A stretch of DNA of 64,000 nucleotides from Parabacteroides faecalis (GTDB lineage Bacteria > Bacteroidota > Bacteroidia > Bacteroidales > Tannerellaceae), in contig NZ_JAKZMM010000012.1 of the NCBI RefSeq assembly GCF_022809355.1, positions 1 to 64,000 of the forward strand. Direction: 5' to 3'. The notes beneath the pieces were generated by a model. The model searched no databases, had not been told where the DNA came from, and saw only the letters and a program-made list of their open reading frames with translations. How positions within the stretch are numbered: position 1 is the stretch's first letter; each line of letters opens with the position of its first letter. Shown in pieces: positions 1 through 64,000 of the stretch. The position numbers and the translations under genes are program-made.

Positions 1-115
1 GATGGTGGCTACATATTGATGTTGTGCTGTTGCTTTTTACTGAAAGCTGCTACTAACGACTCATAAATCTACCCTTAATCGTGTATTGGATGATAGTTGC
101 GGATTTTAGGAATTC

Positions 116-496
116 ATGAAAAGGTCAACTATACAAGATTCCATGTTCCCAGGTTGTCCGGTGAGGAATATTCTGGCAAGATTATGTGACAAATGGGCAT
201 TACTTGTTATTTATATTTTGGACAGGTCTGGTAAGGAAAACATGCGTTTTATGGAATTGAAACAGCAAATGCCGGATATCTCACAGAGAATGCTGTCAAT
301 GACACTTCGTACCTTGGAAGAAGACGGATATATTACAAGAACGATATTCTCAGAGATACCGCCCAGAGTGGAATATGCTCTTACAGAAAGAGCAAAATCT
401 TTGAAGCCGATCCTCGATTCGCTACTCCAATGGTCTTTCGAACATATGGATGATATTATGAGTGACCGTAAAAAAACGGTTTCTGTTAATGATTAA
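116..496 (+). CDS. HxlR-family winged-helix transcriptional regulator
   Basis: A 126-residue protein with the HxlR/MarR-like winged-helix layout. The N-terminus has the conserved GCPV cysteine followed by LCDKWALLVIYIL, then the recognition region with ISQRMLSMTLRTLEEDGYI and the wing with IPPRVEYALTE. In this family the N-terminal Cys (here Cys14) can sense electrophiles or oxidants, as in YodB and HypR; that function is family knowledge, not shown here. The gene sits 27 bp upstream of an MDR oxidoreductase and leads a row of four redox genes on the same strand, so it probably regulates them. The inducing signal cannot be read from the sequence. Confidence 0.93.
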   Translation: MKRSTIQDSMFPGCPVRNILARLCDKWALLVIYILDRSGKENMRFMELKQQMPDISQRMLSMTLRTLEEDGYITRTIFSEIPPRVEYALTERAKSLKPILDSLLQWSFEHMDDIMSDRKKTVSVND

Positions 497-523
497 TCGT
501 ATTTACTTTAATGCTGATGTAAA

Positions 524-1525
524 ATGAAAGCTGCTCAAATCAAGAAATACTTGAAAGAAATTAAGGTTTCGATCAATGAAGTTCCCATCCCGGAGCCAAA
601 GGGGAATGACGTTCTTGTAAAAGTTATGGCTGCTGCCGTAAATCCGCTGGATATTCTTCAACTGACAGGAAGTGTAAAGCTGGTACAGGATTACCGGATG
701 CCTCTTACATTGGGTAACGAGTGTTCCGGTATTGTGGAAAAGGTGGGTGATGACGTAAAAGATTTTTGTGTCGGTGACCGGGTTTATACACGACTCCCGA
801 TAAATAATATAGGAGCTTTTGCTGAATACGTTGTTGTTGATCATGAAGCCTTGGCTAAAATGCCTTCAGGTTATGAGTTTATAACTGCTGCCGCAATACC
901 GCTGGCCGGTTTGACCGCCTATCAAGGACTTGTTGAAGAACTTGAGGTCCAATCCGGAAAGACACTGTTGATAACAGGCGCTTCCGGCAGTTTCGGACAA
1001 ATTGCCGTACCCATAGCCAAGTCAATGGGACTGCGTGTTGTCGTGACCGGAAATACACGTTCCCAAGATAAACTCCTAAAAATGGGAGTAGATCAATATG
1101 TAGATTATAAGAAGGAAAATTATTGGGAAATCTTATCCGATCTGGATTATGTGATTGATACTTTGGGGGCAAATGAATTTGAACATGAGCTGTCTGTCTT
1201 AAAAAAAGGAGGCCGGCTACTCAGTTTGAGAACAGCCCCAAACAAGATGTTTGCCAAACAGAATGGCTTTTCATGGTTCAAGAGACTTCTGTTCACGCTT
1301 GCCGGAAGTAAATTCGACTCGAAGGCTCGTAAACAAGAAAAAGAATACCGCTTTATGTTTGTCCGTTCAAGTGGAGACCAGCTTAAACGGGTAACAGAGA
1401 TCGTGGAAAAATACCATATCATGCCTGATATTGATGCAAGAACATTCTCTCTGTCACAGGTGAATGAAGCACTTGGGCTTATGGCTCATGGGAAACTAAA
1501 TGGAAAGATTATCATTAACATGTAA
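524..1525 (+). CDS. MDR-family NAD(P)-dependent oxidoreductase (quinone oxidoreductase type)
   Basis: A 333-residue medium-chain dehydrogenase/reductase. The GroES-like half contains GNECSGIVEKVGDDV and GDRVYTR, the Rossmann half contains ITGASGSFGQIAVPIAKSMG (the A-x-G-x-x-G type NADPH loop), and the C-terminus ends in the usual GKLNGKIIINM. No structural-zinc cysteine cluster is visible, which fits the zinc-independent quinone reductase branch that reduces enones or quinones with NADPH. The stop codon overlaps the first possible start of the nitroreductase, so the two are translationally close. The exact substrate is unknown. Confidence 0.92.
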   Translation: MKAAQIKKYLKEIKVSINEVPIPEPKGNDVLVKVMAAAVNPLDILQLTGSVKLVQDYRMPLTLGNECSGIVEKVGDDVKDFCVGDRVYTRLPINNIGAFAEYVVVDHEALAKMPSGYEFITAAAIPLAGLTAYQGLVEELEVQSGKTLLITGASGSFGQIAVPIAKSMGLRVVVTGNTRSQDKLLKMGVDQYVDYKKENYWEILSDLDYVIDTLGANEFEHELSVLKKGGRLLSLRTAPNKMFAKQNGFSWFKRLLFTLAGSKFDSKARKQEKEYRFMFVRSSGDQLKRVTEIVEKYHIMPDIDARTFSLSQVNEALGLMAHGKLNGKIIINM

Positions 1526-1539
1526 TGGAGGATATAAAA

Positions 1540-2385
1540 ATGTGTAAAAAATTACCTATACCAATAATCGAAACAATCAAGAAACGCAGTAGTGTTCGTA
1601 CTTACCAGGACAAGGAGCTTGAACCTGATGTAAGAGAAAGGCTTCAAGGCTATATGGATAGCCTTGAAAATCCTTTTGGAATGCCGGTGAAGAAGTATAT
1701 GATCGATAAGAAGCTGGCTTCCGAAGGTGAAAAGCTTGGTACATATGGAGTAATAAAAGGAGCAAGTACTTTTTTGGGTATTTCTATCCCTGATACAGAC
1801 CTTGCTCATGTAGCTGCCGGATACGAGTTTGAAAATCTGATTCTGGAAGCAACGGCATTAGGGCTGGGTACAGTCTGGTTGGCAGCAACATTCAACAGAG
1901 AGGGTTTTGCTTCTGCAATGGGAATTCCCAAAGATGAACTGTTTCCGGCCATTTCTCCTGTCGGATATCCGGCTGCCAAGCGCAGTATGACGGAATCGCT
2001 GATGAGGACTGCCATGCGTTCTTCCAGCCGAAAGGAATGGTGTAACTTATTCTTTTTGGATAATTTTCAGACACCTCTTTCTAAAGATATGGCCGGTGAT
2101 TATACTGAACCACTGGAAATGCTCAGACAGGCTCCGTCTGACAAGAATACACAACCTTGGCGTGTGTTGAAGTCTGGACGTGATTATCATTTCTATGTAA
2201 CATATAAGTCTGGAATTTCGAGAGGAGAAGAAATCATCAAGAGGGTGGATGCCGGCATTGCCTTGTCTCATTTCCATCAGGCAGCTCTGGAACTTGGCTT
2301 GAAGGGATGTTTTAAGCAGATGGAACCTGCAAATATCGAATTGCCGCAAAATACTTATTATATTACCTCTTGGCATGTGGAGTAA
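1540..2385 (+). CDS. nitroreductase family protein (TM1586-like double-domain type)
   Basis: The protein opens with a nitroreductase-type FMN-binding start (IKKRSSVRTYQDKEL) and has a second half with similar features (PSDKNTQPWRVLKSG). At about 281 residues it matches the TM1586-type putative nitroreductases, which are roughly a duplicated nitroreductase fold. An ATG at 1525 overlaps the upstream stop codon, but a GGAGG Shine-Dalgarno lies just after it at 1527-1531, 9 nt before the ATG at 1540, so 1540 is the better start. It probably reduces nitro or quinone compounds with a flavin; the substrate cannot be told. Confidence 0.88.
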   Translation: MCKKLPIPIIETIKKRSSVRTYQDKELEPDVRERLQGYMDSLENPFGMPVKKYMIDKKLASEGEKLGTYGVIKGASTFLGISIPDTDLAHVAAGYEFENLILEATALGLGTVWLAATFNREGFASAMGIPKDELFPAISPVGYPAAKRSMTESLMRTAMRSSSRKEWCNLFFLDNFQTPLSKDMAGDYTEPLEMLRQAPSDKNTQPWRVLKSGRDYHFYVTYKSGISRGEEIIKRVDAGIALSHFHQAALELGLKGCFKQMEPANIELPQNTYYITSWHVE

Positions 2386-2422
2386 AACAAAATAGAACAT
2401 AAAGATAAAGGAGATAGAAGAG

Positions 2423-3184
2423 ATGAATATCTATGAAATAACTTTCAGTCCGACTGGCGGAACAAAAAAGGTGGCTGGTGTTCTGGCCAACGAATTAGGT
2501 CAAAACATTACAGCTATTGACTTGTCAAATGGTAGTGTTGATTTTTATCAATTCTCATTGACTCATGAAGATATCGCTATAATTGCCGTTCCATCCTATA
2601 GTGGTCGAGTTCCTTCCATCGCTGCCGAGCGCATGGCAAAGATTCAGGGCAATGGGGCAAAAGCAATTATCGTTTGCGTGTATGGGAATCGTGCATACGA
2701 AGATACCTTGGTTGAACTTCAAGATATTGTGCAACAGGCTGGATTTTCGGTCGTATCGGCCATAGCAGCCATAGCAGAACACTCAATAGCTCATAAATAT
2801 GCCACGAACAGGCCAGACAAGGATGATTATGAACATCTAAGAGCGTTTGCCGGCAAGATTGGGAAGAAGCTGGCGGAAAATGATTTCTCTATTCCGGCAA
2901 TACCTGGTAACAGACCTTACCGAAAAGCTGCAGGTGCCGGCATAGTACCTAAAGCTACAAAGGCATGTACCCAATGCGGTCTCTGTGCTTCCAGATGTCC
3001 TGTTGGTGCCATCGACAAGAACAATCCGGCAAAAGTGGATAAGAAGGCTTGTATATCATGTATGCGTTGTGTCTCAATATGTCCGCATCAGGCAAGAAAG
3101 GTGAACGGATTGCTTCTTGTAATCGTAAACATGATGCTGAAGAAGGCATGTAGTGTACGAAAAGAATGTGAGCTGTATATCTGA
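2423..3184 (+). CDS. EFR1 family ferredoxin (flavodoxin fold plus two 4Fe-4S clusters)
   Basis: The N-terminal third is a flavodoxin-like domain with the FMN phosphate loop FSPTGGTKKVA at residues 7-17. The C-terminal part has two bacterial ferredoxin motifs of the form CxxCxxCxxxCP (CTQCGLCASRCP and CISCMRCVSICP), each expected to bind a 4Fe-4S cluster. This arrangement defines the EFR1 family of low-potential electron carriers, common in gut anaerobes. As last gene of the four-gene row it could feed electrons to the two oxidoreductases upstream; that link is inferred from position only. A strong hairpin follows the stop codon. Confidence 0.93.
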   Translation: MNIYEITFSPTGGTKKVAGVLANELGQNITAIDLSNGSVDFYQFSLTHEDIAIIAVPSYSGRVPSIAAERMAKIQGNGAKAIIVCVYGNRAYEDTLVELQDIVQQAGFSVVSAIAAIAEHSIAHKYATNRPDKDDYEHLRAFAGKIGKKLAENDFSIPAIPGNRPYRKAAGAGIVPKATKACTQCGLCASRCPVGAIDKNNPAKVDKKACISCMRCVSICPHQARKVNGLLLVIVNMMLKKACSVRKECELYI

Positions 3185-3220
3185 AGTATCGCTTTGAGTG
3201 GGCATACTAATAAAAACAAA

Positions 3221-3271
3221 CCGGCTTCCCGGAAGCAGCTGGTCAAGTTGGCCAGACTTCAGGGAAGCCGG
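3221..3271. terminator. Bidirectional hairpin terminator between EFR1 and the HU-like gene
   Basis: A perfect 10-bp outer stem (CCGGCTTCCC at 3221-3230 and GGGAAGCCGG at 3262-3271) encloses a further inner pairing. On the minus strand it is followed by a T-rich run, so it fits a terminator for the HU-like gene and probably also ends the redox operon on the plus strand. Confidence 0.75.
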
Positions 3272-3290
3272 AATCATTACAGGGCAGGGT

Positions 3291-3716
3291 TTACACGCCG
3301 CCGCCTTCTGCGCCATCGTCTTTATCGACGGTGTAGCGGGCAAATTTGGCGACATCGCGCATTTCCTGCAAGCGCTTGCCCGGATGGAACACCACCTTCG
3401 GCTTGCGAAGCATCGAAGCACTAAACTCTTCGGGTGTGGCTGATCCGGTACTGCCGACCGAGATACGGAAATTACCCAAATCTCCGAACTGAACGAGTTC
3501 GCTGTTCTTCAGGTGTGAAACCATCGCCCAGATCACACGGTCCAACACCGCCTTGATATCGGCCGAAGTCAGCGTACAGGTTTCAGCGATCTCATCGCAC
3601 AAATCGTCGAAGTCCACCCGGCGCGTGTTAACGGCCAACGCATAATACAACTTCGCGTCTTCCAACGCACCCTTACTCATGTCTTTTCTCTGCACTAACG
3701 TATAAGAAATTGCCAT
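3291..3716 (-). CDS. HU-like DNA-binding protein (Bacteroidetes HU-HIG type)
   Basis: A 141-residue protein starting MAISYTLVQRKDMSKG, the usual start of the Bacteroidetes HU-like family. It has the helical dimerisation part (DIKAVLDRVIWAMVSHLKNSELVQFGDLGNFRISVGS) and the DNA-binding arm region, then a short acidic/Gly tail (DKDDGAEGGGV). Such proteins are often found beside phage-like or capsule-linked modules in Bacteroides. A -7 element TACCTTTG lies on the minus strand at 3781-3788, and the upstream DNA is shared with the lipoprotein gene at 15340 and is phased every 10 bp, as expected for bent DNA. HU prefers bent DNA, so self-binding is plausible but inferred. Confidence 0.93.
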   Translation of the reverse strand: MAISYTLVQRKDMSKGALEDAKLYYALAVNTRRVDFDDLCDEIAETCTLTSADIKAVLDRVIWAMVSHLKNSELVQFGDLGNFRISVGSTGSATPEEFSASMLRKPKVVFHPGKRLQEMRDVAKFARYTVDKDDGAEGGGV

Positions 3717-3780
3717 AACTTTATCAGGACAAGTCTTTTATAGGTTCGGCAACCGCGCCTCTTCCTCTCTTGTCACACAA

Positions 3781-3905
3781 CAAAGGTACAACGCCCGAAA
3801 ACCGTACTGTTGACTTATGTGTATTTTCGCGTCAGTTTCGGTATATTTTGGTATATTTCGGTAAATTTCTGCATTTTTCGGTAAGTTTTCGCACGTTTTT
3901 GGGGC
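3781..3905 (-). promoter_or_regulatory. Promoter and phased A/T-tract upstream region of the HU-like gene
   Basis: Minus-strand -7 element TACCTTTG at 3781-3788. Starting 17 nt further upstream, bases 3806-3854 are a 49-bp exact inverted match to 15238-15286, in front of the lipoprotein gene. From about 3836 to 3905 the plus strand reads as a run of decamers (TTTCGGTATA, TTTTGGTATA, TTTCGGTAAA, TTTCTGCATT, TTTCGGTAAG, TTTTCGCACG), giving T-tracts once per helical turn, which predicts curved DNA. Confidence 0.75.
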
Positions 3906-3970
3906 ACTGTTTTGCTAGTAGAAGCGCAGCGGTGCTATCCATTTAAGATGGAATCTCAATGTAGGCGGAA

Positions 3971-4012
3971 AGGGATCAAATGGGATCAGTGTGGATCAAT
4001 GTGGATGAAATA
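3971..4012. repeat. 10-bp tandem repeat, four copies of a GGATCA-type unit
   Basis: GGATCA or GGATGA recurs at 3973, 3983, 3993 and 4003, exactly every 10 bp, in a gene-free stretch (3906-4076). No reading frame fits. One-turn phasing suggests a protein-binding array or simple slippage. Apart from this, the adjoining palindromes and the HU promoter region, nothing else is seen in the 3717-4174 gap. Confidence 0.7.
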
Positions 4013-4079
4013 GGGGGAAGTTTTAGGGAAATGGCCAACTGGAGCAGACAAAAACCGGCATTCTTCATTATGCGAAGTA

Positions 4080-4102
4080 GAGGCGCAGCAACGCTGCGCC
4101 TC
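4080..4102. repeat. GC-rich palindrome of the island family (single copy)
   Basis: A near-perfect inverted repeat whose arms are GAGGCGCAGC and GCTGCGCCTC. The same palindrome, with a 2-3 base variable centre, recurs about twelve times between 4.0 and 17.3 kb and nowhere else in the window. A degenerate relative lies near 3920. Confidence 0.85.
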
Positions 4103-4174
4103 GGGTGTTAGGTTATGATTGAATGGTGGATGATATTTTATAAAGTATGAATTCTTATATTTATGAATTGAACA

Positions 4175-6640
4175 TTACTGCTTAGGATTAGATAAGTGTT
4201 TCTCTAAGTTTTGAATATAAGTATTAAGAGCCTGTGACTTATTTTCAATATTGATAAGAAATTGCTTAAAATTTGGAATCCATTCTCCATTTGATTGCCC
4301 TAACTCATTGTAGTTAATAAATAATTCCTGTAAATACAAATGACTATATAATATACTTTCAATAGGATAATTTGCGATAAATTCGTCGATATTAAGCTTT
4401 ATATGTTTTTTAGCTATTTCACAAAGTTCTAATCTATCACTGAAATAAACTTTATCAACTATATACCAGAAATCTTCATCAAAATCCTTATAAGAACCAC
4501 CTTTTTGTATATAAGGGTTCCAGTATAAATTAAATATGTCTTTGTAGCTAATTTGGGCGATGTTGAATAGTTTCATTAAATTGGTGTATTCCATATCTGA
4601 GGAAAGTACTAATGTCAATTTCTTTTTAAGAATTTCTAATGAATCATTTTCGAGAATTTCTTTTTCATAGAAATAATGATATAATGCATTCCCTAATGTT
4701 TGTTTCTTATCAGAAGATACTGATTGATTACTTTTTAACAGATCCCATCCTGGTATTGGGATTAAAATCCTTTTTTCATTCCTTCTATATTGTTGGGATG
4801 TCCAAACTCTTGATTTAGGTGTAATTTCCAATAAAGCAGTGAAGAATTGTTCCCATTTTTCTTCGGTTTCGCATTGAAAATTCTCAATTAACCTCATTAA
4901 ATTATGCTGATCAAAATCTTCTTTATTCCATTTATTTAGGTTAGTTTTAAAATCATCTAGCCCATTATTAAAACTTGATTTAAATGTGCTTTTTTCAACC
5001 AACTTTTTATCAAAAGTTCTGTTGAAATACAGTTGATAGGAATTTATATAGCAAATTCGAGCTACACCATTTCGCTCTTGATCAAATAATTCTCTAAAAA
5101 TTATATATGTTAATTCTATATTTTCATCTCCCACATCTTTTTTCAATCGTTGTTCTATATATTCTTCTTCTGAGAGTTGTTCATTATTGTTCTTGATTAA
5201 GTCTAAAATATCTTTATCCATATTTAAGGAATAACTATTCATATTCCATTTAAGGCATTTATCATTATAAGCATACAAGCCTGTATCGGCAAGGTTTGCT
5301 AAAAAAGAATACGCATTGGAATTTATCATTTGTAAATAGTTGATGAGAATATAATCATAGAGATCCAGTTTTATTCCATCTTCATCTTTCAAATCAGTTA
5401 AACCACATTGGATTGTATTACTTAGACGTTTTGCGTTTCTTAAAGTGATATTATTACCTATTCTGGTCATGAAATCTGTAATTATTTTTTCTGCATTGAC
5501 ATCGAGCAAAACCAATGAATTGACAAGTCCTTTTTTTATAGTTTCAAGCTGTTCATTCCTGCTTACGACTGGTAGAGGATAAATAATATGAAATACTTTT
5601 TCCAAGTAAGAAGAATCTATATGTAACATCTTAAGGCAATTATTTATGTATTCTTCATCATAGGCAACAATAAAAAAAATATTATTAAAGTTAGCTATAA
5701 CCCTTATAAGTTTTATTATATCAAAAACCTCTTCACTCGTTAGACGATCAAGATCGTCAATTTGAATTATCAGAGTTTTATCTAATTCCTTTATTTGTTT
5801 ACTGATACTTTGAAAAAGTTCTTCAGGGCTCTTACTCCTATAGAATATTGATAAGATTTTAGATAAATATGATATATCGGCATCTATAATCACTTTTGCA
5901 TATTCATTAATAGTATTCTTTAATGAAATATCATTTATTCCATCAGCAATAATTTTTAATAATGACTTTACAGAAGTTTGATATTTGCTACATTGCCAAA
6001 CATTTAAACGTAATAATATCACATCCTTACGAGATAGAGCAGCTTCTCTCATAAGATTGAAATATGAGGTTTTCCCTTGTCCCCACTTACCTCTTAATCC
6101 AATTATAAGAGCTCCATCAGAGGTCCGTTTTTTATTCTTAATTAGCATGTTCAATAAATTCTCTGCATCTTTCGCATAGCTTAATTTATCCTCGTTTTTT
6201 GATTGTATGGGATTGTTGCTTATAAGCTCAGAAGCTGAATTATTGGAAAGAAACTTGTTGTAAATATTTTTCATCCATTTTTTTACGTACTTAACGATGC
6301 TAATGATCAAAGGAATAAATATGACATCTGCATATTTTATATCATCAAATAGTATTTCGTATTTCCAATTTGGATGCTCAATCAAATTTTGCCGATATAA
6401 GAAGTATAATAATGAAATGAACAGACAGTGAATTAGAATACTAGCATGAATAATTTTTATGTTTCGAGCTAATTCAATAGCGGCGAAAAACATTATAATA
6501 ACATATAGTACTTTTGCCCATATATTAGCATAATTAAGAGCCATAATGTATTTATCTATAAATGCATTGATTTGTGACTCAAATACTATATTCAAAAAGA
6601 GAATTGCAATCCAAAATATTACCACCTTAGTATATTTCAT
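4175..6640 (-). CDS. KAP family P-loop NTPase, membrane-anchored
   Basis: An 821-residue protein. Hydrophobic segments near residues 6-22, 43-57, 64-82 and 105-120 should place the N-terminus in the membrane. The KAP NTPase domain follows: Walker A GLRGKWGQGKTS (181-192), Walker B TLIIQIDDLDRL (289-300) with the paired Asp, and a sensor-like FFIVAYDEEYI (about 325). KAP NTPases are a STAND-like class often found on plasmids and mobile islands, and some act in phage defence. The C-terminal half has no domain I recognise. The gene is visibly more AT-rich than its neighbours and is flanked by palindromic repeats, so it was probably acquired. No partner effector gene is adjacent. Confidence 0.85.
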   Translation of the reverse strand: MKYTKVVIFWIAILFLNIVFESQINAFIDKYIMALNYANIWAKVLYVIIMFFAAIELARNIKIIHASILIHCLFISLLYFLYRQNLIEHPNWKYEILFDDIKYADVIFIPLIISIVKYVKKWMKNIYNKFLSNNSASELISNNPIQSKNEDKLSYAKDAENLLNMLIKNKKRTSDGALIIGLRGKWGQGKTSYFNLMREAALSRKDVILLRLNVWQCSKYQTSVKSLLKIIADGINDISLKNTINEYAKVIIDADISYLSKILSIFYRSKSPEELFQSISKQIKELDKTLIIQIDDLDRLTSEEVFDIIKLIRVIANFNNIFFIVAYDEEYINNCLKMLHIDSSYLEKVFHIIYPLPVVSRNEQLETIKKGLVNSLVLLDVNAEKIITDFMTRIGNNITLRNAKRLSNTIQCGLTDLKDEDGIKLDLYDYILINYLQMINSNAYSFLANLADTGLYAYNDKCLKWNMNSYSLNMDKDILDLIKNNNEQLSEEEYIEQRLKKDVGDENIELTYIIFRELFDQERNGVARICYINSYQLYFNRTFDKKLVEKSTFKSSFNNGLDDFKTNLNKWNKEDFDQHNLMRLIENFQCETEEKWEQFFTALLEITPKSRVWTSQQYRRNEKRILIPIPGWDLLKSNQSVSSDKKQTLGNALYHYFYEKEILENDSLEILKKKLTLVLSSDMEYTNLMKLFNIAQISYKDIFNLYWNPYIQKGGSYKDFDEDFWYIVDKVYFSDRLELCEIAKKHIKLNIDEFIANYPIESILYSHLYLQELFINYNELGQSNGEWIPNFKQFLINIENKSQALNTYIQNLEKHLSNPKQ

Positions 6641-6938
6641 CGTATAATCTTTCTACTTTAATTATTCCTTTATTCCACCATTAAAAAACCATTCACAAAA
6701 GCATTAGGAAATCCCAAAAAACCGCTCAAAGAATGCGGATAGTTTTTCGATAACTGTTGCTTTCTTCTTTTCTCGGCCACCGCCGAAACGGGCGGCAAGA
6801 TTTTATCTAAGTCTGTGCCAGTTGTTCGGAGATGCTCGTTACAGTAAGGCAATTATTTGTATGATAGCTATCATCTTGTTTAAATTCAAGCTATTGATAT
6901 ACAATCCAAAGAATTCCTGACTTGCAGTTTTATTTTAC
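6641..6938. other. Intergenic stretch between the KAP NTPase and the helicase fusion
   Basis: About 300 bp with no convincing gene. A 60-codon minus-strand reading frame (6670-6852) is present but has no recognisable domain and no clear start signal. I see no palindromic repeat and no strong promoter for the KAP gene here. Confidence 0.5.
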
Positions 6939-9299
6939 CTATGCTTGTAAAATACCTATAAATTCTCCGACAATTCTAAATTCGTCCGCATTTTCTTCTT
7001 CGATGATGATCGGAGAATAGTCTGGATTTTTAGGATGTAGAACAATTTCCTCGTGAGTCCAGTTCCCTTGTTCGTCAAAAGATTTTTTACTGGTATACGT
7101 CTTAATAGAATAACTGCCTGTATAATCCGGATCATAATAATTGTGGTGTTCCGCAAGAACAATCTTTCCTTGTCGGCTACCAGCCGGATTAGCTCTAAAG
7201 ACGCAATAATCTCCATCATGAATAAGTGGTTCCATAGAATGTCCTACTGCTTGTACGATAAACATATTACGGTTAAGTTTTCCCATTCCTTCTACTTTCA
7301 TCCAGCCGCTTTCTTCAACCATTTCTCCTTCCCCGAAATAACCACAAGCTGCCCGAATTGAATATAAGGGTAAAAAGTCGATGTATTTAACTTCGTCATT
7401 GACTTCAGGTTCAATCCGTATCTCAGGAACTGGCGCTTGTTGTGGCTCGAGTTGGGCTGCAAGATATTCTGCCAGCGGTTTATCGCAGCAATAAACGTAA
7501 CAGCCTTTCATTCCTCGTGTGAGCAACGTCCGATATGTATTTTTTATAATCTCTTCAGCATCTTGCAATGCCTTGTTTTTATTTTGAGCGATAAGTGACT
7601 TAAAGCCTTTAACTGACTGATCATTGCCAGAGCGTTTAGTAACATCAGTAACGATTTGTCCGTTTTCATAACGCATATCCGGTCCGATAATTACACCCAC
7701 ATAATCTAATTCCAGACCTTGGCATGTATGTATACAGCCTATTTCTTCGATAGAGTTATTTCCTATGATCCATAGATTTTTGTCGGTATTCAGATTCCAG
7801 CGCTTTTTGAAATTGAACTCCTGTATGATGATATCGTAATCATTGGGATCTTTTTTACTATTCCAATCCCAGCAATAGCCGGCAACAACACGCGCTTTAT
7901 TGTTGATTTTATTCTTTTCCTTAATCGTCTCAAAAAGCTGATTAGGATCAGAAAATATCTGGAAGTCATAATCATCAGCGGCTAATCGGATATTGGCTGT
8001 TTCTTTAATCTGCAACGTATTGTCGAGCCAGCTTAAATAACCGTCTGAACCGTTGCATCGGAATTGAGAACTTAGCTTGGCTGTGTGTACAACAGCACCA
8101 CACGATTCTGCGAATCGTTGAATAGCAGCTTTTGATCCTATATCTTTGATATGTACCTTTTGCCGGTCGTCTACAAAGAAAACAGAAAAACGAGAGGCTT
8201 GTATGATTTCAATAATCTGGTTTTCTCCTAAATTACTATACAGACCGCTTTTCATGTTTAGTCTGTGAGCCTCGTCAATAATCAACGCTCCAAAGGTATC
8301 TGGTGGCGTATCAATGAAACTGCCACTCCCTACAAACAAATTGTAGATGTAACTTTTCCTGAAACTTCCTGACAGCTTGGCGGTGTAAACATCTCGTGGG
8401 GCAGCATTTTTGGATACATATTGGGCAACGACTCCTTCTTTGGTCAATTCAACCAGAAGATTGACGGCAACGACGCTTTTTCCTGTGCCAGGTCCGCCTT
8501 CAACAATGAGAACTTGTTTGGGCCCTTTTGCCGCTTCACGAGCCAGACTTAATGCGGTTTCGTATACGACTTTCTGGTCATCCAGCAATACGAATTCTCT
8601 ATTTCCATGAAGCATAGAACTTAATGCGTCAGCCAATTGCTTAGACGGACGTAGTTTCCCTTTATCAATCAGCCACACAATATCTTCTTTCGAACCATAT
8701 CTGATGTGCAGCTTGATAAATTCCTGTAATTTCCCTGCATCCGACTTTAGAAAGAGTGGTGCTTTCGTAATATATTCTGCATAACAATCATTGGCAATAA
8801 TACGATCTTCCTGATAGTTATGTAAAAAGGCACACGGAAAAAGTTGTATGCCGTGCTCACGTACGGTTTCATTATAGTTTTGAAGCATGTAAGCATACGA
8901 CCAGGCCTGATAAGAAGGATGCGCTGTTTCACTTTCACCGTGTTGAAAACGTGTCTGTATGATACCGGATTTTTGAGACAGTTTGGCTTGTTCCCATTGT
9001 TTTAGTTCGATAATGATTATGTTGGAACGTTGATTCTCGTCTGCTCCGGAAATGATAAAGTCAATTCGCTTAGAAGTAAGCGGTATCTGATACTCGATGG
9101 CAATTGTCGAAGTATCAGGAATGTCAGGAGTATTGATGACTTTATACATATGCATCATGGAGTTTTTCCATGATAATTTTTCATTGGGAGAAGTATGTCT
9201 TCCCAAATGAAGTAAAAAAGCATGATCAATGTCATCCGCAATGGTATTATTGAAGACATCTTTAATGAATCCTTTCTTACTGGCGTGGTATACGATCAT
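6939..9299 (-). CDS. PD-(D/E)XK nuclease - DUF2075 SF1 helicase - S24 (LexA/UmuD-like) peptidase fusion
   Basis: A 786-residue three-part protein. Residues about 65-105 hold a PD-(D/E)XK-type signature: Asp80 in KRIDFII and Glu98-x-Lys100 in IIIIELKQW. Residues about 235-610 are a DUF2075/Schlafen-type SF1 helicase: Walker A EGGPGTGKS (267-275), Walker B ALIIDEAHRL (338-347), a QFR motif (412-414), HTCQGLELDYVGVI (524-537) and TLLTRGMKGCYVY (591-603). Residues about 640-786 are an S24 peptidase: AACG (650-653), GHSMEPLIHDGD with Ser688, and SIKTY with Lys733. The Cys652-Gly653 to Ser688 spacing equals that of UmuD. The start codon overlaps the stop of the upstream MazG-like gene (ATGA), so the two are co-translated. 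A role in phage defence or damage response is inferred. Confidence 0.88.
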   Translation of the reverse strand: MIVYHASKKGFIKDVFNNTIADDIDHAFLLHLGRHTSPNEKLSWKNSMMHMYKVINTPDIPDTSTIAIEYQIPLTSKRIDFIISGADENQRSNIIIIELKQWEQAKLSQKSGIIQTRFQHGESETAHPSYQAWSYAYMLQNYNETVREHGIQLFPCAFLHNYQEDRIIANDCYAEYITKAPLFLKSDAGKLQEFIKLHIRYGSKEDIVWLIDKGKLRPSKQLADALSSMLHGNREFVLLDDQKVVYETALSLAREAAKGPKQVLIVEGGPGTGKSVVAVNLLVELTKEGVVAQYVSKNAAPRDVYTAKLSGSFRKSYIYNLFVGSGSFIDTPPDTFGALIIDEAHRLNMKSGLYSNLGENQIIEIIQASRFSVFFVDDRQKVHIKDIGSKAAIQRFAESCGAVVHTAKLSSQFRCNGSDGYLSWLDNTLQIKETANIRLAADDYDFQIFSDPNQLFETIKEKNKINNKARVVAGYCWDWNSKKDPNDYDIIIQEFNFKKRWNLNTDKNLWIIGNNSIEEIGCIHTCQGLELDYVGVIIGPDMRYENGQIVTDVTKRSGNDQSVKGFKSLIAQNKNKALQDAEEIIKNTYRTLLTRGMKGCYVYCCDKPLAEYLAAQLEPQQAPVPEIRIEPEVNDEVKYIDFLPLYSIRAACGYFGEGEMVEESGWMKVEGMGKLNRNMFIVQAVGHSMEPLIHDGDYCVFRANPAGSRQGKIVLAEHHNYYDPDYTGSYSIKTYTSKKSFDEQGNWTHEEIVLHPKNPDYSPIIIEEENADEFRIVGEFIGILQA

Positions 9300-9637
9300 A
9301 ATTCAGTGTATTTTTTTGCGTTGCCTTTGGATTTGTCAACAGGATATTTTTCTGCGTTTTTAGCTAATTTCGATAATATGATTTCTTTGATGTCTAAATT
9401 GTATTTGTCGGCAATCAAGAAAGCATAATTCAGAATATCAGCTAGTTCTTCCTTAACCTTATCAATATTTACATCTTCCGGTTGTTTCCATAGAAAAGCC
9501 TCGTTTAACTCTGAAGCTTCAATGGATAAAGCCAAAGCCAAATCTTTTCCGTTATGAAACTGATCCCAGTCTCTGTCTTGGGTAAACTGTACGATCTGTT
9601 CCATAATTTCTTTTATATCTGATTTTTGTGACATCAT
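9296..9637 (-). CDS. MazG-like nucleotide pyrophosphohydrolase
   Basis: A 113-residue all-alpha NTP pyrophosphohydrolase of the MazG / DCTPP1 (RS21-C6) type. The two metal-binding motifs are visible as EASELNEAFLW and EELADILNYAFLIAD. The family hydrolyses (d)NTPs to monophosphates, often clearing modified or non-canonical nucleotides. It is the first gene of a two-gene unit, overlapping the helicase fusion by 4 bp. A promoter matching TTTG-N19-TATCTTTG lies just upstream on the minus strand. A second Met follows directly, so the start may be 3 bp later. Coupling to a nuclease-helicase suggests nucleotide depletion or processing tied to DNA attack; this is inference. Confidence 0.9.
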   Translation of the reverse strand: MMSQKSDIKEIMEQIVQFTQDRDWDQFHNGKDLALALSIEASELNEAFLWKQPEDVNIDKVKEELADILNYAFLIADKYNLDIKEIILSKLAKNAEKYPVDKSKGNAKKYTEL

Positions 9638-9663
9638 TATATCTCTCTTTTAATGAACCTACA

Positions 9664-9694
9664 CAAAGATAGGTTGACTTTATTGAATTTCAAA
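9664..9694 (-). promoter_or_regulatory. Bacteroidetes promoter for the MazG-helicase operon
   Basis: On the minus strand, a -33 TTTG (9691-9694), a 19-nt spacer, and a -7 TATCTTTG (9664-9671). This is a full consensus match, placing the transcript start near 9657, about 20 nt ahead of the MazG-like gene. Confidence 0.8.
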
Positions 9695-9768
9695 ACCGGT
9701 AAGTAAATAAACTTTTGCGCATATATGTATTTACATAGGTTTATTTATTTACTTTTTACCGCCCGCAA

Positions 9769-9791
9769 GAGGCGCAGCAGCGCTGCGCCTC
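9769..9791. repeat. GC-rich palindrome of the island family
   Basis: Arms GAGGCGCAGC and GCTGCGCCTC around a GCA-type centre. It lies downstream of the 9853-11459 gene pair and upstream of the MazG promoter, followed by AATTTTCAATT-type AT repeats (9800-9845). It could fold into a terminator-like hairpin in RNA. Confidence 0.85.
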
Positions 9792-9852
9792 TACAGTCAT
9801 TTCCCATCATTAATTTTTAATTTTCAATTCTCCATTTTCAATTGAAGAAGTT

Positions 9853-10548
9853 TCAACTTTCAAACGGCAAGCGCACCAATGAATTGAAATACTGTTTCAA
9901 GAGCCATTCCTGGGCTTTGAGCTTGATCATGGCCTGACGATCATCTTCGCTGATGTGCAGCGTGTTTTGTGGCCGCCAGCGGGAAAACTGCGCCATTGCG
10001 TTGAGTTTTTCTTCCAGGCTGTTGCGGATAAAGCCACGGCTTTGCAAGTCTTTATACAGAATACTTGCCAACGGAATTTCCAAGTCCGGGCAATTCTTGT
10101 ATTCGTGAAACCGTCTGATGATCAACAGGTTCATTTTTTCCTCATTGTATTCGCGGCTCACCGCCGGCAAGGCTTTGACTTCCTTTTCCTGTTCCATCTG
10201 CTTGATCATCCGATAGCGCAAGTCGCTGGTTTTGTAGGCTTTCAGCCATTTGCAAAATGTGCGTAAGTTGACTCCCGAATAATCGCCATACTCGCCTTTG
10301 GCGCCCAGTTCGAAACAGATCACGATTTCGCCACGATGCAAATAAGGATATGATTCTTGCAAATCGGAACTTAACTTGGCCGTTAGCACGCAGATGTCTT
10401 TTTCGTTATAGGTCTGATAACCAATCATGATGTAGCTTTGTACGATCTGACTGGTTATGAATGCGGACAAATCACGCGGTGTCATGTCAATGATGCGGGG
10501 CGTTTGAAACGCCATCCGCATCTTGTTGGTAAATATATCTAGATTCAT
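9853..10548 (-). CDS. Hypothetical protein, phage-like module
   Basis: A 231-residue soluble protein I cannot assign to a family. It has no signal peptide and no membrane segment. The middle is rich in Lys, Glu and Arg (TSDLRYRMIKQMEQEKEVKAL) and is probably helical; the C-terminal part has many Trp/Gln residues (RWRPQNTLHIS). Its start overlaps the stop of the DUF4373 gene by 4 bp, so both belong to one operon. Linkage to a replication-initiator-like protein suggests a role in DNA replication or in regulation of a mobile element. It ends close to a GC-rich palindrome. Confidence 0.8.
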   Translation of the reverse strand: MNLDIFTNKMRMAFQTPRIIDMTPRDLSAFITSQIVQSYIMIGYQTYNEKDICVLTAKLSSDLQESYPYLHRGEIVICFELGAKGEYGDYSGVNLRTFCKWLKAYKTSDLRYRMIKQMEQEKEVKALPAVSREYNEEKMNLLIIRRFHEYKNCPDLEIPLASILYKDLQSRGFIRNSLEEKLNAMAQFSRWRPQNTLHISEDDRQAMIKLKAQEWLLKQYFNSLVRLPFES

Positions 10549-11459
10549 AATGGGTTTTGTTGCATTAATTGATAAGCCATTTCAGAAGCACGTTCGGCAA
10601 CAGCCATCGCTTCTTCCACTTTGGATGTTTTTTGTACCGTTCGCGGCGCGGAACATTTGTTTTTCTGATTTTGTTCCATGATTTCTTTCGCGGAAGCGAA
10701 ATTTAAACATCGCCACCAATTTTGAAATCTGCGTTTGTAATCATTGATGTTTAGAATGGTCCCAGTATCACCAATGCTAATCAGGTGCATTTCAAAAATA
10801 TGCATGACTGGTGGTAATAAATCGAGTATTTTATGTCCTTTTCCGCTCATCATTGAAATCGAATAAAGCCATTCTTCATCAGCAAACAGTTCTCTTCGTT
10901 TCTGCTCGCACTCTTGTATAAAAGGAGACTTTATTTCGATGGTTTCAAAATTTTCTCTCGCGCGCGTAAGACAACTATCACTACTAATAAGATTTTCTCT
11001 ACTTTCCTCTACTTTACTTTTCTTTCCTTTTCTTTGTGGAGTTTCTCCCGAAATAACTGGGGGTTTTTCGGTCGAAAATGGGATTAAAATATACAATAAG
11101 TCTTTTTCTAATCCCTTGTAGCTATTGCCTTTAACCGCAAAATATCGCTTTTGGATAGAAGGCGATGTCAAAATTAGTGAGTTTCGCAAATTTTTGTTAA
11201 AGAGATCAACTTCCACCATAAAGTCTATCATTTCCAGGATGGTTTTGTCTCGTTTGTGAAACTGATCCGCCAAGTCGAAGATGTATTCATCGCTCAACTC
11301 GATGAAGTAGGAATTACGATAAATGTCCGTCAGGAGTTGCAGATATAAAACAAATCCCAATTCTCTGTACTTACGTATTAATTTTCTGATTTTTATGTTT
11401 TTCAGAATATCGGTGTCTGTTGGGAAATAATCTAATCCCAATTTAACTGGTCTTGCCAT
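10545..11459 (-). CDS. DUF4373 (Lin1244/Lin1753-like) domain protein, phage replication-initiator type
   Basis: A 304-residue protein. The N-terminal part (MARPVKLGLDYFPTDTDIL, then YRELGFVLYLQLLTDIY) is the Lin1244/Lin1753-like N-terminal domain (DUF4373), a winged-helix-like unit found in prophage and mobile-element replication proteins. The C-terminal part contains a Trp-rich segment (RRFQNWWRCLNFASA) and a charged tail. A start Met follows a T-rich leader; no clear TAnnTTTG promoter was found. It forms an operon with the 231-residue protein downstream. In Bacteroides such genes accompany HU-like and DUF4248 genes, as they do here. Confidence 0.85.
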   Translation of the reverse strand: MARPVKLGLDYFPTDTDILKNIKIRKLIRKYRELGFVLYLQLLTDIYRNSYFIELSDEYIFDLADQFHKRDKTILEMIDFMVEVDLFNKNLRNSLILTSPSIQKRYFAVKGNSYKGLEKDLLYILIPFSTEKPPVISGETPQRKGKKSKVEESRENLISSDSCLTRARENFETIEIKSPFIQECEQKRRELFADEEWLYSISMMSGKGHKILDLLPPVMHIFEMHLISIGDTGTILNINDYKRRFQNWWRCLNFASAKEIMEQNQKNKCSAPRTVQKTSKVEEAMAVAERASEMAYQLMQQNPL

Positions 11460-11540
11460 ATTTTTTTCTTTTTGTTTGATTATTAATTTGTTATTGTTTG
11501 TTTTTTTCTTCGTTCTTTTCTCTGTTCTTTTCTCCGTTCT

Positions 11541-11760
11541 TTCTGGCTTGACCCAGAAATAACCAAAGAAGTCAAGGCTGCGTCTGCTGAGCTACTCCGT
11601 CACTGCGTTACGCTGTGCGCGCCGCAAACTCGCCTTCGGCTCAGACAGCGACGCTCCGGCCGCTCCACTTCGTTCCTCCGCTTAACGCTCACCAGAACGA
11701 GGCCGGTCCAATTGACAATTGATAATTGACAATGGACAATTTTCTTTTTCTCCTTCATTT
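11541..11760. repeat. Long direct repeat, copy 1 of the GC-rich 'tail' element
   Basis: About 220 bp that recur with few changes at 13349-13568. It begins at TCTGGCTTGACCCAGAAA, has a GC-rich centre near AACTCGCCTTCGGCTCAG and ends in CAATTGACAATTG-type repeats. The match continues rightwards into a palindrome, making about 270 bp in all. No gene is carried. Confidence 0.85.
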
Positions 11761-11787
11761 ATCCATGACACTTACTCCGCGACTGTA

Positions 11788-11921
11788 GAGGCGCAGCGTG
11801 CTGCGCCTCCGGATAACGCGACAGGATGTAACAATGAATAACATAATAAATTCATTCGTTATTTTATTGATTTCCATCTGGTTGTGAAATGGAGTTATGA
11901 GGCGCAGCAGCGCTGCGCCTC
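11788..11921. repeat. Composite palindromic repeat unit (pair of GC palindromes around about 90 bp)
   Basis: Two GC-rich palindromes, at 11788-11809 and 11899-11921, flank an AT-rich spacer containing ACGCGACAGGAT and TTCATTCGTTATTTTATTG. The same composite unit recurs at 16184-16317, 16927-17060 and 17164-17297. Its regular architecture suggests a mobile palindromic element (REP/BIME-like). The 11460-12236 gap holds only these repeats. Confidence 0.85.
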
Positions 11922-12005
11922 TACAGTCGCGAAACCTGTTCCATTGATAAATGAGGATGAAAAAATAATTTTCAATTGTCAATCTCCATCGTCAATTGTC
12001 CATTG

Positions 12006-12180
12006 CTTCGGCCTAACGAAGGAGGCGTAAAGCGGTCGACCGAGCGGAGCGTTAAAAAATCTCGGCTGTCTGAGCCGAAGGCGAGTTTTCCGAGATTTTA
12101 GCGCAGCGACCGAGACCGTAGCCTCCGGAGTGTGAGCCTTGACCTTTTGGTTCTTTTGGGTCAAGCCAAAAGAACGAATA
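12006..12180. repeat. Long GC-rich repeat with internal hairpin, copy 1
   Basis: About 170 bp found again at 16429-16640 and 17373-17545, with a 3' fragment at 14069-14128. It contains AAAATCTCGG and CCGAGATTTT, which form a strong hairpin, and ends in a second inverted repeat of the type CCAAAAGAAC / GTTCTTTTGG. It shares the AACTCGCCTTCGGCTCAG core, in reverse orientation, with the 11541 and 13349 elements, so the two long repeat types are related. Confidence 0.8.
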
Positions 12181-12236
12181 CGATCTTGATCTTTTGGTAC
12201 TTTTGCATCAAGCCAAAAGAACGAATACGATTGGGA

Positions 12237-12563
12237 TCAAGCCAATAGAACAGTCCGCCGGCAGGCGCGTACTATCTGTTGAATCGTCTTCACCCGCAAT
12301 AATTCGGACGGAATGGTTCGTATAACAAGCCAGCCGCAAGCGGCTGCCTCGTTATACTTTTCCATATCCCGCAAATAACCTTCGGGCCGGAAATGGCGAC
12401 CGCCATTCCAAACGCCGCCTTCCACTTCGATCGCTACGCGGACTGCCGGTATGGCAAAGTCAAAACGCCATTCGCGCGTCGGGTGAAAACGGTATTCACG
12501 CTTGGTTTCCAAACCTGTCAGGTGATAGATTTCCCGTTCAAGGGGCGAAAAGTTCTTCTCCAT
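12237..12563 (-). CDS. Small PD-(D/E)XK endonuclease-like protein (DUF559/Vsr-like)
   Basis: A 108-residue protein with a restriction-endonuclease-like core: RFDFAIP (Asp35), then VAIEVEGGVW (Glu46, Glu48) and the helix YLRDMEKYNEAAACGWLVIR typical of DUF559/Vsr-like nucleases. A classical Lys after the Glu is not present; Glu48 occupies that place, so activity is uncertain. The start overlaps the end of the upstream gene by 26 bp, making it the last gene of a three-gene operon (13261 down to 12237). Phage-derived or defence-associated nucleases of this size are common; no partner methylase is seen. Confidence 0.8.
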   Translation of the reverse strand: MEKNFSPLEREIYHLTGLETKREYRFHPTREWRFDFAIPAVRVAIEVEGGVWNGGRHFRPEGYLRDMEKYNEAAACGWLVIRTIPSELLRVKTIQQIVRACRRTVLLA

Positions 12564-12810
12564 CGATCAAATAATCAGTTGCTTCGTCGACTGTTTTACA
12601 GGTCGTGACAAAGAGTGCTCCCATGCGGTTGTCGAAAACAACCCATCGGTCTTGCCATGACTCATAAAAATAGCCGAATTCGTTTTGCTTGGAATTGTAT
12701 TGATAACGTCGCGAACCACGTTCGCCGTCCACCAAATCGAAGAAGCAGCTGGCTGCTGCCGTACCGATCAAACAACCGGGCATTATCCGGTCTCTAACCT
12801 CATCGTCCAT
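12538..12810 (-). CDS. Hypothetical protein, middle gene of a three-gene operon
   Basis: A 90-residue protein from the ATG at 12810, chosen because it lies 1 bp after the stop codon of the upstream gene; a longer frame to 12906 would run back into that gene. It contains FYESWQDRWVVFDNRMGALFVTTCKTVDEATDYLIDG, which looks like a small alpha/beta domain with a C-terminal acidic helix. No family recognised. It is expected to be co-translated with its neighbours. Confidence 0.7.
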   Translation of the reverse strand: MDDEVRDRIMPGCLIGTAAASCFFDLVDGERGSRRYQYNSKQNEFGYFYESWQDRWVVFDNRMGALFVTTCKTVDEATDYLIDGEELFAP

Positions 12811-12811
12811 A

Positions 12812-13261
12812 TCAATTAGCTTGTATGTTGATAAACGAATCCGATTCAAACCGTTTGCCTTCCGTGATATACAGAAGAGCTTCGCGTTCGCAGAATGAGA
12901 GATCATCCATCAAACGTTCCAACCATTCATACGTATCCTTGCCGGTGTTGACACGTACAGCCAGGTTGATTGGGCACGTGGTGTCGGTGCGCAAACCGGC
13001 ATAGATGTTAATGATTTCCGAATTACCGCTTGGCTGGCGGTAAAAACCATCTACATATAAACCGGGAATTTTGCTATGGGTGAGTTGTTCAACATGGAAA
13101 AGTAAGTTTTGCATGGCAAGACCTAGTTCTTCATGGATAGGGGCGTCATTCATATAGGTATTTTGAAAGGCGTCGTTGTTTTCCGGATTGTACTGATCTA
13201 CTTTGACTTTCAATTTGTTATCTCGTATGGAGATCAGCATGAATTTCTTTTCTGTAATCAT
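12812..13261 (-). CDS. Hypothetical protein, first gene of a three-gene operon
   Basis: A 149-residue soluble protein of unknown family. The start MITEKKFMLISIRDNKLKVKV suggests a beta-rich N-terminus; the middle has NLLFHVEQLTHSKIPGLYVDGFY and the end an acidic helix (WLERLMDDLSFCEREALLYI). No signal peptide or membrane segment. It precedes the 90-residue protein and the small nuclease with almost no gap, so the three probably work together. Long repeats bound the operon on both sides. Confidence 0.72.
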   Translation of the reverse strand: MITEKKFMLISIRDNKLKVKVDQYNPENNDAFQNTYMNDAPIHEELGLAMQNLLFHVEQLTHSKIPGLYVDGFYRQPSGNSEIINIYAGLRTDTTCPINLAVRVNTGKDTYEWLERLMDDLSFCEREALLYITEGKRFESDSFINIQAN

Positions 13262-13348
13262 AATAAGCTGATTTATTTGTTTTTGTATTTTGTGTTCGTT
13301 CTTTTGGCTTGACCCAAAAGAACCAAAAGGTCAAGTGATTGTCCGTTC

Positions 13349-13618
13349 TTTCTGGCTTGACCCAGAAAGAACCAAAGAAGTCAAGGCTGCGTCTGCTGAG
13401 CTACTCCGTCACTACGTTACGCTGTGCGCGCCGCAAACTCGCCTTCGGCTCAGACAGCGACGCTCCGGCCGCTCCACTTCGTTCCTCCGCTTAACGCTCA
13501 CCAGAACGAGGCCGGTCCAATTGACAATTGATAATTGACGATTGACAATTTTCTTTTTCTCCTTCATTTATCCATGGCACTTGCCTTGCGACTGTAGAGG
13601 CGCAGCGTGCTGCGCCTC
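13349..13618. repeat. Long direct repeat, copy 2 (about 270 bp)
   Basis: Matches 11541-11809 in the same orientation with few differences, including the final GC palindrome (13597-13618). The two copies bracket the three-gene nuclease operon (12237-13261), so homologous recombination between them could delete that operon. Confidence 0.85.
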
Positions 13619-13630
13619 AAAACCTCATTT

Positions 13631-13990
13631 TACAACCAAATGATAATCAATAAAATAACAAATGGATTTATTGCGTTATTTGCCGTTTTATCCTGTCGCG
13701 TTGGCTGGAGGCGCAGCACAATTCAATGGACAATTGAAAATTGACAATGGATAATTATTTTACAACCAAATGACAATCAATAAAAACAAATGGATTTATT
13801 GTGTTATTTGCCGTTTTATCTTGTCTCGTTAGGCTGGAGGCGCAGCACAATTCAATGGACAATTGAAAATTGACAATGGATAATTATTTTACAACCAAAT
13901 GACAATCAATAAAAACAAATGGATTTATTGTGTTATTTGTCGTTTTATCCTGTCGCGCTGGCTGGAGGCGCAGCACGCTGCGCCTCTACT
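13631..13990. repeat. About 130-bp tandem repeat, three copies
   Basis: TACAACCAAATG starts copies at 13631, 13761 and 13890. Each copy runs through ATGGATTTATTG, TTATTTG(C/T)CG and GGAGGCGCAGCAC, and the first two end in CAATTCAATGGACAATTG. The third copy completes a GC palindrome (13965-13986). It fills most of the 13262-14134 gap and has no coding content. Confidence 0.85.
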
Positions 13991-14068
13991 CGCATTGGGT
14001 ATGTTCAACGAATAAATTCCGTGAAATCCGTACTGAATGAATTGTCAATCGTCCATTGTCCATTGATT

Positions 14069-14128
14069 TGGCCTCCGGAGTGTGAGCCTTGACCTTTTGG
14101 TACTTTTGGGTCAAGCCAAAAGTACGGA
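14069..14128. repeat. Fragment of the long GC-rich repeat
   Basis: The 3' end of the element also seen at 12006, 16429 and 17373, including CTCCGGAGTGTGAGCCTTGA and the inverted repeat built around CCAAAAGTAC. It ends just before the stop of the coiled-coil gene. Confidence 0.7.
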
Positions 14129-14134
14129 CAATTG

Positions 14135-14863
14135 TCAATTTAACAATGGCGTTTCTTGGTACTCAATATATTGACTATCAATAAAAACTCCTTTTTGTGC
14201 TTGTTGGCGAGCGAAGGTGAGCGGAAGTTTAAAGAAACGTTCCATGTCATCCTGAGGTAAATACTGTCCTTTTTGTTCCCACCAGAATTTGAAGAGTTCG
14301 ATAAATCCCAGCGGATCGTTCGGCACCGGTAGTTTCTGAATCTGAATGTTCGAAAGCTTCCGTTCTTCTTCCAGTAATTTCTTACGGGCATTCAAGCGGG
14401 CTTCTTCTTTCTTTTCGTCCGAAACCTTCCGCTTGTCAATCCGTTTTAACTGGCGTTCGTAATTGGTTTGCAACTGTTCTTTTACCTGTTTGTTCTCTTC
14501 CCATTCCTGACGTAGCAATTCACGTAAACAGTTTTGGCAGACATCACCGATTGAACCTGGTTTGAGCGGATCAATCTCGTTTTCCAGTAACGTAAACTTT
14601 TTCTGCAAGGCCATCAGCCGGTCGGTGATTGGTTTTCTGGACGAGCGCATCCGAGCAACCTCACCTTTACAATCCTGTACGAATTCGGATAAATCTACCG
14701 CAAATTCTTTCTTTTCAGATTTGGCAGCGTTGTTTACGTTTTTCAAAAGATCTTCTCCTCGCTTCTTTAGTTCTGCGTTTGTTGCAACAGACAGATTCAA
14801 GGCGCTCTGTAAATTTTCCATAGGCTGGAATGCCAAGGCGTTGTTTTCTTTCGTTCTTTTCAT
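14135..14863 (-). CDS. Coiled-coil hypothetical protein, phage-like module
   Basis: A 242-residue, highly charged, probably helical protein. Long Lys/Glu-rich stretches (QVKEQLQTNYERQLKRIDKR, EEARLNARKKLLEEERKLS) should form a coiled coil at about residues 120-175, before a Trp/Phe-rich C-terminal part (FIELFKFWWEQKGQYL). One pair of Cys sits at CQNC. No signal peptide. A -7 element TACATTTG lies on the minus strand at 14932-14939. Family not recognised; conserved-looking composition and island context suggest a phage-like accessory protein. Confidence 0.75.
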   Translation of the reverse strand: MKRTKENNALAFQPMENLQSALNLSVATNAELKKRGEDLLKNVNNAAKSEKKEFAVDLSEFVQDCKGEVARMRSSRKPITDRLMALQKKFTLLENEIDPLKPGSIGDVCQNCLRELLRQEWEENKQVKEQLQTNYERQLKRIDKRKVSDEKKEEARLNARKKLLEEERKLSNIQIQKLPVPNDPLGFIELFKFWWEQKGQYLPQDDMERFFKLPLTFARQQAQKGVFIDSQYIEYQETPLLN

Positions 14864-15114
14864 ACTAGTTGTATAAATTAAAAATAAATAAATTAATAAT
14901 GTACTAGATCATCATCTCTTTGTCAACACTACAAATGTAAATATTACTTTTTTAAATACCAAACAAAACAATATATAAATTAGTGTTTTACTTTCATTTT
15001 ATATTATTTTAAGATTAAAGCTGGTTTTCTCAATTTAAATTCATTTAGTTAATATCATATTTATATATTAAATAAAATAAGGTAAAGAAAATAGGAAGAA
15101 AGTCTGTATGGATT

Positions 15115-15202
15115 CATAAAAACATAGGCATGAATTGACAAAAACATAAGCATGAAATGGTAAAAACATAGGCATGAAATAATGAAAACATAGGCATGAA
15201 TT
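15115..15202. repeat. 22-bp tandem repeat, four copies of a GGCATGAA unit
   Basis: GGCATGAA or AGCATGAA begins at 15127, 15149, 15171 and 15193, exactly 22 bp apart, each preceded by AAAACATA. It lies upstream of the promoter of the lipoprotein gene in a stretch (14864-15339) with no gene. A related, degenerate array occurs at 42061-42156. Confidence 0.85.
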
Positions 15203-15220
15203 TTCTGTATGGAAAACAGA

Positions 15221-15311
15221 CAAAAACTGACCGAAAAATACCAAAATATACCGAAACTGACGCGAAAATACACATAAGTCAACAGTGCCGAAATCCGGCA
15301 TTCTACCTTTG
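15221..15311 (+). promoter_or_regulatory. Promoter and phased upstream region of the lipoprotein gene
   Basis: The -7 element TACCTTTG is at 15304-15311. Bases 15238-15286 are identical, in inverted orientation, to 3806-3854 upstream of the HU-like gene, and in both the match ends exactly 17 nt before the -7 element. The region reads in decamers (CCGAAAAATA, CCAAAATATA, CCGAAACTGA, CGCGAAAATA), so A-tracts are phased with the helix. Confidence 0.78.
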
Positions 15312-15339
15312 CATCAAACAACAATTCATAATTAATAGC

Positions 15340-15816
15340 ATGATGAAAACGAATATGATTTCCATTGGGATGTGCGCATTTGCACTGATGGCGTGTGGCG
15401 CCAGTAAAGAAACCGTAGTAAACCAAGAGAAGGCGGATTGGGGACAGTTGTCTTTTCGGGAAACTTTGCAGACGCAAGTTGTTCCGATGAGCGAAGCGAA
15501 TTTGGCCATCCCGATAACAGCCTTGCAAGACTTGCCGCCGGCAGCCGTCTTTCACCAAAGTAGCGGACAGGCTAATGTTTCTGTCCGGCTGGTGCACGAC
15601 ACCCTGTTTGTCGAATCCCGTTGCGACAGTCTGATGCAATTGGTATATCAATACGAAAACCAGATCAACCAATGGCAGCAGGAACGACACAATCAGGTAG
15701 TACATACGGAACGGGATATCGGCTGGAAAGGGCCAATAATTGGAATCAGCTTCATGATCGGGCTTCTCATATTGCTTGGTTGGATCTGGATCAAAAACAA
15801 GTCGCCAGGCAGATAA
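15340..15816 (+). CDS. Lipoprotein with C-terminal membrane anchor (u-spanin-like topology)
   Basis: The start is placed at 15340 (or the ATG 3 bp later) because the promoter -7 element is at 15304; an earlier in-frame ATG at 15196 lies upstream of that promoter. The protein of about 158 residues begins with a lipoprotein signal (ISIGMCAFALMAC, Cys expected to be lipidated). Its middle ends in a helical stretch (MQLVYQYENQINQWQQE), and one hydrophobic segment near the C-terminus (IIGISFMIGLLILLGWIWI) is followed by basic residues. An outer-membrane lipid anchor plus an inner-membrane C-terminal anchor is the topology of unimolecular spanins. That role is inferred; family not recognised. Confidence 0.8.
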   Translation: MMKTNMISIGMCAFALMACGASKETVVNQEKADWGQLSFRETLQTQVVPMSEANLAIPITALQDLPPAAVFHQSSGQANVSVRLVHDTLFVESRCDSLMQLVYQYENQINQWQQERHNQVVHTERDIGWKGPIIGISFMIGLLILLGWIWIKNKSPGR

Positions 15817-15868
15817 AAAACGCCGGATAATATTGTTTAATTTATTGATAATGATTATATTTGTGTAT

Positions 15869-16078
15869 ATGAAAACACAAACATTATACACAAAGGAATT
15901 GGCCGCTCTGTACTTTACAAACAGTACACCCAGAGCAGCAATAACGCAGTTTAGGCGTTGGATTGACCGGAACGAATCCTTGAAAAACGAATTGACTGAA
16001 ACCGGATACAAAGAAGGGCAGCGAGTGTTTACACCGCGCCAGGTAGAGTTAGTTTTTCGTCATTTAGGAGAACCGTAA
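15869..16078 (+). CDS. DUF4248 domain protein
   Basis: A 69-residue protein starting MKTQTLYTKELAALYF and containing the ARP-like TPRAAITQFRRWIDRNESL and the C-terminal FTPRQVELVFRHLG. This matches the small DUF4248 proteins that accompany HU-like and DUF4373 genes in Bacteroides. The helix-turn-helix-like layout suggests DNA binding. The start at 15869 is chosen because upstream in-frame codons show an unrelated hydrophobic run. A TATATTTG match at 15857 is too close to the start to be a normal promoter for it. Confidence 0.82.
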   Translation: MKTQTLYTKELAALYFTNSTPRAAITQFRRWIDRNESLKNELTETGYKEGQRVFTPRQVELVFRHLGEP

Positions 16079-16183
16079 GTCAATTGAAAATTGACAATGG
16101 ACAATTGACAATTAGGGAAGCGAGTAGAGGTGCAAAACAATTGAAAATTGAAAATGGAGAATTGAAAATTGGACATGATTGTA

Positions 16184-16317
16184 GAGGCGCAGCGTGCTGC
16201 GCCTCCAACCCAGGCAATAGGATAAAACGACGAATAATAGAATAAATTCATTCGTTATTTTATTGATTCCCATTTTGTTGCGAAATGAGGTTATGAGGCG
16301 CAGCAGCGCTGCGCCTC
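16184..16317. repeat. Composite palindromic repeat unit, copy 2
   Basis: GC palindromes at 16184-16205 and 16295-16317 around an AT-rich spacer, flanked by CAATTGAAAATTG-type short repeats. Same unit as at 11788. The gap 16079-16679 holds this unit and the next long repeat only. Confidence 0.85.
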
Positions 16318-16428
16318 TACCGTCGCGTAGCCTGTTCCATTGATAAATGGAAGATGGAAAAATAATTTTCAATTGTCCATTCTCAGTTGTCCATTGTTAA
16401 CGACCGAATCCTGACAGAAGAAGGATTG

Positions 16429-16640
16429 GCCTAACGGAGGAGGCGTTAAGCGGTCGACCGAGCGGAGCGTTAAAAAATCTCGGCTGTCTGAGCGAAGCGA
16501 GTTTTCCGAGATTTTAGCGCAGCGACCGAGACCGTAGCCTCCGGAGTGTGAGCCTTGATTTTTTGGTTCTTTTGCATCAAGGCAAAAGAACGGGCAATCA
16601 CTTGACCTTTTGGTTCTTTTGGGTCAAGCCAAAAGAACGA
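16429..16640. repeat. Long GC-rich repeat with internal hairpin, copy 2
   Basis: Matches 12006-12180 and 17373-17545. It carries the AAAATCTCGG / CCGAGATTTT hairpin and two stretches of the CCAAAAGAAC inverted repeat at the right end. Confidence 0.8.
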
Positions 16641-16679
16641 ATACGAATATGATTACGAATTAAAACAAGAAAAAGCGAT

Positions 16680-16871
16680 ATGAAACTACAATTAATCATA
16701 GCCACCCTGTTATGCCTTACAGGAATAACCCTGTTGTTCTTGGGTTTTTGGATACCGCCACAAGGAGAAATAGATCCTTCGGTTCTGGTTGCCTTTGGCG
16801 AAACCTCTACATTTGCAGGTGCTTTATTCGGGGTGGACTATAAATATAAACGTAAGTCAATTGAGAATTGA
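16680..16871 (+). CDS. Small membrane protein (holin-like candidate)
   Basis: A 63-residue protein. Residues about 3-23 (LQLIIATLLCLTGITLLFLG) form one clear membrane helix; a weaker second hydrophobic stretch (VLVAFGETSTFAGALFG) is at about 36-52, and the tail is basic (DYKYKRKSIEN). Size, two potential helices and basic C-terminus are compatible with a holin, and it lies between a spanin-like lipoprotein and an M15 peptidase. I do not recognise the family, so the holin role is only contextual. Confidence 0.65.
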   Translation: MKLQLIIATLLCLTGITLLFLGFWIPPQGEIDPSVLVAFGETSTFAGALFGVDYKYKRKSIEN

Positions 16872-16926
16872 CAACTTCATCAATTGAAAATTGAGAATTG
16901 ACAATTGACAATTGGACATGATTGTA

Positions 16927-17060
16927 GAGGCGCAGCGTGCTGCGCCTTCGGGTAACGCGACAGGATAGAACAACAAATAACATAATAAATTTGTTCGTTA
17001 TTTTGTTGATTGCCATTTGGTTGTGAAATGAAGTTATGAGGCGCAGCAGCGCTGCGCCTC
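16927..17060. repeat. Composite palindromic repeat unit, copy 3
   Basis: GC palindromes at 16927-16948 (right arm imperfect) and 17038-17060 around the same AT-rich spacer as in the other composite units. Confidence 0.83.
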
Positions 17061-17163
17061 TACCGTCGCAAGGTCTGTTTTCCGGATAAAATTATCCATA
17101 ACCTGTAATTTCCAATGATTAATCACTCAATTTCAACCGAAGTGGTAATAGGAAATGAATGTA

Positions 17164-17297
17164 GAGGCGCAGCGTGCTGCGCCTCCGGGTAACGCGACAG
17201 GATAAAACAACAAATAATATAATGAATTCATTCGTTATTTTGTTGATTCCCATTTGGTTGTGAAATGAAGTTATGAGGCGCAGCAGCGCTGCGCCTC
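17164..17297. repeat. Composite palindromic repeat unit, copy 4
   Basis: GC palindromes at 17164-17185 and 17275-17297. It lies about 100 bp after copy 3 in the same orientation. The gap 16872-17606 consists of copies 3 and 4 plus a long repeat. Confidence 0.85.
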
Positions 17298-17372
17298 TAC
17301 CGTCGCGTAGCCTGTTCCATTGATAAATGAGGATGAAAAAATAATTTTCAATTGTCAATTGTCCATTGATTT

Positions 17373-17545
17373 GGCCTAACGAAGGAGGCGTTAAGCGGTC
17401 GACCGAGCGGAGCGTTAAAAAATCTCGGCTGTTTGAGCCGAAGGCGAGTTTTCCGAGATTTTAGCGCAGCGACCGAGGCCGTAGCCTCCGGAGTGTGAGC
17501 CTTGACTTTTTGGTTCTTTTGGGTCAAGCCAAAAGAACGTACACA
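17373..17545. repeat. Long GC-rich repeat with internal hairpin, copy 3
   Basis: Third copy of the element at 12006 and 16429. It ends about 60 bp before the M15 peptidase gene. Each of the last three plus-strand genes of the island is separated from the next by these repeat blocks. Confidence 0.8.
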
Positions 17546-17606
17546 GTTTGGTCAAGCCAAAAGTACGAATGTAGTATTGAAATAAAAATCAAACATTTAT
17601 ACCCAT

Positions 17607-18008
17607 ATGAAACTATCGAAAAACTTTACGTTGGCAGAATTTACCCATAGTCAGATGGCTATTGAACGGGGTATTTTAAATGAACCCGATGCCGAACAGC
17701 GCGAGGCCATTCAGCAGTTAGTAGATCATTTATTACAGCCGCTTCGGGAACGAGTAGGCGAAGCCATTGCTATCACCAGCGGCTTTCGAAATCAGGAAGT
17801 AAACCGTTTGGTGGGCGGCGTTCCCACCAGTCAGCACACCAAGGGCGAAGCCGCCGACTGTTACTGTGCATCAGGTCCGGAACACCTGTTGCAAGTCTTA
17901 CTCGACAGCGGCTTGCCTTTTGATCAGGCGATTGTCTATCGGCGGAAACGCTTTCTACACCTTTCGTATCGGCAAGGACGATGCCGGAAGATGGTGTTGT
18001 ATAAATAG
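17607..18008 (+). CDS. Peptidase M15 family D,D-carboxypeptidase/endolysin-like protein
   Basis: A 133-residue cytoplasmic-type enzyme (no signal peptide). It starts MKLSKNFTLAEFTHSQMA and has the M15/YcbK zinc motifs: ITSGFRNQEVNRLVGG, then SQHTKGEAADC with the His and Asp ligands, and RFLHLSY with the second His. Such domains cut D-Ala peptide crosslinks in peptidoglycan and serve as endolysins in phages. Lack of a signal peptide means it needs a holin or lysis to reach the wall, which fits the small membrane protein and the spanin-like lipoprotein encoded before it. Confidence 0.9.
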   Translation: MKLSKNFTLAEFTHSQMAIERGILNEPDAEQREAIQQLVDHLLQPLRERVGEAIAITSGFRNQEVNRLVGGVPTSQHTKGEAADCYCASGPEHLLQVLLDSGLPFDQAIVYRRKRFLHLSYRQGRCRKMVLYK

Positions 18009-18028
18009 GAGAGAAGAGCCATTGACAT

Positions 18029-18247
18029 TCAGGACAATCCCCGGATTTCAGACGAGACATCTATATACGACCTTTTCCCGTCGATATAGTCGGCATAAAG
18101 CAGTTCTTCGTCCCTTCCTTTAAGGATATGGCACTTGCCGCACAGCTCGCAGTTGCCCAGGCATTTCCATTCGTTCTGCACAAAAGCGAGCCGTTCTTCG
18201 CGGGTAGATTGTTCTATGTCGGGCGGAATCCTATTTACTTTCATCAT
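18029..18247 (-). CDS. Small Cys-cluster protein of unknown function
   Basis: A 72-residue protein from the ATG at 18247 (34 bp after the end of ispE; a longer frame would overlap ispE). Its hallmark is CLGNCELCGKC, four Cys spaced C-x3-C-x2-C-x2-C, which could bind zinc or an iron-sulfur cluster. The rest is charged and soluble (EQSTREERLAFVQNEW, LLYADYIDGKRSYID). It is downstream of ispE on the same strand, so probably in one transcript. No family recognised. Confidence 0.72.
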   Translation of the reverse strand: MMKVNRIPPDIEQSTREERLAFVQNEWKCLGNCELCGKCHILKGRDEELLYADYIDGKRSYIDVSSEIRGLS

Positions 18248-18281
18248 GACAACAAGGGTAATTGTGTTTTCATTTCCCACC

Positions 18282-19091
18282 CTATGCCAATTCTCCTTCC
18301 CAGACAAAGCAATGGGGGAAGAGCGATTTCAGATGGGTTTCTGATGGGAATAAACCAAAGACAGACGAGCCGGAGCCGGACATGGAAGCATAGACTGCTC
18401 CTGCCGCATAAAGTTTTTCCTTAACAGACTGGATGGCCGGGAAAGCCGGGAAGACACTGCCTTCGAAATCGTTTACCATCAGGTCTTTCCACTCGCTGAC
18501 AGGGCGGTTGATGATTTCGCAGAGCGAGACAGCCGGACGGGAAGGCTTCACCTGCGCATAAGCGGCTGCCGTAGAGACTGCTACATCCGGCTTGACCAGA
18601 CAGAGGTGCCATCCTGCCAGCGATAGCCGGACGGGCTGGAACACGTTGCCGATGCCAGTGGCAAACACCGGCTGGTTGCGGATGAAAAACGGACAGTCGG
18701 CACCGATGGTCGAGGCGATCCGTTCCAGCTCATCGTCGCTGATTTGCAGATGCGCAAATTGGTTGACCAGCTTCAGCATGAAAGCCGCGTCGGCAGAACC
18801 GCCACCCAAGCCGGCTCCGAAAGGAATGGCCTTGAGCAGTCCGATTTGCAGCTCGGGCACCGTGTAGTTTTGCTTGATGGCCCGCAGCGCCTTCATGACC
18901 AGGTTCTTTTCGACCGGAGCATCCACCGGAATACCGGTCTGCGTAAACGAGGTGGCCGGCGCTTCGGTTATTTCGAGAGCGTCTTTTATGGGGATCGGAT
19001 AAAATACCGTTTCGATGTTATGATAACCATCCGGGCGTTTCTCAACAATGTTGAGCCCTAAGTTGATCTTTGCGTTGGGAAAACAAATCAT
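18282..19091 (-). CDS. ispE: 4-diphosphocytidyl-2-C-methyl-D-erythritol kinase
   Basis: A 269-residue GHMP kinase. It has the N-terminal PNAKINLGLNIVEKRPDGYHN motif of IspE, the glycine-rich ATP loop IPFGAGLGGGSADAAF and the C-terminal motif ASMSGSGSSVFGLF. IspE phosphorylates CDP-methylerythritol in the MEP pathway for isoprenoid precursors. The length is usual for Bacteroidetes IspE. It is divergent from the helicase gene. Confidence 0.97.
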   Translation of the reverse strand: MICFPNAKINLGLNIVEKRPDGYHNIETVFYPIPIKDALEITEAPATSFTQTGIPVDAPVEKNLVMKALRAIKQNYTVPELQIGLLKAIPFGAGLGGGSADAAFMLKLVNQFAHLQISDDELERIASTIGADCPFFIRNQPVFATGIGNVFQPVRLSLAGWHLCLVKPDVAVSTAAAYAQVKPSRPAVSLCEIINRPVSEWKDLMVNDFEGSVFPAFPAIQSVKEKLYAAGAVYASMSGSGSSVFGLFPSETHLKSLFPHCFVWEGELA

Positions 19092-19248
19092 AGTGTTGCT
19101 ATTTTAAGTAAAAAACAGGGTAAAAGTACCGGTTTCTTTCCAATAATTCAATAAAGGCGGGGAAAAAATGATGAGTCGGCTGAAGGCTTCTTGGACCGCC
19201 GATCCGCGTAAAAATGGATGGCAGTATTTCTCATTCGGGAGTTTTATG

Positions 19249-19256
19249 TAAATTTG
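19249..19256 (+). promoter_or_regulatory. -7 element of the UvrD-family helicase gene
   Basis: TAAATTTG at 19249-19256, with a weak TTTC at 19227-19230 at the -33 position. A transcript start near 19263 lies after the in-frame ATG at 19214 and so supports the GTG at 19280 as the true start. Confidence 0.6.
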
Positions 19257-19279
19257 CATACTTGAAACAAAGATGTATA

Positions 19280-21574
19280 GTGGAAAAATATCTGGAAGAA
19301 TTAAACGAAAGTCAGCAGAAAGCCGTGGTTTATCTGGATGGTCCGGCCCTAGTCATTGCGGGAGCCGGTTCTGGCAAGACGCGGGTGCTGACCTATAAGA
19401 TAGCTTGGTTGCTGAAGCAAGGCTTTGCCCCGCATCGTATTTTAGCCCTTACATTTACGAACAAAGCTGCCCGGGAGATGAAAGAACGTATTGCCGGGAT
19501 TGTGGGAGAAGAAACTGCCCGCCGGCTTTGGATGGGCACATTCCATTCGATCTTTTCCCGTATCTTGCGGCGGGAGGCAGAGCGACTGGGATTCACCTCC
19601 AATTTTACGATCTATGATGCGACCGATTCGAAGAACCTGATCAAGTCGATCATCAAGGAAATGCAGTTGGACGACAAGGTGTATCGTCCGGGGATGATAC
19701 AGAGCCGCATCTCGAATGCCAAGAATGCGCTGATCACGTATAAGGCTTATGAACAGAATAAGCAGCTGATAGAAGATGACCTGAGAAACAAGATCCCTCT
19801 GGTACGCGATATTTATGCCCGCTATCAGAACCGTTGCCAGCAGGCCGGAGCGATGGATTTCGATGACCTGCTGTTGCAGACGAACCTGTTGTTCAGGGAT
19901 CATCCGGACGTGCTGGGAAAATATCGCGATTATTTCCAGTATGTGCTGGTGGACGAGTATCAGGATACCAACTTCGCCCAGCATCTGATTGTGAAACGCC
20001 TGTGCGAAGGGCGCGGTAACCTGTGTGTGGTGGGCGACGACGCACAAAGTATCTATTCGTTCCGCGGGGCCAATATCGACAATATCCTTCAGTTCAAGCA
20101 GCTCTATCCGGGTTGCCAGATCTTCAAGCTGGAGCGGAACTACCGTTCTACCCAAAATATCGTCAATGCGGCTAACAGCCTGATCCGGAAGAACACCGCC
20201 CAGATACCGAAACAAGTCTATTCGGAGAAGGAAGAAGGAAGCAAGCTACAGGTTCTTTCCTCGTATTCCGACTACGAAGAAGCCTATGCCGTGGCTGCCC
20301 GCGTGCATGAAATGAGGCGCCAGATGCCTTATGCAGATATGGCCGTCCTGTATCGCACCAATGCCCAGTCGCGTATCCTGGAAGAAGCCATGCGCAAGCG
20401 GAACATTCCTTACCGGGTTTATGGCGGCTTGTCGTTCTACCAGCGAAAAGAGGTGAAGGATGTGATTTCTTATTTCCGGCTGGTGATTAATCCGCACGAT
20501 GAAGAGGCCTTCAAGCGGGTGATTAATTATCCGACGCGTGGAATAGGAGATACCACCGTATCCAAACTGGTCTCGGCTGCAACGACCTATGGCGTGAGTC
20601 TGTGGACAGTCCTCCAATCTTTGTCTGATTATGCCGTGCCTGTCAATGCGGGAACAGCCAAGAAGCTGGCGGCTTTCAGGGAACTGATCGACTCGTTCAG
20701 GGAACGCAATCAGGAGCTGCCGGCTGACGAGATCGCCACGGCCATTGTCAAGGAAAGTGGCATCGTAGCCCTGCTGGCGCAGGATCATTCGACGGAAGGC
20801 ATCGGCAAATTCGAGAATCTGCAGGAATTGCTGAAAGGTATTGCCGAGTTTTGCCAGATCCGTCAGGAAGAAGGAAATACACAAGTATCGCTGGGCGACT
20901 TCCTGGCAGAAGTATCGTTGCTGACAGACCAGGACCAGGAAGGAGACGAAAACACCGACAAGGTGACACTGATGACGGTGCATGCCGCCAAAGGACTGGA
21001 GTTCGGTGCCGTTTTCGTGGTCGGACTGGAAGAAGAACTGTTCCCGTCGGCCATGTCGAAAGACAATCCGCGGGCGATCGAAGAAGAGCGGCGCCTGTTC
21101 TATGTGGCGATCACCCGTGCCGAGCGTCATTGTACGCTGTCGTTTGCCCGCAGCCGCTTCAAGAACGGACAGACAACGATGTGTATTCCGAGTCGTTTCC
21201 TGCGGGATATCGATCTGAAATATCTGGAGACGGAAGACGGTTACAGAAGGCCGGAAGCCGATTCTTCTGTTTCTGAGAGGAAGCCGGAAAGCCGTCCCGC
21301 TTTTACCTCTCCGTTGCAACAGGCCCAGATGCGGGAAACACCGTCGGCCGGTCCGCGCAAGCTGACCCGTATGACGGCAGCACCGGTTTCGTCGGCGGCA
21401 GAACAAGACTTTTCTGATTTCCAGATCGGCATGCGGGTCCGCCACGGTCGTTTTGGCGAAGGCGTGATCTTGTCGTTCGATGGAGACGGAAATAACCGAA
21501 AAGCGCTTATCGAATTTGATAATTCGGGTCAAAAACAACTTTTTCTAAAATTTGCACGATTGGAAAAGATGTAA
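19280..21574 (+). CDS. ATP-dependent DNA helicase, UvrD/PcrA family
   Basis: A helicase of about 764 residues. The GTG at 19280 gives the usual start VEKYLEELNESQQKAV, and the promoter position argues against the ATG at 19214. SF1A motifs in order: Walker A AGAGSGKTRVL, LTFTNKAAREMKER, DEYQDTN, GDDAQSIYSFRGAN, NYRST, VTLMTVHAAKGLEF and FYVAITRAE. The C-terminal end (IGMRVRHGRFGEGVILSFDG) is the Tudor-like PcrA tail that contacts RNA polymerase in relatives. It unwinds DNA 3' to 5' in repair, replication restart and transcription-coupled repair. Promoter -7 element at 19249. Confidence 0.95.
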   Translation: MEKYLEELNESQQKAVVYLDGPALVIAGAGSGKTRVLTYKIAWLLKQGFAPHRILALTFTNKAAREMKERIAGIVGEETARRLWMGTFHSIFSRILRREAERLGFTSNFTIYDATDSKNLIKSIIKEMQLDDKVYRPGMIQSRISNAKNALITYKAYEQNKQLIEDDLRNKIPLVRDIYARYQNRCQQAGAMDFDDLLLQTNLLFRDHPDVLGKYRDYFQYVLVDEYQDTNFAQHLIVKRLCEGRGNLCVVGDDAQSIYSFRGANIDNILQFKQLYPGCQIFKLERNYRSTQNIVNAANSLIRKNTAQIPKQVYSEKEEGSKLQVLSSYSDYEEAYAVAARVHEMRRQMPYADMAVLYRTNAQSRILEEAMRKRNIPYRVYGGLSFYQRKEVKDVISYFRLVINPHDEEAFKRVINYPTRGIGDTTVSKLVSAATTYGVSLWTVLQSLSDYAVPVNAGTAKKLAAFRELIDSFRERNQELPADEIATAIVKESGIVALLAQDHSTEGIGKFENLQELLKGIAEFCQIRQEEGNTQVSLGDFLAEVSLLTDQDQEGDENTDKVTLMTVHAAKGLEFGAVFVVGLEEELFPSAMSKDNPRAIEEERRLFYVAITRAERHCTLSFARSRFKNGQTTMCIPSRFLRDIDLKYLETEDGYRRPEADSSVSERKPESRPAFTSPLQQAQMRETPSAGPRKLTRMTAAPVSSAAEQDFSDFQIGMRVRHGRFGEGVILSFDGDGNNRKALIEFDNSGQKQLFLKFARLEKM

Positions 21575-21636
21575 TTATAACAATTTTTGTAATTTTACAC
21601 ACACATAATCAAGGAAAATAATTAACAGGTTAAAAT

Positions 21637-22590
21637 ATGGGTATATTTAGTTTTTTCAGCAAAGAGAAAAAAGAAACGCTCGACAAAGGCCTTTCCAAAA
21701 CAAAAGAAAATGTTTTTACCAAAATCACAAGAGCTATTGCCGGTAAAAGCAAGGTAGATGATGCGGTATTAGACAATTTGGAAGAGGTCTTGATAACTTC
21801 GGATGTTGGTGTGGAAACAACGCTGAAAATCATAGACCGTATCGAAAAGCGTGTGGAACGAGACAAATATGTGACGACCTCGGAGCTGACAGGCATTCTG
21901 CGTGATGAAATAGCGAATCTGCTGACGGAGAACAAGACAGAAGACGGGGAAGGTTTCGCACTGCCGGAAGACAAGAAACCGTATGTGATTATGGTGGTTG
22001 GCGTAAATGGTGTTGGAAAAACAACGACGATTGGAAAACTGGCCTATCAGTTTAAGAAAGCCGGCAAGAAAGTATATTTGGGTGCAGCCGATACTTTCCG
22101 TGCGGCAGCCGTCGAACAGTTGGTGATCTGGAGTGAGCGCGTAGGTGTTCCGATTGTGAAACAGAAAATGGGTTCAGACCCGGCTTCGGTTGCTTTCGAT
22201 GCGTTGAGCTCGGCCAAGGCCAACGATGCCGATGTGGTGATTATTGATACGGCAGGCCGTCTGCATAACAAAATCAACTTGATGAACGAGCTGACGAAGA
22301 TCAAGAATGTGATGAAGAAGGTGGTGCCGGATGCGCCTCATGAGATCTTGCTCGTGCTGGATGGCTCGACCGGACAGAACGCTTTCGAACAGGCCAAGCA
22401 ATTCACGGCAGCCACGGAAGTCAATGCGCTGGCTGTTACCAAACTGGACGGAACGGCCAAAGGTGGTGTCGTGATCGGTATCTCCGACCAGTTTAAGATT
22501 CCGGTAAAATACATAGGTCTGGGAGAAGGAATAGAAGATCTGCAAGTATTCCGCAAACGCGAATTTGTCAATTCTTTGTTTGGCGAATAA
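21637..22590 (+). CDS. ftsY: Signal recognition particle receptor FtsY
   Basis: A 317-residue SRP GTPase of the FtsY type with a very short N-terminal A domain. The NG domain shows GVNGVGKTTTIGKL (P-loop), DTFRAAAVEQL, DTAGRLHNK and TKLDGTAKGG. It docks SRP-ribosome complexes at the membrane and hands nascent membrane proteins to SecYEG. It begins a conserved core-gene run with rimO and HU genes; a hairpin at 22641 separates it from rimO. Confidence 0.97.
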   Translation: MGIFSFFSKEKKETLDKGLSKTKENVFTKITRAIAGKSKVDDAVLDNLEEVLITSDVGVETTLKIIDRIEKRVERDKYVTTSELTGILRDEIANLLTENKTEDGEGFALPEDKKPYVIMVVGVNGVGKTTTIGKLAYQFKKAGKKVYLGAADTFRAAAVEQLVIWSERVGVPIVKQKMGSDPASVAFDALSSAKANDADVVIIDTAGRLHNKINLMNELTKIKNVMKKVVPDAPHEILLVLDGSTGQNAFEQAKQFTAATEVNALAVTKLDGTAKGGVVIGISDQFKIPVKYIGLGEGIEDLQVFRKREFVNSLFGE

Positions 22591-22640
22591 TGCTCTTATA
22601 AAGGTATTCCGAAAGACAAGCAGGATAAATAAATGGAAAG

Positions 22641-22679
22641 CACCCGGGTGTGTTACAAAACCTCCCGGGTGTAAATTTG
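22641..22679 (+). promoter_or_regulatory. Hairpin and -7 element between ftsY and rimO
   Basis: CACCCGGG (22641-22648) pairs with CCCGGGTG (22664-22671), a plausible terminator for ftsY. Directly after it TAAATTTG (22672-22679) matches the -7 consensus and could start the rimO transcript. Confidence 0.55.
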
Positions 22680-22702
22680 TTTAGATAGATAAAGAAGTTT
22701 CT

Positions 22703-24004
22703 ATGAGAAAGAATAAAGTTGATATCATTACATTGGGTTGTTCGAAGAATCTGGTCGATTCGGAACAACTGATGCGCCAGTTTGCTGTGAATGGCTATAA
22801 GGTAGAACATGATCCGCATAAGATTAACGGCGAGATCGTAGTTGTCAATACCTGTGGATTTATCGGTGACGCCCAGGAAGAATCCATCGAAATGATTTTG
22901 GAGCTGGGGCAGGCCAAGAAACAAGGTAAAATCGGCAAACTGTTCGTCATGGGCTGTCTATCCGAACGTTTCCTGCACGACCTGGAACAAGAATTGCCCG
23001 AAGTGGACCGTTTCTACGGGAAGTTTAACTGGAAAGAGCTGATCTCTGACCTGGGAAAGGCGTATCATCAGGAACTGGCGTACGACCGGATCTTGACGAC
23101 GCCGAAGCATTATGCCTATCTGAAGATCGGCGAAGGCTGTAACCGCACTTGCTCCTATTGTTCGATACCCATTATTACAGGAGCCTACCAGTCTCGCCCG
23201 ATGGAAGATCTGGTGAACGAGGTGAAGCTGCTGGTCGGTCGTGGCGTGAAAGAATTCCAGCTGATTGCCCAGGACCTGACATTCTATGGCGTGGATCTGT
23301 ACAAGCGGATGGCACTGCCCGAACTGGTAGAACGCATCTCGGATGTTCCCGGAGTAGAATGGATTCGTCTGCACTATGGCTATCCGACTCATTTCCCTTT
23401 GGATCTGCTGCCTGTGATGCGTGAGCGCGAGAATGTATGCAAATACATGGATATCGCCTTGCAGCACATCAGCGACAATATGCTGAAGCTGATGCGACGG
23501 AACATCACCAAGGCCGAGACCTACGAGCTGATAGAACGGATGCGCAGTGAAGTGCCCGGCATCCATTTGCGGACAACCCTGATGGTGGGACACCCGGGAG
23601 AAACCGATGCTGACTTTGAAGAGCTGCTGGAGTTTGTCCGGAAAGCACGCTTCGAGCGGATGGGCGCCTTTGCATACAGCCATGAAGAAGGAACCTATGC
23701 CTATAAACATTACACAGACGATATCCCGCAGGAAGTCAAGCAAGAACGTCTGGACAGCCTGATGCGTATCCAGGAACGTATCTCGCTGGCAGTCAATCAG
23801 TCGAAGATCGACAAGGTGTTTAAAGTGATGCTGGATCGGGAAGAAGAGGATTTCTACATTGGCCGTACCGAATTTGATTCGCCCGAAGTAGATCCGGAAG
23901 TGCTGATCCGGAAAGACGATGTCTTGCATCCGGGACAATTTTACCAGGTTCAGATAGAAGATGCGCAGGCTTTTGAATTATATGGTAAAGCTTTATTAAA
24001 ATAA
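22703..24004 (+). CDS. rimO: Ribosomal protein S12 methylthiotransferase RimO
   Basis: A 433-residue radical-SAM methylthiotransferase. The N-terminal MTTase domain has its three Cys in LGCSKNLVDSE, NTCGFIGDA and GCLSERF. The radical SAM motif is CNRTCSYCSIP (CxxxCxxC). A TRAM domain occupies the C-terminus (FKVMLDREEEDFYIGRTEFD). RimO methylthiolates Asp88 of S12. The DSPEVDPEVLI ending is usual for RimO rather than MiaB. Confidence 0.97.
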   Translation: MRKNKVDIITLGCSKNLVDSEQLMRQFAVNGYKVEHDPHKINGEIVVVNTCGFIGDAQEESIEMILELGQAKKQGKIGKLFVMGCLSERFLHDLEQELPEVDRFYGKFNWKELISDLGKAYHQELAYDRILTTPKHYAYLKIGEGCNRTCSYCSIPIITGAYQSRPMEDLVNEVKLLVGRGVKEFQLIAQDLTFYGVDLYKRMALPELVERISDVPGVEWIRLHYGYPTHFPLDLLPVMRERENVCKYMDIALQHISDNMLKLMRRNITKAETYELIERMRSEVPGIHLRTTLMVGHPGETDADFEELLEFVRKARFERMGAFAYSHEEGTYAYKHYTDDIPQEVKQERLDSLMRIQERISLAVNQSKIDKVFKVMLDREEEDFYIGRTEFDSPEVDPEVLIRKDDVLHPGQFYQVQIEDAQAFELYGKALLK

Positions 24005-24034
24005 ATGTTGATTTGTTTGCAAGATAACTGAAAA

Positions 24035-24364
24035 ATGACTAATATAGCGACTGATATACAAAATACATCTTCCATGAAAAGTAAAGAAGTAATAGCGGAA
24101 CTGGCCGGACGCATGGGATGGACTTCCAAAGAAGTCACAGAAATGCTTTCTGCCCTGGGTTCGGCTATCGGGACGAAGTTGATGGAAGGCGATTCTGTGA
24201 ATTTGTCTGCATTCGGACAGTTTGATGTCCGGAAAAAGATGGAACGTATATCAGTGAATCCGACCAATGGCAAACGTTATCTGGTCCCGCCCAAATTAGT
24301 TCCGGTCTTCAAACCATCCTCCGCTATGAAAGGACGCCTAAAAGAATTGGAAGACAATGAATAA
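24035..24364 (+). CDS. HU family DNA-binding protein
   Basis: A 109-residue HU/IHF-type protein: MKSKEVIAELAGRMGWTSKE helices, the beta-arm GDSVNLSAFGQFDVRKKMER and the NPTNGKRYLVPPKLVPVFKPS DNA-binding arm region. The N-terminus could begin at a later Met (MKSKEV). It overlaps the HU-LysM fusion gene by 8 bp, so the two HU domains are made together and may heterodimerise; that is inferred from HU biology. Confidence 0.93.
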   Translation: MTNIATDIQNTSSMKSKEVIAELAGRMGWTSKEVTEMLSALGSAIGTKLMEGDSVNLSAFGQFDVRKKMERISVNPTNGKRYLVPPKLVPVFKPSSAMKGRLKELEDNE

Positions 24365-25685
24365 CCGACTTTCCATACAAGATTTGGCCTTGATTTTGTC
24401 TGAGCAGACAGGCAAAAGCACGGAAGAGGCTTTGCGCTTTTTGCAAGAGTTCATTGCGGTGGTCAGTGAAGGCGTGTACAACGACAAACTGGTGAAAGTG
24501 AAAGGACTGGGTACCTTTAAGATTATCCGGGTGGAGGAACGCGCCAGTGTGTCGGTCAATTCGGGAGAGCGTTTTGTCATTCCGTCGCATTATAAATTCA
24601 CCTTCACTCCGGATAAAGAACTGAAGGAGCTGGTGAACAAGCCTTTTTCTCTCTTTGATACGGTCGAACTGAATGAGGAAGTCGATTTCTCGGATGTCGA
24701 TGTTTCGGCAGAGACAAGTGGGGCAGAAGAGGCGGCAGACGATTCTTCCGAAGAAATATTGCCGGATGGAATCCCCGAACAAGCCATTGAGGCGCCTCAG
24801 ACTCCGGAACCGGAAGTGAAACCGGAACCGGCAGTAGAAGAGGAAGCTGTTCCGCAAAAAGAGGCGAAAGCCGAATCAGAAGCGGAAACAGAAACAACGC
24901 CTGAACCGGAAGTTGAGACAGAACCGGAGCCGAAAGCCGAAGCCGAAACAACTCCGCAAGAAGAAGTGGAAGCCGAACCGAAAGCGGAAACAGAAACAAT
25001 GCCAGAACCAGAAGTTGAGGCCGAACCGGAGCCGAAGGTCGAAGCAGAAACAACTCCGCAAGAAGAAGCAAAAGCCGAGCCGAAGCAGGCAGAGCCAGTG
25101 CCTTCGGTTTCAGGTTATAAAGAGTACAGAAGAAAAAGACGGCGCAGCGCTTCCCGCAAGCTGTTGTTCCCGATTGCCTGTCTGTTTGTGGTTATTGTGC
25201 TGGGCATCGTCTATATTGTTTGCCTGAGCGGACGGACGACAGTCAACAAGAACTGGGAACCGCCTATGGCAGAAGTCGGAAATCCGACTCCTGAGGCCGG
25301 GATGAATCCCGTTCCGGCAGATTCGACAGGAGTGACGCCGCCTGATTCGGCCAGTCTTGCCGCCGATTCAGTGGTTGCAGAACCACCCGTAGTGGAAGAA
25401 AACCAACCGGAAGAAACACCCAAGTCTGGCATATTGGCTCTGGTAACGATCAAGGCCGGCGATCGGCTGGCATCGTTTGCCAAGCAGTATTATGGACATA
25501 AGTTTTTCTGGGTTTATATCTATCAATACAATCAGGATATCATATCCGATCCGAACAATATCCCGATTGGAACCGAATTGCGGATTCCGGATCCCGGATT
25601 GTATGGAATAGATGCGACTGACCGGAGCTCGATTGACAAAGCCGCCGCCTTGCAATCGCAGATTCTGGGTAAGTTCAGTAAGTAG
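24357..25685 (+). CDS. HU domain - acidic repeat - transmembrane - LysM fusion protein
   Basis: A 442-residue protein with an unusual order. Residues 1-90 are an HU domain (LSIQDLALILSEQTGKSTEEAL, then VKGLGTFKIIRV). Residues about 130-250 are a Glu/Pro/Ala-rich low-complexity linker with a 34-residue repeat. Residues about 268-290 are one membrane helix (LLFPIACLFVVIVLGIVYIV). The C-terminus (about 361-412) is a LysM-like domain (IKAGDRLASFAKQYYGHKFF, then NIPIGTELRIPD). With the HU end in the cytoplasm and LysM in the periplasm, it could tether DNA to the envelope. This type occurs in Bacteroidetes, but I know of no proven role. Confidence 0.9.
   Translation: MNNRLSIQDLALILSEQTGKSTEEALRFLQEFIAVVSEGVYNDKLVKVKGLGTFKIIRVEERASVSVNSGERFVIPSHYKFTFTPDKELKELVNKPFSLFDTVELNEEVDFSDVDVSAETSGAEEAADDSSEEILPDGIPEQAIEAPQTPEPEVKPEPAVEEEAVPQKEAKAESEAETETTPEPEVETEPEPKAEAETTPQEEVEAEPKAETETMPEPEVEAEPEPKVEAETTPQEEAKAEPKQAEPVPSVSGYKEYRRKRRRSASRKLLFPIACLFVVIVLGIVYIVCLSGRTTVNKNWEPPMAEVGNPTPEAGMNPVPADSTGVTPPDSASLAADSVVAEPPVVEENQPEETPKSGILALVTIKAGDRLASFAKQYYGHKFFWVYIYQYNQDIISDPNNIPIGTELRIPDPGLYGIDATDRSSIDKAAALQSQILGKFSK
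24882..25085 (+). repeat. 102-bp coding tandem repeat, two copies
   Basis: GCGGAAACAGAAACAA begins copies at 24882 and 24984. Each codes 34 residues of Glu/Pro/Ala-rich linker in the HU-LysM fusion. The in-frame unit lets linker length change by recombination without breaking the protein. Confidence 0.8.
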
Positions 25686-25785
25686 TATTTGTGTAGATGT
25701 GCTAATAGATTGAGACCTTTGATTCCATCGGAAGGGAAGGCTCAAACAGCGTATTTCAGCAGAAATAAGTTGACTTAAATTTGAA

Positions 25786-28020
25786 ATGACGATGAAAGCA
25801 GACGTAAAAAAAGTAGCAGTATGTTGTGTTTTGCTGGCTGCGCTTACGACGGGATGCCAAACCCCGGCAGATAAGCAGGAGAGCCAGCAGGTCAAACGGG
25901 AAAAAACGGCTTTTCAGACCAGTCAGCCGTGGAGAGCAACCATGGACAACCGGGCCGATGTAGCGATTGTGTATGGCGTAGGTGGAAATCCTTCCGACAA
26001 AGACAAAAATGCCCTTTCATTCGAAGAGCGTGTCCAGTCATGGCGAGACCGGGGCTATATCACGCATTTTATGACTGGCATTGCCTGGGGCGGTTATGAA
26101 GATTACTTCACCGGCCAATGGGACGGGAAAATGCACCTCGACGAAGGACAGGTGGAACGCCATGGCGACACGATATGGCACGGCCACATGGTTCCTTATA
26201 TTGTTCCGAGCCAGAACTTCATCAAGTATATGAAGGAAAAGCATATCAAGCGGGTCATCGATGCCGGCATTGACGCCATCTATCTGGAAGAACCCGAATT
26301 CTGGGCACGGGCCGGATATAGCGAAGCCTTCAAGCGCGAATGGAAAGAATATTATGGTTTCGACTGGCGCCCGCAACATGAATCGGCCGAGAATACATAT
26401 CTCTCCAACAAGCTGAAATACCAGTTATATTACCGGGCATTGAACGAATGCTTTACGTATGCGAAAGAATACGGACGGTCGAAAGGAATGAATGTACGCT
26501 GCTATGTGCCTACACATTCGCTGGTGAATTATGCCCAGTGGCAGATCGTGAGTCCTGAAGCCAGCCTGGCTTCCTTGCCTTGCGTGGATGGATACATCGC
26601 CCAGGTCTGGACCGGAACTTCCCGCGAGCCGAATTACTATAACGGAGTGAAGAAGGAGCGTGTCTTCGAGAATGCCTTTCTGGAATACGGATGTATGGAA
26701 TCCATGACGGCGCCGACCGGACGCAAGGTATTCTTCCTCACCGATCCGATTGAAGACTGGCCACGCGATTGGGCCGACTACAAGAAGAATTACGAAGCGA
26801 CCTTCACGGCCAAGCTGCTTTATCCGGATAACGACAATTACGAAGTGATGCCCTGGCCCGAACGTATCTATGAAGGCTTGTACAAGAAGAGCGCCGACAG
26901 CGACGAGAAGATCCGCATCCCGCGCTTCTATTCTACACAGATGCAAGTCATGATCAATGCCCTCAATCAGATTCCTTTGTCCAACAACGAGATATCCGGA
27001 TCGAAAGGACTGAGTGTCTTGATGGCCAATTCGCTGATGTTCCAGCGCACACCCGAGCCGGTGGCCGGATATGATGATCCGCAGCTCTCGAATTTCTATG
27101 GACAGGCGCTTCCTTTCCTGAAGCGTGGCGTACCGGTTCATCTGATGCACATCGAGAATGTCTCTTATCCCGAGAACTGGAAAGACACGAAAGTCCTGCT
27201 GATGAGTTATTCGAACATGAAGCCGCTCGACGAGAAAGCTCACCAGTATATTGCCGACTGGGTGAAGAAAGGTGGCGTACTGGTGTATAGTGCGACCGAC
27301 CGCGATTCTTTCCAGCAAGTACAGGAATGGTGGAATCAGGGAGAGAACCATTTCCGGGCTCCTTCCGAACATCTTTTCCAGCTGATGGGCATCAAGCCGA
27401 ATGCAAGCGAGGGCGAATATGCCTGTGGTAAAGGAACAGTGTATGTATTCCGGAAAGATCCGAAGCAATATGTCATGAAAGAAGACGGTGACCGGATTTA
27501 TGTCGAGATCGTCAAACGGATGTATGAAGACAAGGCGAAGGCCGGAAAGCTGGAATTCAAGAACAACTTCTACCTGAAGCGCGGCATGTATGAATTGGTA
27601 TCGGTGATGGACGAGAGCGTCAGCGACAAGCCTTATCAACTGAAGGGACGTTTTATCGACCTCTTCGATCCGCAGTTGCCGGTTTTGGCACAGAAGACCG
27701 TCAATCCGGGCGAACAGGCCTTCCTGATTAATCTCGATCAGGTGAAGAATCCTGATCAACCTCAGGTTCTTTGCGGAGCCGCACGTGTCTATGATGAGAA
27801 GGTGAAGAAAGCTTCCTATTCATTCGTGGCCAAAAGTCCAGCAGAAACCACCAATGTGATGCGTGTCCTGCTGCCGGCTGCTCCTAAGAAAGTCAAGATC
27901 CAAGATGCCGAAGGCGAAGATATAAAGGAAGCCACTTCGGAATGGGACGAAGCCAGCCGCACCTTGTTGCTGACCTTCGAGAACAGTCCGGAAGGCGTCC
28001 AGGTGAAATGCAAGTGGTAA
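25786..28020 (+). CDS. Putative lipoprotein glycosidase (TIM-barrel plus GATase-like domain)
   Basis: A 744-residue secreted lipoprotein: signal VAVCCVLLAALTTGC with the lipidated Cys near residue 24. Residues about 60-390 look like a TIM-barrel glycosidase (DAGIDAIYLEEPEFWARAGYSEAFKREW, with Glu residues placed like catalytic acids). Residues about 410-520 resemble the GATase-like trimerisation domain of GH42-type enzymes (DTKVLLMSYSNMKPL, YIADWVKKGGVLVYSA). The end is beta-rich. The family could not be named with certainty. It sits next to GH76 and GH92 genes, so a role in glycan breakdown at the cell surface is likely. Confidence 0.75.
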   Translation: MTMKADVKKVAVCCVLLAALTTGCQTPADKQESQQVKREKTAFQTSQPWRATMDNRADVAIVYGVGGNPSDKDKNALSFEERVQSWRDRGYITHFMTGIAWGGYEDYFTGQWDGKMHLDEGQVERHGDTIWHGHMVPYIVPSQNFIKYMKEKHIKRVIDAGIDAIYLEEPEFWARAGYSEAFKREWKEYYGFDWRPQHESAENTYLSNKLKYQLYYRALNECFTYAKEYGRSKGMNVRCYVPTHSLVNYAQWQIVSPEASLASLPCVDGYIAQVWTGTSREPNYYNGVKKERVFENAFLEYGCMESMTAPTGRKVFFLTDPIEDWPRDWADYKKNYEATFTAKLLYPDNDNYEVMPWPERIYEGLYKKSADSDEKIRIPRFYSTQMQVMINALNQIPLSNNEISGSKGLSVLMANSLMFQRTPEPVAGYDDPQLSNFYGQALPFLKRGVPVHLMHIENVSYPENWKDTKVLLMSYSNMKPLDEKAHQYIADWVKKGGVLVYSATDRDSFQQVQEWWNQGENHFRAPSEHLFQLMGIKPNASEGEYACGKGTVYVFRKDPKQYVMKEDGDRIYVEIVKRMYEDKAKAGKLEFKNNFYLKRGMYELVSVMDESVSDKPYQLKGRFIDLFDPQLPVLAQKTVNPGEQAFLINLDQVKNPDQPQVLCGAARVYDEKVKKASYSFVAKSPAETTNVMRVLLPAAPKKVKIQDAEGEDIKEATSEWDEASRTLLLTFENSPEGVQVKCKW

Positions 28021-28024
28021 AAAG

Positions 28025-28075
28025 AAAGAAGGTGTGTCAAAATGATCAACTCATTTGACACACCTTCTTTTTTAT
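28025..28075. terminator. Bidirectional terminator between the lipoprotein and the GH76 gene
   Basis: A long stem: AAGAAGGTGTGTCAAA on the left pairs with TTTGACACACCTTCTT on the right, followed by T-runs on both strands. It ends the convergent genes on either side. Confidence 0.9.
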
Positions 28076-28091
28076 ACCGGAAAATGATTTA

Positions 28092-29192
28092 TCAATAGAT
28101 GGCTTTTGCCTCGATGACACATTCCAGGGCACTTGAATTAGCGGCAGCGTTGGCTTCCTGGAACGGACCGTACCAATAACAGCCGAAACTCATTGTCTGT
28201 GGGTCGTAATTGCGTGAAATGATCGACTCGGCATTCTTGATAATGAATTCCTTGTAGATCGGATTATTGGTTACCTTATATAAAAAGCCGAGGTGACGGA
28301 TAAAGATTCCCTTGAACTGCACACCGTCACGACTTTTGGCTACTTGCGGATTCATCTCGCACAAGATGCCTTCTTCGTTGACCATTTCTTTCGTGATAGT
28401 TGCCTGTGCAATCTTCTCTGCCATATTTAGGTATTTCTTGTCGTGCGAATGCAAGTACATCTCGGCCAACACGGCGATGGCAACACCTTGGTTATAGGTG
28501 TAATGCGATCCGCGGTTAGGCGTACAGTCTTTGGTCAATCCGTCTTCGATCTGATGGATTTCGGTGTTGTACATGCCCGTCTGCAAATACCAGTTTACTT
28601 CCTTCTTGAACCAGTCGGCATATTGCTGTTTTCCGGTCTCGTTGTAAAGACGGATAGCCGTCAGGGCAAAAAGGTTGTTGGCGATGGAGTTTTTGTATTC
28701 CAGCGGATTCTTCTTCCAGAACGAACCGCCGCCACAGGTATCGTCGCTCCAGCCGGTTGTCATGTCTTCGAAAATAGTTTCGGCCATGTTCAGATACTTC
28801 TTGTCGTTTGTCAGACGGAAAGCGTTGATCCAAGCCAAAGCCCACCAGCCTTCATCATCATAATAATCATTGATGAAATTATCACAATAACGAACGACAG
28901 TGCCGGTCGAATCGGCAATCGGATAATGTTTTGCCTTGTTATACACGTCTTCGATGACCGGAACGATCTCTTTCTTGTTCTTGGTCACTTCCGCATAGCG
29001 GATGACAGCCGTCAGCAAGTTGGCCGAGTTCCACTATCCGGCCGTTTCCCAGATTCCGGTTGAATCCGTTCGCCATGTCAGCGACCGTTCAAGACTTGCA
29101 TGCATTTTTGTGTCGAAAGGCGTGTGCTTATGCCCACCACAAGCCGAAAGAAGCAACACCATGGCTGTTGCAACGAAATACTTCTTCATCAT
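28092..29192 (-). pseudogene. GH76 family lipoprotein (alpha-1,6-mannanase type), interrupted by an in-frame TAG
   Basis: Reading from the ATG at 29192 gives a lipoprotein signal (MVLLLSACGG) and 52 residues, then a TAG at 29036-29034 in the same frame, then WNSANLLTAVIRYAE and the rest of a GH76-type protein to 28092. The Asp pair YYDDEGWWALAW is the catalytic motif of GH76 endo-alpha-1,6-mannanases. A single A to G change (TAG to TGG, Trp) would restore a 366-residue enzyme. A start after the stop would lack export. So the gene looks recently inactivated, unless the TAG is read through or is a sequencing error. A -7 TATCTTTG is at 29224-29231. Confidence 0.85.
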
Positions 29193-29223
29193 AATTAATC
29201 AGGATAATTGTTTCAACGAGGTG

Positions 29224-29231
29224 CAAAGATA
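29224..29231 (-). promoter_or_regulatory. -7 element of the GH76 gene
   Basis: TATCTTTG on the minus strand, followed by C, 31 nt upstream of the ATG at 29192. No clear -33 element. Confidence 0.6.
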
Positions 29232-29447
29232 GAAATAGTGTTTCAATAATGAATGGATAATTGGTTTTTATCTGCTATTATCAAGAAAAACATTCCAGTC
29301 TGACGGAGAAAAACGGATCAGACAAGATGGAATAAAAAATGTAAAATTCGCTTATGATCGGATTATCTTTATTATTTTTACCCGAAAGATTTAATCTCCA
29401 TTGAAATTCTTTAGAATCGGGTAGGTTTATAAAATTAGAGTGCGGTT

Positions 29448-30065
29448 ATGATGAAAGATATCAAGAATCTGATTTTCGATTTTGGAGGCGTGCTGATCAA
29501 TCTGGATCGTACGGCTTGCCGGGAAGCTTTTGAGAAATTAGGCATTGAAAGTATCCACGAAAGTGTACTGGATGATTACCGCCAGAAAGAGTTGTATATG
29601 CAGCTGGAATCGGGAAATATTTCTGCGGCAGCTTTCCGGGCCAGTATGCGCCGTTTATCGGATCAGGATTTGACAGACCAGCAGATTGACGATGCCTGGG
29701 TTTCCATCCTGGGTGATATTCCGGATTATAAGTTAGATTGGCTTCTTGAGTTGCGCAAGCAATACCATATTCTTTTATTGAGCAATACAAACAGTATCCA
29801 CTGGCAATGGTCTGAGCAGAACCGGTTCCATTACAAAGGGCATAAAGTGGATGATTTCTTCGACCGGATTTATCTTTCCTATGAGCTTCACATGCAGAAG
29901 CCGGATGTGGAGATTTTCAAGTTTGTCTTGCAAGACTCAATGATTACACCCGAGTCGACTTTCTTCATCGACGATTCGCCCGCCAACTGTAAGGCTGCCG
30001 AATCGTTAGGCATTCAGACTTATTGTTGTCCGGCTGGTTCCGATTGGACTTTCCTCTTCAAGTAA
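29448..30065 (+). CDS. HAD family hydrolase (subfamily IA, YihX-like)
   Basis: A 205-residue HAD phosphatase. Motif I is FDFGGVLINLDR (nucleophile Asp), motif II LLSNTNSIHW, a Lys in MQKPDVEIFK, and motif IV FFIDDSPANCKAAE. FDFGGVL is typical of the YihX-like sugar-phosphate phosphatases such as alpha-D-glucose-1-phosphate phosphatase. The true substrate is unknown. The ATG at 29451 is an equal alternative start. Confidence 0.92.
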   Translation: MMKDIKNLIFDFGGVLINLDRTACREAFEKLGIESIHESVLDDYRQKELYMQLESGNISAAAFRASMRRLSDQDLTDQQIDDAWVSILGDIPDYKLDWLLELRKQYHILLLSNTNSIHWQWSEQNRFHYKGHKVDDFFDRIYLSYELHMQKPDVEIFKFVLQDSMITPESTFFIDDSPANCKAAESLGIQTYCCPAGSDWTFLFK

Positions 30066-30152
30066 AGAGAAAATAGGGGCACAGGATTCTGTTCTCAGGA
30101 AAAAGAATGCGTAAGAATCATGTCCCCTTGTATTTTCAGGAGAGAACACCGC

Positions 30153-30803
30153 TTACTCCTGCCATGAAAGATAATCTTCGAATGTATAATGCAGCAGGTT
30201 CGGGATGACTTTGTACACTTTGTCTTTCAGCTCGTCTTCCGAGTTGGTGGTACTTAAACCGATGACACGCATGCCTGCATTGGTCGCAGCGCTGATTCCG
30301 GCAAACGAATCCTCGAAAACGATGCATTCTTCGGGTTTGCGCTTCAGGTCTTCGGCAGCCAGCAAATAACACATTGGGTCTGGTTTCCCTTTCGTGATCC
30401 GGTTTTCAGAGACGAAGGTGTCAAACAGTCCTTCCAGATTCATTTCCTGAAAAGCCCTTTTCATCTTTCTGTTTTCCGAGCTGGTGACGAGTCCGACCTG
30501 AACTCCGTGTGCTTTCAGCATTCTGACAAACTCCAGCGAACCCGGAACTGGCGGGAAAGGCATGCGGCTCTCGAACTCATCCGATTCTGCCTGGATCTTC
30601 CGTTGTTCTTCTTCCGGCCGGTCTGAAAAATACTTTTTCATGACGTTCGACATGGTTGTTCCTTTTATGACAGCCGCGAAATGCGGAATGCCTGTATGAT
30701 AACGGATGCCGGCATCATCCCAAAACTGGTCGTATAAAGGTTCGGTATCAGCCAGGACACCGTCAAAATCAAATAAAGCAGCTTTTATCTGTTGCATGAT
30801 CAT
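30153..30803 (-). CDS. HAD family hydrolase (beta-phosphoglucomutase-like)
   Basis: A 216-residue HAD protein with motif I FDFDGVLADTEPLYDQFW, motif II VTSSENRKM, the Lys in ITKGKPDPMCYL and motif IV IVFEDSFAGISAATNAGM. The DFDGVLADTE and FEDSFAGI signatures place it near beta-phosphoglucomutases and 2-deoxyglucose-6-phosphatases. It is convergent with the other HAD gene, the 88-bp gap holding only a weak GGGGAC / GTCCCC pairing. It is downstream of mdh but separated by a terminator. Confidence 0.92.
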   Translation of the reverse strand: MIMQQIKAALFDFDGVLADTEPLYDQFWDDAGIRYHTGIPHFAAVIKGTTMSNVMKKYFSDRPEEEQRKIQAESDEFESRMPFPPVPGSLEFVRMLKAHGVQVGLVTSSENRKMKRAFQEMNLEGLFDTFVSENRITKGKPDPMCYLLAAEDLKRKPEECIVFEDSFAGISAATNAGMRVIGLSTTNSEDELKDKVYKVIPNLLHYTFEDYLSWQE

Positions 30804-30815
30804 GATAGATTAAAA

Positions 30816-30862
30816 TAAAAAAGGTAACCCGATAGATAAGAACCTACAGAGTTACCTTTTAT
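30816..30862 (-). terminator. Terminator of mdh
   Basis: On the minus strand AAAAGGTAAC pairs with GTTACCTTTT, followed by a T-run. It lies just after the mdh stop codon. Confidence 0.85.
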
Positions 30863-30889
30863 TGTCATGAATAAAAATCAGAAGCCTGA

Positions 30890-31891
30890 TTATTTAATGT
30901 TCGGATTCAACTTGTTCCATTCAGCTACTGGAGGAAGAACGCCCATAGCGATTACTTCATCACGCAAAGCGCACAAGTGTTCGTAGCTCTTATCCAAAGC
31001 AGCCTGTTCTTCTGCAGTACCGTTCAAAGCAGCGCAGTGGCAACCGTCTTTGTCGATAGAAGTTTCCCAAGCCATCATGATGTGGTCATATTTATCGTTA
31101 GATACATATGTACCAGCCGGCCAACGGAATGCCTTACCACCCATAGCAGCAGCAATCATTTCGATAGAAACGTATGACGGGCTCTGGAAAGAAGAACGAC
31201 CACGCAAGTTGATGATGTTAGCACCACCCTTAGTTACTTTCTGCTGGATTTCAGCCCATTGTTCAGCTGTTAAAGCGTCAGTACCGATGATATCTGTCAA
31301 CGGTTTGCCGTTAACTTTAGCAGTAGAAGCAAATACAGCCATCTGTTCGCCGTGGCCACCGTATGTACGGCAGTTTTCAACAGCGTCCATAGAGATACCG
31401 AAGTGTTTAGCTAATTCGCTGCGCAGACGAGTTGAGTCCAAACCTGCCAATGTAGTTACCTGACCTGGTTTCAAACCTGAATATAACAAAGTGATCAAAC
31501 CAGTGATATCAGCCGGGTTGAAGATAACAACGATGTGCTTAACATCCGGGCAATACTGTTTTACGTTCTTACCGAATTCTTCAGCGATAGCTGCATTACC
31601 TTTCAGCAAATCTTCACGAGTCATACCAGCCTTACGAGCTGCACCTCCTGAGTTAACGATATATTTAGCACCTGTTAATGCTTCTTTGATGTCGGATGTA
31701 AAAGTGATGTTTACACCTTCGAAACCACAATGGAACAATTCTTCAGCAACACCTTCCAAACCCGGAGCATACGGGTCATATAAACAGATGTTTGAAGTAA
31801 GACCCATCATAATAGCTGTTTGAGCCATGTTAGAGCCAATCATACCTGCTGCACCAACAATAGTCAGCTTTTCATTTGTAAGCACGTTCAT
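30890..31891 (-). CDS. mdh: Malate dehydrogenase
   Basis: A 333-residue Bacteroidetes-type malate/lactate dehydrogenase. The NAD loop is LTIVGAAGMIGSNMAQTA; the substrate Arg is in GGAARKAGMTRED; NPADITGL follows the nucleotide-binding half; and the catalytic His is in TYGGHGEQMAVF. It interconverts malate and oxaloacetate in the reductive branch to succinate. A -7 TATTTTTG is present on the minus strand at 31975-31982. Confidence 0.95.
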   Translation of the reverse strand: MNVLTNEKLTIVGAAGMIGSNMAQTAIMMGLTSNICLYDPYAPGLEGVAEELFHCGFEGVNITFTSDIKEALTGAKYIVNSGGAARKAGMTREDLLKGNAAIAEEFGKNVKQYCPDVKHIVVIFNPADITGLITLLYSGLKPGQVTTLAGLDSTRLRSELAKHFGISMDAVENCRTYGGHGEQMAVFASTAKVNGKPLTDIIGTDALTAEQWAEIQQKVTKGGANIINLRGRSSFQSPSYVSIEMIAAAMGGKAFRWPAGTYVSNDKYDHIMMAWETSIDKDGCHCAALNGTAEEQAALDKSYEHLCALRDEVIAMGVLPPVAEWNKLNPNIK

Positions 31892-32061
31892 AGAGCATTA
31901 ATTTTTTAGTTATTCTTATTGTAAAACAAATTCTTAACGAAAAGGTTTCGAATTTGTCTTGTTTATTTATAGTGCAAAAATACAAAATATATTCTTTCAA
32001 CCTATCATCTATGGATTAATTTCAGATGTTTCAGAAAGTTTTTCAAAACAGATTGGGCAGT

Positions 32062-32150
32062 GATGAAAATTCATGCCGACCTTTTCTCCAAAATACGCCG
32101 GCTTTTTATCGAAATACGCCGGGAATTGATGAAAATACGCCGGCTTTTTC
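32062..32150. repeat. 21-bp tandem repeat, four copies of a TACGCCGG unit
   Basis: TACGCCGG at 32094, 32115 and 32136, and a variant (TCATGCCG) one unit earlier near 32073, all 21 bp apart, usually preceded by GAAAA. It lies in the 414-bp gap between mdh and the first GH92 gene, just upstream of the GH92 promoter. Nothing else is seen in the gap besides the two promoters. Confidence 0.85.
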
Positions 32151-32169
32151 ACGTTTCGTAATACCTAAA

Positions 32170-32200
32170 TTTGTATTCTGTTGGTTTTTTGCTACCTTTG
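32170..32200 (+). promoter_or_regulatory. Promoter of the first GH92 gene
   Basis: TTTG (32170-32173), 19-nt spacer, TACCTTTG (32193-32200): a full Bacteroidetes consensus, leaving a leader of about 100 nt before the ATG at 32306. Confidence 0.85.
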
Positions 32201-32305
32201 TCAAAAATGTTGTGTGTATTCAGGAAAAGTTCTTTAGACGGATAATGACCATTTCACTGAATATAGCCAAATAGAAATAATAACAGAAAACAAGTAAAGT
32301 GTATC

Positions 32306-34609
32306 ATGAAAAAGAAAAGTTTCTGGTCGGTAATGCTTGCTGCTTCTTTAGCCTGGATGAGTTGTCCTTCGTTTGTGAGTGCAGCAGAAACATTCGACCC
32401 TGTTGAGTACGTCAGTCCGCTGGTTGGTACTCAGTCTACTTTTGAGTTGTCAACCGGTAATACGTATCCGGCTATCGCACGTCCGTGGGGTATGAACTTC
32501 TGGACTCCGCAGACGGGAAAGATGGGAGATGGTTGGCAATATGTTTATACAGCGAACAAGATTCGCGGTTTCAAACAGACACATCAGCCGAGTCCTTGGA
32601 TCAATGACTACGGGCAGTTTGTCATCATGCCGGTTGTAGGCAGTCCGGAGTTCGATCAGGATAAGCGCGCCAGCTGGTTCTCTCACAAAGGAGAAATAGC
32701 CAAGGCTTATTATTATAAGGTATATCTGGCCGAACATGATGTCGTAACAGAGTTGACACCGACCGATCGTGCTGCTTTGTTCCGTTTCACTTTCCCAGAG
32801 AATGATCATTCATACATCGTAGTGGATGCGTTGGACAAAGGTTCGTATGTAAAAGTCATCCCGGAAGAAAACAAGATCATTGGTTATACAACCAAGAACA
32901 GTGGTGGTGTCCCTGATAACTTCAAGAACTATTTCATCATTCAGTTTGATAAGCCTTTCACCTATAAGGCTACCTTTGCTGATGGCACATTAAGCGAAGG
33001 AAACGTAGAACAGCAGGCCAATCATGCAGGTGCTGTGATCGGTTTCAAGACGAAGAAAGGTGAGATTGTTCATGCCAAAGTAGCTTCTTCTTTCATCAGC
33101 TATGAACAGGCTGCCATCAACATGAAGGAGTTGGGCAATGACAGTTTCGATACGTTGGTACAGAAAGGAAAAGAAGCCTGGAACGATGTCTTGAGCAAGA
33201 TTGAAGTAGAAGGCGGAAACCTCGACCAGTATCGTACGTTCTATTCTTGTCTGTATCGTTCGTTGTTGTTCCCGCGTAAGTTCTATGAACTGGATGCAAA
33301 CGGAAAAGTGGTTCACTACAGTCCGTACAACGGTCAGGTATTGCCGGGATATATGTACACCGATACAGGTTTCTGGGATACATTCCGTTGTCTGTTCCCG
33401 TTCCTGAACCTGATGTTCCCGTCGGTCAACAAGGAAATGCAGGAAGGTCTGATCAATACCTATAAGGAAAGTGGTTTCTTCCCCGAATGGGCAAGTCCGG
33501 GTCACCGCGGCTGTATGGTAGGAAACAACTCGGCTTCTGTTCTGGTCGATGCCTATATGAAGGGTGTGAAGGTAGAAGACCTGAAGACATTGTACGAAGG
33601 ATTGATTCACGGAACGGAGAATGTTCATCCGAAGGCTTCTTCAACCGGACGTCTGGGTTATGAATATTACAATGAATTGGGATACGTTCCGTATGATGTC
33701 AAGATCAATGAAAATGCAGCTCGCACATTGGAATATGCTTACGACGACTGGTGTATTTACAAGCTGGCGAAAGACTTGAAACGTCCGAAGAAAGAAATCG
33801 ATCTGTTCGCTAAGCGGGCAATGAACTACAAAAACCTGTTCGACAAGGAAACCAACCTGATGCGTGGTAAGAATAAAGACGGTAAGTTTATGGCTCCGTT
33901 CTCTCCGCTGAAATGGGGTGATGCTTTCACTGAAGGAAACAGCTGGCACTATTCTTGGTCAGTCTTCCACGATCCGCAGGGATTGATCGACCTGATGGGT
34001 GGAAAAGATGTCTTTGTCCAGATGCTGGATTCAGTATTTGCCGTTCCGCCGATCTTTGATGACAGCTACTATGGTGGTGTGATTCATGAGATCCGTGAAA
34101 TGACCGTAATGAACATGGGTAACTATGCACACGGAAACCAGCCTATCCAGCACATGATCTATATGTATAACTATGCAGGCGAGCCTTGGAAGGCACAGTA
34201 TTGGTTGCGTCAGGTAATGAACCGGATGTACACTCCAGGACCGGACGGTTATTGCGGTGATGAAGATAACGGTCAGACTTCAGCTTGGTATGTCTTCTCA
34301 GCTTTAGGATTCTATCCGGTTTGTCCGGGAACTACCCAGTATGTGATGGGAGCTCCGTTGTTCAAGAAGGCAACCTTGCATTTCGAGAATGGAAAATCGC
34401 TGGTGATCAATGCACCGGCCAACAGTGCTGAAAACTTCTATATCAAATCCTTGAAGTTCAATGGTCAGAATTATACGAAGAACTATCTGGATCATAACGA
34501 TTTGATGAAGGGTGCGGTATTGGATATAGAAATGGATGACCAGCCGAACAAGCAGCGCGGAATCCAGACAGCCGATTTCCCATATTCTTTCTCTACTGAG
34601 AAGAAGTAA
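32306..34609 (+). CDS. GH92 family glycosidase with Gln at the catalytic-acid position
   Basis: A 767-residue exported enzyme (signal peptide about residues 1-27). The GH92 fold is clear: YVSPLVGT, a DTGFWDTFR motif, and GDEDNGQTSAWYVFSALGFY (651-670) with the candidate base Asp652/Asp654. GH92 alpha-mannosidases are calcium-dependent exo-enzymes. The expected catalytic acid in the NEP motif is Gln612 here (GNQPIQHMIYMYNYAG). As far as I recall, GH92 members with Gln at this site include mannose-1-phospho-mannose (phosphodiester) hydrolases. So the substrate may differ from plain alpha-mannosides; this is inference. Confidence 0.93.
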   Translation: MKKKSFWSVMLAASLAWMSCPSFVSAAETFDPVEYVSPLVGTQSTFELSTGNTYPAIARPWGMNFWTPQTGKMGDGWQYVYTANKIRGFKQTHQPSPWINDYGQFVIMPVVGSPEFDQDKRASWFSHKGEIAKAYYYKVYLAEHDVVTELTPTDRAALFRFTFPENDHSYIVVDALDKGSYVKVIPEENKIIGYTTKNSGGVPDNFKNYFIIQFDKPFTYKATFADGTLSEGNVEQQANHAGAVIGFKTKKGEIVHAKVASSFISYEQAAINMKELGNDSFDTLVQKGKEAWNDVLSKIEVEGGNLDQYRTFYSCLYRSLLFPRKFYELDANGKVVHYSPYNGQVLPGYMYTDTGFWDTFRCLFPFLNLMFPSVNKEMQEGLINTYKESGFFPEWASPGHRGCMVGNNSASVLVDAYMKGVKVEDLKTLYEGLIHGTENVHPKASSTGRLGYEYYNELGYVPYDVKINENAARTLEYAYDDWCIYKLAKDLKRPKKEIDLFAKRAMNYKNLFDKETNLMRGKNKDGKFMAPFSPLKWGDAFTEGNSWHYSWSVFHDPQGLIDLMGGKDVFVQMLDSVFAVPPIFDDSYYGGVIHEIREMTVMNMGNYAHGNQPIQHMIYMYNYAGEPWKAQYWLRQVMNRMYTPGPDGYCGDEDNGQTSAWYVFSALGFYPVCPGTTQYVMGAPLFKKATLHFENGKSLVINAPANSAENFYIKSLKFNGQNYTKNYLDHNDLMKGAVLDIEMDDQPNKQRGIQTADFPYSFSTEKK

Positions 34610-34640
34610 TTCGGAAAATTCTCTATACTTCTGTTTAGTC

Positions 34641-34708
34641 AGGCACGATTTATATGGATTTGCACTTTTATTGGATAATGATAAGTGAAATCGATTTGAA
34701 TCGTGCCT
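34641..34708 (+). terminator. Two-tier hairpin between the two GH92 genes
   Basis: AGGCACGATT (34641-34650) pairs with AATCGTGCCT (34699-34708); inside it CACTTTTAT can pair with ATAAGTG. It probably ends the first GH92 transcript, but it lies only 42 nt ahead of the next start codon and could instead act in a leader RNA. Confidence 0.6.
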
Positions 34709-34750
34709 AATTTATTATCTTTATCCCTAGAAATATAAAATCATTATTAT

Positions 34751-37027
34751 ATGAAGAAAGTATATAAATCAACATTGGTCGTTCTGGCTTCTCTGTTCCT
34801 GCTGGGTTCGTGTACTCCGCAGGCAAACAACAAAGCCGGAGCCATGAAGTCGCCCATCGAGTATGTGAATCCATACATGGGTAACATCAGCCATTTGCTG
34901 GTGCCGACGTATCCGACCGTACATCTTCCGAACAGCATGATGCGTGTTTATCCCGAAAGAGCCGATTTTACAGGTGATCGGTTAGGTGGTTTACCTTTGA
35001 TTGTAACCAGCCATCGCGGAAGTTCTGCCTTTAACCTGAGTCCGTATCAAGGAGACGAAAGCGGCTTGCGGCCGGTTGTTCCGTTGAGCTATGACCAGGA
35101 AAAGCTGACTCCATACCGTTATCAGGTGTATTTGGACGAACCGAATGTCGATGTGGACTTTGCTCCGTCCCGGCAAAGTGCGGTGTATAGCCTGACTTTC
35201 GAGAATGAGGCTCCTTCTTATCTCGTATTCAATACACGAAGAGGAGAGATCGAAGTGAATGGCAATGCCGTGAGTGGTTTCCAGTATATTGAAGGAAACA
35301 CGAAAGTCTATCTGTATGCGGAAGTCGACAAGACACCCGAAAAGGTCGGAACCTTAACTGATGGAGCCGTAAAGACGGATGTCCTGAAGAAAGAAGGCGA
35401 GAATGCTGCGGTTGTGATGGCTTTCCCGGTCAATGTTGGCAAAGTAGGTGTTCGTTATGGCGTTTCATTTATTGATGCAGAACAGGCGAAAAAGAACTTG
35501 CAACGTGAGATTGCTGCTTATGATGTGGACGTAGTGGCCAAAGCCGGACAGAATGCCTGGAACCAGGCGTTGGACAAGATCCAGGTTGAAGGTGGTACTG
35601 AAGACGACAAGACAGTCTTTTATACTTCGCTGTATCGTTGCTTTGAACGCCCGGTTTGTATCAGCGAAGATGGACGTTATTACAGTGCTTATGATGGAAA
35701 AATACATGAAGATGGCGGACGTCCGTTCTATGTAGATGACTGGATTTGGGATACTTACCGTGCTACACATCCGTTGCGTGCCCTGATTGATGCAGAACGC
35801 GAAGGAGACATCGTTAATTCTTTCTTGCTGATGGCCGAACAGATGGGTACGAACTGGATGCCAACATTCCCGGAAGTAACCGGTGATTCTCGTCGTATGA
35901 ACTCAAATCATGGTGTAGCAACGGTGATTGATGCTTACCGGAAAGGTGTCCGTGGATTTGATCTGGCCAAAGCCTATGAGGCTTGCCGCAAAGGAATGGA
36001 AGAAAAGACCTTGATTCCGTGGTCGGGCAAACCGGCCGGCTGGCTCGACCAGTTCTATAAGGAACATGGTTATATTCCGGCTTTGCGTCCGGGCGAAAAG
36101 GAAACGGTAGAGAATGTATCTATGTGGGAGAAACGTCAGCCGATCGCTGTGACTTTGGGTACGGCATACGATCAGTGGTGTCTCGGACAGATTGCCCAGG
36201 AATTAGGCAAGAAGGACGAAGCTGATTACTACCTGAAGTGTTCGTATAACTATCGGAATGTATTTAATCCTGAGACCGGATTCTTCCATCCGAAAGATAA
36301 AGACGGCAAATTCATTACTCCGCTGGATTACCGTTATGACGGCGGTCTGGGTGCCCGCGATTATTATGATGAAAACAATGGCTATATCTATCGTTGGGAT
36401 GTGCAGCACAACATCGGCGACTTGATTTCGCTTGTGGGTGGAAACGATAAGTTTACCGCTGCATTGGATGATATGTTCAATACGCCATTGGGCATGTCGA
36501 AGTGGCAATTCTATTCTACATTGCCTGATCATACCGGAAATGTGGGTATGTATTCGATGGCCAACGAACCGAGTTTGCATATTCCGTATCTGTATAACTA
36601 TGCCGGAAAGCCTTGGATGACGCAGAAACGTATCCGCACCTTATTGACACAATGGTTCCGAAACGACCTGATGGGCGTGCCGGGTGATGAAGACGGTGGC
36701 GGAATGTCAGCCTTTGTTGCCTTCAGTCAGATGGGATTTTATCCGGTCACTCCGGGAATGCCGTCGTATAATATCGGTAGTCCGGTCTTCACCAGTATGA
36801 AGATGCACCTGAGTAATGGCAAGATATTTGAGATCAAGGCAAACAATGCTTCGCCGGAAAACAAATACATCCAGTCGGCCCGCCTGAATGGCAAAGAACT
36901 GAATCAGGCTTGGTTTAACCACAGCGATATCATGGATGGCGGTTTGCTGGAAGTTGAAATGGGACCGAAGGCAAACAAGTCGTGGGGAACAGCCACTCCG
37001 CCGCCTTCAGCAGCTCCGATGCCATAA
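34751..37027 (+). CDS. GH92 family alpha-mannosidase, lipoprotein
   Basis: A 758-residue lipoprotein (signal LLGSC, Cys21) of the GH92 family. It has the N-terminal IEYVNPYMGNISH, the DDWIWDTYRATHP motif, NEPSLHIPYLYNYAG with catalytic Glu606 and GDEDGGGMSAF with Asp646/Asp648. GH92 enzymes remove alpha-linked mannose from host or yeast glycans, using calcium. Unlike its neighbour it keeps the standard catalytic acid. It is 142 bp downstream of the first GH92 gene on the same strand. Confidence 0.94.
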   Translation: MKKVYKSTLVVLASLFLLGSCTPQANNKAGAMKSPIEYVNPYMGNISHLLVPTYPTVHLPNSMMRVYPERADFTGDRLGGLPLIVTSHRGSSAFNLSPYQGDESGLRPVVPLSYDQEKLTPYRYQVYLDEPNVDVDFAPSRQSAVYSLTFENEAPSYLVFNTRRGEIEVNGNAVSGFQYIEGNTKVYLYAEVDKTPEKVGTLTDGAVKTDVLKKEGENAAVVMAFPVNVGKVGVRYGVSFIDAEQAKKNLQREIAAYDVDVVAKAGQNAWNQALDKIQVEGGTEDDKTVFYTSLYRCFERPVCISEDGRYYSAYDGKIHEDGGRPFYVDDWIWDTYRATHPLRALIDAEREGDIVNSFLLMAEQMGTNWMPTFPEVTGDSRRMNSNHGVATVIDAYRKGVRGFDLAKAYEACRKGMEEKTLIPWSGKPAGWLDQFYKEHGYIPALRPGEKETVENVSMWEKRQPIAVTLGTAYDQWCLGQIAQELGKKDEADYYLKCSYNYRNVFNPETGFFHPKDKDGKFITPLDYRYDGGLGARDYYDENNGYIYRWDVQHNIGDLISLVGGNDKFTAALDDMFNTPLGMSKWQFYSTLPDHTGNVGMYSMANEPSLHIPYLYNYAGKPWMTQKRIRTLLTQWFRNDLMGVPGDEDGGGMSAFVAFSQMGFYPVTPGMPSYNIGSPVFTSMKMHLSNGKIFEIKANNASPENKYIQSARLNGKELNQAWFNHSDIMDGGLLEVEMGPKANKSWGTATPPPSAAPMP

Positions 37028-37042
37028 GATGAATCATATATT

Positions 37043-37071
37043 TGCCCTGGGATTCGTCTCAGGGCATTTTT
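37043..37071 (+). terminator. Terminator after the second GH92 gene
   Basis: TGCCCTG pairs with CAGGGCA around a 10-nt loop and is followed by TTTTT. Confidence 0.85.
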
Positions 37072-37190
37072 ATATCCAACAGAAAGAATCACCTGGACTA
37101 ACCCGACGGCTGTTTGCCCTGAATACACTCCATAAAACCTGTCAGGAAGTTTCGTTTTTCTCCCGCCCTCATGAAAAATATAAAAAGGTA

Positions 37191-37222
37191 TTTGGAACGA
37201 GCGACTTATCTTTCTACTTTTG
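37191..37222 (+). promoter_or_regulatory. Promoter of the outer-membrane barrel gene
   Basis: TTTG (37191-37194), 20-nt spacer, TACTTTTG (37215-37222). It shows that translation begins at the ATG at 37247 and not at an upstream in-frame ATG (37220) that overlaps the -7 element. Confidence 0.8.
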
Positions 37223-37246
37223 CATTCAAAATCGAACAAGTATAGC

Positions 37247-38515
37247 ATGTTAAGAAAAATAGTTATTCTGACCGTTTTAGGCGGATTCCTGGTAAGTCAT
37301 TCGACGGAAGCCCAGGACGTTCGGACGGATTCGGTAGCGGTTGTTTCCGAGTCGGTACCCGATACGGTATCGAAACCGGTGTTGATGTTGGATGGTAAGC
37401 CGATGACAGAAAAACAGATGAAGCGTTATTACAAGCAGATGCGTCGTGATTCGATTCGGGAAACGAAGAATATTTGGTGGTCTGTTTTGGGTGGTCCGTC
37501 TTATACGCCGGAAAGTTCCCTGGGTGTGGGCGGTGCAGTATTGTCGAGTTTCCGTTTTCATCGGAACGACTCCATTACCAAACGATCTTTTATCCCTGCC
37601 GGTTTCGCTATCTCCTTGAATGGTACATTTGTCCTGGCCGGAGCCGGAACTCTTTTCTTCAATGAGAACAAATTCCGTATTTACGTCAATTACAGTTTCC
37701 GCAACGAGCCTGCCCATTATTATGGAAAAGGATACGAAAGCATAGAGAATGTTCAGCGTGGCGACTCCACCACGAAATATCATCGGACGTATTTCCAATT
37801 CTATCCGCGTTTTGTGTGGGAAGTCAAGCCGAACCTGTTTGCCGGAACTTTATTTGAATTGAATCTGACGAAAGCAAGTGATGTGAATCCGGTGATGGCT
37901 GCCGATCCGTATTTCCTGAAGTTCAAACCGAAATATGTGAATATTGGTGTCGGCGGTTTGTTGCAATACGATACACGTGATGATGTGGCAACGCCTACTT
38001 CGGGTATGCTGGTGAGCGGAATGGCTAAGTTCTTCGGCAAGTATCTGGGCGGTGCTTATAATTATGAGTTGTTCGAACTGGAATATCGTCAGTTCAAGAA
38101 CGTTTTCCGTCCGCGCAGTACGCTGGCGTGGATTGCCAAAACACAGATAGGAGTAGGCAATGTTCCTTTTTCCGAATTGCCTTCGTTTGGTTCGCCTTTC
38201 GATCTCCGCGGATATTACATCGGACAATATCGGGATAAATCGATGGCCTACGGGATTTTGGAATACCGCCACATGTTTGGTAGTCCGGCCATGTATAAAA
38301 GCGGAAACTTCTGGGCGAAGTGTGGTTTCGTAGCCTGGGTCGGAACAGGAACCATTGGCAATACGCCTTTTGTTGATTGGAATAAATGGAAACTCAACTA
38401 TGGTGCCGGTCTCCGAATCCAAGTACAGCCGGGAAAGAATTTCCGTCTTGACTTAGGAAAAGATCCGGCCAACAAGGGAATTTCATTTTATATGAATATG
38501 ACGGAAGCATTCTGA
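37247..38515 (+). CDS. Outer-membrane beta-barrel protein (BamA/surface-antigen type)
   Basis: A 422-residue exported protein: signal peptide MLRKIVILTVLGGFLVS, then a short periplasmic region with KPMTEKQMKRYYKQMRRD, and a C-terminal barrel. Alternating strands and the closing Phe (NMTEAF) fit an outer-membrane barrel of the Omp85/BamA C-terminal type (GVGGLLQYDTRDDVATPTSG, and SFDLRGYYIGQYRD-like motifs). It lacks visible POTRA repeats. The neighbouring convergent gene also encodes a barrel (patatin-BamA fusion). Confidence 0.82.
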   Translation: MLRKIVILTVLGGFLVSHSTEAQDVRTDSVAVVSESVPDTVSKPVLMLDGKPMTEKQMKRYYKQMRRDSIRETKNIWWSVLGGPSYTPESSLGVGGAVLSSFRFHRNDSITKRSFIPAGFAISLNGTFVLAGAGTLFFNENKFRIYVNYSFRNEPAHYYGKGYESIENVQRGDSTTKYHRTYFQFYPRFVWEVKPNLFAGTLFELNLTKASDVNPVMAADPYFLKFKPKYVNIGVGGLLQYDTRDDVATPTSGMLVSGMAKFFGKYLGGAYNYELFELEYRQFKNVFRPRSTLAWIAKTQIGVGNVPFSELPSFGSPFDLRGYYIGQYRDKSMAYGILEYRHMFGSPAMYKSGNFWAKCGFVAWVGTGTIGNTPFVDWNKWKLNYGAGLRIQVQPGKNFRLDLGKDPANKGISFYMNMTEAF

Positions 38516-38539
38516 TCAAGAGAATGCTTCCGTTTTTTT
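38501..38539 (+). terminator. Terminator overlapping the stop codon of the barrel gene
   Basis: ACGGAAGCATTCT pairs with AGAATGCTTCCGT around GATCAAG, followed by seven T. The stop codon lies in the loop, so the last codons form part of the terminator stem. Confidence 0.9.
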
Positions 38540-38557
38540 ATGTAATACACAGGCGGC

Positions 38558-40870
38558 TTAATCCAGTAACTTCGGATTGAATAGGAGATAACCGATGTTA
38601 ATACCGAAATTGAAGTTCTTGCTTGGATAACTATATCCGTTGGCATACAAGCTGATGCTGGTGAAAGGCAGGTGAACCACAAAGGCTGCTTCTCCCATAT
38701 ACTTGAATGAATCGAGGAACTTCCCGTAATAAGGCAAGGTCATCACGTAATTGTTGTCTAATACTTCGGTATGTTTCTTGATTTCGTAGAGCGGCAAAAA
38801 TCCATATAGATCTAGCCGGAAATGGACGAACTTGCCCAACTTCAGGATCGGAGAGACGCCCAGTGCCGCATATTGGTTGGCACGAAAGGCTTCGTTGAAT
38901 ACGATCGTGCTGTGCGGAGTCGGTGTAAATGCCGGTGCCTGCAGGATAGAAGCCGTATAGTTTTCCATCAGGTTCTTGCTGGATAAAACCAGCTCTCCGG
39001 TATATCCCAGATTAAACAGCTTGCTCAGTTCGTGGTATTGTTCCCAATGGGCTTTCATCTGGAGCCAACTGTGGGTATTGTTTTTGGTTGGTTCCGTAGC
39101 TACGTTAGGCTTGTATTTCTCGGTTCCGGTGATATACTGGGCATTCAATGACCGCTTCACTCCTGAGATCGGGTAAACCTTCGTACTCAATGAGTTCTGT
39201 TCGATATTCAACGATCCCGAGAATAGGTTATAACGGCTGTGTTCATAATCCCGGTCGGCAAACGAGACTTCGGTATTCTGGTAATAATAGTCATTTAACT
39301 GGCCGTAGCCAAAACCGATTTCTGCTTTTGCCCGGTTCAGGAACGGGAAACCCAGCTTCAGCTTCATGTACAGTTCGTGCTGCTTGATGAAAGCCGGCAC
39401 GACATCTTCGTAGAACAGCGACTGGCTTTCCGAATAACGTTTGTAGGAGAACACACCTTGCCAGTTGATATACGTAGGAATGCGCGTTTGCAGATACATG
39501 CGTCCGTTCAGCATCACGCCGCTGAAAGAGTTTCCTACCTGAAAGTCTGCATTCATATCAGCCGCATATCGTCCTAAATAACGGTAACCAAGACCTAAAT
39601 AGAGTTGGTTGGCCTGATGGGATGAAATGTTTCCTCCCAGACCGATATTTATCTCGTCGGACATCGTGATGTACAAATGCAGGTCGAATGTTTTGTTTAC
39701 CCGGTTGTAAATCGCCTTCGGAACAATTTCCTTGATCTTCGAATAGGCCAGCATCTTGAAATAAGCCCGCTTGAATTCTTCCATCGAAAATTCCTGGTTA
39801 ATGTCGCGGTGCAATTGCGATTCGATGTACTTCTGCTGCGACTCTGATACGCCGGTAATATAGATATTCTTGAATACCAGAGGCGGCAGACTTTCCTTGT
39901 ATTGTTTCCGTCGCAGGTTTAATGAGTCAAGAGGCATTCTCCGGTGTACCCGTCCTTTGATGGAATCAATCAGACTCATGGTGCGCTTGTAGCCCATTTC
40001 CATGATCTCGTTGGCTTTCTGGAAGTCGAGTAAGGAAACATCCGGCATGTTAAAGCGGATAATCATGCCGTCTTCTTCATCTACCTCGTAGTTGGTTTCC
40101 TGCATGATCATGGTTTCTATCTGATTGTACGGATTGTTGGAAGGTTTGCTTTTACCGGTACTCAAGGCCACTCCGAAGATGAAATCTGGGTGAAAGTCTT
40201 CTTTCATCGTTTTAACCGGGAAGTTATCATAAATACCTCCGTCGAACATCGGGACACTGTCTTTCCACACGGGTTTGAAGAACAAAGGGAACGTCATGGA
40301 GATACGAACCGCTTCTCCCAAATCTCCGTTTTTGAAGATCACCGGCTTTTTGTTATAGATATCCGAACCGATACAGCGGAAAGGAACAAACAAATTGTCA
40401 AAATTCCAGGCTGCTTTGGCTGTTGCCTGCGCATACAAAGCCATAAAAGCCTGATTCATCTGAATGGGGTTAATCAGACTCTGAGGCAAGAAGTTGGTCT
40501 TTATCTGCAAGGAATCGGACATATCGATGGAGAAGTGTGCCATTTCGGGCGTCGGATCGGGTTTCCGGAAATAATACATATAATCATCTTCCACCGTTCC
40601 GGTTTGCCAATAGCCAAATTCTTTCGATAGCATCAGTTGAAGCATTTCATCGGGCGTGTAACCCATGGCGTACAAACTGCCAATGATTGCTCCGATGGAC
40701 GTACCTGTAATGTAATCGATAGGAATTTCATTCTCTTCGAAGGCTTTAATAACGCCTATATGGGCTGCGCCTTTGGCACCACCGCCGCTTAATACCAATC
40801 CGACTCGCTGTGCTTGCAGGGAGTTTATGAGTATAAAAAAGAAACTGATAACAATTGAAATCCGCTTCAT
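38558..40870 (-). CDS. Patatin-like phospholipase with C-terminal outer-membrane barrel
   Basis: A 770-residue exported protein (signal peptide residues 1-20). The patatin domain has the oxyanion loop SGGGAKGAAHIG (28-39), the nucleophile elbow GTSIG with Ser58 and the catalytic Asp in FDGGIYDNFP (Asp210). After about residue 330 come a POTRA-like linker and beta-strands with a barrel ending (FNFGINIGYLLFN), as in PlpD-type autotransporters of phospholipase domains. It probably displays or secretes a phospholipase across the outer membrane. A TTTG-N20-TACTTTTG promoter precedes it. Confidence 0.9.
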   Translation of the reverse strand: MKRISIVISFFFILINSLQAQRVGLVLSGGGAKGAAHIGVIKAFEENEIPIDYITGTSIGAIIGSLYAMGYTPDEMLQLMLSKEFGYWQTGTVEDDYMYYFRKPDPTPEMAHFSIDMSDSLQIKTNFLPQSLINPIQMNQAFMALYAQATAKAAWNFDNLFVPFRCIGSDIYNKKPVIFKNGDLGEAVRISMTFPLFFKPVWKDSVPMFDGGIYDNFPVKTMKEDFHPDFIFGVALSTGKSKPSNNPYNQIETMIMQETNYEVDEEDGMIIRFNMPDVSLLDFQKANEIMEMGYKRTMSLIDSIKGRVHRRMPLDSLNLRRKQYKESLPPLVFKNIYITGVSESQQKYIESQLHRDINQEFSMEEFKRAYFKMLAYSKIKEIVPKAIYNRVNKTFDLHLYITMSDEINIGLGGNISSHQANQLYLGLGYRYLGRYAADMNADFQVGNSFSGVMLNGRMYLQTRIPTYINWQGVFSYKRYSESQSLFYEDVVPAFIKQHELYMKLKLGFPFLNRAKAEIGFGYGQLNDYYYQNTEVSFADRDYEHSRYNLFSGSLNIEQNSLSTKVYPISGVKRSLNAQYITGTEKYKPNVATEPTKNNTHSWLQMKAHWEQYHELSKLFNLGYTGELVLSSKNLMENYTASILQAPAFTPTPHSTIVFNEAFRANQYAALGVSPILKLGKFVHFRLDLYGFLPLYEIKKHTEVLDNNYVMTLPYYGKFLDSFKYMGEAAFVVHLPFTSISLYANGYSYPSKNFNFGINIGYLLFNPKLLD

Positions 40871-40893
40871 AAGATACTTTTCAGAATTTATTC

Positions 40894-40925
40894 CAAAAGT
40901 AAGGAAAGTATTTTAGAAAATCAAA
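40894..40925 (-). promoter_or_regulatory. Promoter of the patatin-barrel gene
   Basis: On the minus strand TTTG (40922-40925), 20-nt spacer and TACTTTTG (40894-40901), about 24 nt upstream of the start codon. Confidence 0.78.
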
Positions 40926-41042
40926 GCGGATTCTGTCAATTCTTAGACAGAAAAAATATTCTAGACGCAATGAATACATTCGCATCCGAAATATTGTATT
41001 TGGGAAAATGATTGTTGTGAATATGAATAGGAGAAGGAGATG

Positions 41043-41125
41043 TGGGCAGTGATGGATTCGAACCACCGAAGGCGTAAGCCAGCTGAGTTACAGTCAGCCC
41101 CATTTGGCCACTCTGGTAACTGCCC
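41043..41125 (-). tRNA. tRNA-Tyr (GTA), copy 2
   Basis: 83 nt. Acceptor GGGCAGT pairs with ACTGCCC, the T-loop is GGTTCGAATCC, a long variable arm is present and the anticodon in GACTGTAACTC is GTA. The long variable arm is normal for bacterial tRNA-Tyr. Identical to the copy at 41307. Confidence 0.95.
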
Positions 41126-41212
41126 TAATCAATTGAGACTTGAAAATTAAAAATTGACAATTTATTTTATTGTAAATTGCCAATTCTCTATTATCAATTT
41201 TCAATTATTTTG

Positions 41213-41286
41213 AGCCTCTTGTCGGATTCGAACCAACGACCCCGAGATTACAAATCACGTGCTCTGGCCAACTGAGCTAAAGAGGC
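41213..41286 (-). tRNA. tRNA-Thr (TGT), copy 2
   Basis: 74 nt. Acceptor GCCTCTT pairs with AAGAGGC, D-arm AGCTCAGTTGGCCAGAGC, anticodon TGT within GATTTGTAATC, T-arm GTTGGTTCGAATCCGAC. Identical to the copy at 41475. Confidence 0.95.
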
Positions 41287-41306
41287 AAATCATATTTCAA
41301 AGAAAG

Positions 41307-41389
41307 TGGGCAGTGATGGATTCGAACCACCGAAGGCGTAAGCCAGCTGAGTTACAGTCAGCCCCATTTGGCCACTCTGGTAACTGCCC
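41307..41389 (-). tRNA. tRNA-Tyr (GTA), copy 1
   Basis: 83 nt, identical in sequence to 41043-41125. The four genes run Thr-Tyr-Thr-Tyr in transcription order and look like a tandem duplication of a Thr-Tyr pair with a period of about 263 bp. Confidence 0.95.
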
Positions 41390-41474
41390 TAATTAAAATT
41401 GATAATTGAAAAGTAAAGGTTGAAAAATAAAGAATTAATTTTCAATTTTCCATTATCAATTTTCAATTGTTTTG

Positions 41475-41548
41475 AGCCTCTTGTCGGATTCGAACCAACG
41501 ACCCCGAGATTACAAATCACGTGCTCTGGCCAACTGAGCTAAAGAGGC
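41475..41548 (-). tRNA. tRNA-Thr (TGT), copy 1
   Basis: 74 nt, identical to 41213-41286, first gene of the tRNA operon. A promoter (TTG-N19-TACCTTTG) lies about 40-50 nt upstream. Confidence 0.95.
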
Positions 41549-41594
41549 ATTGTTTGTTTTTGTCATTGAGAATGTTTATTTCTCAAATGCGGTG

Positions 41595-41624
41595 CAAAGG
41601 TAGGACTTATTTTTGAATTTGCAA
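41595..41624 (-). promoter_or_regulatory. Promoter of the Thr-Tyr-Thr-Tyr tRNA operon
   Basis: Minus strand: TTG (41622-41624), 19-nt spacer, TACCTTTG (41595-41602). Confidence 0.78.
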
Positions 41625-42060
41625 TACTTTTGATCGAAAAAATGCAAATTATTTTTCATTCTTCTATTTCATATTTACTGAATATGCTGATATAGAATTG
41701 TTTTTCTTCTTCCGGGCGGAAAAGAAAAAAATGAATAAGCGGTCGTTTATTCTGTTTGTTTTCTTGTTTGGGTCCGATTTGTCTATTTGTCATGGATTAG
41801 CAATTTGTCAAATGAACCCTCTCAAAACGGGCGTATTTCGATGCAAAGTACAGGTGGGTCGAAAATTTTCGAGTTTTGAAGGGGTTAAAAAACGGTTTTT
41901 ATGGCTTAATTAATTTATTTACAATGAAATATGCTGAAATTTCTAGGTTTTGTTTTTGAGCCATTTTTTTGAATAAAATAGCCTTTGGATACTAAAACGA
42001 AGGGTAAAAAACGAATTATCATCTGAAAACAGGGAATAAATCCATCTTTTTCGTCAACTC

Positions 42061-42156
42061 CTAGGCATCTTTTCGAAAATTCATGCCTATGTTTTATGAA
42101 AAAGGTAGGCATGAAATGTTGAAAAGGTAAGGTCTTTTTCTAAAAAACCGGTAGGA
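42061..42156. repeat. Degenerate 22-bp array related to the 15.1-kb repeat
   Basis: TAGGCAT at 42062 and 42106, the inverted form TGCCTATG near 42084, and GGTAAGG at 42126 and 42150 give an approximate 22-bp rhythm. The motif TAGGCATGAA also occurs in the four-copy array at 15115. It lies in an 809-bp gap (41549-42357) that otherwise holds the tRNA promoter, AT-rich DNA and no gene. Confidence 0.5.
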
Positions 42157-42311
42157 TTTGTCTGCAAAACTCCTTAAAAACGGGTTTGAAAGTCTCGAAA
42201 ATCATCTTTTAAGGCTTTGAAGTCAATTATTTATGCCTAATTATATCAAAGTTGTGTTAGTAGAAACGAAGGAATTTGGACATTTTGTTCTTCAAAGGGA
42301 AGGAATGGTTA

Positions 42312-42352
42312 CTAAAAGAAAAAGCTTTCCGGTGTCAGACCGAAAAGCTTTT
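42312..42352 (-). terminator. Terminator of tRNA-Trp
   Basis: AAAGCTTTCCGGT (42321-42333) pairs with ACCGAAAAGCTTT (42339-42351) and is followed on the minus strand by a T-rich run. Confidence 0.8.
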
Positions 42353-42357
42353 GTTGG

Positions 42358-42430
42358 CACGGAACGAGAGGCTCGAACTCCCGACACCTGGTTTTGGAGA
42401 CCAGTGCTCTACCAACTGAGCTAGTTCCGT
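42358..42430 (-). tRNA. tRNA-Trp (CCA)
   Basis: 73 nt. Acceptor ACGGAAC pairs with GTTCCGT; anticodon stem CTGGT pairs with ACCAG around loop CTCCAAA, anticodon CCA; T-arm GGGAGTTCGAGCCTCTC-type. Own promoter TTTG-N19-TACCTTTG at 42441-42471. Confidence 0.95.
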
Positions 42431-42440
42431 ATTGCGAGTG

Positions 42441-42471
42441 CAAAGGTACGGATTATTTTGAATATTCCAAA
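42441..42471 (-). promoter_or_regulatory. Promoter of tRNA-Trp
   Basis: Minus strand TTTG (42468-42471), 19-nt spacer, TACCTTTG (42441-42448). The transcript would begin only a few nucleotides before the mature tRNA. Confidence 0.82.
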
Positions 42472-42593
42472 TTCTTGAGAAGAAAAATTCAAAAAAAGTT
42501 TCTTTTATAAAATGGGCGGAATAAAAAAATATCCAAATGAACTTCGTATCTTTGTGAATGTAGATGAAAAAAGTGGTTCTTATTGAAAGATAT

Positions 42594-44825
42594 ATGAAAA
42601 AGACGTGGATTACAACAGCATGTTTGCTGTTTGCAACAGTGGCAATAGGACAGGTACCAGAACTTTCACCAACACCTCAGTCGTGTGTCTTGGGAAAAGA
42701 CAAGTACCAAAAGCCAAGCATTTTTCTTTTCAAAGGCTTGAATGAGACGGATACTGTCAACCAACGGTTTGCCGAGAATCTGTTGCCGAAACAAAAGGAA
42801 CAAGGGAAATATTGGAAGTTAATTGTTGGCGAAGCCGGTGACCGCTCCGTCCGTTCTGTTCGGAAACGGGTTCCGCAACAAAGTGAAGGATATTATCTGC
42901 GGGTCAGAGACCATGAGATTATTGTTGCCGGCAGAGACGAGCGTGGAACATTTTACGGACTTCAGACGTTGAAGCAACTGTTGCAGCAGCCGTCTATCCC
43001 GGAGCTGGAGATTACGGATTATCCGGATGTGCCTTTCCGTGGAATCGTGGAAGGTTATTACGGGAAACCCATGGATTTCGAAACTCATTTGCGGATGTTT
43101 GGTTATTATGGGGCGAACAAGATGAATATCTATTTGTACGGACCAAAAGACGATCCGTATCACAGTTCGCCGCATTGGCGGCAGCCTTATCCGGAAAAGG
43201 AAGCACAGGAAATACGGGAAATGGCTCGTGTGGCGCGCAACAACGGACTGGATTTCGTATGGGCCATTCATCCGGGAAAGGATATTCGCTGGAATCAGGC
43301 CGACCGTGATTCGGTGATTCTGAAGTTCGAGTCGATGTATCAGCTGGGAGTCCGGGCATTTGCCGTCTTCTTTGATGATATCAGCGGCGAAGGAGCCAAG
43401 GCCGATAAACAGGTGGAGCTGCTGAATTATATCAATGAGCACTTTATCCATCAGAAGCCGGATGTGAAGCCGTTGATCATGTGTCCGACGGAATATAACC
43501 GGGAATGGACCGATCCGAAGAATCAGTATCTTGAAACACTGGGATCGAAACTAAATCCGGACATCGCGATTATGTGGACGGGTAATTCGGTGATCTGCAA
43601 TATCCAGCAGGAAGATATGGACTGGATCAATGAACGGATCAAACGGAAAGCTTTTATCTGGTGGAATTATCCGGTGAACGATTACGTTATGGATCATCTG
43701 CTGCTTGGTCCGGTTTACGGAAACAGCCTGCATATTGCCGACAAGATGTCGGGCTTTGTCTCCAATCCGATGGAGCATGCCGAAGCATCGAAAGTAGCCG
43801 TTTTCGGTATTGCTGATTATTGCTGGAACATGGAAGCATTCGACGGTGAGAAGTCGTGGAACCTGGTGTTGAAAGAGCTGATGCCAACGGATGCCGATGC
43901 TTTCAAGCTCTTTGCTGAACACAATGCCGATCCGGGTACGAATGTGCATCATTTCGAAAGAGATGAATCTGTACGGATAAAACCTGTTCTGGATGAGTTT
44001 TTGCAGCAAGTCCTTCAGCATACGGCTACTTTTAAGGAAGACGAAGTGCGCACCGAGTTCGAGAATATCGTGTATGCCGCAGATCTTTTGATGGCGAATG
44101 AAGATAATCCGTACCTGACGGCCGAGATCGATCCTTGGTTCCATCAGTTTAAGACACTGGGAGAAATGGGTATCGAGGTCATGAACCTGTATAAAGCCTG
44201 GCAGGAACAATATCAGGAAGCCTTTCTGAAGAGTTATCGTCATTTGCGGGCCTTGCAGCATGCGTGGTATAAATATGATATGACCATGAACCAGGAAGTA
44301 CAGCAACCGGGCATCAAGACCGGATCAAAGGTGCTGAAGCCGTTTATTGATAAGTTGTTTACGCACTTGACGGATGAATACAACCACCGGTTCCAGGCAG
44401 AGTTGCCAACTACGTTGAACTACTCGGCTTATAAGTTGGAAAGTAATGTTGAGCAGCTTAAAAACCTGCCGGTATTTCTGCGGAACAAGACGAAAATAAC
44501 GGTTTCTCCGCTGAATGAAGTTTTGAAGTGGCAGGACGGCGGACAGCTGACGTTAGCACTGGGCGGAACCGTTCCGGCTACTGAATTGCGTCTGGACTTG
44601 GGCGACAAACAATTGGATTGGATCAAAGTGGAAATACAACAGGCAGATGGCAACTGGACAGAAGTGCAACTGGCCAATTTGTGGGAATCTGTTTATCGTG
44701 TAAAACTGGAAGGAAAGGAAGTGACTGCTTTCCGCCTGACCAATCGGGCAGGGCAGTCAAAAGAATGCCGGTTGAAGACGTTGTATTTGCAGCAGGCAGC
44801 AGCCAAAACTGCCGATAAGAAATAG
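42594..44825 (+). CDS. GH84 family beta-N-acetylglucosaminidase
   Basis: A 743-residue exported enzyme from the ATG at 42594 (signal peptide MKKTWITTACLLFATVAIG). The -7 TATCTTTG at 42547-42554 puts the transcript start almost at an earlier in-frame ATG (42564), so the later one is more likely. The order is GH20b-like N-domain, then the GH84 barrel with FRGIVEGYYGKPMD, and FAVFFDDISGEG with the Asp-Asp catalytic pair. The C-terminal part is helical, then a sandwich domain. GH84 enzymes act on beta-GlcNAc of O-GlcNAc proteins, mucin or hyaluronan-type glycans. Convergent with the S9 peptidase. Confidence 0.95.
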   Translation: MKKTWITTACLLFATVAIGQVPELSPTPQSCVLGKDKYQKPSIFLFKGLNETDTVNQRFAENLLPKQKEQGKYWKLIVGEAGDRSVRSVRKRVPQQSEGYYLRVRDHEIIVAGRDERGTFYGLQTLKQLLQQPSIPELEITDYPDVPFRGIVEGYYGKPMDFETHLRMFGYYGANKMNIYLYGPKDDPYHSSPHWRQPYPEKEAQEIREMARVARNNGLDFVWAIHPGKDIRWNQADRDSVILKFESMYQLGVRAFAVFFDDISGEGAKADKQVELLNYINEHFIHQKPDVKPLIMCPTEYNREWTDPKNQYLETLGSKLNPDIAIMWTGNSVICNIQQEDMDWINERIKRKAFIWWNYPVNDYVMDHLLLGPVYGNSLHIADKMSGFVSNPMEHAEASKVAVFGIADYCWNMEAFDGEKSWNLVLKELMPTDADAFKLFAEHNADPGTNVHHFERDESVRIKPVLDEFLQQVLQHTATFKEDEVRTEFENIVYAADLLMANEDNPYLTAEIDPWFHQFKTLGEMGIEVMNLYKAWQEQYQEAFLKSYRHLRALQHAWYKYDMTMNQEVQQPGIKTGSKVLKPFIDKLFTHLTDEYNHRFQAELPTTLNYSAYKLESNVEQLKNLPVFLRNKTKITVSPLNEVLKWQDGGQLTLALGGTVPATELRLDLGDKQLDWIKVEIQQADGNWTEVQLANLWESVYRVKLEGKEVTAFRLTNRAGQSKECRLKTLYLQQAAAKTADKK

Positions 44826-44861
44826 GAGAGACGATTGCAGTTCTTTCTGTGGTCAAGGCAT

Positions 44862-44916
44862 AAAAAGAGCCACGGCTTTTCGGAAATGATTCCTTCCGAC
44901 AGCCGTGGCTCTTCTT
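44862..44916. terminator. Bidirectional terminator between GH84 and the S9 peptidase
   Basis: AAGAGCCACGGCT (44865-44877) pairs with AGCCGTGGCTCTT (44901-44913), with an inner CGGAA / TTCCG pairing. Confidence 0.9.
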
Positions 44917-44926
44917 GTACTGTTCT

Positions 44927-47362
44927 TTATCGTTTCGGAATATCGACAGATGTTTCCTGTTCTCCCAACAAATGGTTAGAGAAATAATCTACCATTCGCC
45001 AGTAGAAGTATTCATCCATATCGCCAAAGCCGTGGCGCTGTTGTGGTAACAACAGCATGTCGAAGCGTTTTCCGGCGCGGATCAATGCATCTACCACACG
45101 CAACGTATTGCCCGGATGGACATTGTTGTCAATGTCTCCGTGTACCAGCATCAGATGACCTTTCAGCTGATGGGCAATCTCTTCGTTCGTCTTGATGTTG
45201 TAGATGAAAGTTGTATCACCTTTTTCGGTAATCTCTTCTTTCACGCCGTGATGTGTCTCACTCCACCAGCGGTTGTAGATACGGTTGTCGTGGTTTCCTG
45301 CACACGAAACGGCTACCTTGAAGAAATCCGGATATTGCAGGATCGCAGCCGTTGACATGAATCCGCCTCCCGAATGCCCATGAATACCTACACGGTTGAT
45401 ATCGATGAACGAGTAGCGGTTGGCCAGTTGCTCGATAGCGGCTTTCTGGTCGGCCAATCCGTAATCGCGCAGATTGCCGTAACCATAATTATGATACCAC
45501 TTCGAACGGCTTGGGTGTCCGCCTCGGTTACCTACGGTGATAACGATGAAGCCGGCTTGTGCCAAACGATCGGTCCGGACGCTCATACGTGTAAACGGAT
45601 AAACGGTAGCTTCTACCTGCGGACCCGGATACACATAATCAATCACCGGATAAACCATGGTGGAATCAAAGTCGAATGGCTTATACATAACTCCGTATAA
45701 GTCGGTTACGCCATCGGCAGCCTTCACCTGGAACGGTTCCGGGAACTGATATCCGGCAGCAAACAGCTGAGAGAAGTCACTTTCTTCGAGCGACATGATC
45801 GTTTTACCTGTATTATCTACCAGATCCGTCTTCGGAACGGTATTGACGCGCGAATAATTGTTCACCACAAACTGAGCCTGGTCGTCCATCGCTACTGTAT
45901 GGAAGAAATTCCCTTTGGTAACCAACTGCACACCCGAACCATCCAGATTAGCCCGATAGAGATGCTCATAATACGGATTTTCACCTTCTTCTTTTCCGTT
46001 AGCCAGGAAGTAAACTACCCGGCGGCTTTCGTCCACTTTCACAATCTGATCCACATGCCACGGACCGGAAGTAATGCGGTTCTTCAGGTTTCCTTCGCCA
46101 TCATACAGATACAAATGTGCCCAACCGTCACGCTCGCTCCAATGAATCAGTTCTTTCCCGTTCTGGATAGTTGCCAGCGGACGCACTTCCTGATAAGTAT
46201 TCATCCGTTCTTCTATCAGCGGACGAATAGTATCTTGTCCGATGGTATAAGAACAAATGTCAATGCGATGCAAGTCGCGGCTGGAGCGTGTCAGGTAAAA
46301 ATGATTGCTGTCGCCTAACCATTCTACCGGGACTTCGTGCATATCGCGTTGTTTCTGCAAGCGTGGCTTACGGGCCAGGTTGATTGTCTGGTTCTTATAA
46401 GCCGAAGTCTTGATTTCCTTATACGTATTGTTCTGCATATCGAACAGATACAAGTGTTCTTCGGGAGCTTCTTTCTCGCCCGGCATCTGGTATTTGTAGG
46501 ATTCCAAAGTCGGTCGGGGAGAAGCCATTGAATTAATCACCCACAAGTCTTTTACCTTTCTTTCGTCTGTTGCCGTCACAGCAAAGTAACGGGAATCAGG
46601 CGACCAGACAATTCCATAGACACGTTTCCGTTTGCCGTTGCAAAGCGTATCCGTATTCAGCAGACTGTAAGGCTGACCAAAGCCGAAATCCTTTTCGCCG
46701 AAAGTTGTCAGCTGGACATCTACGACGGTACTGTCTTTTTCGTTCTCTTTCAGCTTTTCGTAATCGGCCCTTGACATACGATACAGATTCAAGTCCTTGG
46801 CATAGACAACCGTTTGGCCATCCGGAGAAAAAGAAGCCCATTCCGGATACTTCGTGTCTTCCTTTTTATCTTCCAGCCAAGTCAGCTTTTGTGTCGGATA
46901 ATCGTAGGAGAAATAAAATACCTGCTTCTTGTTCTTCTTCTTGTCGGTCGTATCTTTAGGAGCATCTTGGGTAGAAGTGATTTGGAACGTAAAAGTACGT
47001 CCGTCGGGTTGTGCTTCCAGTTTCTGGATCGGCAATTGCTGGGCTGTAAACGGATCTTTTACGATCTCAGTCAGCTGAGCCGCTATTTTATCCTGGTCAA
47101 ACAACGTCTTTTTAGTCCGCGCTGCCGGATCAACAACATACCATACATTGCCTTTGCTTGTTTTGTATTCATACCAGAAGCAATTTCCCTGTTGGAACCA
47201 GTGCGGATCAACAGTTGTCGAGAACAGCATCTTGGAAAGTTTGTCTTTGGTAAATTTCTCAGCCTGCACGTAACCCGGAAGGCGATCGTAAGTCTGAGCC
47301 TGTAAATGCGGAACAAGCATAAAGCCTGCACAACATAGTAAAGTAAATAGTTTCCGATTCAT
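44927..47362 (-). CDS. S9 family peptidase (dipeptidyl peptidase IV type)
   Basis: A protein of about 811 residues from the ATG at 47362, which gives a clean signal peptide (MNRKLFTLLCCAGFMLVP); a start at 47389 with nine more residues is possible. The N-terminal half is the DPP-IV beta-propeller (PDSRYFAVTATDERKVKDLW). The C-terminal alpha/beta hydrolase has GIHGHSGGGFMSTAA with catalytic Ser, Asp in VHGDIDNNVHP and His in QQRHGFGD. DPP-IV enzymes remove X-Pro dipeptides in the periplasm. Downstream of the V-ATPase operon but separated by repeats. Confidence 0.93.
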   Translation of the reverse strand: MNRKLFTLLCCAGFMLVPHLQAQTYDRLPGYVQAEKFTKDKLSKMLFSTTVDPHWFQQGNCFWYEYKTSKGNVWYVVDPAARTKKTLFDQDKIAAQLTEIVKDPFTAQQLPIQKLEAQPDGRTFTFQITSTQDAPKDTTDKKKNKKQVFYFSYDYPTQKLTWLEDKKEDTKYPEWASFSPDGQTVVYAKDLNLYRMSRADYEKLKENEKDSTVVDVQLTTFGEKDFGFGQPYSLLNTDTLCNGKRKRVYGIVWSPDSRYFAVTATDERKVKDLWVINSMASPRPTLESYKYQMPGEKEAPEEHLYLFDMQNNTYKEIKTSAYKNQTINLARKPRLQKQRDMHEVPVEWLGDSNHFYLTRSSRDLHRIDICSYTIGQDTIRPLIEERMNTYQEVRPLATIQNGKELIHWSERDGWAHLYLYDGEGNLKNRITSGPWHVDQIVKVDESRRVVYFLANGKEEGENPYYEHLYRANLDGSGVQLVTKGNFFHTVAMDDQAQFVVNNYSRVNTVPKTDLVDNTGKTIMSLEESDFSQLFAAGYQFPEPFQVKAADGVTDLYGVMYKPFDFDSTMVYPVIDYVYPGPQVEATVYPFTRMSVRTDRLAQAGFIVITVGNRGGHPSRSKWYHNYGYGNLRDYGLADQKAAIEQLANRYSFIDINRVGIHGHSGGGFMSTAAILQYPDFFKVAVSCAGNHDNRIYNRWWSETHHGVKEEITEKGDTTFIYNIKTNEEIAHQLKGHLMLVHGDIDNNVHPGNTLRVVDALIRAGKRFDMLLLPQQRHGFGDMDEYFYWRMVDYFSNHLLGEQETSVDIPKR

Positions 47363-47447
47363 TTTCTTTCTGGTGTTAGATCGTTTCAATAACTATTCAG
47401 TTCTTTCGATTTGAGTTGATAAACTCACCTATTTATCCTGTTATAAC

Positions 47448-47533
47448 GCTTGCTGGTCATCAGAGTTGTTCCCTGATGGTCGTCAGGATCACTCACTGAA
47501 GGTCGTCAGAATTGTCCTCTGATGGTCATCAGG
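47448..47533. repeat. 23-bp tandem repeat, four copies of a GGTCRTCAG unit
   Basis: GGTCATCAG or GGTCGTCAG at 47455, 47478, 47501 and 47524, exactly 23 bp apart, mostly preceded by CTGAT so that each copy is close to a palindrome (CTGATGGTCATCAG). It is in the gap between the V-ATPase operon and the S9 peptidase. Confidence 0.85.
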
Positions 47534-47546
47534 CGTACTAGTAAAG

Positions 47547-47584
47547 TTACGGCATCCGTAATAGCTAGGTTACGGATGCCGTAA
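47547..47584 (-). terminator. Hairpin after the V-ATPase operon
   Basis: TTACGGCATCCGTAA (47547-47561) and its exact reverse complement TTACGGATGCCGTAA (47570-47584). Each arm is itself nearly palindromic. It probably ends the operon, though the U-tract after it on the minus strand is weak. Confidence 0.65.
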
Positions 47585-47613
47585 TAAGAATATTCCTGAA
47601 TGTAAGCCTTGTC

Positions 47614-48057
<444 letters not shown>

Positions 48058-48072
48058 TTATTAAATCTTTGT

Positions 48073-49926
48073 TTATTCTTTGTCTTTAATCGAAGAGAAA
48101 GGTTTGTAAGCCGAACCTTTTCCTTCATAACCTGAATTCTTGAAATATTCTACAAATGTAAGACGGATGGAGTGTACATAACCGCTCAAGCAAGAAAGAG
48201 CAATGTTCAGTCCGTGTCCGAATACGAAGATTAAACCGAAGCAAATCCAGCCCGGAATGCCCCAAAGGAAATCAGCCATGCTGTCGTGCAACTGCATTCC
48301 CAAATTATTGAATACGCCGCCCAACATACCGCCTGCCAAGCCTAAGGCATATAGTCGGAGGTAAGATAGCAAGTCGCCCATCAAACCAGTAGCCATGTTG
48401 TATGTATCCCACAAACCTGCTCCCACATTGATCAGGACGTTACGGCGGATATTATTCAACAGATAAATACCAATAGCCGAAACGGCAGCAATTACGATGA
48501 AAGCCATCTTGGAAGCGTCCATGGTAATAACACCTAGGTAATTCAATGTTCCAATGGTTACGGAACCACCAACGAACAGAAGCCATCCCCAGGCAGAGAG
48601 TGAATTCTTGAATCCGTAACGGGCTGTAGCGCAAACCGCTTTGACAACCATGGCAAAGCAAATGTGGAACATACCTACCATTAAGGCGAAGATCATGGTC
48701 TTGTCGTAGCCTGTATCGCCATACTTGCCTGTGATCATTGTGTTCTTGATCCATTCCGGAAGATCCAGTTTTACCAGTTCAACACCGAAGAAGGTTCCAA
48801 CCAAAGCTCCGACAATGGTTGTTGCTGCTCCCAATGTAATAAGCAGGTTCATGATTCCCTGCATGGACTGGCCGACTTTCTTCTTCAGATAAAAGCCCAA
48901 TGCTACCAATAACAAACCGTATCCGGCATCACCTACGCAAAGTCCGAAGAACAAAGCATAGAAAGGAGCCAGCATCGGTGTCGGATCGAACTCACCATAA
49001 TCAGGCAAGCCATACATTTTGGTCAGCACTTCAAAGAGACGAGTGACGAAATTATTCTTTAGCTTGATCGGAGCATTGTCTTCTTTCTCGGCTGGACGTA
49101 TCTCATAATAGATACCCTCTGCTTCCAGCATATTGCGTACTTCTTCCGTATTATCAACCGGAACCCAGCCTTCCAATAATACAACCGAACCATCAGCCAT
49201 TTTCTCTCCGCCTAATTTGACTTCAAGCAGTTCGATATCACTCTGCAACTGATTGATTGCCGTTTCTACTACTGGCAGATGAGCTGCACAGAAACGGGCG
49301 AGTTGTCTTTTGGCTTCATCCAGATCTTTATTCAGTTCCTGATGCTGATTGATCAGTTCCGACAACTTGTGTTTAGGCAACCGGACAGCTTCTGCTTCCA
49401 GTTCAACGGGAACCGTATTGACTGTAATGAAATAACACTGTCCGCCTTTTCGGGAGATTACCTGAGCATGATATTCGTCTTGCCAGTTCTCGTCGAAACT
49501 CTTTTCCGGACAATTGAAGAATTGGATGATCCAGCCGTTATCTTTCAGTTTGTCGATAAGATTCCAGTCAAATTCTCCCCAAACTTCCATCTGGGCAATT
49601 TCTCTCTCCAGTACAGGAATCTGCTGGGAAAGCAACTGAATACTTTGCTGCTTGGCATTATAACCTTCAAACGTCTTTTCAATGGATGCCTGTGAAGCTG
49701 CTGCCGTTTCCACTTGTCCTTCAGCCTGATTGGCCCACGACGTCATTTCCTTCAGCAGTGTCTTGTACGACGTATGCTTCTGTAAGAGCTTCTGAAGCGA
49801 TTCGTCCACTTCGCCACTCTGACGGATTTCGACATGTACAACACCCAATGCACGGAGCTTTTCCAGAAAGGCTTCGTATTCCTTATGATAAATCAGGAAT
49901 GTAAGTTTGTTCATTTTTACAATCAT
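48073..49926 (-). CDS. ntpI: V-type ATPase subunit I
   Basis: A 617-residue subunit I. The N-terminal coiled-coil half (KLTFLIYHKEYEAFLEKLRALGVVHVEI) forms the peripheral stalk attachment, and the C-terminal membrane half has about seven or eight helices, including the conserved GDAGYGLLLVALGFYL and LGLAGGMLGGVFN with the Arg of SYLRLYALG needed for ion transfer. The ATG at 49926 overlaps the stop of subunit D (ATGA), so that start is kept. Confidence 0.95.
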   Translation of the reverse strand: MIVKMNKLTFLIYHKEYEAFLEKLRALGVVHVEIRQSGEVDESLQKLLQKHTSYKTLLKEMTSWANQAEGQVETAAASQASIEKTFEGYNAKQQSIQLLSQQIPVLEREIAQMEVWGEFDWNLIDKLKDNGWIIQFFNCPEKSFDENWQDEYHAQVISRKGGQCYFITVNTVPVELEAEAVRLPKHKLSELINQHQELNKDLDEAKRQLARFCAAHLPVVETAINQLQSDIELLEVKLGGEKMADGSVVLLEGWVPVDNTEEVRNMLEAEGIYYEIRPAEKEDNAPIKLKNNFVTRLFEVLTKMYGLPDYGEFDPTPMLAPFYALFFGLCVGDAGYGLLLVALGFYLKKKVGQSMQGIMNLLITLGAATTIVGALVGTFFGVELVKLDLPEWIKNTMITGKYGDTGYDKTMIFALMVGMFHICFAMVVKAVCATARYGFKNSLSAWGWLLFVGGSVTIGTLNYLGVITMDASKMAFIVIAAVSAIGIYLLNNIRRNVLINVGAGLWDTYNMATGLMGDLLSYLRLYALGLAGGMLGGVFNNLGMQLHDSMADFLWGIPGWICFGLIFVFGHGLNIALSCLSGYVHSIRLTFVEYFKNSGYEGKGSAYKPFSSIKDKE

Positions 49927-50540
49927 ACGCCAACCTCCTCTTCTTTAGCTTTCCGTTTCTCCTGATTAGCCCGCATAATCTTCTGAGAAGACTTTGACAG
50001 ACTTTCCTCATCTTCCATAAAGCGTTTCACTTTGCGGATAGCATCTTTGTATCCCGGAATCTGAACTTTCTCAAACAGGTTTACCTTTTGAGTCGTTTTC
50101 TTCCTGGCATGCTCCAATAACTCCAGCTTCATTCCGGAGAATTCGGCTTCGATACCTGTGCGGGCCAGCTTCTTGAGCAACCCGATGCCATCAGTAAACC
50201 AAGCCGGAGTATTAAACAGGCTGTAACGGCCTATCTCAAACTCAATTTCATCCAGAACCGGAACGATCACACCGGCAATCTTCTTGGTGGAAAGAGAAAC
50301 ATCCTTAACCGCTATCAGCGACGGATTGAACTCATTCCACAAAGCCACCATGCTTTCGTAGCTCTGGATCTCCTGTTCAAGCTGAAGTTCCAATTGATTC
50401 ACTTCGTCTTTGGTACGCTTCACCTCAATACGCAACGCACTTTCCTTACTTTTGATGGTAGGAAGCGAGCGTTCACGCATCTTCAGTTGCTTTTCCAGTT
50501 GCTGAAGTGATGTTTTGTTATATTGAAACTTAATCGCCAT
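49923..50540 (-). CDS. ntpD: V-type ATPase subunit D
   Basis: A 205-residue central-stalk subunit. It starts AIKFQYNKTSLQQLEKQLKMRERSLPTIKSKESALR and ends with the C-terminal helix VKRFMEDEESLSKSSQKIMRANQEKRKA, a long antiparallel coiled coil. It rotates inside the A3B3 ring. It overlaps subunit I by 4 bp. Confidence 0.94.
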   Translation of the reverse strand: MAIKFQYNKTSLQQLEKQLKMRERSLPTIKSKESALRIEVKRTKDEVNQLELQLEQEIQSYESMVALWNEFNPSLIAVKDVSLSTKKIAGVIVPVLDEIEFEIGRYSLFNTPAWFTDGIGLLKKLARTGIEAEFSGMKLELLEHARKKTTQKVNLFEKVQIPGYKDAIRKVKRFMEDEESLSKSSQKIMRANQEKRKAKEEEVGV

Positions 50541-50615
50541 TTTATTAATGTATAATTCGCATTTGATTTGATGTTACCTGAAGCCTGATGCCTGTATCAG
50601 GTAACATAACCTCTC

Positions 50616-51935
50616 TTATTTCTTCCAATACTTATCAACCAATGCCTGTTTGATGTTGACTTCAGCCGGCTGGAAGTATTTTCCGAACAAGCCCCATGCT
50701 ACATCCAGCATTTCGGTTGTATCCAGATTTACGTCGATAGCCAATAACTTCGATGAATAGTCTTTCGCAAAGGCCAAAGCACGGTTGTCATAATCGGTCA
50801 GGTCAAAACCATTTTCCATCTTCGTCTTTGCATTGGCTGCATCTGCATACAAACGAACGGCAGCATTCATTACCTGCGGATGATCTTCACGCGTCTTCTT
50901 ACCGGTTACCAACTGTTTCAGACGAGACAAACTACGGAACGGATCGACGATTACTTTGCCGACATCACTGTCTCGACGCAGATACAACTGTCCTTCTGTG
51001 ATATATCCGGTATTATCAGGAACAGCGTGTGTGATATCGCCACCCGACAAAGTAGTTACGGCAATAATCGTAATAGATCCGCCGTCCGGGAACTGAACAG
51101 CCTTTTCATAAATCTTGGCCAAGTCTGAATACAATGAACCCGGCATAGAATCTTTAGACGGGATCTGGTCCATACGGTTAGATACAATGGCCAAGGCATC
51201 GGCGTAGTTGGTCATATCAGTCAGCAATACCAATACCTTTTCATGCTTTTCTACGGCGAAATACTCGGCAGCACACAATGCCATATCCGGAATCAGGATA
51301 CGCTCAACTGACGGGTCTTCGGTTGTATTGATGAAACTTACGATACGGTCCAGTGCACCTGCGTTGCTAAATGTATTCTTGAAGAACAGATAGTCGTCGT
51401 TGGTCATACCCATACCGCCCAAGATAATCTTATCTGATTTGGCACGCATGGCTACCAAAGCCATTACCTGGTTGAAAGGCTGGTCCGGGTCGGCGAAGAA
51501 CGGAATCTTCTGTCCGGTAACCAACGTGTTGTTCAAGTCGATACCGGCAATACCCGTAGCGATCAATTCAGAAGGCTGTTTACGACGAACGGGATTTACT
51601 GACGGACCGCCGATTTCTACTTCTTTACCTTCAGGAACAGGACCGCCGTCGATCGGTTCTCCATACGCATTGAAGAAACGACCGGCCAGCTGATCGCCTA
51701 CTTTTAACGAAGGAGCTTTGCCCATGAATACTACTTCAGCATTGGTGCGGATTCCTTCTGTTCCGGAGAATACCTGCAAGGTTACTTCATCTCCAATAAT
51801 CTTTACTACCTGAGCCAGTTTTCCATCTACAGAAGCCAGCTCGTCGTACCCGACACCGGTTGCTTTCAGCGAACAAGTCGCTTTGGTGATCTGGGTAATC
51901 TTTGTATATATTTTCTGAAATGCTTTTGTTGCCAT
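50616..51935 (-). CDS. ntpB: V-type ATPase subunit B
   Basis: A 439-residue non-catalytic subunit with NPVRRKQPSELIATGIAGIDLNNTL and SKDSMPGSLYSDLAKIYEKA, and the arginine-finger region GYITEGQLYLRRD. It has a loop without a Walker A. It forms the A3B3 hexamer with subunit A, encoded directly upstream. Confidence 0.96.
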   Translation of the reverse strand: MATKAFQKIYTKITQITKATCSLKATGVGYDELASVDGKLAQVVKIIGDEVTLQVFSGTEGIRTNAEVVFMGKAPSLKVGDQLAGRFFNAYGEPIDGGPVPEGKEVEIGGPSVNPVRRKQPSELIATGIAGIDLNNTLVTGQKIPFFADPDQPFNQVMALVAMRAKSDKIILGGMGMTNDDYLFFKNTFSNAGALDRIVSFINTTEDPSVERILIPDMALCAAEYFAVEKHEKVLVLLTDMTNYADALAIVSNRMDQIPSKDSMPGSLYSDLAKIYEKAVQFPDGGSITIIAVTTLSGGDITHAVPDNTGYITEGQLYLRRDSDVGKVIVDPFRSLSRLKQLVTGKKTREDHPQVMNAAVRLYADAANAKTKMENGFDLTDYDNRALAFAKDYSSKLLAIDVNLDTTEMLDVAWGLFGKYFQPAEVNIKQALVDKYWKK

Positions 51936-51949
51936 ACTGCTATTCTTTA

Positions 51950-53701
51950 TTACATTCTTTCTTTTAACAAAGCATCCAATTCCTGATTAAACTTCTTGAA
52001 TTGTTCACTTTCATACTCAGAGTAGTTCATCTGCTTGAAGATATTGATCATCTTCTTGAAGTAGTCCATTACTTCGAGGAAGGTATCGAACTTGAAGTCG
52101 GTACGGCAGATGGAAACAACTTTATCCAGCATAAACTCCTGACGGGGCAGAGGTGTGACGGCATCGATAGCATCGAAGGCATCTTGTTGCAAGATCACGA
52201 AGTCGATCAGTTCAGACTTCCAGAACGTAACGTGGTAATCTACCGGAACACCATCGTCACCCAAGATGTTGATCTGCTCGGCAATTTCCTTACCACGCAA
52301 CATACGGGTCTTGATTTCGTTTACCTTTTCAATCCAGCTCGGAGAGATATGCTGGGCAATGTATTCCTGGAATTCGGGATATTCCAGATATTTAGAGTAA
52401 CTGTCAATCGGATTAACAGCCGGATAACGTTTGCGGTCGGCACGTTCCTGCTCCAAGGCATAGAAACAGCGGGCTACCTTTTTCGTGTTTTCTGTAACCG
52501 GCTCTTTCAGGTTACCACCGGCCGGTGATACGGTTCCGATGAAAGTAACCGAACCTGTAGAACCATTATTCAGCACGACATAGCCGGCACGGGCGTAGAA
52601 GTTGGCTACAATGGCAGACAAGTCCATCGGGAATGCATCCGGACCCGGCAATTCTTCCAAACGGTTAGACATTTCACGCAATGCCTGAGCCCAACGAGAA
52701 GTAGAGTCGGCCATCAGCAGAACCTTCAATCCCATACTGCGGTAATATTCAGCAATGGTCATGGCTGTATAAACAGAAGCTTCACGGGCAGCCACCGGCA
52801 TGTTTGACGTATTGGCAATGATAATGGTTCTTTCCATCAGCTTACGTCCTGTATGCGGATCGACCAATTCCGGGAATTCCGTAAAGATTTCCACAACCTC
52901 GTTGGCACGTTCACCGCAGGCAGCGATAATCACGATATCCGCTTCTGCCTGTTTAGAAATGGCGTGCTGCAAAACGGTCTTTCCGGTACCGAACGGACCC
53001 GGGATAAAGCCAGTACCGCCTTCAACAATCGGATTGACTGTATCAATGGTACGAACACCGGTTTCCAACAATTTGAATGGACGCGGTTTTTCTTTGTAGC
53101 AAGTGATGGCTTTCTTAACCGGCCATTTCTGAACCATGGTTACTTTCACTTCGTTGCCTTCTGCGTCTGTCAATACGGCAATCGTATCGTTGATTGTATA
53201 TTCACCTTCAGCGGCTACACTTTTGATGGTATATTCTCCCTTGAAAGTGAAAGGCACCATAATCTTATGCGGCTGCGAGTTTTCATCCACTTCGCCCAAC
53301 CAAGTACCGGCAATGGCTTTTTCACCTGCCTGAGCCAGCGGCTTGAAAGCCCATTTCTTATTTTCATCCAAAGGGAATGTATATTCGCCACGTTTCAGGA
53401 ATACACCTTCCATTTTATCCAAGTCATTTTGCAGACCATCGTAATTGCGCGACAGCATACCCGGACCTAATGTTACTTCCAACATGTGTCCTTGGAATTC
53501 GGCACTATCGCCTACACGCATACCACGTGTACTTTCGAATACCTGCACAAAGGCATTCTTACCTATTACCTTGATAACTTCGGCCATCAGTTTGACACCG
53601 CCAACCGAAATGTAACAGATTTCATTCTGAGAAACCGGTCCGTCAACCTCAACGGTTACCAAGTTCGAAACGATTCCTCTTACAATTCCTTTCGTTGCCA
53701 T
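51950..53701 (-). CDS. ntpA: V-type ATPase subunit A (catalytic)
   Basis: A 583-residue catalytic subunit. The Walker A is GPFGTGKTVLQHAISKQ, the extra non-homologous insert is present after about residue 110, and ADSTSRWAQALREMSNRLEELPG is the conserved subunit-A motif. Together with subunit B it hydrolyses or makes ATP. The family places it with the bacterial V/A-type enzymes, as in Enterococcus and Chlamydia. Confidence 0.97.
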   Translation of the reverse strand: MATKGIVRGIVSNLVTVEVDGPVSQNEICYISVGGVKLMAEVIKVIGKNAFVQVFESTRGMRVGDSAEFQGHMLEVTLGPGMLSRNYDGLQNDLDKMEGVFLKRGEYTFPLDENKKWAFKPLAQAGEKAIAGTWLGEVDENSQPHKIMVPFTFKGEYTIKSVAAEGEYTINDTIAVLTDAEGNEVKVTMVQKWPVKKAITCYKEKPRPFKLLETGVRTIDTVNPIVEGGTGFIPGPFGTGKTVLQHAISKQAEADIVIIAACGERANEVVEIFTEFPELVDPHTGRKLMERTIIIANTSNMPVAAREASVYTAMTIAEYYRSMGLKVLLMADSTSRWAQALREMSNRLEELPGPDAFPMDLSAIVANFYARAGYVVLNNGSTGSVTFIGTVSPAGGNLKEPVTENTKKVARCFYALEQERADRKRYPAVNPIDSYSKYLEYPEFQEYIAQHISPSWIEKVNEIKTRMLRGKEIAEQINILGDDGVPVDYHVTFWKSELIDFVILQQDAFDAIDAVTPLPRQEFMLDKVVSICRTDFKFDTFLEVMDYFKKMINIFKQMNYSEYESEQFKKFNQELDALLKERM

Positions 53702-53703
53702 AA

Positions 53704-54573
53704 TTATTTTTCGTTATTTCTTTTAAATTCCTCCAAGGCATTTTCGCTGCCTTTTTTCATTGCACCTACAATCTCACGGAACGTCTTTTCGCCGGTTTCT
53801 TTATCGAGGCTTACCCATCGTTCAATCATTTCCAGTTTGAGCAGATAAGCAAAGACACTTTCAATGTCGAACGTCTTGAAGAAGGTTTGTTCTTCCAGCC
53901 AGTTCCATTTCAGCGTGTCTATTTTCTTTTCCCGGAGCATCAGATCGGATTCTTCCGCTATGTGTTGCAAGGCAGGTAGATATTCTACATCGTTACCCAG
54001 ACCAAAATCACGGGCATTCGATGTACGCAATGCTTCAGCCACTTCATTGTCTCCTACGATATATTGGGATTTGTCTAATCCGTGTTTACGGCAGGTAATG
54101 GCGGTTAACATATTATTAATGTTAAGGTTCAACTCAAACCAGTCTGCTACGAACTGATTCCCGCATTTCATGGCATAAGCATAATATAATGCAGCGAGGC
54201 GGTCTTCCCACGAAATGGTAGCGACATCACCTTTGGCTTCGCTTTCCAGGTACATACGGAAGAAATCTATGAAATAAGAAGGAATATGCTTGTTCTTGGG
54301 GATTGCTTCTTCTTCTTTCAAGGCCTGATATAAGGCATGTGATTCATCGTATGTAATACTTCCCCGCGGATCCATGTCCTGATCCGGATTCTTCAGCTGG
54401 TTGATCAGGTTCTTGTTGTCAAACTTCAAGAAGAACAGATCGATCAGCTTTTGATCCTTGCGCGTCAGTATATCGCTTAATTCATTCCTGAAATCAGCAA
54501 CCGAGTAGGTGAGTCTGCTATCGTCGAGCGTAATGTCAGGGAGACCTGCTATTAAGCAATAATATTTACTCAT
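53704..54573 (-). CDS. DUF2764 family protein (V-type ATPase subunit C-like)
   Basis: A 289-residue protein starting MSKYYCLIAGLPDI, the hallmark of DUF2764. It is found only in V-type ATPase operons of Bacteroidetes, Chlamydiae and Spirochaetes, between subunits E and A, where other bacteria have subunit C. The sequence is helical, as in subunit C. It is likely the rotor-axle cap that joins the soluble and membrane parts. Confidence 0.9.
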   Translation of the reverse strand: MSKYYCLIAGLPDITLDDSRLTYSVADFRNELSDILTRKDQKLIDLFFLKFDNKNLINQLKNPDQDMDPRGSITYDESHALYQALKEEEAIPKNKHIPSYFIDFFRMYLESEAKGDVATISWEDRLAALYYAYAMKCGNQFVADWFELNLNINNMLTAITCRKHGLDKSQYIVGDNEVAEALRTSNARDFGLGNDVEYLPALQHIAEESDLMLREKKIDTLKWNWLEEQTFFKTFDIESVFAYLLKLEMIERWVSLDKETGEKTFREIVGAMKKGSENALEEFKRNNEK

Positions 54574-54585
54574 TGTGCTGATTTG

Positions 54586-55176
54586 TTAGAAAAGAGCTTC
54601 AACCAACTGTGGGCGCAAGAACTCTTTGAAAAATTCAACAAATTCTTCTTCTCCAAATGAAACCTTGTATGAACCGTCGGCGGGCATGATAGAGAAAGAA
54701 GCTTTCTTGCCATTAACTTGTTCGATCGTTACACCTTTGTTCAATAAGTCTTTGGCATTCGCCAGAAAATACTTTTGTAGATTTTCTGCATCGGCCGACT
54801 GTATTACCAGGTTTTCATTGCTAGGCCAAGATTTGACTAACTCCAGAATAACCTTTTGCATAAAAGTGGCATCTGTAACAACCGCCTTGATGTTATCACC
54901 AACAATCTTACCGGTAATCAGGTTGGTTACTTCACTTTTCAAAGCTTCAATAGATTGGGTAGCAAACAATTTCAACTCGGCTTCTGTGTTTTTCTTAAGC
55001 TCGTTAGCTTGTTTTTCTGCACTGGCTACAATTTCCTTTGCTTTTGCTTCAGCTTCTTCTATCAGAACTTTTTTACGAGCTTCGGCTTCCGCTATGATAC
55101 GAGCAGCTTCCTCGTTACCTTTCTCTACACCTTCTTGGTAGATTTTTTCGGTTAATTCTTGAATTTTTGTATCCAT
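54586..55176 (-). CDS. ntpE: V-type ATPase subunit E
   Basis: A 196-residue peripheral-stalk subunit: a long charged coiled coil (EEAARIIAEAEARKKVLIEEA, and VASAEKQANELKKNTEAELKLF) and a C-terminal globular domain (SADAENLQKYFLANAKDL). First gene of the seven-gene operon E-DUF2764-A-B-D-I-K. No gene for subunits F or G is present. Confidence 0.93.
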   Translation of the reverse strand: MDTKIQELTEKIYQEGVEKGNEEAARIIAEAEARKKVLIEEAEAKAKEIVASAEKQANELKKNTEAELKLFATQSIEALKSEVTNLITGKIVGDNIKAVVTDATFMQKVILELVKSWPSNENLVIQSADAENLQKYFLANAKDLLNKGVTIEQVNGKKASFSIMPADGSYKVSFGEEEFVEFFKEFLRPQLVEALF

Positions 55177-55226
55177 GTTCCTTTTATATAATTTATGTAC
55201 ATTACAAATTTGTTACTTGTCTGGTC

Positions 55227-55234
55227 CAAAGTTA
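55227..55234 (-). promoter_or_regulatory. -7 element of the V-ATPase operon
   Basis: TAACTTTG on the minus strand, about 50 nt before the subunit E start. A TTG 17 nt further upstream is the best -33 match, so spacing is short. Confidence 0.65.
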
Positions 55235-55484
55235 GTATTTTTTTGAAACTCCAATTACTTTTTAATAGTAAAAATAAAGCGTCAAAAATGATTTTATTGT
55301 TCCCCGCGGTTTCATGCTAACTTCATTCCGATTAATAAACCGCTTACTCTATTGAATTGTTCGATGGCATATTTGTCAAAAGAGCTCTTATCATGTCCGG
55401 TTTGGTATCATTGGGGGATTTTCTGCATCTCTGCTTCCCAAAACTTGTTTCTCCTGGTTCATAAAATAAAAAATAAACGGCTAA

Positions 55485-55578
55485 TTCTTTAGTTCACGTC
55501 GGGAACTACTTAATCCACGGCGTGAACTAAGTAATCCACGACGTGAACTAAGTAATCCGCGTCGTGAACTAAAGAATA
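55485..55578. repeat. 21-bp tandem repeat, four copies of a GTGAACTAAGTAATCC unit
   Basis: GTGAACTA at 55522, 55543 and 55564 and a variant (GGGAACTA) at 55501, exactly 21 bp apart. The left edge (TAGTTCACGTC) is the inverse of the unit, so the array ends in an inverted repeat. It lies in the gap between the V-ATPase promoter and the ABC-DUF4435 gene; the rest of the gap 55177-55726 shows only two promoters. Confidence 0.85.
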
Positions 55579-55694
55579 TATCGGCAGGACTTCTGTTTTT
55601 GGCAGGCTGGCCGAACAAAATAAAATAGGGGGTATGAAGAAACCGTCAGGGTGATTTTTGCAGATGAATATGCTTTGACATGCAGGGAAAATTA

Positions 55695-55702
55695 TAACTT
55701 TG
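55695..55702 (+). promoter_or_regulatory. -7 element of the ABC-DUF4435 gene
   Basis: TAACTTTG at 55695-55702, with a TTTG at 55674-55677 after a short 17-nt spacer; 25 nt upstream of the start codon. Confidence 0.6.
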
Positions 55703-55726
55703 TAGGGTATTCAATGAATTTAGACT

Positions 55727-57280
55727 ATGGAAATTCAATTACCTCTCAATATAAATAAGGAAGAACCGGTCATTTCGGCCAATTCGTTGGTGGTGATTGG
55801 TACGAACGGCGCGGGAAAGTCTTCTTTTGGCCGGGCTTTGTTGACCCGTTATGCTGATCGGGCCTTGAAGATATCCGGGTTGCATGCCCTTTTTATTACG
55901 GGACAGCCCGATGAACATACTCCGTCGGACGAATGGATGCAATTGCAGATGCTGATAAAGGAGCGTTTGCTATTGCCTAGGATCACAGAATACGAGAAGA
56001 TGATCCTTCGGTTACAGCGGGAAGAGTTTGAGGCGGCCGTCAATTATAAGGAAGCCTGCAAGCTGAATGCCGGACTGGAGCCTCCTGCTACCAAGATTGA
56101 TGTCATCCAGCAGATTTGGGAACAGATGTTTCCGCACAACCGGCTGGTACGTAAGTCTGGTTTTATCGAACTGACTTCGGCCGAACGCAGTTGTAATTCT
56201 TATACGGCCGGCCGGATGAGTGATAGTGAGAAACTGGTCTTTTATCTGATTGCGGCAGGTCTGTATGCTCCGGCTAATGCCTTGTTGGTTATTGAAGAGC
56301 CCGAAACCTTGTTGCATAGCTCCATCAAGAACCTTTTGTGGGATAAGATTGAAGAACTGAGGCCCGACTGTACGTTTGTCTATCTGACACATGATATAGA
56401 TTTCGCCTTGGCCCGTCGTTCCTGCAAGCGACTATGGATTCGTTCGTACGACGCGGATCATCAGATATGGGACTACGAATTGATCGAAAACAATAAAAGT
56501 CTGCCGGAAGAACTTTACATGGAAGTATTGGGCAGCCGTAAGCCGATTCTTTTTATCGAAGGAACCGACAATAACAGTATCGACAACCGGTTGTATTCGC
56601 TTGTTTTTCCAGATTATATGGTGAAACCGATGGGCGGATGCCAGAAGGTAATCGAAACGACCAAGGCTTTCGGTCAGTTAAAAGACTTTCATATGCTGGA
56701 AAGTATGGGTATCGTTGACCGTGACCGCCGGACAGAAGGCGAGATACGTTACCTGAACGAACAACATATCTTTGTTCCCAGTGTGGCAGAGGTAGAAAAC
56801 TTGCTGATGCTGGAAGACGTCATCAAATCGGTTGCCGGCCGGTTGATGAAGAATCCGGATGAAATCTTCCGACAGGTAAAAGAGAATGTCATCCGTCTTT
56901 TTGAGAAAGACTTGGAAGATCAGGTCATTCTTCATGCCAAGCATCAGGTAAAAAAGAAACTGGAAATGGCATTGAACTGTAAGATCCATTCGTTCGAACA
57001 GTTGAACGACCAGGTGGAAGAGATCCATGAACGTATTCGAGTAGAAGATATTTATAGCCAAATCAAGACTTCGTTTCAGATGTATATTGAAACGGCCGAT
57101 TACAACAATATTCTTCGGGTATATAATCAGAAAGGCATGTTACCGCAAAGCCGTGTATGCCAATTATGTGGGATCAGCACCAAAGAACATTATCTGGACT
57201 TTGTCCTTTCTATTTTACGGGAGAATAAAGCCGAAGCAGACGTTATCCGTCATGCGATAAAAGCATCATTGGGCATGTAA
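55727..57280 (+). CDS. ABC-type ATPase fused to DUF4435 (TOPRIM-like) domain
   Basis: A 517-residue protein. Residues 1-250 form an SMC/OLD-like ABC ATPase: Walker A VVIGTNGAGKSS (22-33), signature-like RMSDSEK (163-169), Walker B ALLVIEEPETLLH (185-197) and H-loop LTHDIDF with His222. Residues about 268-400 are a DUF4435-like TOPRIM relative: PILFIEGTDNNSID with Glu278, MGIVDRDRR with Asp331/Asp333, and EVENLL. The C-terminus carries CQLC. An ATPase plus DUF4435 is the domain pair of PARIS (AriA and AriB), here in one protein. The PARIS-like role is inferred; it is a single gene among core genes. Confidence 0.85.
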   Translation: MEIQLPLNINKEEPVISANSLVVIGTNGAGKSSFGRALLTRYADRALKISGLHALFITGQPDEHTPSDEWMQLQMLIKERLLLPRITEYEKMILRLQREEFEAAVNYKEACKLNAGLEPPATKIDVIQQIWEQMFPHNRLVRKSGFIELTSAERSCNSYTAGRMSDSEKLVFYLIAAGLYAPANALLVIEEPETLLHSSIKNLLWDKIEELRPDCTFVYLTHDIDFALARRSCKRLWIRSYDADHQIWDYELIENNKSLPEELYMEVLGSRKPILFIEGTDNNSIDNRLYSLVFPDYMVKPMGGCQKVIETTKAFGQLKDFHMLESMGIVDRDRRTEGEIRYLNEQHIFVPSVAEVENLLMLEDVIKSVAGRLMKNPDEIFRQVKENVIRLFEKDLEDQVILHAKHQVKKKLEMALNCKIHSFEQLNDQVEEIHERIRVEDIYSQIKTSFQMYIETADYNNILRVYNQKGMLPQSRVCQLCGISTKEHYLDFVLSILRENKAEADVIRHAIKASLGM

Positions 57281-57352
57281 AAGTTCACTAAAAGGCCAAT
57301 TATGTCGCCAAAAAAGTGTTTCTTTGTACTATTTATAAATTAGGAGAAATTT

Positions 57353-58660
57353 ATGCGTACACCAACTTTACAATATTTGTATTTGCAGAAACCGATCACG
57401 ATGATCATTCTCATCTGTATTATTTCTGTATTACCTTGGTTAGGATTAAGTGAATTAGGCAGTACGGCCAACTCGGCGGATGCTGCCGTAGCCGAAGCCA
57501 TGTTGAAATCCGGTGAATGGGTACTTCCTAAGATGCCTTCCGGTGAAATCAGCTATGATCATCCGATGCTTCATTGGCTCATTGTTCTTTTTTCCAGTTG
57601 GCAGGGATATGTCTCGAAATTCACCTTGCAACTGCCCGGAGCGCTGGCATTCATTGTCATGATGGCTTCGGCGTTGATCTTCTTCGGACGGAGAGTGAAA
57701 TTCCATGAAGCATTTATCTCAACATTATTTCTGATTACCTGTGCAGGTATGCAGAACCTTTCGGCTGCCAGCTCAGGCGATTTGTTGTTTGCAACCTTTA
57801 TATTCGTGGCCTTGACACAGTTGTATCGTTGGGAAGAAAACTATGAATTGAAGGGAATACCGGTTGAAATATCGGCCTTGTTAAGCGGAGCGATCCTGAC
57901 GAAAGGCTTGATGGGAATGATTCTTCCGGTCGTTACATTTACCGTATATCTGCTGGTGACGCGCAAACAGCCGGTTTTAACGTCTCTGAAAGCCATGTTT
58001 TATGTGGCAGTCTCTTCTTTGTTTTTACCCGTACTCTGGTATGTGAGTATCTGGAAGCAGGGTGGAATGGATCTGTTACTGGATGTCATGCAAACAGAGT
58101 TCAGTTACTTCTGGAGTCTGGAAGCTCATACTCATAATTTCTTTTACATCATTCCGTTGTTGGCGTTAGGCTTCTTACCATGGATTGTCTTTTTCTTCTT
58201 TTCGCTCTTCGGTGTCAAAATGGAGAAGAAGAAAGTAGATTGTACGGGAGTCAAGTTATTCAGTCTGATTGCCATGATTGTTTTATTGCTGGCTTATGCC
58301 TTGATGCCGGTCAAACGGGCCAGTTATTTGTTGCCGGTTTATCCGTTCATCACGATCTTCCTGGCACAATATGCTATCCATATTACCGAATATCGCATGT
58401 GGTGTACACGTTTGTTTGCCGCATTTCTGGCAACTTCGGTGCTGGCAGGTCTGCTTTTGATGTGTTTCCCTCAACCTTGGCTTCCTGTTCCGGCAATCGA
58501 TATCAATATCCGATCAGGCGCTTTAATTGGACTGACATGTATAATGCTGGCAACTGTGTATTATCAGCTGTTCAAGAAGATCAATATTAAAATACTATAT
58601 GCATCCATCGCCTTGACATTTGCCGTTAATATGCTGGTAAATGCCATTGGTATGTTTTGA
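57353..58660 (+). CDS. GT39/ArnT-like membrane glycosyltransferase
   Basis: A 435-residue integral membrane protein with about ten or eleven helices. The first periplasmic loop (NSADAAVAEAMLKSGEWVLPKMPSGEISYDHPMLHW) is the catalytic loop of PMT/ArnT (GT-C) enzymes, though the usual DE pair appears as the weaker SADAAVAE. These enzymes transfer sugars from polyprenyl phosphate donors to lipid A or proteins. The acceptor is unknown. It follows the ABC-DUF4435 gene by 72 bp. Confidence 0.8.
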   Translation: MRTPTLQYLYLQKPITMIILICIISVLPWLGLSELGSTANSADAAVAEAMLKSGEWVLPKMPSGEISYDHPMLHWLIVLFSSWQGYVSKFTLQLPGALAFIVMMASALIFFGRRVKFHEAFISTLFLITCAGMQNLSAASSGDLLFATFIFVALTQLYRWEENYELKGIPVEISALLSGAILTKGLMGMILPVVTFTVYLLVTRKQPVLTSLKAMFYVAVSSLFLPVLWYVSIWKQGGMDLLLDVMQTEFSYFWSLEAHTHNFFYIIPLLALGFLPWIVFFFFSLFGVKMEKKKVDCTGVKLFSLIAMIVLLLAYALMPVKRASYLLPVYPFITIFLAQYAIHITEYRMWCTRLFAAFLATSVLAGLLLMCFPQPWLPVPAIDINIRSGALIGLTCIMLATVYYQLFKKINIKILYASIALTFAVNMLVNAIGMF

Positions 58661-58702
58661 TTAACAATCAGGAAGCAACAGCTATAACTATATAAGAATT
58701 GT

Positions 58703-59653
58703 ATGGAAAATCGAATTTGTAATCTGTTTAAGATAAAATATCCTGTTATCCAGGGAGGAATGGTTTGGTGTAGCGGCTGGCGACTGGCTTCGGCCGTTAG
58801 TAATGCCGGTGGTTTGGGTTTATTGGGCGCAGGCTCGATGCATCCGGAAGTATTGCAGGAACATATCCGGAAATGTCAGGCAGCTACAGATAAGCCTTTT
58901 GGCGTAAATGTTCCGCTGATGTATCCGGAAATCGAAAAGATCATGCAGATCCTCGTGGATGAAGGTGTCAAAATTGTATTTACTTCGGCTGGAAACCCGA
59001 AGACCTGGACGAAATTCCTGAAAGAACATGGGTTTACAGTTGTACATGTGGTGAGCAGTTCCAAGTTCGCCGGGAAGTGTGAAGAGGCAGGCGTAGATGC
59101 GATTGTAGCCGAAGGCTTTGAGGCCGGAGGTCATAATGGAAGGGAAGAGACGACAACCATGTGTCTGATTCCGCATGTACGCCGAAAGACAAGCTTACCC
59201 TTGATTGCTGCCGGTGGTATCGGAACAGGAGCCGGGATGCTGGCTGCCTTTGCTTTAGGAGCAGAAGGAGTACAGATTGGTACGAGATTTGCCTTGACAA
59301 CCGAAAGCTCTGCCCACGAAGCCTTCAAGCAATTGTGCTTGTCGCTGAATGAAGGTGATACCAAACTCTTGTTGAAGAAGGTTTCTCCGACACGATTAGT
59401 AAAAGGTACCTTTACGACGGCTGTGGAAGAAGCTGAATCGCGTGGAGCCACGGTAGAAGAATTGCGGGAATTATTGGGTAAAGGACGTGCCAAGAAAGGT
59501 ATCTTCGAAGGAAATCTGGAAGAAGGAGAGCTTGAAATAGGGCAGATCGCTTCTCTTTTCCGCGAAGAATTATCCGTGGCAGATGTCATGAAAGAAATCA
59601 TCTCCGATTTTAATCAGGGAATGGAACAGATTAGAAACTTAACTTCATTTTAA
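58703..59653 (+). CDS. NMO/FabK-like FMN-dependent oxidoreductase
   Basis: A 316-residue TIM-barrel flavoprotein: PVIQGGMVWCSGWRLASAVSNAGGLGLLG at the FMN-binding start, the EGFEAGGHNGREE motif with the His used for nitronate or enoyl chemistry, and GGIGTGAGMLAAFALGAEGVQIGTRF. The family includes nitronate monooxygenases and FabK enoyl-ACP reductases; the sequence alone does not settle which. 42 bp after the GT39 gene, 5 bp before the M20 peptidase. Confidence 0.88.
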   Translation: MENRICNLFKIKYPVIQGGMVWCSGWRLASAVSNAGGLGLLGAGSMHPEVLQEHIRKCQAATDKPFGVNVPLMYPEIEKIMQILVDEGVKIVFTSAGNPKTWTKFLKEHGFTVVHVVSSSKFAGKCEEAGVDAIVAEGFEAGGHNGREETTTMCLIPHVRRKTSLPLIAAGGIGTGAGMLAAFALGAEGVQIGTRFALTTESSAHEAFKQLCLSLNEGDTKLLLKKVSPTRLVKGTFTTAVEEAESRGATVEELRELLGKGRAKKGIFEGNLEEGELEIGQIASLFREELSVADVMKEIISDFNQGMEQIRNLTSF

Positions 59654-59658
59654 ATACG

Positions 59659-61020
59659 ATGTCGGTTAAATCATATATTGAAAGCAATCAGGATCGGTTT
59701 CTGGAGGAATTGTTTTCCTTGATCCGAATCCCGTCAATCAGTGCAAAACAAGAGCATAAAGCGGATATGTTGGCTTGTGCCCAGCGGTGGACTGAAGTCC
59801 TGTTATTATCAGGAGCAGATAAAGCAGTCGTGATGCCGACCACCGGAAATCCCATTGTGTATGCGGAAAAGATTATTTCGCCAACGGCTCCGACGGTATT
59901 GGTTTATGCGCATTATGATGTGATGCCTGCCGAACCGCTCGAATTGTGGAAAAGTAATCCGTTTGAACCGGAAATCCGTGACGGCCGTATCTGGGCTAGA
60001 GGTGCGGACGATGACAAAGGACAAGGTATGATTCAGGTGAAAGGCTTTGAGACAGCCTTACAGGAAGGACTGCTGAACTGTAATGTCAAGTTTATCTTCG
60101 AAGGAGAAGAAGAAATCGGTTCGCCTAGTCTGGAAGCTTTCTGCCAGGAACACAAAGAACTCCTGAAGTCAGATATCATCCTGGTCTCGGATACCAGCAT
60201 GGTAAGTGCCGAAGTTCCTTCCTTAACGACGGGTCTGAGAGGACTGGCATATTGGGAATTGGAAGTAACCGGACCGAACCGCGATCTGCATTCCGGTCAT
60301 TTCGGTGGTGCAGTAGCCAATCCGATCAATGTCTTGTGTAAGATAATTGCAGATATCACCGATGCGGACGGTCGTATTACCATTCCGGGCTTTTATGACG
60401 ATGTAGAAGAATTATCGCAAGAGGAACGGGATATGATTGCACAAGTTCCGTTTGATGAAACCAAGTACAAACAGGCGATTGACGTAAACGCCCTCTTCGG
60501 TGAAAAAGGATATTCGACACTGGAACGGAACAGTTGCCGGCCTTCGTTCGATGTTTGCGGAATCTGGGGCGGTTATATCGAAGAAGGAAGCAAAACAGTT
60601 CTTCCGTCGAAAGCTTATGCCAAAGTTTCCTGCCGTTTGGTTCCTCACCAGCAACACGAGAAGATTTCAAAGTTGTTTGAGGACTATATAAATAAGGTAG
60701 CACCCGACTATGTAAAAGTAAAAGTAACGCCGAAGCATGGCGGAGAAGGATATGTTTGTCCGATTGATATGCCGGCTTACCGGGCAGCCGAGAAAGCTGT
60801 GGGTATTGCTTTCGGGAAGAAGCCTTTGGCCGTACGTCGGGGCGGAAGTATTCCTATTATTTCTACGTTCGAACAGGTTTTGGGCGTTAAGACCGTTCTG
60901 ATGGGATTTGGTTTGGAACAGAATGCTATCCATTCTCCCAATGAGAGCTGCCGCCTTGATTATTTCTTAAAGGGAATCGAATCGGTGGCCGAGTTTTATC
61001 GGGAATATACGAAGAAGTAA
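59659..61020 (+). CDS. M20 family dipeptidase
   Basis: A 453-residue cytosolic zinc peptidase. Metal ligands: His in LVYAHYDVMPAEP, the bridging Asp in WARGADDDKGQG, Glu-Glu in FEGEEEIGSPSLEAF, Asp in ILVSDTSM and His in AIHSPNESCRLD. A dimerisation lid domain lies between about residues 200 and 340. It resembles CNDP-type dipeptidases. The start is 5 bp after the NMO-like gene, so the two are probably cotranscribed. Confidence 0.93.
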   Translation: MSVKSYIESNQDRFLEELFSLIRIPSISAKQEHKADMLACAQRWTEVLLLSGADKAVVMPTTGNPIVYAEKIISPTAPTVLVYAHYDVMPAEPLELWKSNPFEPEIRDGRIWARGADDDKGQGMIQVKGFETALQEGLLNCNVKFIFEGEEEIGSPSLEAFCQEHKELLKSDIILVSDTSMVSAEVPSLTTGLRGLAYWELEVTGPNRDLHSGHFGGAVANPINVLCKIIADITDADGRITIPGFYDDVEELSQEERDMIAQVPFDETKYKQAIDVNALFGEKGYSTLERNSCRPSFDVCGIWGGYIEEGSKTVLPSKAYAKVSCRLVPHQQHEKISKLFEDYINKVAPDYVKVKVTPKHGGEGYVCPIDMPAYRAAEKAVGIAFGKKPLAVRRGGSIPIISTFEQVLGVKTVLMGFGLEQNAIHSPNESCRLDYFLKGIESVAEFYREYTKK

Positions 61021-61137
61021 GTCGGAGATTTCTTTTCCTTACTAGGAAGAATTTGTTCGGAAAACTTTTCTCAGGGAGTTTGGAAAGCAGTAAAACGCAA
61101 TTATTACTCGGTTTTGAGAATAAAATTGTAAGAAATA

Positions 61138-61167
61138 TTTGCAGATTCAATATTTATTGTAACTTTG
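61138..61167 (+). promoter_or_regulatory. Promoter of the his operon
   Basis: TTTG (61138-61141), 18-nt spacer, TAACTTTG (61160-61167). The transcript would start near 61174, about 20 nt before the leader peptide. Confidence 0.8.
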
Positions 61168-61192
61168 CAAGCGTAATAAAAAGCGAATTAAA

Positions 61193-61246
61193 ATGAGAAC
61201 AGGTAATTTACATCATCATCACCATTATGGCAACAACGGGCAATAG
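61193..61246 (+). CDS. hisL: His operon leader peptide
   Basis: A 17-residue reading frame with five consecutive His (MRTGNLHHHHHYGNNGQ), ending in TAG. Located between the his promoter and a hairpin with a T-run before hisG, it fits a ribosome-stalling leader for attenuation: low histidyl-tRNA would stall the ribosome at the His codons. Too short for standard gene finding. Confidence 0.9.
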   Translation: MRTGNLHHHHHYGNNGQ

Positions 61247-61287
61247 TTCGGTGAGTTTTGATGGTATGTAAATACTTGAGAAGATAA

Positions 61288-61331
61288 AGGCGAAGGCTTA
61301 CCGGATTTCGGTAGGCCTTTTTCTTTTTATC
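61288..61331 (+). terminator. Attenuator of the his operon
   Basis: AAGGCTTACCG pairs with CGGTAGGCCTT (with bulges) and is followed by TTTTTCTTTTT. It sits 42 nt after the leader stop codon and 39 nt before hisG. The alternative anti-terminator pairing with the leader region was not worked out. Confidence 0.85.
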
Positions 61332-61369
61332 GTAGTTCAGTCAATAATAACAATTAAAATAGGAAATGT

Positions 61370-62221
61370 ATGTTACGAATTGCAGTACAGTCGAAAGGAC
61401 GCTTGTATGACGAGACAATGATGCTTCTGGAAGAAGCCGGTATCAAACTGAACAAAGCCAAAAGAACATTGCTTCTTTCGGCAAAGGATTTCCCGGTTGA
61501 AGTCCTTTTCTTGCGGGATGATGATATTCCACAATCGGTTGCCAACGGAACGGCCGATGTCGGTATTGTCGGTGAAAACGAATATGTGGAAAAGGGATCG
61601 GAAGCCGAACTGATCAAACGTTTGGGATTCAGTAAGTGCCGTCTCTCTTTGGCGATTCCCAAAGACGAAGATTATAATGGAGTTACCTGGTTTGAAGGTA
61701 AAACGATTGCAACTTCTTATCCGGGAATCCTGAAGACTTTCCTGCAGGAGAAAGGAATCAAAGCCAACACTCACGTAATTACCGGATCGGTAGAAATTGC
61801 TCCGGGCATTGGATTGGCTGATGCAATCTTCGATATTGTCAGCTCCGGCAGTACGTTGGTAAGTAACCAGCTGAAAGAAGTTGAAGTTGTCATGCAAAGC
61901 GAAGCCTTGTTGATCGGAAATAAAGACCTGACCGACGAGAAACGGGAAATCCTGAATGAACTATTGTTCCGCTTCGAAGCCATCCAGATGGCAGAAGGAA
62001 AAAAATATGTACTTTTGAATGCTCCGAAAGATAAATTAGACGAAATCATCGAAGTATTGCCAGGAATGAAGAGCCCGACCGTAACACCTTTGGCAAACGG
62101 CGAATGGGTTTCGGTTCAGTCGGTGATAGCTGAGAAACATTTCTGGGAAATCATTGGGAAACTGAAATCCTTGGGTGCAGAAGGAATCTTGGTATTGCCA
62201 ATCGAGAAAATGATATTATAA
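61370..62221 (+). CDS. hisG: ATP phosphoribosyltransferase (long form)
   Basis: A 283-residue HisG of the long form. It begins LRIAVQSKGRLYDETMMLLEEAG, has ASYPGILKTFL-like and SVEIAPGIGLADAIFDIVSSG motifs, and ends with the ACT-like regulatory domain (SVIAEKHFWEIIGKLKSLGAEGILVLPIEKM) that binds histidine. It makes phosphoribosyl-ATP, the first step of histidine synthesis, and is feedback inhibited. Confidence 0.97.
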   Translation: MLRIAVQSKGRLYDETMMLLEEAGIKLNKAKRTLLLSAKDFPVEVLFLRDDDIPQSVANGTADVGIVGENEYVEKGSEAELIKRLGFSKCRLSLAIPKDEDYNGVTWFEGKTIATSYPGILKTFLQEKGIKANTHVITGSVEIAPGIGLADAIFDIVSSGSTLVSNQLKEVEVVMQSEALLIGNKDLTDEKREILNELLFRFEAIQMAEGKKYVLLNAPKDKLDEIIEVLPGMKSPTVTPLANGEWVSVQSVIAEKHFWEIIGKLKSLGAEGILVLPIEKMIL

Positions 62222-62232
62222 TAGGTATAGGT

Positions 62233-63513
62233 ATGGAAATAATAAAATACCCTGAATACACCGAATGGAAAAATATTTCCAAACGTGCGACGATGGATGT
62301 CAGTACGTTGTTTGACACCGTTCGTCAGGTACTGGATGATGTCCGCATAAATGGTGATGCGGCTATCCGCAAGTATGAAAAGCAATTCGATAAAGTCGAT
62401 TTGACCGACCTCTTAGTATCAGAAGAAGAAATAGCTGAAGCTGAAAGTCTGGTTTCTGAAGACTTGAAACAAGCCATTCGGACAGCAAAAGAGAATATAG
62501 AAACCTTCCACGCTTCCCAGCGCTTTGAAGGGAAAAAGATCCAGACCGCTCCGGGTGTTGTCTGTTGGCAAAAAGCTGTTCCAATCGAGAAGGTTGGTTT
62601 ATATGTTCCCGGCGGAACGGCTCCGTTGTTTTCTACCGTATTGATGCTGGCAGTTCCGGCTCAGATTGCCGGTTGCAAGGAGATCGTTTTATGTACACCG
62701 CCTTCTAAAACGGGAAAGATACATCCGGCCATTCTGTTTGCAGCTAAAGTTTCCGGTGTGAACAAGATTTGTAAAGTCGGAGGTAGCCAGGCCATTGCAG
62801 CAATGGCATACGGGACGGAATCCATACCGAAGGTGTATAAGATATTCGGTCCCGGAAACCAGTATGTAACAGCTGCCAAACAATGGGTTAGCCTGAAAGA
62901 AGTGGCAATCGATATGCCCGCCGGTCCTTCGGAAGTAGAAGTAATTGCCGATGAATTCGCTAATCCTGACTTTATTGCGGCCGATTTTCTCTCACAAGCC
63001 GAACATGGAGTTGACAGTCAGGCTATTTTGGTAACAACAACCGAAGCAATTGTAGAACCTGTCGTAAAAGCTATCGAAGAACAGTTGAAACGTTTGCCTC
63101 GTCTGGAAATTACCGAGAAGGCTTTGGCACACAGTCGTATCATTGTATTGAAGAATACGCAGGAAGTGATTGACTTTACCAATTATTATGCCCCGGAACA
63201 TCTGATTATTCAAACCCGCGATTACGGTGAAATCGCCGAAAAGATCCGGAATGCGGGAAGTGTATTTATGGGACCTTATACGCCGGAAAGTGCAGGCGAT
63301 TACGCTTCGGGTACGAATCATACGTTGCCGACCAATGGATATGCCCATGCTTATAGTGGCGTAAATTTGGATAGCTTTATCAAGAAGATGACATTTCAGG
63401 AAATCAGTGCGGATGGAATCCGCCAATTGGGAGATACCATCCGTACGATGGCAGCCAATGAGGAACTGGAAGCTCACCGTAATGCAGTAACCGTTAGATT
63501 GAATGCCTTATGA
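62233..63513 (+). CDS. hisD: Histidinol dehydrogenase
   Basis: A 426-residue HisD. Zinc and catalytic motifs are visible: [57 protein letters not shown] with Gln and His ligands, and APEHLIIQT. It oxidises histidinol to histidine in two NAD-dependent steps. Its stop overlaps the hisC start by 4 bp (ATGA). Confidence 0.97.
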
Positions 63514-64000
63514 ATACAAATAAAACATTTGACGTAAATGCTTGGGTTCGCCCAAATATTCGGGAGATGAAACCCTATTCATCCGCCCGGGATGAGTTTC
63601 ATGGAACAGCATCTGTCTTTTTGGATGCCAACGAAAATCCGTACAATGCTCCGTATAACCGCTATCCGGACCCGATGCAATGGCGGTTAAAAGAAAAGGT
63701 TTCGGCCATAAAAGGTGTTCCCAAGGAATGTATTCTGTTAGGAAACGGTAGCGATGAGCCGATTGATTTAATCATGCGTGCTTTTTGTGAGCCGGGAAAA
63801 GATGCAATCCTTACCCTGGATCCTACTTATGGTATGTACCAGGTTGCAGCAGAAATCAATCATGTGGCTTGTAGAAAAGTGAAATTAACTCCGGATTTCC
63901 AAATCGACATGCCTGCTTTTCTCTCAGAGATTGATGATACGGTGAAAGCAATTTATCTGTGCTCTCCCAATAATCCGACGGGTAATAGTCTGAATCGGAA
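63510..64000 (+). CDS. hisC: Histidinol-phosphate aminotransferase (partial, runs off the window)
   Basis: The first 163 codons are present. The sequence VNAWVRPNIREMKPYSSARDEF, FLDANENPYNAPYNRYPDP, ILLGNGSDEPIDLIMRAFCEPG and YLCSPNNPTGN matches class I/II PLP aminotransferases of the HisC type. The PLP Lys is not yet reached. Start overlaps hisD by 4 bp, so it is in the his operon. Confidence 0.95.
   Translation, partial: MNTNKTFDVNAWVRPNIREMKPYSSARDEFHGTASVFLDANENPYNAPYNRYPDPMQWRLKEKVSAIKGVPKECILLGNGSDEPIDLIMRAFCEPGKDAILTLDPTYGMYQVAAEINHVACRKVKLTPDFQIDMPAFLSEIDDTVKAIYLCSPNNPTGNSLNR

What the first reader, a model, noticed from the sequence alone, without database searches (positions are those of the whole stretch)
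6939..9637. MazG-like NTP pyrophosphohydrolase coupled to a PD-(D/E)XK nuclease-DUF2075 helicase-S24 peptidase fusion
Two genes overlapping by ATGA encode a nucleotide pyrophosphohydrolase and one polypeptide with a nuclease signature (Asp80, Glu98-x-Lys100), an SF1 helicase core and a LexA/UmuD-like autoprotease tail. Nuclease plus helicase plus nucleotide-clearing enzyme, in an island with a KAP NTPase and phage-like genes, suggests a defence or DNA-damage system. The domain boundaries are read from motifs; the function is inferred. I do not know of a characterised system with exactly this set.
Basis: partly seen in the sequence, partly recalled or inferred. Interest (0 to 1): 0.88.

Follow-up and report, generated by a model that had tools for sequence, protein, structure and literature searches.

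The report
Self-cleaving nuclease-helicase with nucleotide-cleaning partner
A two-gene mobile bacterial module pairs an enzyme that destroys certain (probably modified) DNA building blocks with a DNA-cutting motor carrying a LexA/UmuD-like self-cleaving tail; the same tail and the same kind of pairing recur on two quite different DNA-cutting motors, one a known class of restriction enzyme, which points to a damage-switched anti-virus system not described in the papers we could search.

Summary
ORFs 6939-9299(-) and 9296-9637(-) overlap by ATGA and encode a PD-(D/E)XK nuclease - SLFN-g3 (formerly DUF2075) SF1 helicase - S24 autoprotease fusion, preceded by a MazG-like pyrophosphohydrolase. All catalytic residues are essentially invariant among relatives, and MazG accompanies the fusion in 75 of 78 testable genomes.

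The survey shows a larger pattern. The same S24 tail (LexA/UmuD-type Ala/Cys-Gly cleavage site plus Ser/Lys dyad) ends three different nuclease-helicases: PD-(D/E)XK-SLFN (window), GIY-YIG-SLFN, and PLD-SF2-DUF3427, a SauUSI-type Type IV restriction enzyme. Each has a nucleotide pyrophosphohydrolase gene directly upstream: MazG for the first two, Nudix for the third. The MazG's closest solved relatives and the Nudix's closest solved relative are enzymes measured to hydrolyse 5-methyl-dCTP. In Algoriphagus one MazG serves a GIY-YIG and a PD-(D/E)XK helicase in one operon.

Best explanation: a horizontally moving, modification-dependent-restriction-like defence module, with a pool-sanitising enzyme that keeps modified dCTP out of the host's DNA (or attacks phage precursors) and an autoprotease tail that switches the nuclease when the cell senses damage. 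The anatomy is shown; substrate, trigger and direction of the switch are inferred.

The parts
9296..9637 (-). MazG-like all-alpha NTP pyrophosphohydrolase, 113 aa, first gene of the operon
   Evidence: PF12643 E 1e-16; closest solved relatives human DCTPP1 / mouse RS21-C6, E 1.2e-17; metal ligands E40, E43, E64, D67 and pocket W24, H28, W50 in 76/76 relatives
6939..9299 (-). PD-(D/E)XK nuclease - SLFN-g3 SF1 helicase - S24 autoprotease fusion, 786 aa
8595..9299 (-). PD-(D/E)XK nuclease domain, residues 1-235 (D80, E98-x-K100, Q131xxxY135)
   Evidence: model pLDDT 92.5, VIA-align matches, invariant motif
7482..8519 (-). SLFN-g3 / DUF2075 SF1 helicase core, residues 261-606 (Walker A K274, DEAH 342-345)
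   Evidence: PF09848 E 6.8e-108; full-length model matches UvrD (Z 20.7), SLFN11 and SLFN14
6942..7382 (-). C-terminal S24 (LexA/UmuD-type) autoprotease tail, residues 640-786; Ser688, Lys733
   Evidence: PF00717 E 3.7e-11; dyad in 55/55 tailed relatives; alignment to E. coli UmuD and LexA
7341..7349 (-). Predicted self-cleavage site Ala651-Cys652-Gly653 (UmuD-type Cys-Gly; Ala-Gly in most other lineages)
   Evidence: Gly653 55/55, Ala651 54/55, Pro644 at -9 in 55/55; same motif in 20/20 GIY-YIG and 10/10 PLD forms
9664..9694 (-). Bacteroidetes-type promoter of the operon, TTTG-N19-TATCTTTG, 57 nt before the MazG start
   Evidence: also present in the nearest relatives L009 and L010
9699..9752 (.). 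Inverted repeat GTAAGTAAATAAAC / GTTTATTTATTTAC (13 of 14 pairs) just upstream of the promoter, possible operator
   Evidence: read directly from the sequence; not conserved in relatives, so function uncertain
4175..6640 (-). Neighbouring KAP-family NTPase (PifA-like), a separate defence candidate, not part of the conserved pair
   Evidence: PF07693 E 3.5e-28, PADLOC PifA E 1.8e-33

Best explanation
A mobile anti-invader module that works like a modification-dependent (Type IV) restriction system. The 786-aa protein is a motor-driven DNA nuclease: the SF1 helicase translocates and the PD-(D/E)XK domain cuts. The MazG protein hydrolyses dCTP-type nucleotides, most likely 5-substituted dCTP, so that modified cytosine is not built into the host's own DNA and does not make it a target; it may also attack modified precursors made by phages. 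The C-terminal S24 domain cleaves itself at Cys652-Gly653 when RecA-ssDNA filaments form, separating the tail from a nuclease-helicase that matches the naturally tail-less forms. This either releases the enzyme for action during infection or, as a safety fuse, marks it for removal when the host's own DNA is being damaged. SHOWN here: domain anatomy, intact catalytic and cleavage residues, the conserved pairing, nuclease exchange, and the tail shared with SauUSI-type enzymes. INFERRED: defence role, substrate class, RecA as trigger. NOT decided: whether cleavage activates or inactivates.
For: (1) MazG accompanies the fusion in 75/78 testable relatives, 68 of them directly upstream within 60 bp. 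(2) The nuclease is exchangeable: 20/20 full-length GIY-YIG-SLFN-S24 proteins also have MazG upstream, and in two Algoriphagus strains one MazG is followed by both a GIY-YIG and a PD-(D/E)XK form in one operon. (3) The same S24 tail (about 50% identity between the GIY-YIG and PLD forms) ends PLD-SF2-DUF3427 proteins that match PADLOC's Type IV restriction enzyme model over its full length (E 1e-234); a Nudix gene lies directly upstream in 16/16 close members. In 395 class genomes all 32 tails of this subfamily sit on these three kinds of protein or on two fragments. (4) The two unrelated pyrophosphohydrolases converge on one substrate class. The MazG's nearest solved relatives are DCTPP1/RS21-C6, which prefer dCTP and 5-methyl-dCTP (PMC4491611). 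The Nudix's nearest solved relative is B. fragilis 3GWY (E 2.5e-39), measured at kcat/Km 4.8e6 for 5-Me-dCTP and 4.4e6 for 5-hydroxymethyl-dCTP (PMC5158307). SauUSI cuts m5C and hm5C DNA (PMC3874153). (5) Defence company: type I RM plus an MrcB_N gene on a Priestia plasmid, type III RM on a Hymenobacter plasmid and beside a GIY-YIG form, SauUSI-type enzymes beside PD forms L162 and L124, and a PifA-like KAP gene next door here. (6) Patchy, mobile distribution. (7) Cleavage site and Ser/Lys dyad intact in 55/55, 20/20 and 10/10.
Against: No domain known to read modified bases was found in the SLFN-type proteins. The MazG pocket lacks DCTPP1's base-contacting His38 (L/I/V instead), so its base preference may differ. 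Cytosine-C5 methyltransferase ORFs lie 1.7-6.6 kb from four PD-form loci (L058, L067, L071, L076), which is awkward for a general m5C-dependent nuclease. No PADLOC model covers the window protein (Nhi, AbiO and PDC-S41 match parts of the helicase only). Some relatives sit beside repair genes or housekeeping genes rather than in a defence island. Gain and loss of the tail shows it is dispensable. No control set of random genes was scanned for the neighbourhood claim. No experiment.
Confidence: 0.5

Rival explanations
1. Abortive-infection system by nucleotide depletion: on infection MazG destroys canonical dCTP/dNTPs while the nuclease-helicase degrades DNA, so that phage replication starves.
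For: DCTPP1-type enzymes also accept dCTP; depletion of dNTPs is an established defence principle (general knowledge); MazG is listed as a predicted but unvalidated defence domain (PMC13092281).
Against: The parallel Nudix partner belongs to a type with much lower activity on canonical than on 5-substituted nucleotides; stand-alone MazG-like enzymes are usually house-cleaning; the upstream, translationally coupled position fits a constitutive partner rather than a triggered toxin.
Confidence: 0.18
2. DNA-repair module: a damage-induced nuclease-helicase processes broken or lesion-bearing DNA while MazG/Nudix cleans the pool; the S24 tail ties it to the damage response. Not primarily anti-phage.
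For: S24 tail of LexA/UmuD type; sbcD- and sbcC-like genes directly upstream in Marinobacter and a recC-like gene downstream in Caenimonas (named from sequence reading); chromosomal, non-island settings in several hosts.
Against: Very patchy distribution (one full-length copy in 125 genomes of the own family; 16 of 395 in the class); plasmids and phage contigs carry it; restriction-modification neighbours; swapping of nuclease folds is typical of conflict systems.
Confidence: 0.17
3. RNA-targeting immunity: by analogy with vertebrate Schlafens the helicase-nuclease acts on RNA (for example tRNA) after infection.
For: The helicase core is the Schlafen group-3 type and matches SLFN11/SLFN14 structures.
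Against: The Schlafen RNase core is absent; the nuclease is PD-(D/E)XK or GIY-YIG, both typical of DNA cutting, and the parallel enzyme SauUSI cuts DNA.
Confidence: 0.08
4. Self-maintenance (addiction-like) module of mobile elements in which MazG is the protective partner of a toxic nuclease.
For: Two-gene overlap, mobility, and a small first gene that could protect the host from the second.
Against: MazG keeps all catalytic residues of an enzyme; 3 of 78 testable loci lack it next door; Hymenobacter carries it downstream.
Confidence: 0.07

Closest known systems
SauUSI-type Type IV modification-dependent restriction enzymes (PLD - SF2 helicase - DUF3427)
   Same: Single-chain N-terminal nuclease plus NTP-driven motor; in Bacteroidia close homologues carry the same S24 tail and a pyrophosphohydrolase gene directly upstream
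   Different: Nuclease fold, helicase superfamily and the DUF3427 domain are all different; the window protein has none of SauUSI's three domains
Nhi (nuclease-helicase immunity) and AbiO
   Same: SF1 helicase of the DUF2075 type; PADLOC models match at E 3e-10 and 5e-12
   Different: Match covers only part of the helicase; no match in the nuclease domain, and the MazG partner and S24 tail are not part of the matched models
LexA / UmuD / phage repressor autoproteases (peptidase family S24)
   Same: Ser/Lys dyad, (A/C)-G cleavage site and the Pro at -9 align with E. coli UmuD and LexA
   Different: No DNA-binding or polymerase-partner role; it is a C-terminal tail of a nuclease-helicase, in a host with no LexA DNA-binding domain above cut-off
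DCTPP1 / RS21-C6 (dCTP and 5-methyl-dCTP pyrophosphatase)
   Same: Closest solved relatives of the MazG (E 1.2e-17); W47, H51, E63, E66, W73, E95, D98 conserved
   Different: His38 is replaced by L/I/V; obligate genomic partner of a nuclease-helicase
Schlafen proteins (SLFN11, SLFN14)
   Same: Same helicase family (PF09848; structure Z about 19)
   Different: PD-(D/E)XK or GIY-YIG nuclease instead of the Schlafen core RNase

Membership tests
PD-(D/E)XK nuclease superfamily | Conserved D...(D/E)-x-K catalytic motif | tested here: met
   D80, E98, K100 in 78/78; RecB-like Q131xxxY135 also invariant
PD-(D/E)XK nuclease superfamily | Alpha-beta-beta-beta-alpha-beta core fold | tested here: met
   pLDDT 92.5 model; most of the top 50 VIA-align matches are PD-(D/E)XK nucleases, best Z 8.1. 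Foldseek alone was weak
SLFN-g3 / DUF2075 SF1 helicases (PF09848) | Full-length profile match with Walker A and DEAH | tested here: met
   361 bits against a 24-bit cut-off, profile 1-354/354; K274 and D342-E343-x-H345 conserved
Peptidase S24 autoproteases (LexA/UmuD) | Ser/Lys dyad and (A/C)-G self-cleavage site in register | tested here: met
   S688 and K733 55/55, G653 55/55; alignment to UmuD and LexA
Peptidase S24 autoproteases (LexA/UmuD) | RecA-stimulated self-cleavage | not testable with these tools
   needs protein
MazG-like / DCTPP1-type pyrophosphohydrolase | ExxE...ExxD metal site | tested here: met
   E40, E43, E64, D67 in 76/76
MazG-like / DCTPP1-type pyrophosphohydrolase | DCTPP1 base pocket (H38, W47, W73, Y102) | tested here: inconclusive
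   W47 and W73 76/76; Y102 68/76 with F in 8; H38 replaced by L/I/V
SauUSI-type Type IV restriction enzyme | PLD nuclease, SF2 helicase and DUF3427 domains | tested here: not met
   none found in the window protein; they are present in the S24-tailed cousins
Type IV restriction (by function) | Cleaves modified but not unmodified DNA | not testable with these tools
   needs enzyme assays
Nhi / AbiO defence families | Match along the whole family model | tested here: not met
   Nhi model positions 179-333 of 470 only; AbiO 174-370 of 468 only
Schlafen proteins | Schlafen core RNase domain | tested here: not met
   no Schlafen core match in Pfam; N-terminus is PD-(D/E)XK

The most novel reading that the evidence does not exclude
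A general plug-in control kit for modification-dependent nucleases: a pyrophosphohydrolase that removes 5-methyl/5-hydroxymethyl-dCTP (MazG or Nudix, two unrelated folds) plus a self-cleaving S24 tail that throws the nuclease on or off when RecA filaments form, attached to three different nuclease-helicases. It would be a restriction system that protects its host by cleaning the nucleotide pool instead of methylating DNA.
Probability: 0.35. Interest if true: 0.9.

Novelty: new variant of a known kind. Interest (0 to 1): 0.78.

Why it matters
If right, this is a restriction strategy in which self/non-self is kept apart by policing the nucleotide pool, with a damage-sensing autoprotease built into the nuclease itself. 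It would explain why nucleotide pyrophosphohydrolases, flagged as defence-associated but never validated (PMC13092281), are encoded beside nuclease-helicases, and it offers simple tests: substrate assays, cleavage in wild-type and recA strains, and phages with normal versus modified cytosine. It also links a widespread, unnamed gene pair (372 relatives among GTDB representatives) to Type IV restriction.

Tried and rejected
Direct phmmer of the full protein and of the S24 tail against PDB sequences found nothing, so structure and profiles were used. Foldseek alone on the N-terminal model was inconclusive. A literature search for DUF2075 or Schlafen together with MazG found no paper on the pair; the 2015 nucleotide-centric conflict-system paper and the bacterial Schlafen preprint are not held. 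Membership in Nhi, AbiO, SauUSI and Schlafen was considered and rejected on the features tested. The inverted repeat upstream is not conserved in relatives, so it is not claimed as an operator. A Pfam/PADLOC tally of 100 neighbouring genes showed TPR genes as the commonest partner and scattered defence genes, but without a control set it is not used as an enrichment claim. L031's missing tail is a contig-end artefact and L033 and L051 start too close to a contig end to judge MazG. L022, L076 and L078 have a broken or shifted fusion ORF, not a real gap. Viral contigs L157-L159 match only the P-loop and were ignored.
Full report
WHAT IS THERE. Two minus-strand genes overlap by ATGA: a 113-aa MazG-like protein (9296-9637) and a 786-aa fusion (6939-9299). 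Pfam recognises a complete SLFN-g3/DUF2075 helicase (residues 261-606) and a Peptidase_S24 domain (666-780) in the fusion, and MazG-like in the small protein; residues 1-235 match no family. An AlphaFold2 model of residues 1-255 from 60 relatives is confident (pLDDT 92.5), and a VIA-align comparison returns almost only PD-(D/E)XK nucleases, though Foldseek by itself is weak. The full-length model (pLDDT 87.5) places the helicase with UvrD and with human SLFN11/SLFN14.

CATALYTIC RESIDUES. Among relatives, D80, E98, K100, Q131 and Y135 are invariant wherever the region is covered, as are the Walker lysine K274, the DEAH box and the S24 dyad S688/K733. A Pro-x6-Ala-(Ala/Cys)-Gly segment lies just before the S24 domain, in register with the self-cleavage sites of E. 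coli UmuD (Cys24-Gly25) and LexA (Ala84-Gly85); the Gly is 55/55 and the Ala 54/55. The site is Cys-Gly in Bacteroidales and Omnitrophota and Ala-Gly in Proteobacteria. Cleavage after residue 652 would leave a protein close to the naturally tail-less forms (about 613-650 aa).

THE PAIR IS REAL AND OLD. A scan of GTDB representatives gave 372 relatives; the best 80 were kept. Of 78 loci where it can be judged, 75 have MazG nearby, 68 of them directly upstream within 60 bp. Relatives occur in Bacteroidota, Proteobacteria, Omnitrophota, Moraniibacteriota, Mycoplasmatota and Balneolota, in archaeal plasmids and in a 22-kb Microcystis phage record. Two phage-derived contigs, L155 and L156, also carry the pair. 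Within the window's own family it is rare: one full-length copy in 125 genomes, 16 of 395 genomes in the class. The left-flank gene of the window region is absent from 20 of 21 near relatives whereas the right-flank GHMP kinase is in 20 of 21 (own genome counted), so the pair lies in an accessory region. On the tree the S24 tail is gained or lost at least about six times, not counting the L031 contig-edge artefact.

MODULE EXCHANGE. The class-wide search turned up a second architecture: GIY-YIG nuclease - SLFN-g3 helicase - S24 (Pfam GIY-YIG above cut-off in three of three tested). All 20 full-length or near-full-length examples have the S24 tail with intact site and dyad and MazG (54-65% identical) directly upstream. 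In two Algoriphagus strains one MazG is followed by a GIY-YIG-helicase and a PD-(D/E)XK-helicase, both tail-less, in one operon. The nuclease fold is therefore exchangeable around a constant MazG and helicase type.

A THIRD, UNRELATED BODY WITH THE SAME TAIL. Searching with the GIY-YIG protein also hit the ends of 1125-1160-aa proteins. These are PLD - SF2 helicase - DUF3427 proteins followed by S24. Their first ~970 residues match PADLOC's Type IV restriction enzyme model over its full length (E 1e-234), that is, SauUSI architecture, known to cut m5C and hm5C DNA (PMC3874153). A Nudix gene lies directly upstream in 16 of 16 close members, with or without the tail, and matches a PADLOC candidate family (PDC-S07, E 2e-47). 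In 395 class genomes, all 32 S24 tails of this subfamily sit on GIY-YIG-helicases, SauUSI-like proteins or the window's protein, apart from two fragments. In L162 a MazG/PD-(D/E)XK unit and a Nudix/SauUSI-S24 unit stand side by side.

WHAT THE PYROPHOSPHOHYDROLASES PROBABLY DO. The MazG's closest solved relatives are human DCTPP1 and mouse RS21-C6, which prefer dCTP and 5-methyl-dCTP (PMC4491611). Seven catalytic or pocket residues are invariant and Tyr102 is Tyr or Phe, but His38 is not conserved. The Nudix's closest solved relative, 3GWY of B. fragilis, was measured to hydrolyse 5-Me-dCTP and 5-hydroxymethyl-dCTP at 4-5 x 10^6 M-1 s-1 (PMC5158307). A recent paper names these two families, Orf135/NudG and RS21-C6/DCTPP1, as 5-methyl-dCTP hydrolases of E. 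coli and mammals (PMC10742078). Two unrelated folds with the same likely substrate class, each next to a nuclease-helicase with the same tail, one of which is a modified-cytosine-dependent restriction enzyme, is the strongest pointer to function.

MECHANISM PROPOSED. Shown: parts, intact residues, pairing, exchange, shared tail. Inferred: the nuclease-helicase attacks invading DNA, probably modified DNA; the pyrophosphohydrolase keeps modified dCTP out of host DNA (or hits phage precursors); RecA filaments trigger tail cleavage. The direction of the switch is open: activation on infection, or a fuse that removes the nuclease when the host is being cut. The host has no LexA DNA-binding domain over cut-off, so the tail is not part of a classical LexA regulon. 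Against a simple m5C target, cytosine-C5 methyltransferase ORFs lie 1.7-6.6 kb from four relatives; hm5C, sequence context or another modification would remove the conflict.

NEIGHBOURS. A TPR-protein gene overlaps or abuts the start of MazG in about a dozen loci and in the Microcystis record; an MrcB_N gene does so on a Priestia plasmid that also has type I RM. Type III RM lies beside a Hymenobacter plasmid copy and beside a GIY-YIG form. In the window the next gene is a PifA-like KAP NTPase. Marinobacter and Caenimonas copies sit beside sbcCD- or recC-like genes (sequence reading), the main support for the repair rival. No random-gene control was run for the neighbourhood.

NOVELTY. The parts are known; the combination, the exchange of nuclease folds around MazG, and the S24 tail shared with SauUSI-type enzymes were not found in the papers that could be searched. 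That library is incomplete, so prior description elsewhere is possible. I file it as a new variant of a known kind (nuclease-helicase / Type IV-like defence).

Noticed in passing
window 4175-6640 (-): KAP-family NTPase with N-terminal hydrophobic segments, PifA-like by PADLOC (E 1.8e-33), GC only 28% against 44% for the window: a separately acquired defence candidate.
   Followed up: partly
window 41042-41548: tRNA-Tyr and tRNA-Thr occur as two tandem copies of the same pair, with a tRNA-Trp further on.
   Followed up: no
window 9664-9752: Bacteroidetes-type promoter (TTTG-N19-TATCTTTG) conserved in two near relatives, with a 14-bp inverted repeat immediately upstream that is not conserved.
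   Followed up: partly
L073 6838-11027 and L080 52-3944: Algoriphagus operons: one MazG followed by a GIY-YIG-helicase and a PD-(D/E)XK-helicase, both without S24 (a TPR gene precedes MazG in L073).
   Followed up: yes
L160 5003-8840, L161, L162, L163: Nudix gene directly upstream of a SauUSI-type (PLD-SF2-DUF3427) protein with a C-terminal S24 autoprotease tail.
   Followed up: yes
L013, L016, L018, L022, L023, L028, L030, L031, L064, L072, L073, L076, L092: Genes of about 515-670 aa, TPR proteins where tested, overlap or abut the 5' end of MazG; a possible sensor or adaptor, role unknown.
   Followed up: partly
L043, L048, L059: In Marinobacter the pair directly follows sbcD- and sbcC-like genes (named from sequence reading).
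   Followed up: no
L155 5940-9875: Phage contig with TPR gene, HExxH-type peptidase-like gene, MazG and PD-(D/E)XK-helicase beside terminase- and capsid-like genes.
   Followed up: partly
L123 9181-11891: A ParA-like ATPase (PADLOC candidate PDC-M28B) and a small companion gene lie close upstream of a MazG/PD-(D/E)XK pair.
   Followed up: no
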